From: a virus
DNA: 48,169 nucleotides
Virus record (IMG/VR): IMGVR_UViG_3300047167_000024
Location: 1 to 48,169 of that record
Direction: 5' to 3' (one strand)
Shown here: piece by piece, positions 1 to 48,169 of the stretch
Position numbering within the stretch: position 1 is the first letter of the stretch
How the letters are laid out: each line of letters begins with the position of its first letter
Made by a program: the position numbers and the translations under genes
The notes under the pieces: model-generated
What the model saw: the letters and a program-made list of their open reading frames with translations, nothing else
Databases searched by the model: none
Told to the model about the DNA's origin: nothing

Positions 1-218
1 AGAATTGGAAGTCCGGTATAAAGATGAGGATTCTTAACGTTACCTTTACCGTTAACTCTTCGTTTCATTGACGAATACAAATACCCTAAAAATCTACTGA
101 TAGTGCATTTTTTAGAATGGCTACGGCAAAATCTATCCCTACGTCCTCTATCCTTAAGATAAGACTTTTCTCTACATCCTTGAAATTTACAGATAGGGAT
201 AGATTTTGTCTTTGCCAT
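1..218 (-). CDS. Zn-finger HNH-type endonuclease-like protein, 3' end cut by window edge
   Basis: The frame is open from an ATG at 218 to the left edge (72 codons, no stop). The N-terminus has a Cys/His cluster, CKFQGC then FCRSH, followed by LYSSMKRRV and HLYTGLPI. From memory, this arrangement (zinc knuckle, Y/W-x-x-M-x-x-R, then a Tyr-Gly segment) occurs in phage HNH or homing-type endonucleases. The ATG lies 6 nt after the stop of the gene at 225-872, so it is probably the last visible cistron of that operon. No good Shine-Dalgarno is visible. The catalytic HNH residues would lie outside the window, so the nuclease call is inference. Confidence 0.55.
   Translation of the reverse strand, partial: MAKTKSIPICKFQGCREKSYLKDRGRRDRFCRSHSKKCTISRFLGYLYSSMKRRVNGKGNVKNPHLYTGLPI
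127..208. repeat. 15-bp inverted repeat inside the left-edge gene
   Basis: The arms 127-141 (CAAAATCTATCCCTA) and 194-208 are perfect reverse complements separated by 52 nt. On the minus-strand transcript the hairpin would start about 10 nt after the ATG at 218. Both arms lie inside coding sequence. Confidence 0.6.
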
Positions 219-224
219 ATTCTA

Positions 225-872
225 TTAAGCCGTTGCGGTTTCTGCTGCTGGTGCTGGTGCTGATTCGGTTGAAGCCTCAGGGGTAGATTCTGCTGTAGAT
301 GCTTCTGCTGTAGATGCTTCTGCTGGTGCTGCTTCTGCATCCGTAGCTTCTGCTGGCGCTTCTGGAGCTTGAGGAGTTACAATATTGTATGCCTCAAGAA
401 CGTTCAAGGAACCACCCTTGTCACCAACCGGAATATTAGTTCCGGTCTTAGCGCCTTCAAGTTTACCACGAATTTCGTCGTTCTGAAGTGCCGAAAGAAG
501 GAATTGCATACGTGGGTTAATGATCTTACCAGACTCGTCTTGTTCATTAATGACAACAAAACTATCCTTACCGATAGTGTCGGTGGAAGCCAAAAGACCG
601 TCAGATACCATCTTGGTAACCTTGTCTTGAAGATCCCTAGCATTGTTTTCGGTCATAACTTGACCAAGATTTTCGTCCGTAAGCTGGGTACCAGTGTTAA
701 GACACTTAACAACCGCATCAAGCTTATTATTCAAAAGTTTAACCGCTTCACGAAGACTCATTAGGTCCTGTGACATATTCGCTAGTGGTTGAACCGCTTG
801 AATAATATTATTTACTGTATTCTCAAGTACTTCTAGTCGTTCCGTAGCCGTTTTCTTATTTTCGTCTGACAT
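225..872 (-). CDS. Hypothetical protein with coiled-coil N-terminus and Ala/Glu/Thr-rich repeat tail
   Basis: Unrecognised 215-residue protein. Residues ~10-60 show heptad-like spacing of Leu/Ile/Val and probably form a coiled coil. The middle is a compact domain, and the last ~45 residues are low-complexity repeats of APAEA, STAEA and STPEA type, encoded by GCTTCTGC-like DNA repeats at about 233-372. The start has a GGAG Shine-Dalgarno 8 nt upstream. It follows the gene at 920-1855 in the same operon. The acidic Ala-rich tail suggests a flexible linker or interaction tail; no function is claimed. Confidence 0.85.
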   Translation of the reverse strand: MSDENKKTATERLEVLENTVNNIIQAVQPLANMSQDLMSLREAVKLLNNKLDAVVKCLNTGTQLTDENLGQVMTENNARDLQDKVTKMVSDGLLASTDTIGKDSFVVINEQDESGKIINPRMQFLLSALQNDEIRGKLEGAKTGTNIPVGDKGGSLNVLEAYNIVTPQAPEAPAEATDAEAAPAEASTAEASTAESTPEASTESAPAPAAETATA

Positions 873-919
873 CTCTATTTCTCCTTTAGTTTACGTTATT
901 TCTCTATTCGAGAACTTGT

Positions 920-1855
920 TTAAATTTTTCCAGCCCGTTGTAAATTGGACATGATCAAAGCCGATAGATTTCCCTTACTTGGGGTACCAACCGCTCTACT
1001 AACCTGCTGTTGCGCAAGCATCGTCTGCTCCTCGTAACTTGGCCAGTGAGCCCGTTGCTCTTTTGGTGTAATAACCATACGATTCTTTTGGCGTTCTGTA
1101 GCTTGACGATCTCTCTCAGCTAATTCTGCAGCACTCATTTGACTGATAGGCTTACTGAGCGGCTCGTAATCCGGTTCCATTTCTGGAGGTAGATCCAATC
1201 TAGGTTTAGGCTTTGTTTGTCGCTGAATCGGTTCAGCTTTTTTAGCGATGGGTTTTGGTGCAGGTTTAGTTTGTTGTTTTCCAATGGTATTCAAGGTCTT
1301 CTTCTTGGGTGCCTGGACTGGAGTAGATTCTACCACTTCTTCTGGATAATCCTCTTCCTTCATGTTCTTAGCAGTAATAAGTTGGAAAGCGATATCTTTA
1401 AGGGCTCTAGCCTCTAGAGAGCTAAAGGGGCTCGATACGTGCGTCACAGCCGCAGCTTCTTGTCTCATCCCAAGCATCGTTTCCATCTGTTCCTTTGCAA
1501 ACTTACGAATCTGCTTCTGAACGCTCTTTATAGCCCTAGGATCAGCATCCAGACCATCAAATAAAGCATGATTCATGACTAATTTGTATAGGTTACCCTG
1601 TTCCAGGCGTAAACTAGCATCGGAAAGAGCTTCGGTGAAATCATCATCGCTATCTTCTTCCCCGGCTTTTTCCATCAAGTCATCGATATCGATCTCGTCG
1701 TGTAGAACCTGGGCTTCCTGTTTCTGAATAGCTCTAGCAGCCCGAATCGTGTTTTCCGGTACCGGTGTATAGGTTTCTTGCTGTGACCATTGGCCATTAT
1801 TAAGTTCTGGCTGTCCATCTCGAAAGGGCTCGTCGCCCCATAGGTCTTTACTCAT
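920..1855 (-). CDS. Hypothetical acidic/Pro-Lys-rich protein
   Basis: 311 residues, no recognised family. The N-terminal ~60 residues are polar, with an acidic patch around residues 53-75 (IDIDDLMEKAGEEDSDDDF). A helical domain spans about 80-170, a Lys/Pro-rich linker about 185-230, and the C-terminus is polar. The start ATG overlaps the stop region of the 49-residue gene upstream (ATGAGTAA), indicating translational coupling. Its domain-linker-tail architecture is compatible with a virion or scaffold accessory role, but this is only a guess. Confidence 0.85.
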   Translation of the reverse strand: MSKDLWGDEPFRDGQPELNNGQWSQQETYTPVPENTIRAARAIQKQEAQVLHDEIDIDDLMEKAGEEDSDDDFTEALSDASLRLEQGNLYKLVMNHALFDGLDADPRAIKSVQKQIRKFAKEQMETMLGMRQEAAAVTHVSSPFSSLEARALKDIAFQLITAKNMKEEDYPEEVVESTPVQAPKKKTLNTIGKQQTKPAPKPIAKKAEPIQRQTKPKPRLDLPPEMEPDYEPLSKPISQMSAAELAERDRQATERQKNRMVITPKEQRAHWPSYEEQTMLAQQQVSRAVGTPSKGNLSALIMSNLQRAGKI

Positions 1856-1997
1856 GTTTTCTTTCCTTCAGTACTTCTATTTTAGCTAGCAATTCTCTAA
1901 TATCCATAGCAGCGTCTGCTACTCCGTGATAATCATTTGTCTCAAACTTCATCAAGAGATATTTCTTCATTAATTCGATTTGTTCATGTAAGGTCAT
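1848..1997 (-). CDS. Small hypothetical protein (49 aa)
   Basis: A 49-residue frame starts MTLHEQIELMKKY and ends ERKHE. It is held on both sides: its ATG overlaps the TGA of the upstream gene (ATGA at 1994-1997) and its TAA overlaps the start of the downstream gene. It is predicted all-helical and charged. Function unknown. The two overlaps are the main evidence that it is translated. Confidence 0.75.
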   Translation of the reverse strand: MTLHEQIELMKKYLLMKFETNDYHGVADAAMDIRELLAKIEVLKERKHE

Positions 1998-2233
1998 TTT
2001 TCACATCCCTTAGCTAGTTCTAATTGGTCTTCCTCAAAGTTAACATAGAAACTTTCACTCTTACAATTGTTTATGGCTACTTCGTATGTATCAACACCAT
2101 AGAATTTAGTTACCTTTCCTTTACAGCCTTTATAGAAGCCCTTATTAACTTTCACACAATCCATAAAGTAGAATTTTTGTTCATAGGCAAAACAAGTGGA
2201 AGTAATTAGAAATAATACAAAATATTTAAGCAT
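1994..2233 (-). CDS. Small secreted protein with KOW/SH3-like segment
   Basis: 79 residues. The first ~16 (MLKYFVLFLITSTCFA) look like a Sec signal peptide, so the mature part would act outside the cytoplasm. The mature part has four Cys and a GFYKGCKGKVTKFY segment resembling the G-x-x-G-x-V turn of KOW/SH3-like barrels. It overlaps the RuvC-like gene by 8 nt at its start and the 49-residue gene at its stop. The odd feature is a secreted product inside a recombination operon. The export prediction is firmer than the fold. Confidence 0.75.
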   Translation of the reverse strand: MLKYFVLFLITSTCFAYEQKFYFMDCVKVNKGFYKGCKGKVTKFYGVDTYEVAINNCKSESFYVNFEEDQLELAKGCEK

Positions 2234-2849
2234 AGAGACCTCTTTGTTTTCTTAAGAAATAACAGTAACTTAGAGCTATAGCGTCTGCGATATCGTCCTC
2301 TGAAGGACCCAATAAAGTTTCTAGCTGATCCTTAAATATATCATTAACCAGCCTAATGGTGACCTTTTTCTTAGTTACTTGTCCTACTACTTTGTTGTTT
2401 TTGTCACGTGCCAATTTTTTACCTGTTTTCTTCTTGTAATCTTTGATGTATTTATTCAATTCTTTTTCGGACTTATTCATATAGGAGCCAACTTCTTTAC
2501 GCCATTCACCAGTCAAAAACCAAAAATTTTTTATTCCAGTTTCTTGTACATATTTACATAAAAGAAAATGCGAAAACTCTAATATTTTTTGAGACATAGC
2601 GTTTTTGGAACCAGCACACGTCTGCTCTATAACCAATACATCGGGCTGGTACCTTTCTATTAATTCCTCTATTTTGCCAAAAATTAAGTACGCCCACGTA
2701 ACGTATGACCCTGGATACGACTCGTCTTCTGGACAATGTACTTTATCAATTTTCCCATATGTTTCAAGCATACATTCTCCATTAGCACTAATATTTAAAA
2801 CAGAAAAACCTGTTTTCGAACTCACATCAAGGGATAAAACTCTTTCCAT
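2226..2849 (-). CDS. RuvC-like Holliday-junction resolvase
   Basis: 207 residues with the layout of the RuvC branch of the RNase H fold. The first strand is LSLDVSSKTGFSV (Asp8), the second acidic residue is Glu75 in VLVIEQT, and the C-terminal pair is in EDDIADAIALS. These would bind two metal ions to cut branched DNA. Known phage relatives resolve junctions before packaging, which fits neighbours for recombination (SbcC/SbcD-like). A Lys-rich insert precedes the last motif. The substrate is inferred from family; a plain RNase H-like nuclease is the alternative. Confidence 0.85.
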   Translation of the reverse strand: MERVLSLDVSSKTGFSVLNISANGECMLETYGKIDKVHCPEDESYPGSYVTWAYLIFGKIEELIERYQPDVLVIEQTCAGSKNAMSQKILEFSHFLLCKYVQETGIKNFWFLTGEWRKEVGSYMNKSEKELNKYIKDYKKKTGKKLARDKNNKVVGQVTKKKVTIRLVNDIFKDQLETLLGPSEDDIADAIALSYCYFLRKQRGLYA

Positions 2850-2850
2850 A

Positions 2851-3648
2851 TTATGGATCTTTTTTATCTAAAAATCTAAAAGAATAACCCTTTGTTTGTT
2901 TTGTCCCACCTCGACATACATCGGAAACACGAGATAGATTTAGTCCAAGCATTTTTGCAGCTTCTGTCAAACTATCGTATACGATATTGTTAGTTATACA
3001 AAGAACTTTCTTTCTGCATGGTGACGGTTTTCCAAAAGCATAATTTTTCGGTCCACTTCTAGAAGATGACATCTTAGCTTTGGATTCGTCGGTGTGGGTT
3101 TTACCAAAAAAATGATTTTTTTCTCCCATCAAAGCTTCAGAAGTTTTCTTTTTGGATTCTTCTCTATGCTTCTTACCAGAAAAACGTTTTGGTTTACCTA
3201 CTTTTAATCCTTCAGCTATTTTATCCTTGTGTGCTTGTGTAAGGGTTTTGCCAGTGTTTATTTTTCTTAGTAATTCCTTGGTTTCTTCACTACGTTTTAG
3301 ACCCGTAATGGCCTTAATTATTTTATCTTTATGTACTTGGCCCATTTTTACTCCACTGAAACCTTTTTCTCCCCCAGAAGATTGATTGTACCCTTTTTGT
3401 TTATTTTGCAAATCCCATTCTAATATAAGTGCCTTCTCCAGATCGTAACACTCCTCTGGTGACTTATCCATAACGATATATTCGAATTTGCAATTAGCCC
3501 AACCGTATTTTCTTATAGCATGGGAAACTAATGTTTTTCTGTTTGTGTTCTTCTCGGAATTAGAGTGGGCCCACCTACGCCGGTTTGTTTTCCCTTCTAT
3601 TCCTACGTATCTTTTTTTATTGGGAAAGGTTATGCAATAAACGTTCAT
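2851..3648 (-). CDS. GIY-YIG homing endonuclease with NUMOD3 and IENR1/NUMOD1 domains
   Basis: 265 residues. The N-terminal ~95 form a GIY-YIG nuclease: VYCITFPNKKRYVG is the signature, followed by an Arg-rich RRRW, a Glu in DLEKALI and the terminal GYNQSSGGE. Residues ~100-205 contain several NUMOD3-type DNA-binding repeats (GLKRSEETKELLRK, GKPKRFSGKKHREES, GKTHTDESKAKM). The C-terminus (VYDSLTEAAKMLGLNLS) is an IENR1/NUMOD1-like helix-turn-helix. This is the usual layout of free-standing phage homing enzymes. It sits between the RuvC-like gene and a small gene with no visible intron. An AAGGAA Shine-Dalgarno precedes the ATG. Confidence 0.92.
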   Translation of the reverse strand: MNVYCITFPNKKRYVGIEGKTNRRRWAHSNSEKNTNRKTLVSHAIRKYGWANCKFEYIVMDKSPEECYDLEKALILEWDLQNKQKGYNQSSGGEKGFSGVKMGQVHKDKIIKAITGLKRSEETKELLRKINTGKTLTQAHKDKIAEGLKVGKPKRFSGKKHREESKKKTSEALMGEKNHFFGKTHTDESKAKMSSSRSGPKNYAFGKPSPCRKKVLCITNNIVYDSLTEAAKMLGLNLSRVSDVCRGGTKQTKGYSFRFLDKKDP

Positions 3649-3659
3649 GATAAAATTCC

Positions 3660-3962
3660 TTAAGCGGCTCCGCGATCTCGGCGAAGATTAAGGCAAAGCT
3701 TAATAATAGCATTTTGACGTTGTTTTACTTCTCGGAAGCCACTTGAGAGTAGCTTAACATCTTCCTTAGCTTGTACGTATTCTGGATTCTCGCCCAATTC
3801 TTTTTTTGTACTAGCAATAGCTTCTGAAGCTTGTGCGATACGTTTATTAAGCTCTTCCGTATCCGCAGCCTCAAGTTCCTTAAGAACATCTTCTGCATCT
3901 GGGCCAATAGCCTTAGCAATTTTTTGGTTTTCTGACATTGGCTCTTTTCGTGGTCGTCCCAT
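3660..3962 (-). CDS. Small helical hypothetical protein
   Basis: 100 residues, mostly charged helix, starting MGRPRKEPMSENQK. Heptad-like spacing from ~25 to 90 suggests a coiled coil. The ATG overlaps the TAA of the 29-codon gene upstream (TAATG), and a GGAG lies ~13 nt upstream. MGRPRK resembles an AT-hook-like basic start, so DNA binding is possible but not shown. Its frame-shifted overlap at 3725-3919 is a shadow. Confidence 0.75.
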   Translation of the reverse strand: MGRPRKEPMSENQKIAKAIGPDAEDVLKELEAADTEELNKRIAQASEAIASTKKELGENPEYVQAKEDVKLLSSGFREVKQRQNAIIKLCLNLRRDRGAA

Positions 3963-4051
3963 TATTCATTCTCCTTTGTTTTAACAAAATACTTAGGTGC
4001 GATATCATAGACTACTTCTTCTGCTTCTTTTACTATTTCTTCTTTATTCAT
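3962..4051 (-). CDS. Very small hypothetical protein (29 aa)
   Basis: The frame MNKEEIVKEAEEVVYD... ends in KTKENE. Its ATG is inside an ATGA overlap with the stop of the upstream gene and its TAA overlaps the next ATG. These couplings on both sides, with no gap left otherwise, favour a translated leader-sized gene. Function unknown. Confidence 0.55.
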   Translation of the reverse strand: MNKEEIVKEAEEVVYDIAPKYFVKTKENE

Positions 4052-4299
4052 TTTTTATCCTCTAGATCTGCGGTGTCGTTATCACCATACTCACTAGTAT
4101 AGTTGATCGATACCATAGTTGTCAATAGACCTTTTCCACTTAAAAAGCTTAGTGTGGATTCTAGCATGGCAATACTTGGTAGGTGGTTGTTGCCTATTTC
4201 TACGCGATTTACAAATAACGGCAAACTCAAACTCGAAAAATTGTCTTTACTTCTACTAATAATATAATTCAGGTCTTTTTCGTCAATTTTATAAACCAT
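4048..4299 (-). CDS. Small hypothetical protein (83 aa)
   Basis: No family recognised. The start MVYKIDEKDLNYI follows an AGAGGAC stretch 5 nt upstream. Polar N-terminus, hydrophobic middle (LSLPLFVNRVEIG), acidic C-terminus. It is the first gene after a promoter-like element at 4318-4343 and is coupled by ATGA to the 29-residue gene. Confidence 0.7.
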   Translation of the reverse strand: MVYKIDEKDLNYIISRSKDNFSSLSLPLFVNRVEIGNNHLPSIAMLESTLSFLSGKGLLTTMVSINYTSEYGDNDTADLEDKK

Positions 4300-4317
4300 T
4301 TAGTCCTCTAGAGTAGC

Positions 4318-4343
4318 TTAGTATTTATAGGTTAAGAAGTCAA
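4318..4343 (-). promoter_or_regulatory. Candidate promoter with TATAAATACTA box
   Basis: On the minus strand TTGACT (4338-4343) is followed by TATAAATACTAA. The same TTGAC plus TATAAATACTA arrangement precedes the gene at 19732. TATAAATA equals the T4 late-promoter core, but only two copies are seen. The spacing from TTGACT to TACTAA is short (14 nt). Confidence 0.4.
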
Positions 4344-4373
4344 GGATTATTTTTACGAATAGTTTTTAAAAAC

Positions 4374-4544
4374 TTAGTCTTGTTCAGGCCCATACTTTAG
4401 TTCTGTTAAAAATAGTTCGTTTATTAAATGAGCGGCGTATTCCAAATCTTGGTCAAAAAGAAGAGCATGTACGGTAGTCTGATCCCATACTTTATACAGG
4501 CCAACTAAGTCTTTGTCATTAATAGCTTTTTCGTATTTGTTCAT
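4374..4544 (-). CDS. Small hypothetical protein (56 aa)
   Basis: The frame starts MNKYEKAINDKDLVGLYK and ends YGPEQD. A textbook TAGGAG Shine-Dalgarno lies 6-7 nt before the ATG, inside the last codons of the SbcC-like gene, and the ATG comes 2 nt after that gene's stop. Predicted helical, acidic. Function unknown. Confidence 0.75.
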   Translation of the reverse strand: MNKYEKAINDKDLVGLYKVWDQTTVHALLFDQDLEYAAHLINELFLTELKYGPEQD

Positions 4545-4546
4545 AG

Positions 4547-6739
4547 CTAACTCCTAATAGTACTGGTTTCGCCGTCGCGGATGACGGTGATCTTAGAGGT
4601 TACGAATTCTTTAGCAACACTATCGTGTTCGACAAAAAGGATCTTCTTATCGACGGAAAAGGTCTTTAAAATTTCCAATGCGTGCTCGATCCCCGTAGAA
4701 TCAAAACCATTAAAGGGTTCATCCAAGATCATAATATCAATCCCCTTATTTGCACGTTCCTGGATCATTTCACAAACAGCCAAATCAATGGACAGATCTA
4801 GAGCAGAGCGTTCTCCTCCACTTAAGCTCTTGATATTAATATCAATCTCACCATCGTTGTCTAGTAAAGCAACTACCTGTTCTTTTATGGCCCCAGAATT
4901 TGTCTCCTTGGTTCCAATTAATCTCACAGTTGCGTTAGCCATGGTAGGAACGGCTCTTAGGATACGCGTAGCACTTTCTGAGACAGAATCTAAAGCGTCA
5001 TCGAAACTACAGCTGAGATAGGACTTTAAGCATCTCTTAGCTTCTTCGGCTAGTTCAAGCTTCTCGGTTGTGTCAGCCAATTTTTGGGTGGACTCAGTTA
5101 GTTTTCTATTTATTTCATCTCGACCATCTGTAAGATTCTTTAGTATTTTCTTATAGTTGGCTAGATTAGTTTCATGATTTTTCAATTCAGAATTTAATCG
5201 TTCGTACTGGTTACGAGCCTCTTCCACTTGTTTAGTAACCTTATCTAATTGCATTCGATATTTAGTATCAAGATCTTTCTGTTTGACCAAAAATGCTTCC
5301 ATCAATTTGTTGTTATTTGAATTTTGTTCTGTACTATGTACACTTTCTTTAGTTTTCTCAACAAGTTTCGCACCGCAAAGATCTTGGAGTTTTGCGTTCA
5401 GGGGAATTAACTTATCGTAAACATCCTTAGGCTTAGCTTGTTCGGTTAATGCCGCTACATGGGCGTCAGTGTCTGAATTTAATGAACCTATGGTACTGTC
5501 CAATACATCAGACAAAAGCGACAGACTGGCTTTTAAGCTCTCGATCTCTTTGGATGCAAAGGAAGCGGCTTCAATATTTTCCTTATGTACGGTCAGTTCA
5601 CTCAAAAGACGTTGTTCTTCAGATTTTGCCTTTTCTGTAATCCACGGCTGAGTACAAGTATGGCAAATCCCATCTCTTTGGGTTTTTATTTTTGCAGCTA
5701 GCTCAATTGCAGCTTCTTTAGATTTTTGACCAGTGTTAACCATACTGCTGAGATTGGTTACAGCAGCTTTGAATTCGGAAAGTTTGTTGTTGTGTTCTAG
5801 CTTCAGAACTGAGATCTTATTAGCGGTCTCAAGCTTAAGTGCTGTAATAGTCTTATTCGCTTCGGCTTGGCGACTTTTTTCTTCATTTAACTCAAAATCG
5901 ATCTGTTTTTCGATCGCCTTGATTTCTTCTTCCAATAAGTTTAGTTTGGTTCTGTCGAAAGGAACAGAGGTTAATTCGGGCCTATTTTTATTCAATTCCG
6001 ATTTTTCTTGGGATTGAACTTCTTGTAAGCCCTTTAAGATAGACTGGTTGTGCTCGTATTGACCTTTCCAACCTTCTACAAGAGCTTCGTTGACTTCTGT
6101 AGCGGGCTCTTCTCCAATGGCTTCTAGGGCTTTCTTATTAGCATCCAAGGCGGCTTCAGATGCTTGCAAAGAGGATTGGGACTCAGTCTTGAGGGTTGTT
6201 AGATCTTTGGTCTTAACGTCGATTAGGTCGATTTTAGAGCGAATCTGGCCAAGATTAAGGCAGTCGGTAAGAAATTCAAAGATCTTAGCAGGCCCCATAT
6301 TCAGGAAAAATCCTTGGTCGCCTTGTGCCTTGAGCAATAACACTTTGAAAAGATTACGTTTTAATCCGTAAACCTTATCCAACTCTTCTTCGGCAAGTTT
6401 AGAGGAACCGGTAACTTCGGCTTGGCCTTCGATAACAACCGAAAGCTTTCTTCCACGTTTAATCGTAACCGCTTTACCATCCCAATCTAGCTCGACAGTC
6501 CCACAAATATGCTCGTCGGTAAGTCGGCTTTGAAGGACTGTAGTAGGGAGTGTATCCAAACCCATGACCCAAAGTAAAATACAGAATATTGTGGATTTGC
6601 CACTCCCGGAAGACCCCCCTCCCGTGTTATTATTTATAGCGTCTACTTGAACGAGGCTAGAAAATCCAGTAAAATCAATAAATTGTTCTGTGGTGAAGCG
6701 ACCGACGTTTTTGAATTTTAAAGACTTGAGTTTGATCAT
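4547..6739 (-). CDS. sbcC: SbcC/Rad50/T4 gp46-like recombination ATPase
   Basis: 730-residue SMC-type ATPase. Walker A is GSGKST at residues 45-50. Long coiled coils flank a zinc-hook C-x-x-C (ICHTCTQPW, about residue 358). The C-terminus has the signature LSGGERSALDLS (~638) and Walker B IMILDEPFNGFD (~668). The family forms a complex with SbcD/Mre11/gp47 that resects double-strand ends for recombination-dependent replication. The partner gene lies 2.8 kb upstream in the transcribed direction (9562-10548) rather than adjacent. A good sigma70-like promoter ends 7 nt before the ATG. Near T4 gp46 in size, shorter than cellular SbcC. Confidence 0.95.
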   Translation of the reverse strand: MIKLKSLKFKNVGRFTTEQFIDFTGFSSLVQVDAINNNTGGGSSGSGKSTIFCILLWVMGLDTLPTTVLQSRLTDEHICGTVELDWDGKAVTIKRGRKLSVVIEGQAEVTGSSKLAEEELDKVYGLKRNLFKVLLLKAQGDQGFFLNMGPAKIFEFLTDCLNLGQIRSKIDLIDVKTKDLTTLKTESQSSLQASEAALDANKKALEAIGEEPATEVNEALVEGWKGQYEHNQSILKGLQEVQSQEKSELNKNRPELTSVPFDRTKLNLLEEEIKAIEKQIDFELNEEKSRQAEANKTITALKLETANKISVLKLEHNNKLSEFKAAVTNLSSMVNTGQKSKEAAIELAAKIKTQRDGICHTCTQPWITEKAKSEEQRLLSELTVHKENIEAASFASKEIESLKASLSLLSDVLDSTIGSLNSDTDAHVAALTEQAKPKDVYDKLIPLNAKLQDLCGAKLVEKTKESVHSTEQNSNNNKLMEAFLVKQKDLDTKYRMQLDKVTKQVEEARNQYERLNSELKNHETNLANYKKILKNLTDGRDEINRKLTESTQKLADTTEKLELAEEAKRCLKSYLSCSFDDALDSVSESATRILRAVPTMANATVRLIGTKETNSGAIKEQVVALLDNDGEIDINIKSLSGGERSALDLSIDLAVCEMIQERANKGIDIMILDEPFNGFDSTGIEHALEILKTFSVDKKILFVEHDSVAKEFVTSKITVIRDGETSTIRS

Positions 6740-6746
6740 CCCTTAT

Positions 6747-6775
6747 AGAATAATCACTTACTCTAGAAATGTCAA
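6747..6775 (-). promoter_or_regulatory. Sigma70-type promoter for the SbcC-like gene
   Basis: TTGACA (6770-6775), 17-nt spacer, TATTCT (6747-6752) on the minus strand. Only 7 nt (ATAAGGG) separate the -10 from the ATG at 6739, so transcription would begin at or next to the start codon. Confidence 0.65.
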
Positions 6776-6783
6776 GGCCTATT

Positions 6784-6996
6784 TTAATCATAAACAAAAA
6801 CTACCACATTATCTTGGTAACTCCACATGGAAGAGCATGACCTACGAGATCTTACACGCTTATGACTTTCAACATCAAAATCATAGAGTTCGAAATCTGG
6901 CTCGTCTTCTATTTTTCTACGACAATCGCTGCCATAGAAAACTTCAGCCTCTGGATCACATAGTTTTAATTTTTCAATTAATTCTTTTACTTGCAT
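6784..6996 (-). CDS. Small hypothetical protein (70 aa)
   Basis: The chosen start, MQVKELIEKLKLCDPEAEV, is one base after the stop of the Zn-ribbon gene (TAA-T-ATG). A longer reading from 7032 would overlap that gene. The N-terminal VKELIEKLKxxDPxAEV is a common pattern in small phage proteins of unknown function. The C-terminus has an Arg/Ser-rich stretch. Last gene of the 11530-6784 unit. Confidence 0.7.
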   Translation of the reverse strand: MQVKELIEKLKLCDPEAEVFYGSDCRRKIEDEPDFELYDFDVESHKRVRSRRSCSSMWSYQDNVVVFVYD

Positions 6997-6997
6997 A

Positions 6998-7243
6998 TTA
7001 TTTTTCTCGAAAGTCCTTGGTCGAATTTTCAAGATTTGAAGCTATAGTCTCCAGGTTAACCTCGACTTTTCGCGCTTGATGTCCGTTGTCGATTTCTATA
7101 ACCGATTTCGATGACGGGCTGGAGAGTTGTTTCTTATATTCGCCGCCACAACCACAAGTAAGTCCTACCGGGGCATCTTTTGCCGACCGATAGAACTTGC
7201 TTATACGGAGACCGCAACTACATAGATAGGAGAGAAGGGGCAT
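6998..7243 (-). CDS. FmdB-like zinc-ribbon protein
   Basis: 81 residues. The N-terminus MPLLSYLCSCGLRIS, then a second pair LTCGCGGEYKK, gives a C-x-C...C-x-C zinc ribbon like the FmdB/CxxC regulatory-protein family that often begins MPLYEYxCxxCG. The second half is polar. Its ATG abuts the TAA of the 54-residue gene upstream (TAAATG). A role in nucleic-acid or protein binding is inferred from the fold only. Confidence 0.75.
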   Translation of the reverse strand: MPLLSYLCSCGLRISKFYRSAKDAPVGLTCGCGGEYKKQLSSPSSKSVIEIDNGHQARKVEVNLETIASNLENSTKDFREK

Positions 7244-7408
7244 TTAACGCAGACGATTTCGTTCTTTGAGAGTCCGAAGCGCTGTTTCTAGATTCTGGAA
7301 GCTCGTTCGGAAATTATCAAGGGTTTTATTGATTTCTGTTAGTTGGGCTTGAATTGCTTCAAGTTCACCATTAGAACTTTGTTCTTTTTCTTCTTTTTTC
7401 TTAGCCAT
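7244..7408 (-). CDS. Small coiled-coil protein (54 aa)
   Basis: The frame MAKKKEEKEQSSNGELEAI... ends in TLKERNRLR. A GGAG Shine-Dalgarno is 6 nt before the ATG and the stop abuts the next start. Residues ~14-50 follow a heptad pattern (L-x-x-I-x-x-Q-L), so it probably forms a short coiled coil. It lies directly after the protease gene. Function unknown. Confidence 0.75.
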   Translation of the reverse strand: MAKKKEEKEQSSNGELEAIQAQLTEINKTLDNFRTSFQNLETALRTLKERNRLR

Positions 7409-7411
7409 GAC

Positions 7412-8326
7412 TTACTCCTTATTCCAAACGATATTTTCTTCAACCAATCGGCAAGTATCCTTGATCTTGGCACGATTAGGAGAACCACAGACTTGTTTTA
7501 GCTTTTCAAAGATTTTGGCTTCTTCGGACCGACTATTGTCTCCGGCCATGGAAAGACCTACACTATTGTCTGGCTGTTGGACTTGCAAAAAATTGGATTC
7601 CACTTCTACGAAGTTTTTCATAGACTCATACGGAACTGTCCAAGCATACGCCAAATCGCCTGCACCTGCAAAGACAACCGCCGAAAGTTCATTCTTTGAA
7701 TTATAAACTCCGCTACCGCTGCTACCAGGCATAATAGTTGCAGTTACCAAAGTAGAATCGTATTGCATAATATCTGGAAATCCACCAACCAAAGCACAAA
7801 TAATTCCAGTATTTGGATCATTTTGTTGCTCTGGAGTACAAGCTTTCATTCCTCGCATAACAGAAATAGTCCTACGACCAGAGAAATGGCCCTTCGTGAC
7901 AACCGTAGGCATAAGCTGTGGGTGGCCAGAAATGGAAGCCGATTCATAATAAGCGGTAGGAGCCTCATCGGCAATCTTAGTTTCGGCCTTGAGATTCCCT
8001 TCGACAGAAAGTAAGCATAGATCGTGAACTTTGGATTGACCAAAACTTGCAACCAAAAAGCTACCGGCAGGTCCAGTGACTTTACCTCCATGTTTAACGA
8101 CATTACAAACATGGGAGTTAGTAAGAACTTCGCTATAAGTCTCACTACTATGAAGTACCGTTCCGCTACCACCACTAGTTCCGGCGATATTAGTAATAGT
8201 TACGCTATTGGAGACGATATCCTGTGGCTTAATGCTAGGATGTAGAGCTACGGCAAGAACGATTACAGCAGCTAATGCCAATGCAGCCTTAGCTTTTTTG
8301 GACAATTTTTTCTTAAGATTTTTCAT
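7412..8326 (-). CDS. Membrane-anchored/secreted trypsin-like serine protease
   Basis: 304 residues. A Lys-rich N-terminus followed by a hydrophobic segment (~14-28, AALALAAVIVLAVAL) gives a signal peptide or membrane anchor. The rest matches the chymotrypsin/HtrA fold: His in VLTNSHVC, Asp in VHDLCLLS, Ser in MPGSSGSGVYN. Four Cys in two areas (HVCNVV/HDLCLL, KACTPE/IICALV) could form disulfides, consistent with export. No PDZ domain is visible. The start overlaps the upstream stop (ATGA). Predicted to cleave proteins in the periplasm or outside the cell; substrate unknown. Confidence 0.85.
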   Translation of the reverse strand: MKNLKKKLSKKAKAALALAAVIVLAVALHPSIKPQDIVSNSVTITNIAGTSGGSGTVLHSSETYSEVLTNSHVCNVVKHGGKVTGPAGSFLVASFGQSKVHDLCLLSVEGNLKAETKIADEAPTAYYESASISGHPQLMPTVVTKGHFSGRRTISVMRGMKACTPEQQNDPNTGIICALVGGFPDIMQYDSTLVTATIMPGSSGSGVYNSKNELSAVVFAGAGDLAYAWTVPYESMKNFVEVESNFLQVQQPDNSVGLSMAGDNSRSEEAKIFEKLKQVCGSPNRAKIKDTCRLVEENIVWNKE

Positions 8327-9036
8327 TTTTCTTCCTTTTCTGTTTTGTTTGCGGTGACTTCACTGTTTATATCATTACCTACTTTAGCTTCTTCTTGGCG
8401 TTTAATGTTGGCTAAATCGCTTAGCATCTCGCCAACAGTCTTATTCCTAGGACTAATGGTGACTTCGTTTTCACCCACCTTACGAACAGTCACGCCATCA
8501 CCAATATTGAGACCTACCGTAGGCCTGTGGCCAGTAGGGATCTTTTCAGACGAGATCTTGTCCAGTAAGTCCACAGATTTCATATACATTTCAAGATCGG
8601 CTTTATTGACAGCGTTAGCCATTTCGTCATCACCAGAAGCCATAAAACGTGTCATCTTACGACCGATCTTCTTTAGGAAGAACTGTTGGATTTGGAGCAC
8701 GAAGTCTTGATTCATTAGCTTAGCTTGTAGGATACGTTCTTTAATTCCAGCATCTAGAATTGCGAGTTGTTCCATTTTCGTTCCGTACCAGTCGTGTCTA
8801 TGTGCTAAATAGAGAATAATATCTTTTTTAGTATTGGTGACCTTAGAGATCTGATGGTAGGTCTGGCCCGATAGGTACAAATCCAGAGCCTTAACCATGG
8901 TAACTTCATTTTGAGCCACTGTAAATAGGCCTGGCATGCCCTCTTCTTTGAACTTAGCAACAGCTTCCAATTCTTTAGGAGTGATATCTGTTTCTTTTCC
9001 GTTGTTTAGGACGGTGATAGTATTGTCGTAGCCCAT
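8323..9036 (-). CDS. HTH DNA-binding protein, possible terminase small subunit
   Basis: 237 residues. Residues ~50-90 (LYLSGQTYHQISKVTNTKKD then RHDWYGTK) resemble the helix-turn-helix of phage small terminases and related DNA-binding proteins, which often end in an aromatic 'W/Y-x-x-K/R'. A helical oligomerisation-like region follows (~95-165), then a beta-rich tail (GDGVTVRKVGENEVTISP). Small terminases recognise packaging sites and regulate TerL. The TerL gene is 19 kb away, unusual but not unknown in large phages. A plain regulator is the alternative. Confidence 0.45.
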   Translation of the reverse strand: MGYDNTITVLNNGKETDITPKELEAVAKFKEEGMPGLFTVAQNEVTMVKALDLYLSGQTYHQISKVTNTKKDIILYLAHRHDWYGTKMEQLAILDAGIKERILQAKLMNQDFVLQIQQFFLKKIGRKMTRFMASGDDEMANAVNKADLEMYMKSVDLLDKISSEKIPTGHRPTVGLNIGDGVTVRKVGENEVTISPRNKTVGEMLSDLANIKRQEEAKVGNDINSEVTANKTEKEEK

Positions 9037-9038
9037 AT

Positions 9039-9419
9039 TTAGACCTTTTTACTCTTATACTTAATATTCCCATTAAAATAAACTTCAATACTCAAATCCG
9101 TCCAAAACAAGGTCCTGACCGACTTTTCTAGAGCCATGTATCTTTTGTCCAGGTCCGTATTTTGGGATTCGTCCAAGGTCAGATAGTAGGCCACGTAAGC
9201 GTTTCTGGTGGGAGCATTGATGACTAGATTCCCAGAAGTATCCTCTAAGACATCGGACTTGTGCGATAAATCGTAATCCACTTTACATTCTTGAACACCT
9301 TCAAAAAACACCAAAGGAAACATCTTTAGATTACGTTCTTGGACTTCAGAAATACGGCCCGACAAAGCGGTCAAACGAGCCATTTCGGAGAGGAGCTCTG
9401 GGGTGGATGGAGAGGTCAT
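9039..9419 (-). CDS. Hypothetical protein (126 aa)
   Basis: No family recognised. Helical N-terminus (~1-32), then alternating beta-type segments (FPLVFFEGVQECKVDYDL, RNAYVAYYLTLDE). The ATG overlaps the TGA of the small zinc protein upstream (ATGA) and it precedes the HTH gene by 2 nt. The compact alpha/beta pattern recalls small virion-joining proteins, but nothing decisive supports that. Confidence 0.75.
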   Translation of the reverse strand: MTSPSTPELLSEMARLTALSGRISEVQERNLKMFPLVFFEGVQECKVDYDLSHKSDVLEDTSGNLVINAPTRNAYVAYYLTLDESQNTDLDKRYMALEKSVRTLFWTDLSIEVYFNGNIKYKSKKV

Positions 9420-9565
9420 TTAGATATATCTTCTTTTGATTTTTCGGGTGGATAAATACAACAATAATCACATGGGTGATAGATTGTACTATTATACTCA
9501 TCTTTTATCAGTTGCCATCCCGATCCCATACAAGCCACGCAATTTACGATTCTTGAAGAACTCAC
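9416..9565 (-). CDS. Small zinc-finger protein, GTG start (49 aa)
   Basis: The frame begins with GTG inside a GTGA overlap with the stop of the SbcD-like gene and ends in an ATGA overlap with the next gene. It encodes a CVACMGSGW knuckle and a CDYCC knuckle, spaced ~20 residues apart, a likely zinc ribbon. It resembles short DnaJ-type or rubredoxin-like zinc knuckles. Function unknown. Confidence 0.7.
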   Translation of the reverse strand: MSSSRIVNCVACMGSGWQLIKDEYNSTIYHPCDYCCIYPPEKSKEDISK

Positions 9566-10548
9566 AAAACCCCCAATTCTTTCATAAATTCAACCATACG
9601 TTCTTTATTGATACCCGTAGAACAGAAATACACTCTAGCAACCCAATCATCAAAGCTGTTGCCGGTCTTACGATTTGCGGATTTTGCCTTGTCTGTGATC
9701 TTGGAGCTTACGCTTGCGATTCCCTTAAACTTGGCCTTTTGTTTAGAAACCCATTCTGAGGAACCAATAAGCTCTACCGAAGCTCTAGAATTGCTAGGAA
9801 TTTCAATTTCGGGGCCACCCTCTATGTATTGATAGGAATAAATTGGGGTACACACATGAGAGGTATCTAGGAATTCTTCTTTTACGATCATTCCAGTTTT
9901 ATCATCATGTTCAACTAACCAAATACCCTTTTCTTTATTGGCATCTGAAGAAGTCATCCAACGCGCTGTTCCAGGATAACGAATTTTCCCAATAGCCGAC
10001 CTTGAATGGATGTGGCCTGAAATAACTAGGTCAAAATTCAAGTCTTCTGGATTTACCCCATTTGGGATCGGAAATCCATTATCGTAGAGAGCCCCTGAAA
10101 ACTCACCGTGACAAATCAAAACTTTAGCACCCTGTTCTGCCAAAGCATTGGCTTGCTCTACGAAACGTTTCGTGTCATGAATATAAGGCATGTAGGCAAA
10201 TGTGCCAAAAGCCACTGGGGACTGAATAATACGTAATCCTTCTTTACCCATAAGATTAAAAATAGAAAGAGAATTTTCCATTTCATTATCATCACCTTGA
10301 TTTTTCATATCATGGTTGCCAACCAAAACCGTAAGTTCTTGATTTCGGCTTAAAATATCAAGCCATTTTGTCCAAAAAACTTCATTGTCGGTTCTTAAGA
10401 TTCCATGGGTGTCATTGAGGTCACCCAAAAGAACGATTTGATCAACTTCGTTTTTACAAGCTGTATCCCGTACAAATCCCATGAGATGTTCCATCTCATC
10501 TTTTTGAGTGTGTTTAAAATGTGGATCCCCACAATAGAGCGTTTTCAT
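9562..10548 (-). CDS. sbcD: SbcD/Mre11/T4 gp47-like nuclease
   Basis: 328-residue calcineurin-like phosphoesterase. Motifs in order: CGDPHF (Asp8, His10), LLGDLND, VGNHDM, ICHGEFSG and SGHIHSRSA; these bind two Mn ions. Proteins of this type form the nuclease half of the SbcCD/gp46-gp47 complex that processes DNA ends. The C-terminal ~100 residues (NSRASVELIGSSEW onward) would be the cap/ATPase-binding part. Overlaps the next gene by GTGA and the previous one by 4 nt. Confidence 0.93.
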   Translation of the reverse strand: MKTLYCGDPHFKHTQKDEMEHLMGFVRDTACKNEVDQIVLLGDLNDTHGILRTDNEVFWTKWLDILSRNQELTVLVGNHDMKNQGDDNEMENSLSIFNLMGKEGLRIIQSPVAFGTFAYMPYIHDTKRFVEQANALAEQGAKVLICHGEFSGALYDNGFPIPNGVNPEDLNFDLVISGHIHSRSAIGKIRYPGTARWMTSSDANKEKGIWLVEHDDKTGMIVKEEFLDTSHVCTPIYSYQYIEGGPEIEIPSNSRASVELIGSSEWVSKQKAKFKGIASVSSKITDKAKSANRKTGNSFDDWVARVYFCSTGINKERMVEFMKELGVL

Positions 10549-10766
10549 GTTTTCACCAACCTAATAATACACTTCTTTGTCTTGGCGTGATCTTCTAGTT
10601 CTTCTCGACTACACCTATTTCCACAAAGTCCACAATAATAGAAATCGGGTATTCCCATATTTTGGGCGGAACGAATAGCAGACTCTTCCAGGCATTCCAT
10701 ACAGTTCCCAGCGAAAATTCCATCTCTTTCCACTTCTCTATCGTGAAAAATACAAAAGGTGTTCAT
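10545..10766 (-). CDS. Small Cys-rich zinc-binding protein
   Basis: 73 residues from the preferred start MNTFCIFHD, whose ATG overlaps the TGA of the upstream gene. An ATG 15 nt earlier is possible. Contains FCIFHD, NCMEC, YYCGLCG and a later HAKTKKC, giving two zinc-binding clusters; the last (C-x-x-C...H...C) resembles a C2HC finger. Overlaps the SbcD-like gene start by 4 nt. Likely nucleic-acid- or protein-binding adaptor; function unknown. Confidence 0.7.
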   Translation of the reverse strand: MNTFCIFHDREVERDGIFAGNCMECLEESAIRSAQNMGIPDFYYCGLCGNRCSREELEDHAKTKKCIIRLVKT

Positions 10767-11020
10767 TCGCCCTTCTTCCATTCCTGTGGCTCTTGAACTT
10801 CATTCCAATCCTCAGCCTTAAATCTTTCATGAATTTCATCAGATTTATCAAGGATAGCTAACATCACATCTTTAGGAATACGTATGTTAATGCTGTTTGG
10901 ATATGCTTCAAACTGAACATCTGCTCCATCTAAGCGTAAATAAATCGATTGATCCTCTTCAAAGCATTCGGAATAGACATGGTAATGTTCGCCATAAGCA
11001 ATAGTAATTTTAGTACTCAT
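10763..11020 (-). CDS. Hypothetical protein (85 aa)
   Basis: Start taken at MSTKITIAYGEHYH. A GTG four codons upstream gives a slightly longer form. Predicted beta-rich first half (ITIAYGEHYHVYSECF, IYLRLDGADVQFEA), then a helix (IPKDVMLAILDKSDEIHERF). No family recognised. It overlaps both neighbours, so expression is coupled. Confidence 0.7.
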   Translation of the reverse strand: MSTKITIAYGEHYHVYSECFEEDQSIYLRLDGADVQFEAYPNSINIRIPKDVMLAILDKSDEIHERFKAEDWNEVQEPQEWKKGE

Positions 11021-11207
11021 TTTTACACTCACAACGATGTTTATTACAGACAGAACATTTACAATTGGGATGAAACCAAGTGAGGTAGATGCGGCCTAAG
11101 TCTAGGGTGTGACACCCGCATGGAGTTTTCATATAACCCCAACAAGCGTCCTGACCAAACCAGGTACTTGGCCTGATAAAACCAAATGAAAGTCTTCCTA
11201 ATATCAA
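11010..11207 (-). CDS. Cys/His-rich small protein, TTG start
   Basis: 65 residues. The start is a TTG inside a TTGA overlap with the upstream stop, preceded by a full-strength AAGGAGGT Shine-Dalgarno 5-6 nt away, which decides this start. The C-terminal half has many Cys/His (PCGCHTLDL, NCKCSVCNKHRCEC), consistent with a small zinc fold. Function unknown. Confidence 0.65.
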   Translation of the reverse strand: MILGRLSFGFIRPSTWFGQDACWGYMKTPCGCHTLDLGRIYLTWFHPNCKCSVCNKHRCECKNEY

Positions 11208-11530
11208 GCCGCACCTCCTTCTGGAGGGTCCAAATATTCTACTTCAGACATAGTAACTAAGATAAATTCACCGGGAAGAGTATCTGATTTGAGTTTATTC
11301 TTGGCTGCTGGGGATGAGTGTAGGAATTCTTCTTTTAGATAGGCCGTACTACCCGCTGGTACGATCGTACCGTCAGATAGTACAGATTGAATCAAGACCT
11401 TAAGGCCTTTTAAGTTATTCTTTTGTGATGCTTGGACCCAACCCTTGTTTCCCTCAGGGCGGATTTCGGTGTGTTTATAGGCTTCTACGATCAATTTGTT
11501 ATTAAAAGAACTGGGATGGGTTAGGGTCAC
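11204..11530 (-). CDS. Hypothetical protein (108 aa), GTG start
   Basis: The start is GTG with an AAGGAG Shine-Dalgarno 6-7 nt upstream; no in-frame ATG fits. Mostly beta-type sequence (LKVLIQSVLSDGTIVPAGS, GEFILVTMSEVEYLDPP), suggesting a small barrel. The barrel-like look, and the presence of a GroEL in this phage without an obvious co-chaperonin, raise the thought of a divergent GroES, but no mobile-loop signature is visible. First gene of the 11530-6784 unit. Confidence 0.8.
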   Translation of the reverse strand: MTLTHPSSFNNKLIVEAYKHTEIRPEGNKGWVQASQKNNLKGLKVLIQSVLSDGTIVPAGSTAYLKEEFLHSSPAAKNKLKSDTLPGEFILVTMSEVEYLDPPEGGAA

Positions 11531-11572
11531 ATTATCTCCTTAAGTTTGTGATACCCCACGGATGTTTCATCG

Positions 11573-11602
11573 TTTTTAATTCGGGAGTATCTTATTGTCA
11601 AG
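11573..11602 (-). promoter_or_regulatory. Candidate promoter for the 11530-6784 unit
   Basis: A perfect TTGACA (11597-11602) followed after 18 nt by TAAAAA (11573-11578) on the minus strand. The -10 is weak. The leader to the GTG at 11530 is about 35 nt and holds the Shine-Dalgarno. Confidence 0.45.
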
Positions 11603-11630
11603 ACTAACGTATTTTTATATGAAAGTCAAC

Positions 11631-12692
11631 TTAAAAATTTATTCCCTTCAACTTCAAAACTTTCCTATAGAGAGGAGGAAGTTCCGAGATCAATTTCCCA
11701 ATGTTTTCATTAGTTTCAGTCAAGATCAAATTTTCTTCAGCGCTAGATTTATCGTCCGGCGTGAAATCATATGCAGTATACGTGCCATCATCTTCATCTT
11801 TAGCGGTAAGTTCTACTGAAACCATACTAGCGGCACCTAAAAGTTCTTGGATTTGTGCTGGAGTTACTTGACCTTTAGGAACAACCATTCCTTCTTTACT
11901 ATCGGCTAAGAAGGCTGCGTTGATGGCTGCGGCTAATTCTACTACATCGGTAATTCCTTGGCGACCACGAATTGAATTGGCTTTGTATAGGATTTTACGA
12001 TCAGAAGGATAAAAGTGGAGGTGTGTTTCCGAATAGAGTTTAATAAGGTTTCCAGTAGCACGATTCATGGCAACGCTGCGAAATACTTCGGAATATTGAC
12101 AATTTTTGTCACCAGTATACTTATCAATCGCACTAGTCAAGCCCATGCTAGCTACTGCGATCATATCCATCAAGGTAATTGTGGATCTTGGAACTTTACG
12201 GAAGAAAAGCTTGGCCACATTAATCACCAAGGGGAGATTATTTTCCCCCAGAATACGTCTAGCTCGCTCTACACGGTTAAATAACTTTTCGGCTTTTGCA
12301 CCTAAGGGTCCACGCCAATTCTCTTTACAAAACAAAATGAAATTAAAATTGACCTTAAAAGCTTTCAGGCCTTCCGGATCTTCCGCTTTTAAATAGGGAG
12401 TGATATCTCTAGAAAAAGTATCGCTATTTTCCCGAAAATAAATTTTAGAATAAAGAATATTTCTATCTATGTGTCTGATTTTAGTAATGAATTTCTTATA
12501 TATTTGTGTAGAATATTTATACTTTAAAATTTCATCTTTGAACAATTGCTCGCTTAGCCATAATTCTTCGACTTGTTCTTTTTGAGAAGTATCGTCTTCT
12601 TTGTTCTTAGCTAGGATCTGAGAGATCTCAGTAGCTAGAACATAAAACTCCTGCCCGTATTGTTCATATTTCTTTTTAACTTGTTTGGCCAT
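11631..12692 (-). CDS. Sigma70-family sigma factor with truncated region 4
   Basis: 353 residues. Residues ~150-222 match region 2: NNLPLVINVAKLFF, then LMDMIAVASMGLTSAIDKY (core-binding helix pattern) and EVFRSVAMNRATGNLIKLY. Residues ~228-292 look like region 3 (SDRKILYKANSIRG, TDVVELAAAIN, VTPAQIQELLGAAS). A linker with SVELTAKDEDDG leads to ELPPLYRKVLKLKG, the start of region 4, and the protein stops three residues later. The 4.2 helix-turn-helix that reads the -35 is missing. It would redirect host RNA polymerase, as T4 gp55 does for late genes. The ~145-residue N-terminal extension is unassigned. An extended -10 lies 6 nt before the ATG. Confidence 0.8.
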   Translation of the reverse strand: MAKQVKKKYEQYGQEFYVLATEISQILAKNKEDDTSQKEQVEELWLSEQLFKDEILKYKYSTQIYKKFITKIRHIDRNILYSKIYFRENSDTFSRDITPYLKAEDPEGLKAFKVNFNFILFCKENWRGPLGAKAEKLFNRVERARRILGENNLPLVINVAKLFFRKVPRSTITLMDMIAVASMGLTSAIDKYTGDKNCQYSEVFRSVAMNRATGNLIKLYSETHLHFYPSDRKILYKANSIRGRQGITDVVELAAAINAAFLADSKEGMVVPKGQVTPAQIQELLGAASMVSVELTAKDEDDGTYTAYDFTPDDKSSAEENLILTETNENIGKLISELPPLYRKVLKLKGINF

Positions 12693-12698
12693 ATCCTA

Positions 12699-12724
12699 AT
12701 TATATCATTAGGATGGAAAGTCAA
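12699..12724 (-). promoter_or_regulatory. Extended -10 promoter for the sigma gene
   Basis: TGATATAAT on the minus strand (TATAAT at 12699-12704) with TTGACT at 12719-12724, a 14-nt spacer. The -10 ends 6 nt (TAGGAT) before the ATG at 12692, so a leaderless transcript is expected. Confidence 0.6.
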
Positions 12725-12727
12725 GGA

Positions 12728-14227
12728 TTATTTTAGACGAATGTATTTAATCAAGTTATCTCCAGAATCCATATAGCAAGCTACACGAGACTCCAAGTGA
12801 CGCTCTAGAACAAAGTTGCCTTGGATGTCGAAATCGAAAATGGTGCAATTTTTCTTCTGTCCGCATCGAGAAGCCCATGGATTGGCCTGGGGCAGACGTA
12901 CACTACGCCCAATAGCTCCTTGTTTCGTTTTAACTTCACTCGATCCACCCTGCCAGTTGACCGTAATGGTTTGTGGATAAATATTTGTTCCGGTTGAAAT
13001 ACAAGAAGTTCCAACTAAAACTATGGCTTCTTTTTTATTAAATTTCTCCACGCTTTCAGCGGGGTCAACTTTCTGGATGCCAAGTTCTAGGAGTCTGGCG
13101 GCAGACTTCTCGGAATGAGCTATCACAGTAGAAACGGTAAGCTTAGGAAGTAACATCGCAATTTGATTCGTTTCCTCACATAAAACCAAGACTTGCTGTC
13201 CCATAGCACCGTAGGAATTGCAGAGTTTTGCTATAAAAGTACAGATATTTTTATTACGTAAAAAATGCGTTCTTTTGATTTCGAGCGGATCAGTTGACCC
13301 AAGGTTGGGATCACTTGATTCTATTTTTACGATCCTAAAATCATGGGGTGAAACAAACCCTTTTTCGACAGCTTCACGGGTCGTGAGGGTTAGGACGGTT
13401 TCACCAATAATGCTTTGGAGGAGTTTTTCGGATCCATCGGCTCTAGTTGGTGAGCCACTAAAGAAAAATCTGTACGGTGCCTCACTTAAAACACCATGGC
13501 ACACCGCTTCTAATGTTTCACTTGGCAGGGTGTGATTTTCATCTCCCAAAAAACATTGGGTCTGAGAAAAGAACTCGTATTCTTTTGTTCCCTTTTCAAG
13601 CATAGCTAAAGACTTGGAGGTTGCGACGGTTATGAGCTTTCCAATACGCTTCTTCCCATCTCCATAGGCTCCTACTTTACCTTTACCAAAATGATATTCG
13701 GCGGCTTTTAAGATTTCGTTAAAGATACTAGAACTGGGAGTTACAATCACAGACTGAAGGCCAAGTTCTCTACAAAGCCATAGAATAATTGCGGTTTTGC
13801 CACCGCCTGTGCATATATCAACATTGCCGTGCTTGGCTTCTAAAAGCTTCTCGACCGATTCCTTTTGGTAATCGTACAAAGAAAAAGGAAGAGGCTTAAA
13901 CCACGGAATCTTCTTAGGCTTAGGATATTTGATCTGATCGTCAATATCTAATGTCAAATTCTCCAAATAGGGAATCGAACCTGGTCTAATGTACTTAAGT
14001 CCAAGGTCGTCATACACCAAAGTTTGGTAAAGCTGCTCCTTAAGCATCTTACACGTTAATTCCCACTTTTCGGGGTTTGAGGATTTAAACCAATGATTTT
14101 TAGAGATGCGCTTCAGCTCATGGGCTATGGAAAGGTCTTTGTAAGTAAGCTGGTTCCTAAGAGATTCCAATTCTTCATCGGTTCCTTGGACATAGCAACG
14201 GGTGGGAGAAGAGAGGGTTAGACGCAT
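12728..14227 (-). CDS. uvsW: UvsW-like superfamily 2 DNA helicase
   Basis: 499 residues. After a ~110-residue N-terminal domain, a Q-type segment (FSLYDYQKESVEKLL) precedes Walker A CTGGGKTA (141-145), Walker B-like GDENH (229-232, DExH class), motif III FFFSGSPTRA (257-261) and a C-terminal motif VI QGAIGRSVR. T4 UvsW has this layout and unwinds branched recombination intermediates and R-loops. Co-transcribed with a 58-residue gene whose 3' end overlaps its start. The SbcC/SbcD and RuvC-like genes complete a recombination set. Confidence 0.88.
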   Translation of the reverse strand: MRLTLSSPTRCYVQGTDEELESLRNQLTYKDLSIAHELKRISKNHWFKSSNPEKWELTCKMLKEQLYQTLVYDDLGLKYIRPGSIPYLENLTLDIDDQIKYPKPKKIPWFKPLPFSLYDYQKESVEKLLEAKHGNVDICTGGGKTAIILWLCRELGLQSVIVTPSSSIFNEILKAAEYHFGKGKVGAYGDGKKRIGKLITVATSKSLAMLEKGTKEYEFFSQTQCFLGDENHTLPSETLEAVCHGVLSEAPYRFFFSGSPTRADGSEKLLQSIIGETVLTLTTREAVEKGFVSPHDFRIVKIESSDPNLGSTDPLEIKRTHFLRNKNICTFIAKLCNSYGAMGQQVLVLCEETNQIAMLLPKLTVSTVIAHSEKSAARLLELGIQKVDPAESVEKFNKKEAIVLVGTSCISTGTNIYPQTITVNWQGGSSEVKTKQGAIGRSVRLPQANPWASRCGQKKNCTIFDFDIQGNFVLERHLESRVACYMDSGDNLIKYIRLK

Positions 14228-14394
14228 TCTTCTTCGTCTTCGACAATAGGCGTTCTATAAACTTGCTCACAACCCTTGAGAGTATGGGCCCATCCCCATC
14301 TTAATTCTGCAATTAGTTCAGCCGAAATCTCATGTTCAAACCAAGCTATTGCGTTGCCTTCTTTATCGTGTAAAATAGGTGTCTTAAATTTCAT
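14218..14394 (-). CDS. Small hypothetical protein (58 aa)
   Basis: The frame begins MKFKTPILHDKEGNAIAWFE and ends EDEEECV. Its 3' end overlaps the helicase start by 10 nt. A TTGACT-17-TAGGAT promoter ends 8 nt before the ATG. One Trp-rich helical stretch (IAELRWGWAHTLKG). Function unknown; leads the helicase transcript. Confidence 0.7.
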   Translation of the reverse strand: MKFKTPILHDKEGNAIAWFEHEISAELIAELRWGWAHTLKGCEQVYRTPIVEDEEECV

Positions 14395-14402
14395 ACCTAT
14401 CT

Positions 14403-14431
14403 ATCCTACCCTCCCCATTCCCTGAAGTCAA
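14403..14431 (-). promoter_or_regulatory. Sigma70-type promoter for the helicase transcript
   Basis: TTGACT (14426-14431), 17-nt spacer, TAGGAT (14403-14408); 8 nt to the ATG at 14394. It is back-to-back with the groEL promoter. Confidence 0.5.
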
Positions 14432-14443
14432 GCTTTTTTCTTA

Positions 14444-14452
14444 TGATATATA
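14444..14452 (+). promoter_or_regulatory. Extended -10 promoter for groEL
   Basis: TGATATATA within CTTATGATATATAAGGGT; the same 18-mer stands on the minus strand before the terminase gene (27992-28000 area). Unlike that copy, it is followed by an AAGGAG Shine-Dalgarno and a 22-nt leader. No clear -35. Confidence 0.55.
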
Positions 14453-14474
14453 AGGGTTAAGGAGAACTAGAAGA

Positions 14475-16241
14475 ATGTCCCACAGACGCGCTAAAACCAC
14501 CCCGAAAATCTTTGTTTCTGACCGCGAATTGATTAAGAAGAAAGTACTTGATATTACCAAAAGAATCGCGGACTTAATTGGCTCTACGCTCGGCCCAGGG
14601 GGTAGGGTGGTTCTCTTGGAAAGTGACCTGGAAGGAGTGAGCCACCGTATTTCAAAAGATGGTTTTAATGCGTTCAGTGCGATTGGAGCAATTGATTCGA
14701 TTGACCACGTTATTATCGAGACTGCCAGGGATTGTGCTCAGCGTGTAGGAGAAGGTGCTGGAGATGGGACTACGACCACAACTATTTTAATGTACCAACT
14801 TATTAAGAATATTTTCGAATATTGTCAGAATAACCCTAGATATAGTCCACAAAAGGCTGTACGTAAAATTAAAAAGGCTGTAAGTGAAATCCTAGTTCCT
14901 TACATTCAATCTAGAGCTATTAAAATCGATGAATCCAATACTGAACTTCTAAAGAAAGTTGGTACAATTAGTGCAAATGGCGATTCTGAAATGGCCAATA
15001 AAGTCTACGAATGTTTTGAAATGATTGGATTTGGAGAAGGCTCTCATATCACCATCAAAGAAGTTCCTGGTCCAGAAGGATATGAAATTTCTAGAATTGA
15101 TGGTCTACCTATCTATAGCGGACTTGAAGACCTAAATCGCTTTAGCAACGTTTTTATTTCCGATATAGGAAATCAGAGGGCTTTTTTGGAAAAACCATTA
15201 TTTATTCTATTTGATGGAATGATCAACGATCTTATCCAAATCACAGACATCTTAAATCAAATTGGAGAAAAGTATTCTGAAGGAGATCAGAACTTTAAAA
15301 ATACAATTGTTGTGGCCCATGGATTTTCCGATAATGTTCTTACCACACTAGCACTTAATTTTGCTAATAATGCAACAATGAATATCATGCCACTTAAGAC
15401 TCCGATGAGACAGTTTATTAATTCACAAACCGCTTTTTTATATGATCTAGCCGCATTCACGGGAGCCAAGGTGTTTGGTCTTAAGAACCAACTTGCAAAC
15501 GCTACTCTTAACGATTTGGGCTCAGGAATGGAATACTTTGAGTCTTATCGTTACCGTTCTACTGTCGTTGGAGATCCGGAACCAATGAACGTGGAAGTCA
15601 GGGCCGCAGACTTAACTAAGATGATCGAAACCTCAGAATCAAAAGCTGAAAAGATTTGGCTACAGGAACGTGTAGCACTTTTGACCTGCGGGATTGCTAA
15701 GTTCACCATTTTTGCTGGTTCAGGAGCAGATCTCAAGGAAAAGCATGACCGGGTAGAAGACGCTACCATGGCCATGCGTTCAGCTATTAAATATGGTTGT
15801 TTACCAGGCGGTACACGCCTTGCGATTGACATGGCCATTTTATTGGCTAGTGAACTTCCAGAAGGTGACCCAGCTCGGGATGTATTGATGGAATCTCTAT
15901 TGAGCCTTCCAAAGACACTCTTAGACAACGCAGGACATAATCCGGATGAAATTGCGGAAGTGATTAGTAAACTAATTGATCACCCAGAATTGGTTTATGA
16001 TGTTGAGAATGATGAATATGGGTCAGCAGAAGCCTTAGGTCTGTTTGATAGTACTAAAGCCGTGGAAGAGAGTCTTCTGAATGCCATAAGCATTGCTGGA
16101 GTTTTAGGGACTTTGGGTGGAATTGTGGTAGCTCCTAGGGATGATGAGTTCGAACGTTCAGAAGCTAGGGCTGATAACGAGTATATGAAGGCTGTTAATG
16201 ATCCCGGTTCGATGGTCAACGAAGCGAATCTTCGTCCATGA
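14475..16241 (+). CDS. groEL: Phage GroEL/HSP60 chaperonin
   Basis: 588 residues with the full group I chaperonin core. The ATP site has GSTLGPGGR (36-44; cellular GroEL has LGPKG), KDG (61-63, catalytic Asp62) and GDGTTT (96-101). The equatorial return has RVEDATMAMRSAIKYG and CLPGGTRLA, including the Asp equivalent to E. coli Asp398. The C-terminus lacks a GGM tail. Phage chaperonins fold capsid or other virion proteins; some act without a separate lid. The SD AAGGAG is 10 nt upstream. The next gene downstream is the prohead protease, consistent with a head-assembly role. No GroES is recognised in the window. Confidence 0.95.
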   Translation: MSHRRAKTTPKIFVSDRELIKKKVLDITKRIADLIGSTLGPGGRVVLLESDLEGVSHRISKDGFNAFSAIGAIDSIDHVIIETARDCAQRVGEGAGDGTTTTTILMYQLIKNIFEYCQNNPRYSPQKAVRKIKKAVSEILVPYIQSRAIKIDESNTELLKKVGTISANGDSEMANKVYECFEMIGFGEGSHITIKEVPGPEGYEISRIDGLPIYSGLEDLNRFSNVFISDIGNQRAFLEKPLFILFDGMINDLIQITDILNQIGEKYSEGDQNFKNTIVVAHGFSDNVLTTLALNFANNATMNIMPLKTPMRQFINSQTAFLYDLAAFTGAKVFGLKNQLANATLNDLGSGMEYFESYRYRSTVVGDPEPMNVEVRAADLTKMIETSESKAEKIWLQERVALLTCGIAKFTIFAGSGADLKEKHDRVEDATMAMRSAIKYGCLPGGTRLAIDMAILLASELPEGDPARDVLMESLLSLPKTLLDNAGHNPDEIAEVISKLIDHPELVYDVENDEYGSAEALGLFDSTKAVEESLLNAISIAGVLGTLGGIVVAPRDDEFERSEARADNEYMKAVNDPGSMVNEANLRP

Positions 16242-16277
16242 TATCAAGTACTTGTCTTAATTAAGTCTCCAAAAATC

Positions 16278-16285
16278 AATCTTTA
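16278..16285 (+). promoter_or_regulatory. Candidate late-promoter box AATCTTTA
   Basis: AATCTTTA lies 4 nt before the ATG at 16290; no Shine-Dalgarno is visible. The same octamer precedes several other virion genes. Confidence 0.5.
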
Positions 16286-16289
16286 CTCT

Positions 16290-17891
16290 ATGGCTGATGA
16301 AAAAGTAAAACCTGTTGCTGGCCCTACGTATATCCATGGAATTGGAAGTAGCCAAGCCATTGACACTGCTGGAGAAATTGTCGATCTAGCTGGAATCGAC
16401 TGTTCTAGCTTAGTCGGTGGAGCTTTTAACTTCGAACATAAATCTGACTTACCTGCCCAAATTGTAGGTAAGATCCTTGAATATAAAAAGATCTTCTCCG
16501 AAAAAGACTGTGAGAGCGACGCTCATAAGTACTTTTGGGATAAATGCAAGACTCCCTATCTATATGTTATGGGTAGACTTTTTGATGACAAAAAAGACTC
16601 TTCTAGAGAGTTAGCTGCCTTATTTATAGACGACGCTGAGCATCCAGATGAACAGCCTATGATTGGCCTAAGCATTGAAGGCAGTAAGGTGGAAAAAAAA
16701 GGAATTATAGTAACAAAATCAATAGCTCGCAAAATAACTTGTACAAACTGCGCCGCAAATAAAACCTGTGTTGCGGAAATCGTTAAAAATCCCGATGCAG
16801 AGAAATCCTCCGCCGACACCGATTCCATCTTCAAGTCCGAACCCTCCCACACTATTGAGCTCTTTGAGCCCCTCACCAAAAGAGAAGTCCCTGGCTCCAA
16901 AATCCCCTCAGCCCACCCCCCACAAGGCCCATCTAAAGCCGTAAAAGGCGCTCCAGGATGGTCTCATACGGGCGGTGGTAACTTTAGCCATCCCGAACAC
17001 GGTGTCGTTTCTGTGGTCAAGGAAGGCTCCCAATTCAATGTTAAGCATGGCGGTGGCTTAGCCGGTGTTAACGGCAAAAAAGGGAGTTTTGGCACAGCTC
17101 AAGAAGCTGGAGCTCACGCTGGTAACTATATTCGTAGCTTAGGCCAAGGTAAGATCCAAGCCCCCGCCATGCACAACCGACCGAGTCCCAGCATGGATAA
17201 GAGCATGATGGGCGGAGGAATGATGGGTGGGGGTTTGCCTCAAGAAAGCACCGACAAAAAGAACAAAAGGGGCTTATTTAATCCTGATGTAGATAAAATT
17301 AGCAATAGAGGGATGATGGTTGGTGGCACAGGCATGGCAAGATCCGAGAAAAAAACTAGTCTCAAAAAAGCCATGTCCGCAGGCTCTGGAATGGCTAGTC
17401 CTGCCAGTTTAAGTGGTGGGGCAGCATTAGCTCCTGAAAGTCTTGATAGGAAGATGAAAAAGGCTCAATGGCTAGCTAGGGCTGAAGAAGCGTATAAGGT
17501 TTGGGAAAAACGCGAGGCTTTTGAAGGCTTTATGGCAAAACACATGCCAAGTCTTACAAAAGGGGAAGTTTCTGCAATTGGTCAAACTTTAGCACTTAGA
17601 AAGTCCCTAAGAGCTGAAAAGAAGTTGGCTGGGATGATTGATGAAGGTCAAGATAGTTGGGTTAAGAAGAGTGAGAAACCCCAAAAAATTAAACCACCAG
17701 GACTTAAGGGCATTGTCGAAAGTGAAGTATCTCATATTGAAGCCGATCCATATTTAAAAGGCAGAGAAACTGTCCATCTTAAATCGGGGCATAAACTTGA
17801 AGGACATCCCATTGGCAAATTTAAGGCTGGAGATAAGGTTGTTGCTCGTCAACACTTAATGGGAACTCATCTTTTAGAACATAAGAAATAA
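16290..17891 (+). CDS. Prohead serine protease-like protein with long C-terminal extension
   Basis: 533 residues. The first ~175 resemble phage prohead proteases: FNFEHKSDLPAQIVGKI supplies the His, MIGLSIEGSKVEKKG the Ser, and KSIARKITCTNC the segment after it that normally reads 'ITxxPxN'. Such proteases trim scaffold and capsid proteins during head maturation. The remaining ~350 residues are unusual: a Gly/His segment (APGWSHTGGGNFSHPEHG), a Met/Gly run (MMGGGMMGGG), and a C-terminal barrel-like piece (VHLKSGHKLEGHPIGKFKAGD). K-S-E motifs (FKSE, ARSE, KKSE) lie between and may be self-cleavage sites. Ends just before a terminator. Confidence 0.75.
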   Translation: MADEKVKPVAGPTYIHGIGSSQAIDTAGEIVDLAGIDCSSLVGGAFNFEHKSDLPAQIVGKILEYKKIFSEKDCESDAHKYFWDKCKTPYLYVMGRLFDDKKDSSRELAALFIDDAEHPDEQPMIGLSIEGSKVEKKGIIVTKSIARKITCTNCAANKTCVAEIVKNPDAEKSSADTDSIFKSEPSHTIELFEPLTKREVPGSKIPSAHPPQGPSKAVKGAPGWSHTGGGNFSHPEHGVVSVVKEGSQFNVKHGGGLAGVNGKKGSFGTAQEAGAHAGNYIRSLGQGKIQAPAMHNRPSPSMDKSMMGGGMMGGGLPQESTDKKNKRGLFNPDVDKISNRGMMVGGTGMARSEKKTSLKKAMSAGSGMASPASLSGGAALAPESLDRKMKKAQWLARAEEAYKVWEKREAFEGFMAKHMPSLTKGEVSAIGQTLALRKSLRAEKKLAGMIDEGQDSWVKKSEKPQKIKPPGLKGIVESEVSHIEADPYLKGRETVHLKSGHKLEGHPIGKFKAGDKVVARQHLMGTHLLEHKK

Positions 17892-17928
17892 TTCAATATT
17901 GTATAATCTATATACAGATATACAAAGA

Positions 17929-17956
17929 GGCTTCCAAGAAATTGGAGGCCTTTTTT
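17929..17956 (+). terminator. Rho-independent terminator after the protease gene
   Basis: Stem GGCTTCCAA / TTGGAGGCC with one G-T pair and a GAAA tetraloop, followed by TTTTTT (17951-17956). A 7-bp inverted repeat (TTGTATA at 17899-17905, TATACAA at 17919-17925) precedes it. Confidence 0.9.
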
Positions 17957-17958
17957 AT

Positions 17959-17987
17959 TTGACTTATCCAAAAATGACTGATACTAT
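17959..17987 (+). promoter_or_regulatory. Sigma70-type promoter with extended -10
   Basis: TTGACT (17959-17964), exact 17-nt spacer, TACTAT (17982-17987) in a TGATACTAT extended -10. It begins right after the terminator's T-run and ends 6 nt (CCCTAA) before the ATG at 17994. Confidence 0.65.
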
Positions 17988-17993
17988 CCCTAA

Positions 17994-18110
17994 ATGGACG
18001 ATAAATGTAATTGCGGGAACGTTAGTGATTTTGGATGCCACGGAGTTAAGGATGGCGAGGCCTACTCTGAGTTTTACTGTAGGGAATGCTATAATAAGAA
18101 AGACAAATAA
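17994..18110 (+). CDS. Tiny zinc-binding protein (38 aa)
   Basis: The frame begins MDDKCNCGNVSDFGCHG and has FYCRECYNKKDK at its end, a four-Cys zinc ribbon. Its TAA abuts the ATG of the next gene. The promoter at 17959-17987 points at this start. It competes with another frame over the same DNA (an MTDTIPKW... reading), which starts inside the promoter; the Cys pattern and gene junctions favour this one. Function unknown. Confidence 0.7.
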   Translation: MDDKCNCGNVSDFGCHGVKDGEAYSEFYCRECYNKKDK

Positions 18111-18317
18111 ATGACCCTCCTAGCCTTCCTCCTCTCAACCGCCTGTCCTCCCACCAAGATGATTAACCAAAGTAAGCTTCCTTGGGTAGAATGGGATCGT
18201 GAGGAAATGGCTTATTGTAAGAAAAGATGTCCTTATGAGTATAAGGACGCTCCGTGCTTGAAAAAATTTTTTAAAGAAGGCTTTCAGGATTATTTTTGTT
18301 TGTGTGGTCGGCCCTAA
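18111..18317 (+). CDS. Small Cys-rich lipoprotein-like protein
   Basis: 68 residues. The short hydrophobic start MTLLAFLLSTACPP resembles a lipoprotein signal with a lipobox-like S-T-A-C, so Cys12 could be lipidated. The rest has several Cys (YCKKRCPYEYKDAPC, YFCLCGRP), probably disulfides or a metal site. Starts right after the preceding TAA and overlaps the convergent endolysin gene by 4 nt. A role in the cell envelope, such as superinfection exclusion or lysis (outer spanin), is possible from signal and position, not shown. Confidence 0.65.
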   Translation: MTLLAFLLSTACPPTKMINQSKLPWVEWDREEMAYCKKRCPYEYKDAPCLKKFFKEGFQDYFCLCGRP

Positions 18318-18925
18318 GGATTAAAATAAGCATGACACACAACCGGTGCAGAGTCATTGTGAATCCAATTAGATCCGGGCATTTTTTCCATTCTGATTTG
18401 CCACTCTTCTAATTTAGGTTCAAGTTCGGCCCTAACATCGTCGCAGTTCAATCCTTCTGCATCGTAATCAGTTGCGAGACCGATCTTGTGAGCTGAGTTT
18501 TTTGCTCCATGAACAAAAGCGTTATAGTCTTTCCCGTGATATTCTGAGCCAAGGCAATTGACTATGGGACGTATCCAGCAATGGACCCTAATAGGAGCAC
18601 CTAAAAAATCCCGAATTAAGTCCATTTTAGCAGCTTGCTTTAGAATATTGTTTTTTTCATCTTCAGAAGGACTGTGCATTACTTTCCAAGAAGGTAGATA
18701 ACAAGCCTCTTTAACGGTGAAATGGTTTGAGATCTTAGATTCAGGATTAGACCAATCTACGTTGGGCAAAAACTCCATATTTGGAGCATTTTGCACCACC
18801 GGCTTAGCCTCTTCCTTTGGCTTATCCATAGGAATGCTTACTTCAACCGCCGTCTTATTTTCAGCTTTATTGGTCAAAAAACTCAAAACTAGCTTACCTA
18901 AGGTAACCCATATCGAATCTGGCAT
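18314..18925 (-). CDS. M15-family peptidase, probable endolysin
   Basis: 203 residues from MPDSIWVTLGK. An AAGGAGGT Shine-Dalgarno 7 nt before this ATG decides it over an ATG 24 nt upstream, which would place the Shine-Dalgarno inside the gene. A short N-terminal hydrophobic helix (~2-16) may be a signal-anchor. The catalytic part has SAHKIGLATDYDAEG (His and Asp zinc ligands) and SNWIHND (third His), the D-Ala-D-Ala carboxypeptidase/L,D-endopeptidase M15 pattern. Known relatives cut peptidoglycan peptides at lysis. Divergent from the 18988 gene, sharing an intergenic inverted repeat. Confidence 0.85.
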   Translation of the reverse strand: MPDSIWVTLGKLVLSFLTNKAENKTAVEVSIPMDKPKEEAKPVVQNAPNMEFLPNVDWSNPESKISNHFTVKEACYLPSWKVMHSPSEDEKNNILKQAAKMDLIRDFLGAPIRVHCWIRPIVNCLGSEYHGKDYNAFVHGAKNSAHKIGLATDYDAEGLNCDDVRAELEPKLEEWQIRMEKMPGSNWIHNDSAPVVCHAYFNP

Positions 18926-18937
18926 AAAAAGACCTCC

Positions 18938-18980
18938 TTGACAACCCAATCTTTATATTATATCCTATTTAAAGATTGGG
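18938..18980. promoter_or_regulatory. Divergent promoter region with 11-bp inverted repeat
   Basis: Plus strand: TTGACA (18938-18943), 17 nt, TATCCT (18961-18966) toward the gene at 18988. Minus strand: TATAAT at 18957-18962 toward the endolysin. Arms CCCAATCTTTA (18945-18955) and its exact reverse complement (18970-18980) frame both -10s; each arm contains the AATCTTTA box. It could be an operator or two facing late promoters. Confidence 0.6.
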
Positions 18981-18987
18981 CTGAATC

Positions 18988-19314
18988 ATGAATCTCGTTA
19001 TCAACTTTGGTCTAAACGGCCCTAAAAAGCAGGTCAGCTGGTATAAGCCTTTAATGGACTTTCCAAAGTTACTGAGGTTCCAGGGAAAATGCTGGGAATG
19101 GGCTATTTATAACAACGTGGGAAGTGACTATGAGCTTACCTTTAGTGAAATTCCTACCTATGACCCAAACTACTACGCAGAAATGTCCAGTTACGAAGAG
19201 CTATTCGAATGGAGTAATAAGTCCTATGATTGCTGTTGTGGCGCTGCTTGGACGAGCTTCGAATGGGATCACCTACGGTTTTGTCCTAAGCACAAGCCCT
19301 GGAATCAAGTTTAA
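18988..19314 (+). CDS. Hypothetical protein (108 aa)
   Basis: No family recognised. Trp/Tyr-rich, with a Cys cluster near the end (YDCCCGAAW then HLRFCPKH) that could bind zinc. Its TAA is followed at once by the ATG of the metallopeptidase gene, so the two are probably co-expressed. The promoter at 18938-18966 reads into it. Confidence 0.75.
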   Translation: MNLVINFGLNGPKKQVSWYKPLMDFPKLLRFQGKCWEWAIYNNVGSDYELTFSEIPTYDPNYYAEMSSYEELFEWSNKSYDCCCGAAWTSFEWDHLRFCPKHKPWNQV

Positions 19315-19680
19315 ATGAAATACAAAACCCTCTATAAAGAACTGGCAGAAAAACTTACCGATCTAGGATGTTTTATTTGCGATATAGACGTTCTGGGACA
19401 CTGTGGGCACACGGACTACGTTAAAGCTTTTATCTATATTAAATCTGCTCTTAACTACAAGCACAAATACTTTGTTCTAGCCCACGAAGCAGGACATCTC
19501 TTTAGTCTCAAAAACGACAAATTCATCTGGTCACCTACCGCGAGATCAGAGGAAGAGGCTAACCGCTTTGCTTTCCAACTCCTTGAACAAAACGATATAG
19601 AGAGCTATGAATATTGTGAATTCTACCAGAAGGCTAAAAAGAAAGCAAAGAAACGCAAAAAGTCCTGGTTTGAGATTTAA
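19315..19680 (+). CDS. ImmA/IrrE-like zinc metallopeptidase
   Basis: 121 residues. FVLAHEAGHLFSL contains the HExxH zinc motif and is followed ~25 residues later by RSEEEANRFAFQLL, the Glu/Ala-Asn helix of ImmA/IrrE (DUF955-type) peptidases. It is a minimal version with a short Lys-rich tail and no helix-turn-helix. ImmA cleaves a mobile-element repressor; IrrE-type enzymes cleave transcription regulators. In a phage it may act on a host or phage regulator or toxin-antitoxin component. That target is inference. Confidence 0.7.
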   Translation: MKYKTLYKELAEKLTDLGCFICDIDVLGHCGHTDYVKAFIYIKSALNYKHKYFVLAHEAGHLFSLKNDKFIWSPTARSEEEANRFAFQLLEQNDIESYEYCEFYQKAKKKAKKRKKSWFEI

Positions 19681-19681
19681 G

Positions 19682-19708
19682 TTGACATTTTGTTATAAAT
19701 ACTATAGT
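19682..19708 (+). promoter_or_regulatory. Candidate promoter for the gene at 19732
   Basis: TTGACA (19682-19687), 15-nt spacer, TATAGT (19703-19708); contains TATAAATACTA as in the element at 4318-4343. An AAGGA lies between it and the ATG. Confidence 0.5.
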
Positions 19709-19731
19709 CTTAGCTGAGAAGGATACTTGAC

Positions 19732-20202
19732 ATGGTTAAAGGTAAAAACGCTCAACACATCGTACTCAACGAAAATCAGATGAGAAATCTCATTACCTGC
19801 TCTATTAGGAATATCGTGAGTTTAGACATCCAGGCCGGAGAAAAGGTTTATAACAACTTTCTCGTTTTACTTATCTTGGATTGTGTTATTCCCGAAGCTT
19901 TTCCTCAGCATAGTATTAAGGATATAGACGAACAAGACTACGATAAAGATGCCTTTTACGAATCCCATCTGGTTGAGCCTTTACAACCCTTTGGAGTAAG
20001 CCTCCTAAGAGTAAACGATAAGGATACGCAAGAAAAGTTCTGGGGATTAGAAATAGTTATTAATCAAAAGAATGTAGCTGATTTTATCCAAGCCCTAGCT
20101 GAAGTTGAAGACGAATGGTCGGAAAGTGATAACGACGAAGAAGAGATCAAAGAGCCATCTAAAACTTCAGTCAGGTTTGACGGAAATGAGACGTTAAATT
20201 AA
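19732..20202 (+). CDS. Hypothetical protein with acidic tail (156 aa)
   Basis: No family recognised. The helical N-terminus (ENQMRNLITCSIRNIVSLD) is followed by an alpha/beta middle and an acidic tail (VEDEWSESDNDEEEIKEP). Shine-Dalgarno-like AAGGA is 8-9 nt upstream. The TAA abuts the next ATG. The compact body and acidic tail are seen in many small phage inhibitors or mimics; no function is assigned. Confidence 0.75.
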   Translation: MVKGKNAQHIVLNENQMRNLITCSIRNIVSLDIQAGEKVYNNFLVLLILDCVIPEAFPQHSIKDIDEQDYDKDAFYESHLVEPLQPFGVSLLRVNDKDTQEKFWGLEIVINQKNVADFIQALAEVEDEWSESDNDEEEIKEPSKTSVRFDGNETLN

Positions 20203-20442
20203 ATGGATCAATATACTTTGGTAATTGTAATCATTAACATTATTTGGGTCCTTTTGCTATCTCTTAGAATTGCGGCCCACGTGGACAGTAAGATTGATAA
20301 GGATAATCCTGAGCCAGTTGTGGAGAAGCGATGTCCAGCCCATAGTTGGAAATGGTTAGACCAACCTGGCATGCCAGATACTCAATACATGATCTGTTTA
20401 ATTTGTAAAAAAACGCCGAGACAGGTTGGGGAAAGTTCTTAA
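20203..20442 (+). CDS. Small single-pass membrane protein with Cys motif
   Basis: 79 residues. One transmembrane helix at ~5-25 (LVIVIINIIWVLLLSLRI), then a polar domain with KRCPAHSW and MICLICKKTP, a plausible zinc site (Cys/His...C-x-x-C). Starts at the preceding stop and ends in a 4-nt convergent overlap with the MuF-like gene. Could be an inner-membrane factor of lysis or exclusion; unproven. Confidence 0.7.
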   Translation: MDQYTLVIVIINIIWVLLLSLRIAAHVDSKIDKDNPEPVVEKRCPAHSWKWLDQPGMPDTQYMICLICKKTPRQVGESS

Positions 20443-21203
20443 TTCCTTTGTTTGTCAAGTTCGTTATGGTCTAAGCCAACGAAAGTAAGAAATCCTTTTT
20501 TATCGAACCCGTATCCTGTAGGAGCCACTACGAGACTGCAACGGCAATGCGGGTGGTTTCCGAGTATAGAAGGAACAGTGTCTCCACGTTTAAAGTAACC
20601 AGCGGAAAGCTCGCTAAGTCTATACAGTCTTGGCGTTACCTTATCAGGCATAAGATTTACTCTTACACAAGATTCACAGGTCACATTATCTCTAATAACA
20701 ACAAAATACACAATCGGATCTTTTTCTCCCATTTCAGCGGCTTTTTTCGTAATGGTCATTAAAGATCCAAGATTCCTGGTCTTAGTAGCTTCTGAAGCGG
20801 CAATTCTTTCCATACCACTCTTAGCTTTGCCAAGTTCTTCTTGGATGACTTCGTTGAGTTTCGTTTCAGCAATAGGTTCTTTAGCAATCCTTGCTTCTCT
20901 GGCTAAACCATCAATTCTCTCTGAGATAGAACTTGTAGTCTTACTTTTTAAAGCTTCGATATACCCAAAAGCACCACCAAGTATACCGGTGATAACGTCT
21001 TGTTCAATATTATTCAGCCAATTATTATTCATGGCTTGAACGAACAGGGTAGCTAGAGTAATGCCTTCTGCAAATCCTAAAAGTGTATGTTTTTTGTGAT
21101 GCAGTTTGGGAATAGGGCCCAAAAGGCGTAGGGCGGTTTTGTCAAACAGATCGCTGACTACTTTATCGATTTGAGTTTTAGATTGAGAAGATATTCCATG
21201 CAT
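20439..21203 (-). CDS. MuF/SPP1 gp7-like minor head protein
   Basis: 254 residues. The C-terminal half carries the pattern of the phage head morphogenesis domain: a Cys pair in DNVTCESCVRVN, a GDTVPSILGNHPHCRCSLV stretch with HPHCRC, and a Gly-rich end. Proteins of this type sit at the portal vertex and help head assembly or DNA ejection. The N-terminal half is helical with a hydrophobic stretch (LGFAEGITLATLFVQAM). Gene order portal - scaffold-like - MuF fits. Last gene of the head operon on the minus strand. Confidence 0.7.
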   Translation of the reverse strand: MHGISSQSKTQIDKVVSDLFDKTALRLLGPIPKLHHKKHTLLGFAEGITLATLFVQAMNNNWLNNIEQDVITGILGGAFGYIEALKSKTTSSISERIDGLAREARIAKEPIAETKLNEVIQEELGKAKSGMERIAASEATKTRNLGSLMTITKKAAEMGEKDPIVYFVVIRDNVTCESCVRVNLMPDKVTPRLYRLSELSAGYFKRGDTVPSILGNHPHCRCSLVVAPTGYGFDKKGFLTFVGLDHNELDKQRN

Positions 21204-21206
21204 TGG

Positions 21207-21536
21207 TTAAGCTCGTGAGCATTCCTTCAAATTAATAACATTGGCAGAACCATCTGTGTTTATTAGAGTGTAAGTACTATTACCGTCGGTAGTAATTGCC
21301 CAATTGCTGTTTGTGCCATCGGAAATAATTGCACCCCAGGTACAATAAGGTTGCAATGGATTGTGTGGCACAGTTCCAACTAATGGCTGACTGGGTTGAT
21401 ACGGCTGAGTAGTCATGTAAGGAACGTTAATACCGGGCTGAGTCTTAAGCAGCTGAATCTGACGTTCTAGTTCTTTGATAGTTTCGTCTTTTAAAGAAAC
21501 CAATTTTTCAAGTGCTTCAATGGTTTTATTTTCCAT
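21207..21536 (-). CDS. Virion-type protein with coiled-coil head and beta tail
   Basis: 109 residues from MENKTIEALEKLV, whose ATG is one base after the upstream stop; an in-frame ATG 30 nt earlier lies inside the previous gene. Residues 1-35 form a heptad coiled coil, then a Pro/Gln linker, then a beta-rich end (NWAITTDGNSTYTLINTDG). Coiled-coil plus beta architecture suggests a small decoration or fibre-like protein; not assigned. Confidence 0.7.
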   Translation of the reverse strand: MENKTIEALEKLVSLKDETIKELERQIQLLKTQPGINVPYMTTQPYQPSQPLVGTVPHNPLQPYCTWGAIISDGTNSNWAITTDGNSTYTLINTDGSANVINLKECSRA

Positions 21537-21537
21537 A

Positions 21538-22155
21538 TCAATCCTTTTTTGTGATGCCTTCAACATTTAAGATTGAAGAGATATCACTAGCGGCTTTGGA
21601 CTCATCCCTAGACCATTTTTCAAAAACGCTTTCAACAATCTTTTCCTGCATGGAAAGAGCTTTCTTAGCAGGCTCGGGAAGATTTGCCTGAAGTCGAGGA
21701 GAAAGTGGTTGAGACTTTTTAAGAGATCCAAATTTAGTATTTTTAATAGAATCTAGGGATTTGGTGAGGTTGATTTGGACCTGAAGAGAACGGATGTCCG
21801 AAAGGGTCTTTTTGAGATCCCCTAAATCCATCGAGGATATTTCTGACTTACCGAGCATGCCTTCGAGTTTGGAAATATGCTGATCAAGTTCGTCACCATT
21901 GGGATTTTGAGATTGGGGCTGACCAGGTTGGGCTTCGGGTTCTTCACCTGGAGCGGCTTCGCCTTCTTGGCCAGGTTGGGGTTGTCCGTTAGCAGCCATA
22001 GCCATCTGATCGGCTTGTTGCTGTTGCTGGGTAGCTTGGTCAAGTTGGGCTTGTTGAGCACCTTGTTCAAACCCCAATCTCCAGGCCAAGTCCACAGTTT
22101 CCTGATACTTTGTCTTAAGATCCATGTATTTTGCTTTATAGTCAACTAATGGCAT
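21538..22155 (-). CDS. Scaffold/head-core-like protein, Gln/Pro-rich
   Basis: 205 residues. A helical start (ATG one base after the upstream TAA), a Gln/Gly/Pro-rich middle (QQQQQADQM, PGQPQSQNPNGD) and a long helical C-terminus. Charged, low-complexity and helical like phage scaffold/core proteins. Contains MLGKSEISSM, one of the K-S-E sites shared with other head proteins. It lies between the portal (with an inserted endonuclease) and the MuF-like gene, as scaffold-type genes often do. Confidence 0.6.
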   Translation of the reverse strand: MPLVDYKAKYMDLKTKYQETVDLAWRLGFEQGAQQAQLDQATQQQQQADQMAMAANGQPQPGQEGEAAPGEEPEAQPGQPQSQNPNGDELDQHISKLEGMLGKSEISSMDLGDLKKTLSDIRSLQVQINLTKSLDSIKNTKFGSLKKSQPLSPRLQANLPEPAKKALSMQEKIVESVFEKWSRDESKAASDISSILNVEGITKKD

Positions 22156-22156
22156 A

Positions 22157-23233
22157 TTAGGCTACCTTCTTTTGTTCTACGCCTAAGAACGCTAGGCATT
22201 TATCGATGCAAGCTTGTTTATCTTTAAGCCAATCCTCTTCTTTAATGTGAAGAATGGTGATTCCCTTAGTTGCGAACCAAGAATCTTTGATTTCATGATA
22301 GTTTCGAACGTCATCGTCAGACCAAAATCTTTTACCTTTTTGCTTACGCATACATTCGAAGGAATGCCACCAAGCACCATCCACTTCAATACCAAGACTT
22401 AAGCCTGGAACAAAAATATCAATATGAAAACCATGGATAAAAGGTTTGTCTTCTATTTTAACTTTATTGTCTCGAAGCTTCTTAGCGTTTCCTACAATTC
22501 CATTAACGATGTCAAACAATTCTTTTTCCATAGAGGAAGAGTTGACATAGGGAGCATCTGAAAAAGGAATTTTATCTAAGAGCTTTCTCCTGAAAGCCCT
22601 ACAATACAAATTGTATTCATTTTGAAGAAACTCATAAGGAGTTTTAAATTTAGATCCTATTTCAATAATTTCAGAATCTTTGTGTTTAGTATTAGGATGG
22701 TTTTCTCCAATTTGTTCAGGCATGTGAGCCGTAATTTCTTTAAAATTCCCTCTAATACGAGAGGCTTGATATACATCGTAGTGCTTCTCAATAAGCTCAG
22801 AGATATTTTTACATGCAAGGGCTATATCAAACATTTCTTTATTAGAATACTTAGAATTAGCATGATTTTCACCGGCTGGATTGGAGCTTACAAAATGAGT
22901 AGTTATTTCATCTATAATACCGCGATTGTGAGCTGTAACAAACTCGCTGGGGTATTTTTGACTAAATTCTTTAGAATTTTTACATTTTTTAGCTTTTTTG
23001 GCCAAACTCTCATCAGTGTGTTTGAAATTTGGGTGATTCTCGCCGGTAGTGTCTTTTTTGGTCATATGCTTACAGGCTACAGTCAAAAGTTTTCTTTTAG
23101 AAAGAAGAACATACTTACTCCATTCTTTTTCAATAAATTCCTCTTGGGTAGTATAGCGAGACGCTATTTCGAATAGAACTTCATCAGGTATCCGTTTATT
23201 ACTATAGCTCTTTTTTTTAAGTTCCGTTGCCAT
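22157..23233 (-). CDS. Homing endonuclease with Vsr/EDxHD-like nuclease domain
   Basis: 358 residues from MATELKKKSYSNK, whose ATG is one base after the portal stop; earlier in-frame ATGs lie inside the portal gene. The N-terminal ~215 residues hold repeated modules of a helix followed by GENHPNFKHTDE / GENHANSKYSNKE / GENHPNTKHKDSE, as in DNA-binding repeats of phage homing enzymes. The C-terminus (FHIDIFVPGLSLGIEVDG, AWWHSFE, KGITILHIKEEDW) matches Vsr-like PD-(D/E)XK nucleases. Inserted between portal and scaffold-like genes. Confidence 0.85.
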   Translation of the reverse strand: MATELKKKSYSNKRIPDEVLFEIASRYTTQEEFIEKEWSKYVLLSKRKLLTVACKHMTKKDTTGENHPNFKHTDESLAKKAKKCKNSKEFSQKYPSEFVTAHNRGIIDEITTHFVSSNPAGENHANSKYSNKEMFDIALACKNISELIEKHYDVYQASRIRGNFKEITAHMPEQIGENHPNTKHKDSEIIEIGSKFKTPYEFLQNEYNLYCRAFRRKLLDKIPFSDAPYVNSSSMEKELFDIVNGIVGNAKKLRDNKVKIEDKPFIHGFHIDIFVPGLSLGIEVDGAWWHSFECMRKQKGKRFWSDDDVRNYHEIKDSWFATKGITILHIKEEDWLKDKQACIDKCLAFLGVEQKKVA

Positions 23234-23234
23234 T

Positions 23235-25073
23235 CTAAGCATCCTCTTCATCAGAGTCTAGCATATCACTTATCTCTAAGTCAAGGAGTTCTTTGATTAA
23301 TTCCGGACTTCTAGGTGCATATAACGCTTTTACAGCATTTGGGTTAATTTGCATCATAAGTTGGGTGTTTTGGAGAGAAAAGGGATCGCGTTTGAACTTA
23401 AGCATTGGATCAAAAATTGCAGATGGATCTCCAAAAAACCTGTTCTTGATTTGACCGACATTCAGATAGAAATCGGCTATTTGTCTAAAACGTTCATTAA
23501 ACGGAACCTTGCCGCCAATAGCTTCTCCAACGGGCTCTAAATCCACTTCTTGTTGTAGTGTATCGTAATCATAAAAAAGTGCTGAATCTTGTTGGAGACG
23601 AGCAGCTTCCTGCTCTTTACTTTCGGCATCAAGTCCGCAAAGTTTAACGTCTACCATTTGAGCAAGTTCGGGATCAATGATTGGAACTAAACGCTGATTA
23701 AAAAATATTTGCCAGCCAAGAAGTAAAGGGCGAAGACCAGAATCTCGCGCAGCCGTCATTTTAAATTCATTGTTACTTTCCGAAAGTGTTTGGCTATTGC
23801 TAGCTTTACTTAAGTGTCCATAACCAGGAATTTCATCGGGTGATACGCCGAATGAGGATAGAATATTACGAGCGACGGCATCGTATGTAAACCCAAATTC
23901 TCCATTTTCTAATTTGTCTTGTGTCGTTATCCACTCTACACTATCTTCTTTTGATATACCGAAAATAGGAGTTCTAAAAGCATTGGATACAGAATTGATA
24001 GACGCCGAGTACTGCATTTTTATAGCATCTAGCATCTGCTGATCGCATTCGTCGCTTCGAATAACAAGCATTCCTTTGGCTGACTTACCATTCTGGAAAT
24101 AAATCTTCCAATAAGCTTCGATAGAAATGTGGGTAGTAACACATCCTACGCAGGTATCTAAGGGTGAAACAGGATATCCGTTGTGTTCTATGTCCGTGCT
24201 AGGAAATAAATTGTACACGATCATTTCGTCGTGGGAAAACGCCTGTTTTGGCTGCATTTCTATCACTTGAAGCCACGCGTACTTATCTTCCTTAAGTTTA
24301 GCCATGTCGATATCGAACTTAATACCTTCCATGGCCTCTAGAGCTTTGATTGCAAGTTCGCGTAAATTTGCCCCAACTTGTTCTCCACGACGAACAGCAC
24401 GATAAATAGTTGCGATATCGACCGGACGAAATCTGTGAAAAGGAAAATTACCGTTAGCGTCAGGTTTGGCATCGCGATCGTAAATAATTTCTGTTCCATG
24501 GTTTCCAAAGCTCAGCCCATTTATGGTTTGAGTACTCAAGAATTCCGAAAGAGTCATCTGATCTTGATGCTCTAATCCTTCGGTATGTCCACAATTAAGA
24601 AGTAACTTTTCAAGTCTCTTAACTCGCTCTGAAACTTTTTTATATTGATCAGGGGTTAGGATTTTTAAAAACTCTGGTTTGATCTCAATTTCCATTCCAA
24701 CATCAAAACGGTCTTTACGCAAATGACCGTATAGTTTCATGATGTTTCCACGTGTGCGCAAGATAGCAGCAACTAGATGATCCGTGATACGAATAGTCTT
24801 GATGAGTTCTGGAGGAAGAAGTCGAATTCTTGGCTTGAATAAGCCTAGGAAATTAGATTGAGGAGCTGGAAGTTCTGAGAACGCAAGGCTTGGAGCTTTT
24901 TTCTTAGCAGAACCAGTAGTTTGCTTAATGAGCTGACTCAGAGGACCTTCTGCTTTAGCCAAAAAATCAGGAGACATTTGGCTCAAAGCCGCTTCTAAAG
25001 AAGACATCCCAGATTCATTTACTGGACTGTCACCAAAAGAGAGGGCAATTTTTTTCTTATCTTTTTCGTCCAT
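23235..25073 (-). CDS. Portal protein
   Basis: 612 residues. The region around FRPVDIATIYRAVRRG, then MIVYNLFPSTDIEHNGYP, EAYWKIYFQNGKSAKGMLV and ARNILSSFGVSPDEIPGYG matches the wing/clip/stem order of phage portals (the 'FGVxPxExG' segment follows the stem). Portals form the 12-mer through which DNA is packaged and ejected. An N-terminal LAKAEG and acidic C-terminus are typical of processed head proteins. Its extended -10 (25083-25091) is 9 nt before the ATG. TerL, scaffold and MuF genes surround it. Confidence 0.88.
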   Translation of the reverse strand: MDEKDKKKIALSFGDSPVNESGMSSLEAALSQMSPDFLAKAEGPLSQLIKQTTGSAKKKAPSLAFSELPAPQSNFLGLFKPRIRLLPPELIKTIRITDHLVAAILRTRGNIMKLYGHLRKDRFDVGMEIEIKPEFLKILTPDQYKKVSERVKRLEKLLLNCGHTEGLEHQDQMTLSEFLSTQTINGLSFGNHGTEIIYDRDAKPDANGNFPFHRFRPVDIATIYRAVRRGEQVGANLRELAIKALEAMEGIKFDIDMAKLKEDKYAWLQVIEMQPKQAFSHDEMIVYNLFPSTDIEHNGYPVSPLDTCVGCVTTHISIEAYWKIYFQNGKSAKGMLVIRSDECDQQMLDAIKMQYSASINSVSNAFRTPIFGISKEDSVEWITTQDKLENGEFGFTYDAVARNILSSFGVSPDEIPGYGHLSKASNSQTLSESNNEFKMTAARDSGLRPLLLGWQIFFNQRLVPIIDPELAQMVDVKLCGLDAESKEQEAARLQQDSALFYDYDTLQQEVDLEPVGEAIGGKVPFNERFRQIADFYLNVGQIKNRFFGDPSAIFDPMLKFKRDPFSLQNTQLMMQINPNAVKALYAPRSPELIKELLDLEISDMLDSDEEDA

Positions 25074-25082
25074 ATTACCCTT

Positions 25083-25091
25083 GTTATATCA
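25083..25091 (-). promoter_or_regulatory. Extended -10 promoter for portal
   Basis: TGATATAAC on the minus strand, then AAGGGTAAT and the ATG at 25073. The terminase promoter has the nearly identical TGATATATAAGGGTA. No good -35. Confidence 0.5.
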
Positions 25092-25100
25092 TTACCGAGC

Positions 25101-26063
25101 TTATTCAGCCGAAAGCAGAGTCACGTTACAGATGTTAATCGAGTTGTTTGTAACCGATAGACTGTAAGTAATACCATTTAGAAGAAACATGCCAGGAAAC
25201 ACGGAACCATTGCTCACGATGGGAACAATGGTAGGTCCAGGACTTCCGCCATTTAAGGTCAGGGTTAGATTTTGGTCACTCTCGGCGTAAATCATAGTTT
25301 TAGCCACAGAATAAACAGCAACTTTGGTCAAAATGCCACTTTCAGTCGGTAGGGATCCTGTGTACGAAAACTGGAGAGTGTTGTCTGTTACTAAGGTAAT
25401 CTGATAAGAACCCCAGGAAACAGGACTAAACCCGCTACTAATAACTACGGTATCGCCGATTTGAACTCCAGCAGCACTAAAGATCCTAACCTGATTAGCA
25501 AAGCCAGAACCTAGAGTGATTGGCCCTTGTACATAACCCGTTGGATTTACAACAGAAAAACTCGTAGAAGTAACGGAAATGATCTGCCAAATTCCAGTAG
25601 GACCTTGATTTAAGGTATTGAAAACACTACCGATTAATACGTTATCGCCGGGTTGAACCGAAGAAAGTGTGGGTAAGGTTCCACCTGTAAAAGTGTAGGT
25701 AAGAATTGGGCCATTGACAGAGGTTGTGACTTGAGTGGTAGCGTCGGTCCCAATTGTTCTCAGAGTTCTAAAAGTAGGGGCGGTTCCAGCGGTATTCGTA
25801 AGCTGATAGATATTGCTTTGAAAAGGTGCTAAAGCAAGAGAGTACTGAGTAGTACCGTCTTGTGTAAGGGCTACGGTCCCACTAAAGAGAGTTTGGGACT
25901 CTCCTGGAGCGATCTGGAACGTTTCAGAGAGGGCTGAAGAGATAGAGGACTGATTTTCTCTAGTCCATTTAAAAAAATTCCGGGAGGGCGGTGATCCAGT
26001 ACATTGAGCGGAAGGAGAACCTTCATAACCTTGTAGAAAGATAAGGGTTTTTAAAGTGGCCAT
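25101..26063 (-). CDS. Beta-rich virion protein
   Basis: 320 residues, almost entirely beta-type, Ser/Thr/Gly-rich. Two similar segments recur (VQPGDNVLIGS ... WQIISVTSTSFSVV and VQIGDTVVISS ... YQITLVTDNTLQFSY), consistent with repeated barrel domains. Preceded by an AATCTTTA box and an AGGAGCG Shine-Dalgarno. It sits between terminase and portal; decoration, vertex or fibre protein is likely. No family is recognised. Confidence 0.75.
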   Translation of the reverse strand: MATLKTLIFLQGYEGSPSAQCTGSPPSRNFFKWTRENQSSISSALSETFQIAPGESQTLFSGTVALTQDGTTQYSLALAPFQSNIYQLTNTAGTAPTFRTLRTIGTDATTQVTTSVNGPILTYTFTGGTLPTLSSVQPGDNVLIGSVFNTLNQGPTGIWQIISVTSTSFSVVNPTGYVQGPITLGSGFANQVRIFSAAGVQIGDTVVISSGFSPVSWGSYQITLVTDNTLQFSYTGSLPTESGILTKVAVYSVAKTMIYAESDQNLTLTLNGGSPGPTIVPIVSNGSVFPGMFLLNGITYSLSVTNNSINICNVTLLSAE

Positions 26064-26082
26064 TAAATCGCTCCTAGTAAGG

Positions 26083-26090
26083 TAAAGATT
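26083..26090 (-). promoter_or_regulatory. Candidate late-promoter box AATCTTTA
   Basis: AATCTTTACCTTAC on the minus strand, 19 nt before the ATG at 26063, with AGGAG between box and start. Confidence 0.5.
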
Positions 26091-26125
26091 CGTATTTTAG
26101 GAGGATTGAGCAGAAGTGTGTGAGA

Positions 26126-27985
26126 TTATTGGGAAAAATGGAAACCCCCTTTCTTCTTACTTGTCCCAATATAAACCGAATCACCGCTCAATCGCTTTGC
26201 GATCTCATTTTTCATCTGTTCATTCACATTATGGGTTGCATTTTTGGGCATTCCGGCTTTTCCAGGATCATCTGTATAGGTAACAGCTGGTTTATATGCG
26301 CCCTTAACGCTCCACATATTTTGACCTATGTATCTCAAAGCATCACAAATATCGGCAATGACAGGTTCGTCTGCAGGATTAGGGGTTACGTTTCCTTGAT
26401 TGTCCAGTTCGTATCTGTGTTTAGGTATGGCTTCAATGGTTTTCTTGTTGCTTTCATTCAAAACCACCTTAAGCGCCCGAAAGTTCATAGAGTTACTTAT
26501 TTTAGATTTAACTGCAGAAATTCCATGAAGAACCTCTTTTTTGAAATCTGGGCATCTCATTCCGTTTTTAACCATGGCTTTCATATAATCTGGCCTTGAA
26601 GTATCGCACCACCATTTAACGGGACTATATTTATCTCTAAAGGTCTTGGTCGTTTCAATGATATCGTCTACATCGAGTTCACTACAAGTGTAGGTTTCCA
26701 TTAGCCACCATTGACCGTTTGGGATTTTTGCCACAATCAGTACTACGAATGGATGATCAAATCCCCAATCGACACCGGCATAAAATTCTATGCCAGCGTT
26801 TTGCATGGCATAGAGTAGAGCCGCATCAGTAACGACAGAATATCTACTTCGGCTTCCTGTAATTATCTCATAAGCATCTTCATTTGAAATAGTATTCCCT
26901 GACTTACTGAACTTAGGATAAACCAAACCCTCGCTACCAGGCCTACGGCAAAGTAGTTGGCTTTCAGCCATATCTGGATCATTTTCTTTAAACTTTTGGA
27001 TGACAGAAGAAAGAGGTTTATAAAATCCGCCCGTTGCATGGTCTGGTTTGTCAGCAAGTTTTTTCTTACAAAGTGGTAACAAAGGACATTTAACGCATCC
27101 TTCATGCGCATCCTTAACCAACTCTAATTTGTTTTTCTCTAGATCCGGTAATAGCGAGTATTCTTCTGTGGTATATTTTCTAAGTGGTAGATCATTGTTA
27201 ATCCACATGTCTTGTTTTGGCCCATTTGGCAGGTGACGATCTGATGGACATTTTTCGGCCAAATCTAAGAGATTCCATTTTAGAACCTTATAGTTCATGT
27301 CATCGGCTTTTTCTAAAGCTGTGGCAACGTTACCGAAAGAGTACTTATAGGAACTAACGAAGACCTGCATTCCATGAATGCCCTTGGAAAATCCAGTAAT
27401 GTTTTTTCCTTCGTTTAGAGCGGCCTTGTCAGCTAAGTCCAATTCGTCCAAAAACAGAACATTTGAATGCAAACCATTCATGCCCTTTGCCGTACAGATA
27501 ACAATTTTGATGTAAGGGGATTTTCCTTGTGGTGTTTTGAATTTAACCACGCGCTTGTTGGAGGAATGGGGAATCCAGCCCGCAGCTTCTAATAATGGGC
27601 CAATTTTAAAAAGAAAGCCTTCGATATAACCAAGGGCGATGGAAGACTGAGATTCGATTGCAGCGGCATGTCCCACTTCCAGCTGGAAATGAATAAGAAG
27701 AAGAAGTTCTAAAATAGTGACTATGATTGTCTTAAGTCCTTCGCGGCAGCTAATCATGATAGCGCCAGGCCTTTTATCACCTATATTAAATTTGAAAGTT
27801 TCATAAACATACCATGCCGCATCTAATGGGTTTGAAGTGGAAGCCGGATCGGTATTTTCTGTAGGAAGCTCAAGGTCTAAGAATGCTTTGGCCCAATCCT
27901 TGATTTCCTGGGCGGAATCCAAAGGGGTTAGCATTAGCTTGGCAAGTTCTTGTTTCTTTTCTTCTGGTAATAGGGCGAAGTCCAT
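26126..27985 (-). CDS. terL: Terminase large subunit
   Basis: 619 residues. ATPase half: IMISCREGLKTIIVT (a divergent Walker A; most TerLs have GKS/GKT), Walker B VLFLDELDLADK (~177). Nuclease half: YAGVDWGFDHPFVV (~400, first Asp) and VIADICDALRYIGQN (~543, the closing Asp pair), an RNase H-like fold. TerL pumps DNA into the prohead and cuts it. A Cys cluster (GCVKCPLLPLCKKKL) in the linker may bind zinc. An extended -10 sits 6 nt before the ATG. Confidence 0.92.
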   Translation of the reverse strand: MDFALLPEEKKQELAKLMLTPLDSAQEIKDWAKAFLDLELPTENTDPASTSNPLDAAWYVYETFKFNIGDKRPGAIMISCREGLKTIIVTILELLLLIHFQLEVGHAAAIESQSSIALGYIEGFLFKIGPLLEAAGWIPHSSNKRVVKFKTPQGKSPYIKIVICTAKGMNGLHSNVLFLDELDLADKAALNEGKNITGFSKGIHGMQVFVSSYKYSFGNVATALEKADDMNYKVLKWNLLDLAEKCPSDRHLPNGPKQDMWINNDLPLRKYTTEEYSLLPDLEKNKLELVKDAHEGCVKCPLLPLCKKKLADKPDHATGGFYKPLSSVIQKFKENDPDMAESQLLCRRPGSEGLVYPKFSKSGNTISNEDAYEIITGSRSRYSVVTDAALLYAMQNAGIEFYAGVDWGFDHPFVVLIVAKIPNGQWWLMETYTCSELDVDDIIETTKTFRDKYSPVKWWCDTSRPDYMKAMVKNGMRCPDFKKEVLHGISAVKSKISNSMNFRALKVVLNESNKKTIEAIPKHRYELDNQGNVTPNPADEPVIADICDALRYIGQNMWSVKGAYKPAVTYTDDPGKAGMPKNATHNVNEQMKNEIAKRLSGDSVYIGTSKKKGGFHFSQ

Positions 27986-27991
27986 TACCCT

Positions 27992-28000
27992 TATATATCA
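27992..28000 (-). promoter_or_regulatory. Extended -10 promoter for terL
   Basis: TGATATATA on the minus strand inside CTTATGATATATAAGGGT, 6 nt (AGGGTA) before the ATG at 27985. The 18-mer is identical to the one before groEL. Confidence 0.6.
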
Positions 28001-28004
28001 TAAG

Positions 28005-28298
28005 TCAGGAATATGCCGAAAAATCATCGACTGCCCTAAAATATCTGTTTGCTTCTTTTGGTGATTTAATATAACTCACCCAAAGTCCGTAGGCTTCTTC
28101 CCGACTTTGTGGTTCGTCATCACTATCTGGACCATCTCCTACATAATTTGCCAATGTCAATTCGTAAAACTTTTTTAGATTTTTAAGAAAAGTATCAAAG
28201 TCGTGCTTTCCTTTGGCTTTCTTATAATTATCAAAAATTTCTCTATTCGCTATTTCTTCTGTTACACTAACATCTTTCAATTCCGAAATATGACCCAT
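28005..28298 (-). CDS. Hypothetical protein (97 aa)
   Basis: No family recognised. Charged and mostly helical (EIANREIFDNYKKAKGKHD, DTFLKNLKKFYELTLANY), ending in an aromatic-rich segment. A strong AAGGAGG Shine-Dalgarno is 9 nt upstream. It lies between the HNH-Mom gene and terminase, with its own promoter. A helical protein next to TerL could be a small terminase by position, but no DNA-binding motif is visible. Confidence 0.75.
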   Translation of the reverse strand: MGHISELKDVSVTEEIANREIFDNYKKAKGKHDFDTFLKNLKKFYELTLANYVGDGPDSDDEPQSREEAYGLWVSYIKSPKEANRYFRAVDDFSAYS

Positions 28299-28318
28299 AA
28301 TTGAGCCTCCTTACTATA

Positions 28319-28347
28319 ACTTTAATATAATAACCTTGAAAAATCAA
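28319..28347 (-). promoter_or_regulatory. Candidate promoter for the gene at 28298
   Basis: TTGATT (28342-28347), 17 nt, TAAAGT (28319-28324) on the minus strand. It overlaps the stop of the HNH-Mom gene. Confidence 0.4.
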
Positions 28348-30053
28348 GTAATTTTCCTTTTCGGATATGGCTCGAATTTTTTTAATATTTTCATATAGAT
28401 AGATGAAATGTTCTTTTTATCTCTCTTGTCTTTTCCTAAAAACAACACATATTTACCCTTATTGGGTTGAACAATTTGTTTGCATGATTGTTGATGAACC
28501 TTTCCCTTTTTGTTTAAGATATCAAGTACATTCTTAGGCATGGCTTCTCTATCCATATATTTATTTGCTTTATTCCAATGTTTTTCCCATTTGATACCCA
28601 ATTCTTTAGCATATTTTCTAAATGTAGATGCTTTTCTAAAATATCTCCCGTTTACTAGCTTACCACTCTCCAGTTCGTATAGGGCTTTTGATCCAAAATA
28701 ATTTCCGAGATAGTTAAAGTTACAGGCTTGATAAATAGTCCCAATTTCTCCCGCAGCATGGTCAGAATAACCGAAAAATAGTCTTTTTGTTGTATTCTCG
28801 ACCATCCAATTACAAGAAAACATTAAGAGCTTGGAACCAAGATTTTTGGGGGTCCAGGAAGCGGTCGCCCCCCTCGTAATTTGAGCCTCTAGGTTTTTAC
28901 CTTCTTTTTTATTAGTATATGCGTTGGGATCGGTTACAACAATAACTCCACCCAAAATACCATTAATTCTAGCTGTAAATACCCATTTAGGAGCATAACC
29001 AATGGTTCCGAGCCACTCATAGCGTTCAATGAAGAGTTTGTGTTCTTTATTGAATTTTTCGGTATAAAAATCAAATTCATTAATTGTAGAATCGATGGGC
29101 ATGTTATTATCAATATCTTCTGTACGAGTAGCAAGCTTTCTGTTGTATTGATGACATGTACCTACTTCAATTTCCAGACCAAACTTATTACCTTTACTTT
29201 CATTTAGTCGTTCTGGCAAATATTGCATATTCCAAGCGACATGAAGTCCACAAACATTCTCTCCTGCGATAGGAACGATATGATCTACACAATATCCATC
29301 AGGTCTATTTTTATAGATGTTTTTGATATCCTCGATCTGTTGTGGGGATAACCATGGTGGCATGGCCTGCTTCTTTCTAGCTCTATAATTGGCTGTTCTG
29401 CCTACTTTTTCTTTTTTAGTTCTCTTATTGTATCTACCTTCAATTTCTTTTCTAGCTTCTGGATTTTCCGTGGCCCAACGAGTTGCTTTTTCAATATAAT
29501 ATTCTTTGTTTTCTTCGTAATATTTTTCGTACATTTCTTGAACTTTTTCAGGATTGTTTTCTCTATAAGTAGAGGTCCTTTCTTTGATTTCTTCGCAATT
29601 TTCTTCATAATAAACATTGCAACAGACTTTACATGCAGAGACTGCTCCAGTAAGTCTGTTATTATTTTTATGAAACTCATCTAATAGTTTAAAATCTTTA
29701 CACTGAGAGCATTGTTTTTTGCCATTTACGATAGGCTGATGATCAAGCCAGCGACGAGACAAAGCTTCTTTTTTAGCTTCTTTAGAAAGCTTAATATCTT
29801 GTTCTTGGAAGATTTTTTGGAGGGAAGGTTTTTTGATACCAGTTTGTTTTACGATTTCAGGAATAATCATTCCCTGATGTCTAAGAGAAATAGCTAATTC
29901 AACTTGTTCGTCAGTATACTTCCTTTTTTGAGAAAGTTTTTTGCTAACACATTCTTGTGAGCAAATTTTTGTAGAATAGTGCTGAGTAACAAATTCCTTA
30001 CTACAGACTTCGCAAATTTTATTATAATCGTAAACATACTTTTTCTTACTCAT
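28344..30053 (-). CDS. HNH endonuclease fused to Mom-like DNA-modification (GNAT) domain
   Basis: 569 residues from MSKKKYVYDYNK; an in-frame ATG at 30071 lies within the promoter -10 and is unlikely. Order: zinc knuckle (ICEVCSKEF ... CSQEC), HTH-like segment (~45-85), second zinc knuckle (CSQCKDF ... CKVCC), HNH core (YCVDHIVPIAGENVCGLH ... NMQYLPERLN, ~253-290), then from ~335 a domain resembling phage Mu Mom and its relatives: FIERYEWLGT, RGATASWTPKNLGSKLL, FFGYSDHAAGEIGTIYQA, CNFNYLGNYFG. Mom uses a GNAT fold to convert adenine to a carbamoylmethyl form that resists restriction. The HNH part would cut DNA. Located between capsid and terminase genes, with its own promoter. Confidence 0.8.
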   Translation of the reverse strand: MSKKKYVYDYNKICEVCSKEFVTQHYSTKICSQECVSKKLSQKRKYTDEQVELAISLRHQGMIIPEIVKQTGIKKPSLQKIFQEQDIKLSKEAKKEALSRRWLDHQPIVNGKKQCSQCKDFKLLDEFHKNNNRLTGAVSACKVCCNVYYEENCEEIKERTSTYRENNPEKVQEMYEKYYEENKEYYIEKATRWATENPEARKEIEGRYNKRTKKEKVGRTANYRARKKQAMPPWLSPQQIEDIKNIYKNRPDGYCVDHIVPIAGENVCGLHVAWNMQYLPERLNESKGNKFGLEIEVGTCHQYNRKLATRTEDIDNNMPIDSTINEFDFYTEKFNKEHKLFIERYEWLGTIGYAPKWVFTARINGILGGVIVVTDPNAYTNKKEGKNLEAQITRGATASWTPKNLGSKLLMFSCNWMVENTTKRLFFGYSDHAAGEIGTIYQACNFNYLGNYFGSKALYELESGKLVNGRYFRKASTFRKYAKELGIKWEKHWNKANKYMDREAMPKNVLDILNKKGKVHQQSCKQIVQPNKGKYVLFLGKDKRDKKNISSIYMKILKKFEPYPKRKIT

Positions 30054-30061
30054 ACATGTAC

Positions 30062-30089
30062 TATATATCATTAGCTATATAGATGTCAA
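30062..30089 (-). promoter_or_regulatory. Sigma70-type promoter for the HNH-Mom gene
   Basis: TTGACA (30084-30089), 16-nt spacer, TATATA (30062-30067) as extended TGATATATA, on the minus strand; 8 nt to the ATG at 30053. It starts directly after the capsid terminator. Confidence 0.65.
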
Positions 30090-30104
30090 GTCAAAAATAC
30101 AAAT

Positions 30105-30140
30105 AAAAAACCCCAATCCAGTGTTTAGCCAGATTGGGGT
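30105..30140 (-). terminator. Rho-independent terminator after the major capsid gene
   Basis: Minus strand: ACCCCAATC / GATTGGGGT stem (arms 30110-30118 and 30132-30140) followed by TTTTTT (30105-30110). It separates the capsid operon from the HNH-Mom promoter. Confidence 0.9.
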
Positions 30141-30163
30141 AATAAGTTTTTAACTAATTGATA

Positions 30164-31552
30164 TTACAGGCTAAGTTGTCCAGTAATGTTGTCAATTAAA
30201 ACATTTTTTCTTGGTTGATATGCAGCGAGCGAGAGGAAGCGAAAGTGGGCCTCCGGCAAACTTAAATCCGAGACGGCCAATTTAAGCTTGCTATATGGAG
30301 CAAGCTGTGCAATTCCGAGCGTATTTCCTTGGATAAGGAAACCAGTTACGGAACCTGGTTGGCGGTTACCGAGATCGGTAAAAACTGGGTTACCACTTCC
30401 TTGCTTGATCTTACCGATAAATTTAGCATCCGAAGCGCCGTTGCCGACGTTAGAACGATAAACGTTATAATAAGAAGCTCCAGATACAGCCGTAATCGTG
30501 ACGGTGACTTTATCACCAGCAGCGGTTACAGTAGCGGTAGCAGGAGCACCTGGAAGAGATTCTCCAAGAATCGATACGCCGGTAGCGTAGTACACATAAG
30601 TACCAGCCATCAAGAGTGATCCAGCAGGACCTGCATCAGCTACAGCAATGGCTGGAGCAGCAGGAGCACCTAGACGACTACGAGCAGGCTGAGTCTTACC
30701 AGACAAGAAACGTGAAGCTTCCAAGGAAACTACAGCGCTTGAAGTCCATTGAGTACGAAGATGAGCGCCGGTAGCTTCTTGAGCTGATCCAGCGAGCATG
30801 ATACGTTCTTTAGCGTGTGCGATTTTGTTATAGGCAGACAAGCTGATTGGATCCAAGATCAAGCGATCAGCAGCTCCCATATTCATTGCAGAACGAACAG
30901 AGCTGTCTTCGATAACAGACTGAGTGAGAGTTCCACCGCTCGAAAGAACAACGGTTTGATTAGAACCGTATTCTGCGAACATCAAATCTTGGGTATTGAG
31001 CTGTCCATCAGATTGGCGAACCTGTTGGTCAACACCAATCATGTTAGGAAGCTGAGCAACAACGGTAGGGTTACCATCGAAAACACCATTGTCAGAGAAA
31101 TCGGCTTGACCACGGAAAAGGTCAAATTCGATATCGCCAGCAAGCTTCATTGCAGCATCTGCCGAAGAGCGATCTTCAGCTTTAACGCCGTCGAAAGCAC
31201 CAATCATATTAGCAGCAACGGTCACACGACGAATCGTGCTGTAATATGCCATAGGCACAACCGCACGAATGAAGTTCGACACGTCTTCTTCACCAACGCC
31301 GCCCTCAAATTGAGCGGAACCGCCGAAAATCCCGTAATCGAGTTGGCGATTGAATTGGTGGAGTTGCGATTTAACTTCCTTAGAGGGAAGGATCTTCTGC
31401 AACTTAATATGGCTGTCATCAAAAGTGACGTTCTGCATCACAGGCGAGAGATCCTCGACCATGAGGGCAGCGCCCTGTTCCAAATTACCCGGAGAGGCCA
31501 TGTAACTGCCTGCTTCAAGGGCTTTCATCAGTGACTGAAGTTGTTCAATCAT
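30164..31552 (-). CDS. Major capsid protein with Ig/Fn3-like insertion
   Basis: 462 residues. An N-terminal arm (MIEQLQSLMKALEAG), then an HK97-type-looking body with the region around RQLDYGIFGGSAQFEGGVGE, RAVVPMAYYSTIRRVTVAAN and LAGDIEFDLFRGQAD. Residues ~290-400 (GPAGSLLMAGTYVYYATGV, YYNVYRSNVG) form an Ig/fibronectin-III-like module, and the capsid fold resumes near the end. Strong AAAGGAG Shine-Dalgarno, own terminator, and scaffold gene just upstream in transcription all fit the most highly made virion protein. Confidence 0.85.
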   Translation of the reverse strand: MIEQLQSLMKALEAGSYMASPGNLEQGAALMVEDLSPVMQNVTFDDSHIKLQKILPSKEVKSQLHQFNRQLDYGIFGGSAQFEGGVGEEDVSNFIRAVVPMAYYSTIRRVTVAANMIGAFDGVKAEDRSSADAAMKLAGDIEFDLFRGQADFSDNGVFDGNPTVVAQLPNMIGVDQQVRQSDGQLNTQDLMFAEYGSNQTVVLSSGGTLTQSVIEDSSVRSAMNMGAADRLILDPISLSAYNKIAHAKERIMLAGSAQEATGAHLRTQWTSSAVVSLEASRFLSGKTQPARSRLGAPAAPAIAVADAGPAGSLLMAGTYVYYATGVSILGESLPGAPATATVTAAGDKVTVTITAVSGASYYNVYRSNVGNGASDAKFIGKIKQGSGNPVFTDLGNRQPGSVTGFLIQGNTLGIAQLAPYSKLKLAVSDLSLPEAHFRFLSLAAYQPRKNVLIDNITGQLSL

Positions 31553-31581
31553 TTTCTTTCTCCTTTATTAAAAAAGACACC

Positions 31582-32556
31582 TTATTTTAGCAGGTGACTA
31601 ATACTGTTAACGTTGACCTGACCAGTCAGATAAAATGCGTTGATTGCATCTCTATCAGATTTTTTAAGGGTTGGCTCCGATGCCTTCGCCTTAAGAACTT
31701 CATGGATTTCGCTCTTGGTAGGAGCTTTTTCTTCTTTGTGTGTTTCGGATTTAGCGATAACATCCAACGAAGTAATTGCCTTACCTTGAGGAGCAGCTTT
31801 CTTAGCAAAAGCAGTCAAAAATTCTTTAATTGCTGCTTTTTCAGCTTTCTCAGCCGCTAATTCAGACTTAAGAAGCTCAACTTCTGTGTTTTCTGACTTT
31901 TCCATTTGCATTCCTTCTGCTTTACTAGCTGGTGATTTAGCTCCAGGTGTATTCTTAGGCTCGCAGGATTCGATTTTACCCGTTTCCGTTTTAGCCATCT
32001 GTGAGCTATTTGACTTACTAGCAGGCGACTTCGCACCGGGAGTGTCTTTTGGATTACTAGCAGACATTTCTCCGCCACATCCATCAGCCTTTTTCATTTG
32101 CGAGCTTTGATCTTTACTAGCTGGTGATTTTGCACCAGGAGTATTTTTAGGTTCACAACTTTCGATGCCATCTTCGCCTTTAGCCATTCCAGCACTATCG
32201 CCGCCCATACATTTTTGAATACAACCGTGATGAGCAGCTAATTCGCCTTTGGACATAGAGCGGTACATTTTTTCCATGTGCGCCATATCTTCATCGTCGT
32301 AATCGTGGCCTTGGTGTTCTGCACCTTCGGCATGCTCTTCATGTTGTTCGCCTTCATGAGCTTCTGGCGCGTGGCCTTCAGCTTCATGTTCTGGCTTTTC
32401 TTCATGTTCTGGTTTCTCTTCATGCTCTTTCTTAGGTGGCATTTCGCCATCTTCGGATTTTGCAAGAGAGGTTTCGGTTTTAGCAAGCTGAGTGGTAAAC
32501 GCTTCTTCTACCTGAGCGATGATATTTGCTACATCTTTTTCGGTATATCTTTTCAT
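31582..32556 (-). CDS. Scaffold/head-core-like protein with repeated motif
   Basis: 324 residues. A Glu/His-rich low-complexity region (EHEEKPEHEEKPEHEAEGH) is followed by three copies of the unit PK(N/D)TPGAKSPASK at ~135, 170 and 200. A helical C-terminus with heptads (ELLKSELAAEKAEKAAIKE) follows. Many K-S-E, K-T-E or K-G-E sites occur (LAKSEDG, MEKSENT, LLKSELA, IAKSETH, TKSEIHE). Position immediately before the capsid gene, charge and disorder fit a scaffold cleaved by the prohead protease. Confidence 0.65.
   Translation of the reverse strand: MKRYTEKDVANIIAQVEEAFTTQLAKTETSLAKSEDGEMPPKKEHEEKPEHEEKPEHEAEGHAPEAHEGEQHEEHAEGAEHQGHDYDDEDMAHMEKMYRSMSKGELAAHHGCIQKCMGGDSAGMAKGEDGIESCEPKNTPGAKSPASKDQSSQMKKADGCGGEMSASNPKDTPGAKSPASKSNSSQMAKTETGKIESCEPKNTPGAKSPASKAEGMQMEKSENTEVELLKSELAAEKAEKAAIKEFLTAFAKKAAPQGKAITSLDVIAKSETHKEEKAPTKSEIHEVLKAKASEPTLKKSDRDAINAFYLTGQVNVNSISHLLK
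31918..32166 (-). repeat. Three in-frame DNA repeats inside the scaffold-like gene
   Basis: Three copies encode PK(N/D)TPGAKSPASK, roughly at 31920-31966, 32015-32057 and 32115-32160, about 95-100 nt apart. The DNA copies differ at third positions, so the repeat is kept at protein level. Confidence 0.75.
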
Positions 32557-32600
32557 GGTTTACTCCTCTTATTATTAACTCGTTGAAACTATTAACTAAC

Positions 32601-33080
32601 TTATACGCCCTTAGTAGGCCAGTACAAATTGTCAATACTGAGGGTAGGAGCAACAAGTGAAGCTGCTGCAGAAGCTTGGGTAACTGCGGTTCCGTTAGCA
32701 ATAGGAGCCAACTTGAATGCGATACCGAACGGGAAAAGCTCCCACATAACAGTGTCAAGATCGGCTTGAGTAGGAATTGGTGCGCCAGCGCTATTCAACT
32801 CATAAGAAATTGAAGAAGTGGAAGGCGTATAAGCAAGTTCTGGATTCCCGAAAATGTCGTTACTGACCATCGGGATCTGTTGCAAATAAACGAGAATAAC
32901 TGGATTGCTTTCGGTAACTACACCGCTTTTGGACAAGAAAATCAACTGTCCGCCGTTAGAATCTTGTGCGTAGCTGACGGTATCAACACCACCGGCTTCG
33001 GTGTTGTTAGCGAAACGAACTGCAAGGCGGTTGCCGAGATCTCTCGCTACACTTTGTATCTTCTGATTGGAAATGATCAT
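32601..33080 (-). CDS. Virion-type protein (159 aa)
   Basis: No family recognised. Beta-type sequence with Ser/Thr/Ala-rich loops (VTESNPVILVYLQQIPMVS, ISYELNSAGAPIPTQ). First gene of the capsid operon, with a GAGGAG Shine-Dalgarno. Its place before scaffold and capsid suggests a head decoration or assembly protein. Confidence 0.75.
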   Translation of the reverse strand: MIISNQKIQSVARDLGNRLAVRFANNTEAGGVDTVSYAQDSNGGQLIFLSKSGVVTESNPVILVYLQQIPMVSNDIFGNPELAYTPSTSSISYELNSAGAPIPTQADLDTVMWELFPFGIAFKLAPIANGTAVTQASAAASLVAPTLSIDNLYWPTKGV

Positions 33081-33104
33081 TTTTATCTCCTCGTTGAGGG
33101 TTTT

Positions 33105-33116
33105 GCCCGAAAGGGC
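33105..33116. other. GCCC-GAAA-GGGC hairpin in the 5' leader of the 33080 gene
   Basis: Stem GCCC/GGGC with GAAA (plus) or TTTC (minus) loop, upstream of the GAGGAG Shine-Dalgarno. No T-run on either side, so not a terminator; it may stabilise the leader mRNA. Confidence 0.45.
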
Positions 33117-33132
33117 GTAAATACTTGTATCT

Positions 33133-33138
33133 ATTATA
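33133..33138 (-). promoter_or_regulatory. Weak candidate -10 for the capsid operon
   Basis: TATAAT on the minus strand within TATTTATAATAG; a TTGACT stands 24 nt upstream, too far for a standard promoter. No AATCTTTA box is present. Confidence 0.3.
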
Positions 33139-33199
33139 AATAATTAGTTCTTAGGTATGTGAAGTCAATAAAATCAATGGGTTATAAACGATAAAAAGT

Positions 33200-33228
33200 T
33201 TGATTTTAAAAATTAATTATGATATATT
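33200..33228 (+). promoter_or_regulatory. Sigma70-type promoter for the phosphoesterase gene
   Basis: TTGATT (33200-33205), exact 17-nt spacer, TATATT (33223-33228) as extended TGATATATT, ending 6 nt (AGAGAT) before the ATG at 33235. Confidence 0.65.
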
Positions 33229-33234
33229 AGAGAT

Positions 33235-33879
33235 ATGAAGATAGTTTGTATTAGCGATGTTCATGGTAAATGGAATAAAATTGAGATACCGGAATGTGAT
33301 TTGCTTGTTTCGGCAGGAGACTATTCATTTACTGGAGAAATCCATATGGTTAAGGATTTTCACAAATGGATGAACAAACAGCCAGCTAAGCATAAGATAT
33401 CCGTTCAAGGGAATCATGAAAAATGGGTAGAAAGGAATTTCGATTTAGCTAAACAAATGGCTAAAGAAGCCTGTCCAGACATCCACTTCATTGACGAAGG
33501 ATTGGTAGAAATAGAAGAATTGAAGATTTGGTGCTCTGCAATTACCCCTTTTTTTTATAACTGGGCTTGGAATAGATATAGGGGAGAAGAAATCAAAAAA
33601 CACTGGGATAAAATTCCCTTAAATATAGATTTTTTAATTACTCATGGGCCCCCCTATGGAATTTTAGATACGGTCAGTTTCCATCGTCCAATCGAAAACT
33701 TAGGATGTAAAGAATTGGCTAATAAAATTAAAGAGTTAAAGAATCTTAAGATTCATAGTTTTGGCCATATTCACGACTCATATGGAGTTTACGACAACGG
33801 TCTGGTAAAATTTATAAATGCTAGTATATGTAATGAAGATTATAGGCCAATTAACGAACCGATCACTATTGAACTATAG
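33235..33879 (+). CDS. Calcineurin-like metallophosphoesterase (MPPED-type)
   Basis: 214 residues, single domain. Metal motifs: ISDVHGKW (Asp8, His10), SAGDYS (Asp29), QGNHEKW (Asn60, His61), THGPPYGILD, and FGHIHDSYG. The THGPPxGILD and GHIHxSYG signatures are those of the MPPED1/239AB group, which hydrolyses nucleotide phosphodiesters such as cyclic AMP in known members. Distinct from the SbcD-like gene. No signal peptide; cytoplasmic. Own near-leaderless promoter. Substrate in this phage unknown. Confidence 0.88.
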   Translation: MKIVCISDVHGKWNKIEIPECDLLVSAGDYSFTGEIHMVKDFHKWMNKQPAKHKISVQGNHEKWVERNFDLAKQMAKEACPDIHFIDEGLVEIEELKIWCSAITPFFYNWAWNRYRGEEIKKHWDKIPLNIDFLITHGPPYGILDTVSFHRPIENLGCKELANKIKELKNLKIHSFGHIHDSYGVYDNGLVKFINASICNEDYRPINEPITIEL

Positions 33880-33888
33880 GTTTGTATT

Positions 33889-33896
33889 AATCTTTA
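33889..33896 (+). promoter_or_regulatory. Candidate late-promoter box AATCTTTA
   Basis: Box 59 nt before the ATG at 33956. Between them lie the 10-bp palindrome GAACATGTTC (33902-33911), a CCCG...CGGG repeat (33912-33928) and a strong AAAGGAG. Confidence 0.5.
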
Positions 33897-33955
33897 ATTT
33901 AGAACATGTTCCCCGCTTAATTAACGGGATTTAAATTTTAAAGGAGATCTCTCAA

Positions 33956-34429
33956 ATGGCAGCTCAAACCCCTTCACTTACACAGGGCGTCAAGAATAGA
34001 ATCGTAGAGGCTGTAACCAGCGTTACAGACGGAAATCAAATCATTGGATCCCTCGGTCTTATGGGTGGTGCTAGAATCAACGCTAGCGCAGACACTGTGG
34101 CTTATTCCACTGGAGACATTTCTGTCGCTTTGGATTCTGGTGGCGCACCATGCACTTATCGCATTACGTTTCCAAATATCAGTTCACAAATTCAATCTAT
34201 TAACTGGATTGATGTAAAAGGTTTCACTCCCCGTGCACCAAGCGGTGTCGAAACCCTTGATTGCTTGGTTTGCGGCTATGCTTACGATAATTCCCTTAAA
34301 CAATGGTACGTTACGGTTCAAATCGTAACTTACGGATCTGGTGCAGCTGTTTCAGCCGTTACTGCAGCAGGTTATGTTATCGGATGCCGCGTAGCAGTTA
34401 CTTTGCTTCCTACCGCTAATAGTTTGTAA
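33956..34429 (+). CDS. Virion-type protein (157 aa)
   Basis: No family recognised. Ala/Gly/Thr-rich beta-type sequence (GLMGGARINASADTVAY, VTAAGYVIGCRVAVTLLP), like small capsid or tail decoration proteins. Strong AAAGGAG Shine-Dalgarno, late box upstream and a strong terminator just downstream mark it as an independently, probably highly, expressed gene. Confidence 0.75.
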   Translation: MAAQTPSLTQGVKNRIVEAVTSVTDGNQIIGSLGLMGGARINASADTVAYSTGDISVALDSGGAPCTYRITFPNISSQIQSINWIDVKGFTPRAPSGVETLDCLVCGYAYDNSLKQWYVTVQIVTYGSGAAVSAVTAAGYVIGCRVAVTLLPTANSL

Positions 34430-34462
34430 TTTTTGATCTACCAATCGAGGTGGAAACAGTTT

Positions 34463-34498
34463 AAAAAGCCCTTCAGATTTAGTTCTGAGGGGCTTTTT
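34463..34498. terminator. Bidirectional rho-independent terminator
   Basis: 15-bp stem AAAAAGCCCTTCAGA / TCTGAGGGGCTTTTT with one G-T pair, A-run on one side and T-run on the other. It ends both the plus-strand gene at 33956 and the convergent gene at 34502-34858. Confidence 0.92.
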
Positions 34499-34501
34499 GT
34501 T

Positions 34502-34858
34502 TTAGGGTTTTCTTTTGAATCCGAAAATGGCCATGAAGCTATCAAACCAGGAGATTTGAGGTTCTTCATTATGAATCTGAGTTGACTCTGAAGTCAACTC
34601 AGATTCATAATCGATTCCATCATGAACTTGATGGTCTTTAAACTCGATTGGTTCTGGATCCAAGCAACCTTTTTCTGAGGTACAACTGCAAGGTTCTGTA
34701 GTAAGACCGAAACTCTCTTGTTCTAGTCTCATGAAATCTTCAAAACTACTTCCGGCGTGTTTGTTGGCTTTAGCCTTCTTTTTAACGGATTTGACCTTTT
34801 TAGTCACTTTCTTAGCTTTTACGGTTTTCTTCTTAGTTTTCGCGTTCTTATCCTTCAT
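34502..34858 (-). CDS. Lys-rich N-terminus, hypothetical protein (118 aa)
   Basis: The first ~35 residues are almost all Lys/Ala/Val (KKTVKAKKVTKKVKSVKKK), histone- or polyamine-like, likely to bind nucleic acid. A middle with PCSCTSEKGC (Cys cluster) and an acidic part follow, then an aromatic end (ISWFDSFMAIFGFKR). AGGAG lies 6-7 nt before the ATG. Lone minus-strand gene between two plus-strand virion genes. It contains a perfect 18-bp inverted repeat. Function unknown. Confidence 0.75.
   Translation of the reverse strand: MKDKNAKTKKKTVKAKKVTKKVKSVKKKAKANKHAGSSFEDFMRLEQESFGLTTEPCSCTSEKGCLDPEPIEFKDHQVHDGIDYESELTSESTQIHNEEPQISWFDSFMAIFGFKRKP
34569..34610. repeat. Perfect 18-bp inverted repeat within a coding region
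   Basis: Arm 34569-34586 (TTATGAATCTGAGTTGAC) and its exact reverse complement at 34593-34610, with a 6-nt loop. It encodes the YESELTSESTQIHN stretch of the 118-residue protein. Confidence 0.85.
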
Positions 34859-34885
34859 TATAGCTCCTAAAACAGTTTTAAGACC

Positions 34886-34893
34886 AATCTTTA
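34886..34893 (+). promoter_or_regulatory. Candidate late-promoter box AATCTTTA
   Basis: Box in CCAATCTTTACCTTA, 57 nt before the ATG at 34951, in the gap between two divergent genes. Confidence 0.5.
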
Positions 34894-34950
34894 CCTTAAA
34901 GTCTACCCTTAACTATAGGCTTTGTCAAGATAAAAAGGGATACCAAGATT

Positions 34951-35391
34951 ATGGCCCGTCTTTCAGCCAAACCCATCACAAATTTTCAAAACATCAATTC
35001 ATTTGACTACGCAAACCAATGGATGATTCGTGCAGGGGATCAAACAACTCTTTATTTCCAAATAGTTAACCTAGATACCTGTCCTTCAGACTGTCCTCTT
35101 CGTTATATTCTGGGGATTGGAACCGCCAATCAACCCGTGCAAGTGAGAGTCACATTTCCTTCTATTGACTGCAACAGTGCTTTCACCCTGATCGCCATGC
35201 AAGATCCCAATGATGGATCCGTATTTAGTGTTGTAGTTCCTTATACGAGTCAGCCTGCTACAGGAAACGTTCAGTTTGTCGTTTACCAAGGAAACAATAT
35301 TTCTAACTTCAGTGTGTTGCAAATGATGAATGTTGAGTATTCGTCAGATGGATCAGACGGTAACTTGCCTGATAACACTTTTTTCTTTTAA
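34951..35391 (+). CDS. Virion-type protein (146 aa)
   Basis: No family recognised. Beta-rich with four Cys/Asp-rich turns (LDTCPSDCPLRYILGIG, VTFPSIDCNSAFTL). AAGGGA lies ~12 nt before the ATG. First of an operon running to about 39190. Probably a decoration or neck component. Confidence 0.75.
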   Translation: MARLSAKPITNFQNINSFDYANQWMIRAGDQTTLYFQIVNLDTCPSDCPLRYILGIGTANQPVQVRVTFPSIDCNSAFTLIAMQDPNDGSVFSVVVPYTSQPATGNVQFVVYQGNNISNFSVLQMMNVEYSSDGSDGNLPDNTFFF

Positions 35392-35406
35392 AAATCAAGG
35401 ACTTAC

Positions 35407-36270
35407 ATGGCAGATTACACACAGTCTAGGACATTCAAAACAGCGACCTACCCGGTCCACGCCATCGAAACTAGTGGCCTTTTACGCCGCACCGAACCGT
35501 TTCTTACACCGGAATTATTTAAGACCAGATATCTTCTAGGGCTTCCTTTTTATTTTTTAGGTCCGTGGATTGAAGAACTTTTAAAACCAGAGGTTTTGAA
35601 AGATCGTATCATGATGGCAATGAATGAAACCGAAGCCCAGCTCGGAACGACCGTGACAAGAGAAGAGTTTGTCGATAAACTCCCATTTGACTGGTCACTT
35701 TATAAAAGTTTTATTCATCTAAAGCCAAGACATTCCCCTATCGTTAGTTTGGAAAATCTCGCCATAGTTGCTTCTAACGACGAGGTTATATTTCAGGTTC
35801 CCTCTGTTTGGATCGATATGGCTAATGCTTCCATTGGTCAGCTAAACGTGATTCCTTTGTTGGCCGCTTTCGGTGCTACAAATGCTAGTGGAACTCCAAT
35901 TACTGCTACAAGTCAAGGTGCGGGTATCGCATTCTTAGCCATTTGGGGTGCTTCAGGAGCTACAACACAAGTTCCAAGCTACTGGCAAGTTACGTATTCA
36001 AGCGGACTTTCTAATCGCGAAGGACAAGTTCCAGTTTTGGTAAACCAGCTCATAGGAACTAATGCTGCGATCAACATCATCAGTCAAATCGCTATGTACT
36101 TCATTACCACTTCTCAATCGCAAAGTCAAGACGGTATTTCTCAAAGCTCTAGCATGATGGGTCCTCGCCTCTACGCTCTTCGCATCGAAGAACTTATTAA
36201 GAACCGTGATGAGCTTATCAGTAAGATCAAAGGAATTTTTGCCAAGAAATATGTAATTGGTGAGTACTAA
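35407..36270 (+). CDS. Virion-type protein (287 aa)
   Basis: No family recognised. Alpha/beta sequence with a hydrophobic GLPFYFLGPWIEELL segment near residue 48, a beta middle (EVIFQVPSVWIDMANASIG) and a helical end (ALRIEELIKNRDELISK). Closely linked to the genes before (15 nt) and after (2 nt). A neck or head-completion role is suggested by place in the order. Confidence 0.75.
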   Translation: MADYTQSRTFKTATYPVHAIETSGLLRRTEPFLTPELFKTRYLLGLPFYFLGPWIEELLKPEVLKDRIMMAMNETEAQLGTTVTREEFVDKLPFDWSLYKSFIHLKPRHSPIVSLENLAIVASNDEVIFQVPSVWIDMANASIGQLNVIPLLAAFGATNASGTPITATSQGAGIAFLAIWGASGATTQVPSYWQVTYSSGLSNREGQVPVLVNQLIGTNAAINIISQIAMYFITTSQSQSQDGISQSSSMMGPRLYALRIEELIKNRDELISKIKGIFAKKYVIGEY

Positions 36271-36272
36271 AC

Positions 36273-37403
36273 ATGAGTCTTGCGAAGCACCTCAAAAAAG
36301 CCTTAACTGAAAACTCTCTCTCCAAAGCTGAAAAGCCAGAGCTTGGTGAAGGTGTTAACGATGGCTACAAAGAGCGAGCTTCCAAGGGAGGCGATATTCT
36401 TTGGCATGTCACCATTAAAGGCCAAAAAGAATTATCTCCCGGTATCCCTCTCCACATGTCTTTGAAGGTATTTGAAGATAAAAAACAGATGGACTTAGAT
36501 GAAATCAAACAAAAAGTAAAAGAACTGGGCATAAAAACTCCTGATCCTACGGACTTAACTTTTAAGACAACCATCTTTACATCTGAGAGAGATGGCAAAA
36601 AGTATTATATGTTACTTGTTGGCGGAACGGACAAAGCTTATTCGCATTTTTACGAAAGCTTCAAACACACCGGAACTGTCTATAAAAAGTTCATGCCCCA
36701 CATTACTATCGACAAGGGACTGTACGATAAGATCAATAAAGAAGGAATAAAACCAGACGAAGTAATATTCCGCGATCTGACAGCTGAGTATGGGGCTGGG
36801 AATACCATCCATTCCTTTGATGAAAAAGAACTTGAAAAATCAGAGTCGCTAGAAAAAGGTGCTCTCAAAACTATGCTCACGGCTGGATCGATGGCTGCAG
36901 CATTAGCTTCACCCCACACCACAGACGCAAAAGTTCCTTCTCATGGTCCACTTCATCCTCAAGTATCGGCTTCCCCAAATTCCGACTATTCACGAGAAAA
37001 AATGCTTAATGCGATTTCTCAAGTGGAAAGTAGTGGTGGAAAAAACATGAATCACAAGCCAACCTCACAAGGGACGGCCTATGGACGATGGGCCGTAATG
37101 CCTTCTGTCATTCAAGACACCATTAGACTCAATCCTAAATTGAAGCAGCAGTACGGTAAAGGCCTTAGGCTTCAAGGAGATAACTTAACTCATTACATGC
37201 AAGACAATCCTAAACTAGAACAAGAAATTGTCAATAGCCACCTTAATAGACTCGAACACCATTTTGGTCATAATCCAGAGGCTATCGCTTACGGCTGGAA
37301 TCAAGGAATTACCAATACGAATAGAAGTTTGAAGGCTAAAAAAGATATTTCGGCACATCCTTACGTGCAAAAATTTAAGCGTTATTATGAAAGCGGGAAA
37401 TAA
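36273..37403 (+). CDS. Virion protein: 2H phosphoesterase domain fused to lytic transglycosylase domain
   Basis: 376 residues. Residues ~40-160 carry two H-x-S/T motifs in the spacing of 2H phosphoesterases (LHMSLK, His61-Ser63; MPHITID, His143-Thr145), a fold used by LigT-type RNA cyclic phosphodiesterases and by the anti-CBASS enzyme Acb1. Residues ~190-235 are a linker with K-S-E sites. Residues ~240-376 resemble lytic transglycosylases: LNAISQVESSGGKN (catalytic Glu252), AYGRWAVMPSV and IAYGWNQG. The C-terminal part would open peptidoglycan at entry. The operon implies a virion component, so the 2H domain may be delivered with the particle. The 2H call rests on motifs only. Confidence 0.7.
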   Translation: MSLAKHLKKALTENSLSKAEKPELGEGVNDGYKERASKGGDILWHVTIKGQKELSPGIPLHMSLKVFEDKKQMDLDEIKQKVKELGIKTPDPTDLTFKTTIFTSERDGKKYYMLLVGGTDKAYSHFYESFKHTGTVYKKFMPHITIDKGLYDKINKEGIKPDEVIFRDLTAEYGAGNTIHSFDEKELEKSESLEKGALKTMLTAGSMAAALASPHTTDAKVPSHGPLHPQVSASPNSDYSREKMLNAISQVESSGGKNMNHKPTSQGTAYGRWAVMPSVIQDTIRLNPKLKQQYGKGLRLQGDNLTHYMQDNPKLEQEIVNSHLNRLEHHFGHNPEAIAYGWNQGITNTNRSLKAKKDISAHPYVQKFKRYYESGK

Positions 37404-37405
37404 TT

Positions 37406-37894
37406 ATGAGTATGAGTTTGCAACCAGAAGACATAGATACTGTTGAAGAAGCGGGTATGCTTGACGGACAGCCAACCAAACTATTGAGAACACGTGGCGG
37501 ATTTTGGATGATGGTTCATAAGGGTAAAGTCCTTGCAGGCGGCTCTCATCCTGCTATCGTAAAGCACAGCGTAAGTAAAATGTTCCCAAGTTTTCAGCCG
37601 GTGATGTGTAAATCCGAAGGCTTTGACGACGCAATAGTTGATCAACATTCTCATTATCTTTCTGATGATCTACGTAAATCAGGCCATGACATTTACAGCA
37701 TTCAGAACACTAACGGTATCGAATTTCAGATCACGAAAAATAATCTAAAAATCGCTTCTGTTACTGGTTCTATACAAAATGACGCACTTGTAATTAATGA
37801 GATACAGTTTCCAAAACAATTCGCAAAGGCTTTGGCTGGTGCTACTACTGAAAAAGCTTTGGATTGTAAAATGAAAACGATTAGGATTAAATAA
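37406..37894 (+). CDS. Virion-type protein (162 aa)
   Basis: No family recognised. Starts MSMSLQPEDIDTVEEA, then a beta-turn-rich middle (RGGFWMMVHKGKVLAGG) and a KSEGFDD motif. Two nt after the transglycosylase gene stop. It may work with that protein. Confidence 0.7.
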   Translation: MSMSLQPEDIDTVEEAGMLDGQPTKLLRTRGGFWMMVHKGKVLAGGSHPAIVKHSVSKMFPSFQPVMCKSEGFDDAIVDQHSHYLSDDLRKSGHDIYSIQNTNGIEFQITKNNLKIASVTGSIQNDALVINEIQFPKQFAKALAGATTEKALDCKMKTIRIK

Positions 37895-37897
37895 ACT

Positions 37898-38251
37898 ATG
37901 TGCGTAGAGATATTTAAGCCAGAAAGCAAGCAATCCTATAAACCCGAACTTCCTTTTGAAGAACAATTCGATGGATGTCAAGAAGTGCTTATCGATTGTG
38001 AGCCAAACTGTCCCAAAGTAGCTAAGTTTTTGGATGAAGTCGATAAGATTTGTAAGAACGGCCAATCTCTACCAATAAATATAAAGCTTGCGAATAATAC
38101 CAGTTTTGTATTATTTAAGAAAACTAAACAATTGAGTCACGATCTCCTAATTAATGATATAATTGGACAGATGGCATTAATCCATAAAAATGCAGATACC
38201 AAATTGAGAGAGCTATCAGAAATGTGCTCGAAAGGTAGTTGTGGCAATTAA
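37898..38251 (+). CDS. Hypothetical protein with Cys clusters (117 aa)
   Basis: No family recognised. Cys pattern at both ends (DCEPNCPKVAKF; EMCSKGSCGN). The ATG follows the previous stop by 3 nt, and its end overlaps the next gene (GTG start) by 11 nt. Confidence 0.7.
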   Translation: MCVEIFKPESKQSYKPELPFEEQFDGCQEVLIDCEPNCPKVAKFLDEVDKICKNGQSLPINIKLANNTSFVLFKKTKQLSHDLLINDIIGQMALIHKNADTKLRELSEMCSKGSCGN

Positions 38252-39194
38252 ACCACCAGTAGGCGAACAAATTGAAACTATTCCGTTTTTCGCCCCGTAT
38301 CAACAACAATCGTTTGACTTAAATCGCCTAGATGCTTTTTCCAAAGGGTTAGGAACCACTTGGTACCATTGGAAAAGTACGATTTCTCCTATTGGATTAA
38401 ATTCCAGGGGTGATTACCGCAGAAATGAAACTGATGTAATTACATCCAATGGATACGTATATAATCTGGCTGGTAAATTTACTGCTGTCATGACTGGTAA
38501 CCAAAAGGATCAACGTAGACCCGCAGAAGGTGCCGTTATTGATGCTTCTCAAGGCAATTTGGTTATGCCTAGATTTTATGATCCGTATACTCCTCCCGCT
38601 ATTGGTGACTGTGATTGCGTGGAAACCCCAGAAGGTAAAAGGATTTATTTAGCTGTTGGAGATCGATTATATTGCGATCCTACAGCCAATGACCTTGTGG
38701 TAAACAAGGAAATGCTTCAGTTTTCTTATGATAGTCTTGGAATTCCCATGTTTCCTATTCGGGTAATGGATGGACCGATTATTGATTCGAGGGGTATCCA
38801 GTACAAGCAAGATATAGATTTTACTATAGATAATTTGGGAAATATAGCTTGGGTCCAGGGTGCCGGTAGTCCCGGAATAGATCCCGATACGGGTCAAGGC
38901 AGAACTTACTCCATTCGTTATCTTTATAGAGCTTTTTACTACATAACCAGTTTGATTCGTGAAGTCAGAATTACTAATGTAACCGAAGGTGGTGTTAGAA
39001 GTGCCGAAAGAATGCCTTACTACGTCCAGGTTACCAGGGAATACATTTATCATAACATTAATAATTCAAATCAGCTTAATAAACCTGCAAATCCAGCCGT
39101 AGCCAACAGGCAGGTCGCTCCACCTGTAGATACCATCAATACGCCGGATGGGATTGTAAGGGTGGAAACTTTGGACATAGAATTCAAGACCTAA
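38241..39194 (+). CDS. Virion-type protein (317 aa), GTG start
   Basis: Starts with GTG after an AAAGGT; no closer ATG fits. Beta-rich throughout (FTAVMTGNQKDQRR, RIYLAVGDRLYCDP, YYVQVTREYIYHNI). A large beta-rich protein in this place is a tail, baseplate or neck candidate. No family is recognised. Last gene before an AATCTTTA box. Confidence 0.75.
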   Translation: MAIKPPVGEQIETIPFFAPYQQQSFDLNRLDAFSKGLGTTWYHWKSTISPIGLNSRGDYRRNETDVITSNGYVYNLAGKFTAVMTGNQKDQRRPAEGAVIDASQGNLVMPRFYDPYTPPAIGDCDCVETPEGKRIYLAVGDRLYCDPTANDLVVNKEMLQFSYDSLGIPMFPIRVMDGPIIDSRGIQYKQDIDFTIDNLGNIAWVQGAGSPGIDPDTGQGRTYSIRYLYRAFYYITSLIREVRITNVTEGGVRSAERMPYYVQVTREYIYHNINNSNQLNKPANPAVANRQVAPPVDTINTPDGIVRVETLDIEFKT

Positions 39195-39238
39195 ATCAAT
39201 AAAAACAAGAGGTTGGAGTCACCAAACCTGACAATCTG

Positions 39239-39246
39239 AATCTTTA
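39239..39246 (+). promoter_or_regulatory. Candidate late-promoter box AATCTTTA
   Basis: Box 22 nt before the ATG at 39269, followed by TATAAGGAA, which includes an AAGGA Shine-Dalgarno. Confidence 0.5.
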
Positions 39247-39268
39247 AAAGTATAAGGAAAACAGTAAC

Positions 39269-39754
39269 ATGGCAACAAATATCCAAAAACGAAACCAAGA
39301 TGGAAATCAAACGCAAGATCCAGCGTCCATTGCTAATTTTGAATACAATCAAGCCGCTGGTGCGCAAAAAACCACTGAAGTCGGCAGACATCTTCTTCCT
39401 TTACCGACTCCCGGTGTGGGCGTAGGGTATACGACTGTTGTTAACGGCGCCCCTTATGCACTACCAGGAGCAGGTCGCAACGTGGCCGTTTTTAACAGCA
39501 CCGCAACTACTGGGACCATCACTTTTGGATCTACTAGTGCTGTTACCTCATTGGCAGCTGGTATCGCAGACGCTTCAGGTAATGTGGGGCTTCCTTGTCC
39601 ACAAGGATGGAGCTACTTTGCCTCTGGTTACTCAAATTGGATAATTTCTAGTGCAGCCACTCTCTTCGTATTTTTAATTAACGATAACACGAGCATCCAA
39701 GTTCAAGCCCCTGGAATTCAAAACAACTATGGATTCCCTGGAACGCAACCTTAA
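39269..39754 (+). CDS. Virion-type protein (161 aa)
   Basis: No family recognised. Polar N-terminus (MATNIQKRNQDGNQ), Gly/Ala/Thr-rich beta body (GVGVGYTTVVNGAPYALPG). Likely a decoration or tail protein. AATCTTTA box and Shine-Dalgarno upstream. Separated from the endonuclease gene by 9 nt. Confidence 0.75.
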   Translation: MATNIQKRNQDGNQTQDPASIANFEYNQAAGAQKTTEVGRHLLPLPTPGVGVGYTTVVNGAPYALPGAGRNVAVFNSTATTGTITFGSTSAVTSLAAGIADASGNVGLPCPQGWSYFASGYSNWIISSAATLFVFLINDNTSIQVQAPGIQNNYGFPGTQP

Positions 39755-39763
39755 TTAAAAAAT

Positions 39764-40783
39764 ATGGCTAAAAAGTTAACTATTCAAGAAGTCGTACAAA
39801 GAGTCCGTGAAATACATGGAGATTCTGTTATTCTTGTGGAGTCAACTTACACGAATACATCTACGAACTGTACTTTTATTCACGTTATATATAAAGAATG
39901 GTATCCTACACCAGCTATGGTCCTTCGAGGACAAAGCCATCCTAAGGCTAAACGAAGAAAACCCCGACTTACCCTAAACACCATTAATGAAAGATTACAA
40001 AAGGCACACGGTGGTTTAATTTCTATAGATTATGATACTTTTATTGGCGTGAGCAAAATAGCAACTTTTATAGATAAAGAAATAGGGGAATTTCCTTGTA
40101 GATTAGCTGATGTAATTGGAAAAGGTGTAGGCCATCCTGATAGAACTACTGAAAAACATAAAAATACCTGTATTAAAAACTTTGGAGTAAATAATCCAAG
40201 TAAATCAGAAAAAATCAAAAATAAAAAAAGAAAAACCACTTTTAAAAATTTTGGTGTTGAAAATCCGTCACAAAGTAGCATAGTTAGAGAAAAAGCTAAA
40301 AAAACTAATCTATCTAGGCGTGGGGTAGAATACCCTACCCAATCGACCGAGGTATTGGAAAAAAGAAAACAGAATTCTATAAGTAAGAACGGAATCCCAT
40401 TTCCTGCCCAAATACCGGGGGTAGCCCTTAAACAAGCCAAATCATCTAATATATGCGTTCTTAAAAAACATTGGAAAACTGAGGAAGAATTAGTTTGTCA
40501 GGGTGGGTATGAGTCAAAAACAGTAGACTATCTCAATATTAATAAAATCAACTTCAATTGGCAGCCTGAAACATTTAATATACCCCTAGATGTTATTAAA
40601 ACCAAAAAAGGAAACGAAGTAACTTATCGTCCAGATTTTTATTTGCCCGATCAAGATGTTTGGGTGGAAATTAAGGGCTATATGCGCGGTGACGCTCAGG
40701 TCAAGTGGGATTGGTTTAAATCCGAACATCCCACAGCAGAACTTTGGAATCAAAAGAAGCTTGAAGAAATGGGAATTCTGTGA
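39764..40783 (+). CDS. Free-standing homing endonuclease, PD-(D/E)XK type
   Basis: 339 residues. N-terminal ~120 residues hold HTH-like and beta-rich segments. Residues ~125-215 contain repeats of the K-N-F-G-V-x-N-P-S-x-S type (CIKNFGVNNPSKSEKIK, TFKNFGVENPSQSSIVR, RRGVEYPTQSTEV), a DNA-binding repeat seen in phage homing enzymes. The C-terminus has YRPDFYLPDQDVWVEIKGYM, a PD-(D/E)XK nuclease core. No Shine-Dalgarno. The end overlaps the next gene start by GTGA. Interrupts the virion operon. Confidence 0.85.
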   Translation: MAKKLTIQEVVQRVREIHGDSVILVESTYTNTSTNCTFIHVIYKEWYPTPAMVLRGQSHPKAKRRKPRLTLNTINERLQKAHGGLISIDYDTFIGVSKIATFIDKEIGEFPCRLADVIGKGVGHPDRTTEKHKNTCIKNFGVNNPSKSEKIKNKKRKTTFKNFGVENPSQSSIVREKAKKTNLSRRGVEYPTQSTEVLEKRKQNSISKNGIPFPAQIPGVALKQAKSSNICVLKKHWKTEEELVCQGGYESKTVDYLNINKINFNWQPETFNIPLDVIKTKKGNEVTYRPDFYLPDQDVWVEIKGYMRGDAQVKWDWFKSEHPTAELWNQKKLEEMGIL

Positions 40784-41691
40784 AAAAGAATGCTGAAGTC
40801 TTTTTAATAAAAACTTTAGGCGATAACTTTTTGGAATCGTTAAGTATTTCTTTATCCAAGAGCGAAATTTTTAAGCCTGGAACACGTTCAATTACCGATA
40901 CCAACGACATGTATCAAGGATTACAGATTGTCCCTCGTACGATGTTAAACTTACTTGTCCGAGAACTTTCTCCGATGCAAATTGGCGACACCAAAGAAAT
41001 AAGCATTCCGGGACAAGAAAAAACGATTGTTTCTATTACCAAAAACGAAAGAGATCAATTTTCTGGACAAATATTTCAAAACAATGTTAAGATTAACGAT
41101 TTTATTAATAGGTCTATTCCTGGTCTTGGTCTAGTCTTAATGAGTGTTTTGCAACTCTACTCCATGGACGATTTAGAACAAGACTCTATTCCACAAGACA
41201 AACAATCTGAAATCAATCGCATCATCGACGAACGCCTCAACCTTCATTCCTTGGTCAACAAAGTTGTAGATGGCAGGATCCAGCAAAAAGATGCCATTCA
41301 ACAGTTGTTAATGGCTAGACTCACTGAGGAATTTGCCAAAGAAAAAGCTGCAGCTCAGCCCGTAGAAGCACCTAAGCCTCCGGTGGTGATTATTTTGGAT
41401 CATAAAAAATCTAGACCTCTATCAGAATTCGTCGAAAATAGAAAAAAGAAACTTGGTAAAAAAGAATTCTCCATTGAGATGACTAAAAGTGAAATAGTAG
41501 ATTGTCCAGATTGTGGACAGAACATCTTTAACAAATCTGGGATTTCTGCTTGTCTCTGTTATGGTCAGGATATGGGACGTAAGGTATTTTTGAAGAAAAC
41601 CGAAGATGGAATTAAGGTGAGCTTCCCCAAGTCATGGTCCCCAGAAAATATCGAAATGTTGTTAGAAGTATTGAGGAGAAAAAATGGATAA
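40780..41691 (+). CDS. Hypothetical virion-associated protein (303 aa), GTG start
   Basis: The start GTG overlaps the preceding stop (GTGA). N-terminal LSKSEIF and later MTKSEIVDC are K-S-E sites. The middle is helical; residues ~240-265 have a zinc-ribbon-like CPDCGQNIF ... CLCYGQ. No family is recognised. It overlaps the cyclase-domain gene by 8 nt, so the two are translated together. Confidence 0.75.
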   Translation: MKKNAEVFLIKTLGDNFLESLSISLSKSEIFKPGTRSITDTNDMYQGLQIVPRTMLNLLVRELSPMQIGDTKEISIPGQEKTIVSITKNERDQFSGQIFQNNVKINDFINRSIPGLGLVLMSVLQLYSMDDLEQDSIPQDKQSEINRIIDERLNLHSLVNKVVDGRIQQKDAIQQLLMARLTEEFAKEKAAAQPVEAPKPPVVIILDHKKSRPLSEFVENRKKKLGKKEFSIEMTKSEIVDCPDCGQNIFNKSGISACLCYGQDMGRKVFLKKTEDGIKVSFPKSWSPENIEMLLEVLRRKNG

Positions 41692-43471
41692 CCAAAAACC
41701 TTCTCAACTTTACTTTGCCTTTGACGGAGATTTTATTGGTCGTAGACACGCGGAAGCAATTCTTTCCGACGATGTAGATAGTATTAGTAATGTATCTCAA
41801 GAGATTACCCACGCCAATGAAATGGTTAAAGACTTCGTCGAACAAAACGGCGGACAAATGATTAGTTTTGGCGGAGACGAGGGTGTATTCTCTGCCCCAG
41901 CCGAGATGGTTGAACTTCTTGAACAGCTTCGAAAAGACTACCAATACATGGTAGGCGCTACGCTCTCTATTGGCTATGGATCAAAACCAAGTGAAGCCGC
42001 CAAAGCATTGCTTGCAGCAAAAGAGCGTGGAAAAGATCAAATTGTTCAGTACGATGAATCAGCTGAACAAGACGCACAAAAAACACAAGAACATAGAAAT
42101 TTAGAAAACAACCAAGAAGAAGTGGTTGGCGAAAGCGCTAACAATACGGAGCCACACCAAGAATCTCAGGGCGGCTACGCTAATGAAGTTGCTTCCGATG
42201 GTATCACTAGAGATGATCCTCCTAAGTACGACAACAATCGTGGTTACGATTCGGGCTACAAAAATTCCGACAAAGAAGACCGTGGCGATTCCTATAGAGC
42301 TGATGACTTAACTCCTCCCGTTATTGCCAAACCAAATCTTACACCTAAGAATCCTGTAATGGAAGCTACTTCAGGAGATGTTCCTGAAACAAGCCGTCCA
42401 ATGAACAATGTAGAGCCTAATCCAGGCGAGCAGCCACCGGAAGACAAAAAGCCTGTTTCTAAATATTATGATGGGCAAGCGGAATGGATTAAACCAGACC
42501 AAGATGAAAACGGAGCACCACAAAGTATGGGCGATGCAACGAATCAAAATAGACCAAGTGATTTAAAGTATATGAACCATGGTCAGAAAGAACAGCAGGC
42601 CGATCAACCCGGAGAGGATTCCACCACTGACGTAGCGGAACAAGCTATGTCTGATGAAATGGGGACCGATGGAACTGCCAATCCTACGCCTATAGAAAAT
42701 GATGGTCAGCATTGTCCAGGCTGTCGCTGTGATGAACATTCCCAAGAGAATAAGCCCATGGATCAAGTCTTAGATCAACATATCGATAATGCTTCAGACT
42801 ATACCAACTCTATTGGTGAAGGTGGAGATAGCAGGAACCAAAGCAATGGCGGAGATCAGAGTTCTGATGATGGAGAAAGCATCGAAGATATCCTAGATCA
42901 ACATCTGGATAACGCTGCTGATATGGCACAAAATGGTGATGTTAATTCTGACGGGATGGATCCTAATGGAATCAGCAGACCCGAAGACTATAACGCTAAA
43001 CAAGGCGACATGGGCTTGTCTGAAGAAGACGCACAAAATGAAGATCCTAATTTGGATGAAGTCTTGAGAGATGGTTTGGACAGTCATGCCGATAGCATCC
43101 AAAGGGAAAAAGTTATCGACATGGTGGGCCAAGCATTGGATGCCTTTAAGGGACAGAAGCAGATTTTGGACAAAGCCAAGACAGCTGCACCTGAGTTGCA
43201 CGATGCATGTATAATGCTTTTAAGAAGCCTTATAGAATTGTGCTCATTGGCCGGAATCGACGAAAGTCAAGCAGAACAAGAAGTCAACGAAATCGAAGGT
43301 GGCCAAAATCCAGAAGAAGCACCGGGTTCACAAGAAATGCCACAAAAAAGCACTCCTGAAGAATCTGAAGAAGCTCCTTGTGAGAATTGTGGACATGATA
43401 AGAAAAAGCCTGCGGCTCCTAAGGAGGGGTCGCAGAAACCCCCACAACAGTTCGCCCAAAGCTCAGGCTGA
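41684..43471 (+). CDS. GGDEF/mCpol-like nucleotidyl cyclase domain fused to acidic virion-type tail
   Basis: 595 residues. Residues ~8-123 show, in order, YFAFDGDFIG (metal-binding Asp14/Asp16), ISFGGDEGVF (63-66, GGDE), ATLSIGYGS (94-99) and AAKERGKDQIVQY, the signature run of the GGDEF/Cas10-palm/mCpol superfamily. The short length is like minimal CRISPR polymerases (mCpol). Members make cyclic or linear oligonucleotides from NTPs. The remaining ~470 residues are acidic and disordered, with LDQH(I/L)DNA motifs and a C-terminal CENCGHD. It is in the virion operon; whether it is packaged is unknown. Both metal-binding acidic motifs are present, so activity is plausible. Confidence 0.75.
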   Translation: MDNQKPSQLYFAFDGDFIGRRHAEAILSDDVDSISNVSQEITHANEMVKDFVEQNGGQMISFGGDEGVFSAPAEMVELLEQLRKDYQYMVGATLSIGYGSKPSEAAKALLAAKERGKDQIVQYDESAEQDAQKTQEHRNLENNQEEVVGESANNTEPHQESQGGYANEVASDGITRDDPPKYDNNRGYDSGYKNSDKEDRGDSYRADDLTPPVIAKPNLTPKNPVMEATSGDVPETSRPMNNVEPNPGEQPPEDKKPVSKYYDGQAEWIKPDQDENGAPQSMGDATNQNRPSDLKYMNHGQKEQQADQPGEDSTTDVAEQAMSDEMGTDGTANPTPIENDGQHCPGCRCDEHSQENKPMDQVLDQHIDNASDYTNSIGEGGDSRNQSNGGDQSSDDGESIEDILDQHLDNAADMAQNGDVNSDGMDPNGISRPEDYNAKQGDMGLSEEDAQNEDPNLDEVLRDGLDSHADSIQREKVIDMVGQALDAFKGQKQILDKAKTAAPELHDACIMLLRSLIELCSLAGIDESQAEQEVNEIEGGQNPEEAPGSQEMPQKSTPEESEEAPCENCGHDKKKPAAPKEGSQKPPQQFAQSSG

Positions 43472-43670
43472 GGGCACCCCAGCAATAGGTTCAGTCAAAA
43501 AATTACCAAGTAAAAAACCTACACCGCATATTAAAAAACTGCCTCTGCCAGAGGGAGCCGTAAATTCTAAGGGGCAAAAAAATATCACATTGCCAAACGG
43601 AAAGAAAGCTCTGGTTGATATGAAGGTCGGTAGAGTCAAGGGCCCGCAGGGGACTCCTGTAAAAGGTTAA
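43395..43670 (+). CDS. Reading frame overlapping and extending past the cyclase gene; start or frameshift unclear
   Basis: The +1 frame is open from about 43299 to the TAA at 43668-43670, 2 bases before the next ATG. The part after 43471 has real-gene character (KKLPLPEGAVNSKGQKNI, PNGKKALVDMKVGRV). No start (ATG at 43395, GTG at 43299) has a Shine-Dalgarno. AAGGAGGGG at 43421-43429 and CCCCC at 43439-43443 could support slippage from the cyclase gene instead. The coordinates use the ATG and are uncertain. Confidence 0.4.
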   Translation: MIRKSLRLLRRGRRNPHNSSPKAQAEGTPAIGSVKKLPSKKPTPHIKKLPLPEGAVNSKGQKNITLPNGKKALVDMKVGRVKGPQGTPVKG

Positions 43671-43671
43671 C

Positions 43672-44553
43672 ATGTTAAAAATCAATATCAATTCAAAAGA
43701 CATTCTTGATCTTTGCAAGGATGAAATGGAAAGTGCAAAAAAGGCACTTTACACTGGCGTTGATAGACTTGCCAAGGCCGCTGAATCACATCTAATAGAA
43801 TTAGTCAAAACCGAACTCAATCCGCACCATGCCGACATCTTCATGGGTGGCGGCAATAAAAAAGAAAATATTGAATTAGATTCTCCTAGTCCTGGCGTCC
43901 ACGTTCTTACTATTAAAGATAACGCTGCACTAATAGATTCGGGTGAGAAACTCGATATGAAAAATTCGGACTGGCTTTTTAGTAGCGATAAGACTAGAAT
44001 GGGCAAAAACGGTAGATATTTAGTTATTCCATTTAAGCATGGTGGCAAGGGAAGCTCAAGTGGGAGCGAGACATCTAAATTTAAAGCCCAGCTTACTACC
44101 CGTATTAAAGAAGAAATCGATCTCCAAAATAAAACCAGAAAAGCTGCGGGCCTTAAAAAGATAAGTCTAAGTGGTATTGAAAGAGATTCGCAAGGTCAAA
44201 TCAAAGAGGGTAAGCTTCATACTTTTGATATCTTCGGAAACAGGAAAAATCCCAACTGGTCTGATATGCCATTGACTGGTTTGAATGTTTATCAGAAAAT
44301 CCATAGAGATGAGCACGGAACTCCTATTACTGACAAAAAGGGCAAAGTTAAAGCAACACGCTCGTGGATGACTTTTAGAACTGCCTCTGAAAGTACGGTA
44401 GTTAATCCTGATACTGGAACTACTCCAAAAGATAAGTTTTTTTATCCCGCACCAAAGACAAAAGACTTTTTAGCTAGAACTGGTGAATGGGCTGAACAAG
44501 AGTTTTACGAAAAAATCCTTCCCTCGATTTTTGAGAAATGGGGAGACAAATGA
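43672..44553 (+). CDS. Virion-type protein (293 aa), possible tail-completion
   Basis: No firm family. The N-terminal helices (ILDLCKDEMESAKKALYTG) and the middle (GGKGSSSGSETSKFKAQL) with RTASESTVVNP and FFYPAPKTKDFLARTG suggest similarity to HK97 gp10-like tail-completion proteins ('xRTAS', 'PAPKTKxFL'). Its end overlaps the next gene by ATGA. Order relative to the sheath gene fits a neck/tail-joining role. Confidence 0.65.
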   Translation: MLKININSKDILDLCKDEMESAKKALYTGVDRLAKAAESHLIELVKTELNPHHADIFMGGGNKKENIELDSPSPGVHVLTIKDNAALIDSGEKLDMKNSDWLFSSDKTRMGKNGRYLVIPFKHGGKGSSSGSETSKFKAQLTTRIKEEIDLQNKTRKAAGLKKISLSGIERDSQGQIKEGKLHTFDIFGNRKNPNWSDMPLTGLNVYQKIHRDEHGTPITDKKGKVKATRSWMTFRTASESTVVNPDTGTTPKDKFFYPAPKTKDFLARTGEWAEQEFYEKILPSIFEKWGDK

Positions 44554-45563
44554 TATTTCAAACAGACGCTCTCCTAAAAGTTTTGATCGAAGAGAATTTG
44601 GAACAGATCAAACTCAATCCTTGGCTCATTGAGCAAATTCTATGGGATTTTACACACAGCCAATTTTTGAAAACCAAATATGGCGATAAGCAAATAAAAG
44701 CCTGTCTTGAATGGTATCAAACGAATGGTATCAACGTCTTTCATCAATTCGTTAAAGATAAAATGCGTTTTCCGGCAATTGCCATTACCCTTGGCTCCAG
44801 CACCGAAGTTCAAGAACTCAGAACCATGGGAGATGTGAGTCAGCATACCGTGGGTTTAGCTCCAACAACGGTGGGGCAGAAGATACCTTACGTGGTTGCA
44901 CCGTTCGTCCCTTACGGCTATGATCCAGCCACGGGCGAAGTCGGCGTTCCTCAGGGAATTGATATTGCTCTAGTGTCTGCCGGAATGGTTCTCTTAAATC
45001 CCGTGACAGGAAATGGAACACCAGTTGTAAGCATTGATGGTCAGAATATATTTATTAAACCTGGAGTAGAACTTGACGCGAGTACTCTCGGTGTGGTACC
45101 CCAATACAGATATTTCCAGACCAGAATGGGCCGAAGCTTCTTTCAAGAAACATGGAATATCACCTGCGCCACAAACGATCCACAAACACTTTTATGGTTG
45201 CACTCCATCGTTATTTTTGGCTTGTTGAGATACCGTGAATTCATGGAACATAATGGAGTTCTGGAAATAACTAATTTTAGTAGTACTGACATTTTCAACG
45301 CCGATTTCTCAAATGCTGAAGGTGAAGAAATTTATTGCAGACAAATTACTATTACCAATAAGGTAGAGCAAACTTGGCCAAGAGATCTACATAAGAAAAT
45401 CGAATCAGTCATCTTAAGAGATACTAATCCGGCAGCGGTTACAGTTTCTGATCCACAAGGATTCGTTGGTGGGATTCGTATAGTTAGTAATTTGACAACT
45501 CCAGCTTTGGAACAGAACGATCAAAGCTGGTATACTGTTGATGAAGCTGATGAGAATGAGTAA
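44550..45563 (+). CDS. Virion-type protein (337 aa)
   Basis: Start at the ATGA overlap with the preceding stop; GGGGAG lies 4-5 nt before the ATG. An upstream in-frame ATG lacks a Shine-Dalgarno. Long helical N-terminus (VLIEENLEQIKLNPWLI), then a beta-rich body (YVVAPFVPYGYDPATGEVG) and an acidic end. No family recognised. A neck or tail-terminator role is possible by place. Confidence 0.75.
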   Translation: MIFQTDALLKVLIEENLEQIKLNPWLIEQILWDFTHSQFLKTKYGDKQIKACLEWYQTNGINVFHQFVKDKMRFPAIAITLGSSTEVQELRTMGDVSQHTVGLAPTTVGQKIPYVVAPFVPYGYDPATGEVGVPQGIDIALVSAGMVLLNPVTGNGTPVVSIDGQNIFIKPGVELDASTLGVVPQYRYFQTRMGRSFFQETWNITCATNDPQTLLWLHSIVIFGLLRYREFMEHNGVLEITNFSSTDIFNADFSNAEGEEIYCRQITITNKVEQTWPRDLHKKIESVILRDTNPAAVTVSDPQGFVGGIRIVSNLTTPALEQNDQSWYTVDEADENE

Positions 45564-45569
45564 TCTTTA
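45562..45569 (+). promoter_or_regulatory. Candidate late-promoter box AATCTTTA
   Basis: Box overlaps the upstream stop and lies 6 nt before the ATG at 45576, with no Shine-Dalgarno between (CCCTAT). Confidence 0.5.
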
Positions 45570-45575
45570 CCCTAT

Positions 45576-45842
45576 ATGCCTAATCCAATAAAACCACCCA
45601 AATTAGGAGCAACCCTTGGTTCTACCTTAGGAAAGCCTCCTGGACAGCCTACGGATCTGGGGAAAGTAGGGAAACAGGGAACAGCTGTGAAAACCCCAAA
45701 AATGAAAAAGCCTTCAGACGCATTTGCCCCTCCAAGTGTGTTCTTTGGTAAAAGTGAAGATTTTGAAGGTCCAAAGCATCCAAGTCTACGTAATCTTTGG
45801 AGTTTTATAAATAAAGAGCATAAGTCTAAAACTCACAAATAG
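45576..45842 (+). CDS. Small Pro/Lys-rich protein (88 aa)
   Basis: No family recognised. Pro/Gly/Lys-rich first half (KPPKLGATLGSTLGKPPG), then FGKSEDFEGPKHPSL, a K-S-E site. Probably an unstructured virion or scaffold accessory. Expressed from a late box with no Shine-Dalgarno. Confidence 0.65.
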   Translation: MPNPIKPPKLGATLGSTLGKPPGQPTDLGKVGKQGTAVKTPKMKKPSDAFAPPSVFFGKSEDFEGPKHPSLRNLWSFINKEHKSKTHK

Positions 45843-45853
45843 GCTATAAAATC

Positions 45854-45861
45854 AATCTTTA
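45854..45861 (+). promoter_or_regulatory. Candidate late-promoter box AATCTTTA
   Basis: Box 19 nt before the ATG at 45881; followed by TTATAGAGG, which gives a weak GAGG Shine-Dalgarno. Confidence 0.5.
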
Positions 45862-45880
45862 AAGTTATAGAGGTAGTGTC

Positions 45881-46918
45881 ATGTCCGATTCCAAAAAGCT
45901 ATTCACTGCACGCGAAGCTGCCCAAGCTGTATTGGCCAAGGCAAAACAAATTTTAGAAGACTCATCGCTCGCGAAGTCTGAAAGGCTTAAGAAGGATGGA
46001 ACACTAGGTTCAGCTATTGGCTATCCAGGATCTCCTCCCCCAGCCCCTCCTGTAAATAAGTCTGAGATGAAAAAATACGAAACTGAAAACAAGAAAGCTC
46101 CTTCTAAAGCCAAGGAATTGCCTTCTCAGAAGCTAGAACGTGACTATAAGAATTTTGAAACACAAAAAGAAAGTCCTAATTCTTCCGGAGATGATAAGCG
46201 CCAAGAAAAGCAAGTTTCTCCTTCAGGCAATCCAAAAGAAGAGGCTGAGGGAAACAATAAGCCTGATGGCATGGAACCAGAGTTTGAATTCAAAAATAAG
46301 GTTGAGAAAGAGTTAGCTAAAGAAAAAGCTTCTCATATGGTTAAGTCCCAGTCTGGCATGCATACCGTGATGTATCAGTCGATGAAAAAGTCTGAGAATC
46401 CGGACGAAAAAGAAGATGCAGAACTCGGCGAACAAGTTGAACACGATGTAGAAGAACACCATAAAGACATGGGTAACGAAGTAGACGAAGAAGGACATGA
46501 TATGGCAAAACCTGAAGATAAAGCTGAAGGCCAAACCGAACGCGCTTCCATTCCTATGTGTATCGGTTCAGCTAAGCTGTCGAAATTTATGGAATATAAG
46601 CATTCCAAACGTAAGGCTGCTCAAGGAGCACAATCTCAAGCCCCGGCTGCTGTGGGCCAAGATGCCTCAAACGCTCCTCAAGCTGGTTCTACTCAAGCAG
46701 GCCAACCCGATCAAAGCCGTCCTAAGACTCAGCCTATGGATGGTGATGTTAATAAAATGGGTAAAGCCGAAAGTAGCTTCGATAAGCTTAAACATAAGAT
46801 CGAAAATAAAGAAGGATATTCCGAAAAAGGCGCTGCTGGAGCGGCTTATGAAGCCGGTGTAAAAAAATACGGTAAAGCTGGTATGGCCGCTAAAGCTGCT
46901 GCAGGACGTAAAAAGTAA
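45881..46918 (+). CDS. Disordered, charged virion/scaffold-type protein (345 aa)
   Basis: No family for the first ~290 residues: charged, Gln/Lys/Glu-rich, with repeated K-S-E-type sites (LAKSERL, VNKSEMK, MKKSENP, MGKAESS). The last ~45 residues (SSFDKLKHKIENKEGYSEK then YGKAGMAAKAAAGRKK) match, from memory, a short conserved phage tail-region module. The SD is weak. The TAA overlaps the next start. Possibly a tail assembly or internal head protein cleaved by the prohead protease. Confidence 0.7.
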   Translation: MSDSKKLFTAREAAQAVLAKAKQILEDSSLAKSERLKKDGTLGSAIGYPGSPPPAPPVNKSEMKKYETENKKAPSKAKELPSQKLERDYKNFETQKESPNSSGDDKRQEKQVSPSGNPKEEAEGNNKPDGMEPEFEFKNKVEKELAKEKASHMVKSQSGMHTVMYQSMKKSENPDEKEDAELGEQVEHDVEEHHKDMGNEVDEEGHDMAKPEDKAEGQTERASIPMCIGSAKLSKFMEYKHSKRKAAQGAQSQAPAAVGQDASNAPQAGSTQAGQPDQSRPKTQPMDGDVNKMGKAESSFDKLKHKIENKEGYSEKGAAGAAYEAGVKKYGKAGMAAKAAAGRKK

Positions 46919-47190
46919 TGGCTAAAAAGCAAGTTCAAGAACAGGCCCAGGAAATGACCTTAGAAGAAGCGAAAGCTTTCCGAGCTTCTTTGGCTAAGCC
47001 TGCTAATAAGCCCATGAACCCGAAGCAAAAAAGAGATGCTTTCAAGGTTTATTGGACACAGAATAAAAAGAAGTACGGAATGACTAGCAAACTAGAACAT
47101 GTGCTTTGGTTGCACTTAGTTGCTACGAAGAATGATGAACCAGCCAATTTTGAAGCTGGTCTTAAAAATTTCGGAATCAAGAAAGTTTAA
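46918..47190 (+). CDS. Small basic protein (90 aa)
   Basis: Start overlaps the preceding TAA (TAATG). Helical, Lys-rich, ending LWLHLVATKNDEPANFEAGL. No family is recognised. The 15-nt gap to the next gene holds its Shine-Dalgarno. Confidence 0.75.
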   Translation: MAKKQVQEQAQEMTLEEAKAFRASLAKPANKPMNPKQKRDAFKVYWTQNKKKYGMTSKLEHVLWLHLVATKNDEPANFEAGLKNFGIKKV

Positions 47191-47205
47191 TAGGGAGAAA
47201 ATAGA

Positions 47206-48169
47206 ATGTCTCAAAGATTAGTTACCCCTTATGTCAATACGAATATTCCCGGAACTTATGTTAATTATCAAGTACTTACGCAGCCTACGGGTGTTAGTTC
47301 TTCTGGAATTGCAGTCATCATGGGTGAAGCCAATGGTGGCCCAAGCTACGATCAGATTGAAATCTCCAAAAACTTTTTTACTCCAGATCAACTTCAGCAA
47401 GTTACCCAGATATACACCTCTGGACAAATCGTTGATGCTTTTACGGCTTTATCCTCTCCTTCTAATGATCCAAACATTAGTGGGACTGCTAACCTCATCT
47501 ATATCCAAAAGACCAACACTGGCACGATTGCTACTTCTACCCTTTTGACTGCTACTCCTTCTACCTATGGCACATTATCCGATATTAATCAAGGAACCTT
47601 AGGTAACCAAGATAAGTATCAAGTTCTCGCAGTTGATTCCGAAGTAGTCCCAACTATTGCTGGTACCACTATTCCTGCTTACGGCGGGACTACCGGTGCG
47701 TCGTTTACCGTTCGTGTTAATGGTGGTGCTGCTGTTGTCGTAGGACCACTTCCTGCCAGTGCCAACCAAACAGCTCTTTTGACTAACTTGAATGCTGCAT
47801 TTGCAACTGCTGGTGTGGACCTCGATACTACTGCTGGCGTTGCGATGAATACTATTGCGATCAATTGGTCTGCAACTCCTGGCTCCGCTTCTCCAGTTGC
47901 CGATCCACTTGCCTGGAATGAAGGTTGGGGTAAGTCTTTCGAATTGATTGATTCTACTGCTGGGGATTTAGCATCTTTAGGTTTAGTTGCTGGACTTGTC
48001 GTTTCCTCTCAAGAACCATCGATCGAAGTTCAAGATTCTAACATGACTCGTGGAGTTTCTGAAACTCTTTCTGCTGCAGCTGATGTTGCTTTGACTGTTG
48101 GTTATCTCGGTACCAGTGCTACGTTGACCATTAATCAAGCCGCTGGAACACTTTCTACTACTGTGGTCG
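47206..48169 (+). CDS. Probable tail sheath protein, 3' end cut by window edge
   Basis: The frame is open from the ATG at 47206 to the right edge (321 codons, no stop). GGGAG lies ~9 nt upstream. The N-terminus (LVTPYVNTNIPGTYVNYQV, SSGIAVIMGEANGGPSY) has the pattern of large-phage tail sheath proteins: a P-G-x-Y/F strand followed by SGIAVIMGEAxGG. A long beta-rich Thr/Ala/Gly body follows. The sheath call implies a contractile tail. Without the conserved C-terminal domain it remains provisional; another large tail protein is possible. Confidence 0.6.
   Translation, partial: MSQRLVTPYVNTNIPGTYVNYQVLTQPTGVSSSGIAVIMGEANGGPSYDQIEISKNFFTPDQLQQVTQIYTSGQIVDAFTALSSPSNDPNISGTANLIYIQKTNTGTIATSTLLTATPSTYGTLSDINQGTLGNQDKYQVLAVDSEVVPTIAGTTIPAYGGTTGASFTVRVNGGAAVVVGPLPASANQTALLTNLNAAFATAGVDLDTTAGVAMNTIAINWSATPGSASPVADPLAWNEGWGKSFELIDSTAGDLASLGLVAGLVVSSQEPSIEVQDSNMTRGVSETLSAAADVALTVGYLGTSATLTINQAAGTLSTTVV

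Follow-up and report, generated by a model that had tools for sequence, protein, structure and literature searches.

A predicted mCpol nucleotide cyclase domain in the late virion gene cluster of a myophage lineage

Background

Minimal CRISPR polymerases (mCpol) have been known since 2025 as the enzymes of the bacterial anti-phage system Panoptes, in which they produce an inhibitory cyclic nucleotide. A 48,169-nucleotide stretch of viral DNA, IMG/VR record IMGVR_UViG_3300047167_000024 (hereafter the window), raises the question of what such a domain is doing in a phage. A sequence-only reading had placed an mCpol-like domain at the head of a protein encoded among virion genes, and had suggested a phage-made nucleotide signal, a decoy or a particle-borne enzyme as possible roles. 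No report of a phage mCpol was found in the literature searched, which left out most subscription papers. Here, we ask whether the domain is a genuine mCpol, whether its active site has been preserved, how it is related to the Panoptes enzymes, and which function is best supported by its genomic setting.

Results and discussion

Identification of the mCpol domain

The head of the 595-residue protein is a true mCpol domain by sequence, fold and retained catalytic residues. It is matched by the Pfam family PF18182 with E=2.8e-19 and 70 bits (cut-off 26.4) over residues 10-123, corresponding to the entire profile (1-114/114), by NCBIfam NF033576 with 50.5 bits (cut-off 40) and by the PADLOC model CARF_HEPN_mCpol at 4e-9, while a phmmer search of the PDB with the domain retrieves the OptS structures 9mnr and 9nwn at ~1e-7. 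The motifs FDGD (residues 13-16), GGDE (63-66), SIGYG (95-99) and AAKERGKDQI (111-120) follow one another in this order, and the matches to Pfam, NCBIfam and the solved OptS structures indicate that this string represents a real domain rather than a chance resemblance. The sequence-only reading had listed the same four motifs in the same order, had noted both acidic metal-binding motifs, had preferred mCpol over GGDEF or Cas10, and had described a fusion to a long acidic tail. All these claims held: D14 and D65 align with the corresponding aspartates of OptS, the assignment to mCpol is supported by HMMs, Foldseek rank and profile search, and the tail has a pI of ~4.2. The domain limits it had proposed, 41684-42058 (residues ~8-123), are close to the exact ones (Table 1).

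Table 1. Features of the mCpol locus in the window (all positions are those of the window)
Feature	Position	Strand	Basis
Probable 2H phosphoesterase (H61-M-S ... H143-I-T) fused to a transglycosylase SLT domain, in the mCpol gene cluster	36273..37403	+	motifs, Foldseek
303-aa gene with zinc-ribbon-like CPDC...CLC motif	40780..41691	+	8-nt overlap with mCpol gene
Whole ORF: mCpol head, acidic low-complexity tail, helical segment	41684..43471	+	595 aa, ATG start; architecture shared by relatives
mCpol (minimal CRISPR polymerase) domain, residues 10-123	41711..42052	+	Pfam, NCBIfam, PADLOC and PDB matches, AF2 model, residue table
Predicted metal-binding D14	41723-41725	+	alignment to KpOptS D6
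Predicted metal-binding D65	41876-41878	+	alignment to KpOptS D57
Acidic Q/N/S/G/P-rich tail, probably disordered	42059..43048	+	composition, motifs
Conserved segment, probably helical, REKVIDMVGQALDAFKGQKQILDKAK...LIELCSLAG	43049..43258	+	alignment; seen by eye in Mx1 as well
Candidate +1 frameshift region: Shine-Dalgarno-like AAGGAGGGG (43421-43429), then AAACCCCCA	43421..43444	+	comparative frames (inferred)
Conserved C-terminal domain in +1 frame, NSS...SVKKLPSKKPTPHI...RVKGPQGTPVKG	43445..43670	+	comparative frames
293-aa conserved gene directly downstream of mCpol gene	43672..44553	+	synteny; neck or tail completion suggested by position only
Phage terminator-type gene	44538..45563	+	family matches, PF23932 / phrog_1000

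Fold and active site

An AlphaFold2 model of the domain, built from six phage sequences without templates, has a pLDDT of 90.7 and a pTM of 0.83; the OptS entries were released in the PDB in August-September 2025. In a Foldseek search of the PDB, OptS structures occupy ranks 1-6 (E 1.2e-8 to 5.7e-7, rmsd 1.4-1.7), with GGDEF and Cas10 proteins ranking lower; the best match, 9pd0, is superimposed with a TM-score of 0.88 on the target and 1.6 A. The sequence-only reading had regarded the lack of any palm/cyclase match as grounds for its own rejection; such a match was found, with OptS in first place, and, to the extent that this can be judged computationally, the refutation did not materialise. 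A profile of the family matches OptS at ~1e-40, which is not an independent confirmation, as the Klebsiella sequence (KpOptS) was included in that profile.

Residues D6 and D57 of KpOptS have been demonstrated to be catalytic (PMC12657218), and they are the ones that align with D14 and D65 of the window protein. One of the two adenine-selecting residues of OptS, S30, corresponds to S38, a position reported to vary strongly across mCpols (PMC12657218); the other adenine-contacting residue, N34, is replaced by T42. Among the 11 uncultured phage lineages in our residue table, D65, D16, G19, K113 and K117 are invariant, while D14 and S38 are each kept in ten, the exception at D14 being an asparagine in L035. 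The domain is under purifying selection, as judged from a dN/dS ratio of ~0.15 between the window and its relative L001; for other pairs the silent sites are near saturation.

Relationship to Panoptes, GGDEF and Cas10 proteins

The phage domain resembles OptS (K. pneumoniae KP67, PDB 9mnr/9pd0; the ECOR31 mCpol is 9nwn) in its fold, in the full length of the mCpol domain and in the positions equivalent to D6, D57 and S30. OptS, however, is a stand-alone bacterial protein of ~120 residues paired with OptE, a 2TM effector, whereas the window domain heads a much longer protein from a phage virion cluster, shows 26-28% identity and has no effector. In the phylogenetic tree, the OptS clade (support 99/98) excludes all phage domains, which group together with support of 58/63; the tree is small, weakly supported at depth, and includes only three OptS sequences. 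A simple hydropathy scan of 33-48 kb revealed no OptE-like neighbour with two membrane spans, and no CBASS genes, which are common but not required beside Panoptes, were detected among those window neighbours that were family-searched. Because the OptS clade is separate and the scan found no OptE-like neighbour, we place the window domain outside the Panoptes system, most likely in a subfamily of mCpol owned by phages. A captured bacterial Panoptes gene could explain the shared domain family, but the exclusion of all phage domains from the OptS clade and the lack of an adjacent 2TM effector make this very improbable, in contrast to a Sulfitobacter plasmid locus, where mCpol is accompanied by a neighbouring membrane-protein gene and by CBASS.

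According to another alternative, the domain would be a GGDEF-type diguanylate cyclase, making c-di-GMP to manipulate the lifestyle of the host. In its favour are the GGDE motif, the GGDEF structures that come next in the Foldseek ranking, and the annotation as GGDEF or diguanylate cyclase of two of the three proteins from uncultured Caudovirales phages found in BFVD (A0A6J5L1I5, A0A6J5L0Y4 and A0A6J5LEQ5; 365, 396 and 358 residues), which contain this cyclase fold or a similar one (TMq 0.86, 0.69 and 0.68). On the other hand, the Pfam diguanylate cyclase GGDEF family does not match the window protein, whose motif reads GGDEG and which reaches only GGDEF_GdpP at E 0.043, below the cut-off; mCpol is the better match by all three approaches mentioned above, and the serine linked to adenine is present. 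We therefore consider this alternative unlikely. With palm 2 of Cas10 (Csm1/Cmr2) the domain shares the palm fold and the GGD motif, but PF22335 yields only 23-26.6 bits, under the cut-off of 27, and neither an HD, nor a zinc, nor a second palm domain was found; the tail contains no Pfam domain.

Neither plasmids nor 50,697 phage records yielded a match to the window domain, and KpOptS as a query found none in phages; the cultured relative described below was reached solely via divergent members of the family. Weak mCpol matches in bacterial genomes (22-38 bits) lie mostly in long ORFs; the segments inspected read like Cas10 palms, and none of the matches was counted as mCpol. Three further matches in genome contigs (L025-L027) look GGDEF-like, and PF18182 is not significant in those genomes. 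A scan based on the terminator-type gene was also abandoned, as the alignment was too diverse and the terminators of Mx1 and L035 added nothing usable.

Phage relatives and gene neighbourhood

This gene is present in related IMG/VR contigs of 16-165 kb. The Pfam cut-off for mCpol is exceeded in 11 of the 11 metagenomic records tested, while that of Myxococcus phage Mx1 falls just below. All 11 uncultured lineages have the domain on one and the same acidic protein, and on contigs long enough to show it the tail sheath lies downstream. The order of genes, i.e. the 303-aa zinc-ribbon-like gene, the mCpol gene, a gene for ~290 residues, the terminator-type gene and then the tail sheath, is constant at all loci whose neighbours are on the contig. 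The mCpol domain is missing from the cluster at none of the loci seen, and there was no sign among them of the presence/absence variation typical of accessory genes. The virion setting claimed by the sequence-only reading was thus confirmed: the window also encodes the portal, terminase, major head protein and head protease, and the tail sheath lies downstream of the mCpol gene in related contigs and in Mx1.

Genes of the homing endonuclease type occur at differing points around the mCpol gene (window 39764-40783; L001:4898-5983; L014:4136-4885; L016:4419-4970). A partial further member of the family was found at the end of a contig (L082:2-211), with the D65 position kept (GSGDEAI). Elsewhere in the window we noted a phage GroEL-like chaperonin (14475-16241; phrog_5725, 3.8e-70) and a single ORF with endonuclease VII-like and Mom-like DNA modification segments (28344-30071).

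A cultured relative without the active site

Myxococcus phage Mx1 is a virulent contractile-tailed phage (PMC6070905). Its protein WNM70340 (OR576727.2), annotated as hypothetical, exhibits the same gene order and architecture as in the window, with an mCpol-like head, a tail, the helical segment and the C-terminal domain; it scores 57 bits with an mCpol HMM built without Mx1, and is found by tblastn from L035 at 5e-8. It differs from the window protein in that S, E, A, Q and G replace D14, G19, D65, K113 and K117, and in that its C-terminal domain is fused in frame. Thus, the aspartates whose retention the sequence-only reading had wanted verified are kept in the close relatives, D65 in all and D14 in all save the L035 noted above, and both are lost in this distant one. 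As the five residues are lost jointly in Mx1 and kept jointly elsewhere, the set is arguably functional where it is kept; equally, catalysis cannot be universal in the phage mCpol family. The retention of the domain in Mx1 without catalytic residues, together with the asparagine in L035, implies that the fold has some value without catalysis. Mx1 also encodes a protein of 1479 residues annotated as a NUDIX hydrolase (L036:2442-6881), in which we discerned by eye ADP-ribosyltransferase-like and transglycosylase-like segments with K[SA]E sites (see below) between them; it resembles an injected polyvalent protein.

It is because of Mx1 that a structural role is the main rival of an enzymatic one. 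According to this explanation, the mCpol fold serves as a dimerisation module of a neck, tail or internal virion protein; its nucleotide chemistry would be an ancestral trait or serve regulation, and could be dispensed with. It is supported by the universal presence of the domain in the loci seen, by its survival in Mx1, and by the position of the gene among late virion genes, overlapping its neighbour by 8 nt. Against it stands the purifying selection on the catalytic set in 10/11 other lineages, since D14, D65, K113 and K117 would not be expected to persist in a module of purely structural function; we consider it a real contender, albeit clearly the weaker one. The non-canonical sites of L035 (D14N) and Mx1 would also agree with a nucleotide sponge or pseudo-enzyme that captures nucleotides, cyclic or linear, but synthesises none; most members, however, have kept both metal-binding aspartates and both lysines, and we regard this possibility as unlikely.

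Tail and C-terminal domain in another frame

Neither the tail nor the helical segment gave a convincing family match in Pfam or PHROG; the tail contains a CPGCRC motif (residue 344) and two LDQHxDNAxD repeats (residues 363 and 404). A conserved domain of ~55-70 residues continues past the stop codon of the mCpol ORF. Its frame relative to the mCpol ORF differs between phages: L028, L034 and Mx1 have the domain in frame, the window, L001, L002, L006 and L014 have it in +1, and L016, L032 and L035 in -1. The region in which the frame varies spans 43421-43670 in the window, L016:6624-6890 and L035:3208-3537, and was also delineated in L028, L034 and L036 (Mx1). In L016 and L035 a dnaX-type slippery heptamer A_AAA_AAG immediately precedes the stop, and in L035 the frame of the C-terminal domain offers no ATG, GTG or TTG ahead of it. 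A Shine-Dalgarno-like AGGAGG is found upstream in the window, L001, L006, L014 and L016. From this comparison of frames we infer that the C-terminal domain is probably reached by a programmed ribosomal frameshift, here in a gene other than the tail-chaperone genes where such shifts are usual; independent initiation of the domain is not excluded in the +1 group, where start codons occur upstream.

A probable 2H protein and a putative prohead-protease motif

The probable 2H protein of the cluster (Table 1) contains two HxS/T motifs, of which H61 and H143 are invariant in nine relatives, followed by the C-terminal SLT domain. Its 2H model is mediocre (pLDDT 68.7); the top Foldseek matches are mostly 2H enzymes (E 0.03-0.08), the best being the anti-CBASS nuclease Acb1 (E 0.03, prob 0.90). 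However, Acb1 HMM matches to this protein are absent or below cut-off, eight related records yielded no member of the Acb1 family at E<=1, and a PDB search with the 2H alignment gave chance matches only. The protein could conceivably cleave cyclic nucleotides or RNA ends, a substrate inferred only. Enzymes for making and for breaking a signal would then lie side by side in a single cluster, which we regard as a possible lead and not as a result.

These data bear on counter-defence against Panoptes or CBASS, in which the phage would supply an inhibitory or decoy cyclic dinucleotide beside its own cyclic-nucleotide-degrading 2H enzyme. This is a narrower form of the explanation that we prefer, which leaves the purpose of the product open. 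It draws support from the finding that OptS products hold OptE off (PMC12657218, PMC12657230) and from the Acb1-like protein in the same cluster; it is weakened by the poor 2H model, by the failure of the Acb1 HMM, and by the lack of accessory-type variation among the loci seen, and remains merely possible. A fixed core position is more usual for a core function than for accessory counter-defence.

The motif [LIMFV]xK[SA]E was counted 17 times in virion-side proteins, about ten-fold the 1.8 expected from shuffling, compared with 1 against 1.1 in other genes; it was spotted by eye before counting, and the shuffling overstates its strength. K[SA]E is present seven times in the protein adjoining the major head protein, and also between the domains of the 2H-SLT protein. 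From this distribution we infer that it is probably a prohead-protease site, which would mark proteins packaged in the head. The loci concerned are 31582-32556, 36273-37403, 37406-37894, 40780-41691, 45881-46918 and the portal gene 23235-25073, where the motif often lies between domains. K[SA]E does not occur in the window mCpol protein; those of Mx1 and L035 have it ahead of the C-terminal domain.

Proposed function

As outlined above, homology, fold, both metal-binding aspartates, the adenine-selecting serine, the fixed position and architecture, and purifying selection have been shown by computation. We favour, with a probability of about 0.55, the interpretation that the window domain is an active mCpol-type nucleotide cyclase homologous to OptS, representing a subfamily owned by myophages and encoded in their late neck/tail cluster; the activity is inferred, and the side-chain geometry has not been inspected. 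By analogy to OptS, two protomers would dimerise, with D14 and D65 holding Mg2+ and NTPs, and the dimer would condense the NTPs, probably ATP, to a cyclic dinucleotide. Points that weaken this interpretation are the domain of Mx1, kept without its catalytic residues, the asparagine at D14 in L035, the T42 in place of N34, the lack of K[SA]E in the window protein and the fixed core position of the gene. The acidic tail, the helical segment and the C-terminal domain added by frameshifting may link the enzyme to the virion or to virion assembly; it would then be available at a late stage of infection and might enter the cell along with the DNA. This particle-linked role has indirect support only, as it rests on gene position and on the K[SA]E proteins of the cluster, without proteomics. 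It may be speculated that the product is a phage-made ligand misleading nucleotide-sensing host immunity, e.g. by keeping Panoptes-type effectors inhibited or by competing with CBASS signals. Such a decoy is our leading, tentative guess; its link to defence depends on the domain family alone, because no OptE-like or CBASS gene was seen nearby. Signal, decoy and particle-borne enzyme, the options left by the sequence-only reading, all remain possible, neither supported nor excluded by direct data.

Conclusions

A bolder, merely possible interpretation is that a cyclic-dinucleotide synthase belongs to the core equipment of a myophage lineage and is associated with the particle. The virus would then impose a second-messenger signal on its host, upon infection or afterwards; the same cluster would hold a 2H phosphodiesterase to match, and a frameshift would set the share of protein that carries the C-terminal domain. 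The phage subfamily of mCpol described here has an intact active site and resides in a late virion cluster, while the cyclic-nucleotide signal has so far been known only from the bacterial side. The natural loss of the active site in the cultured phage Mx1, together with the small size of the domain, its known catalytic residues and a known assay, provides a clean test system. If the domain is active, phages would not only degrade or sponge such signals, but also synthesise them.
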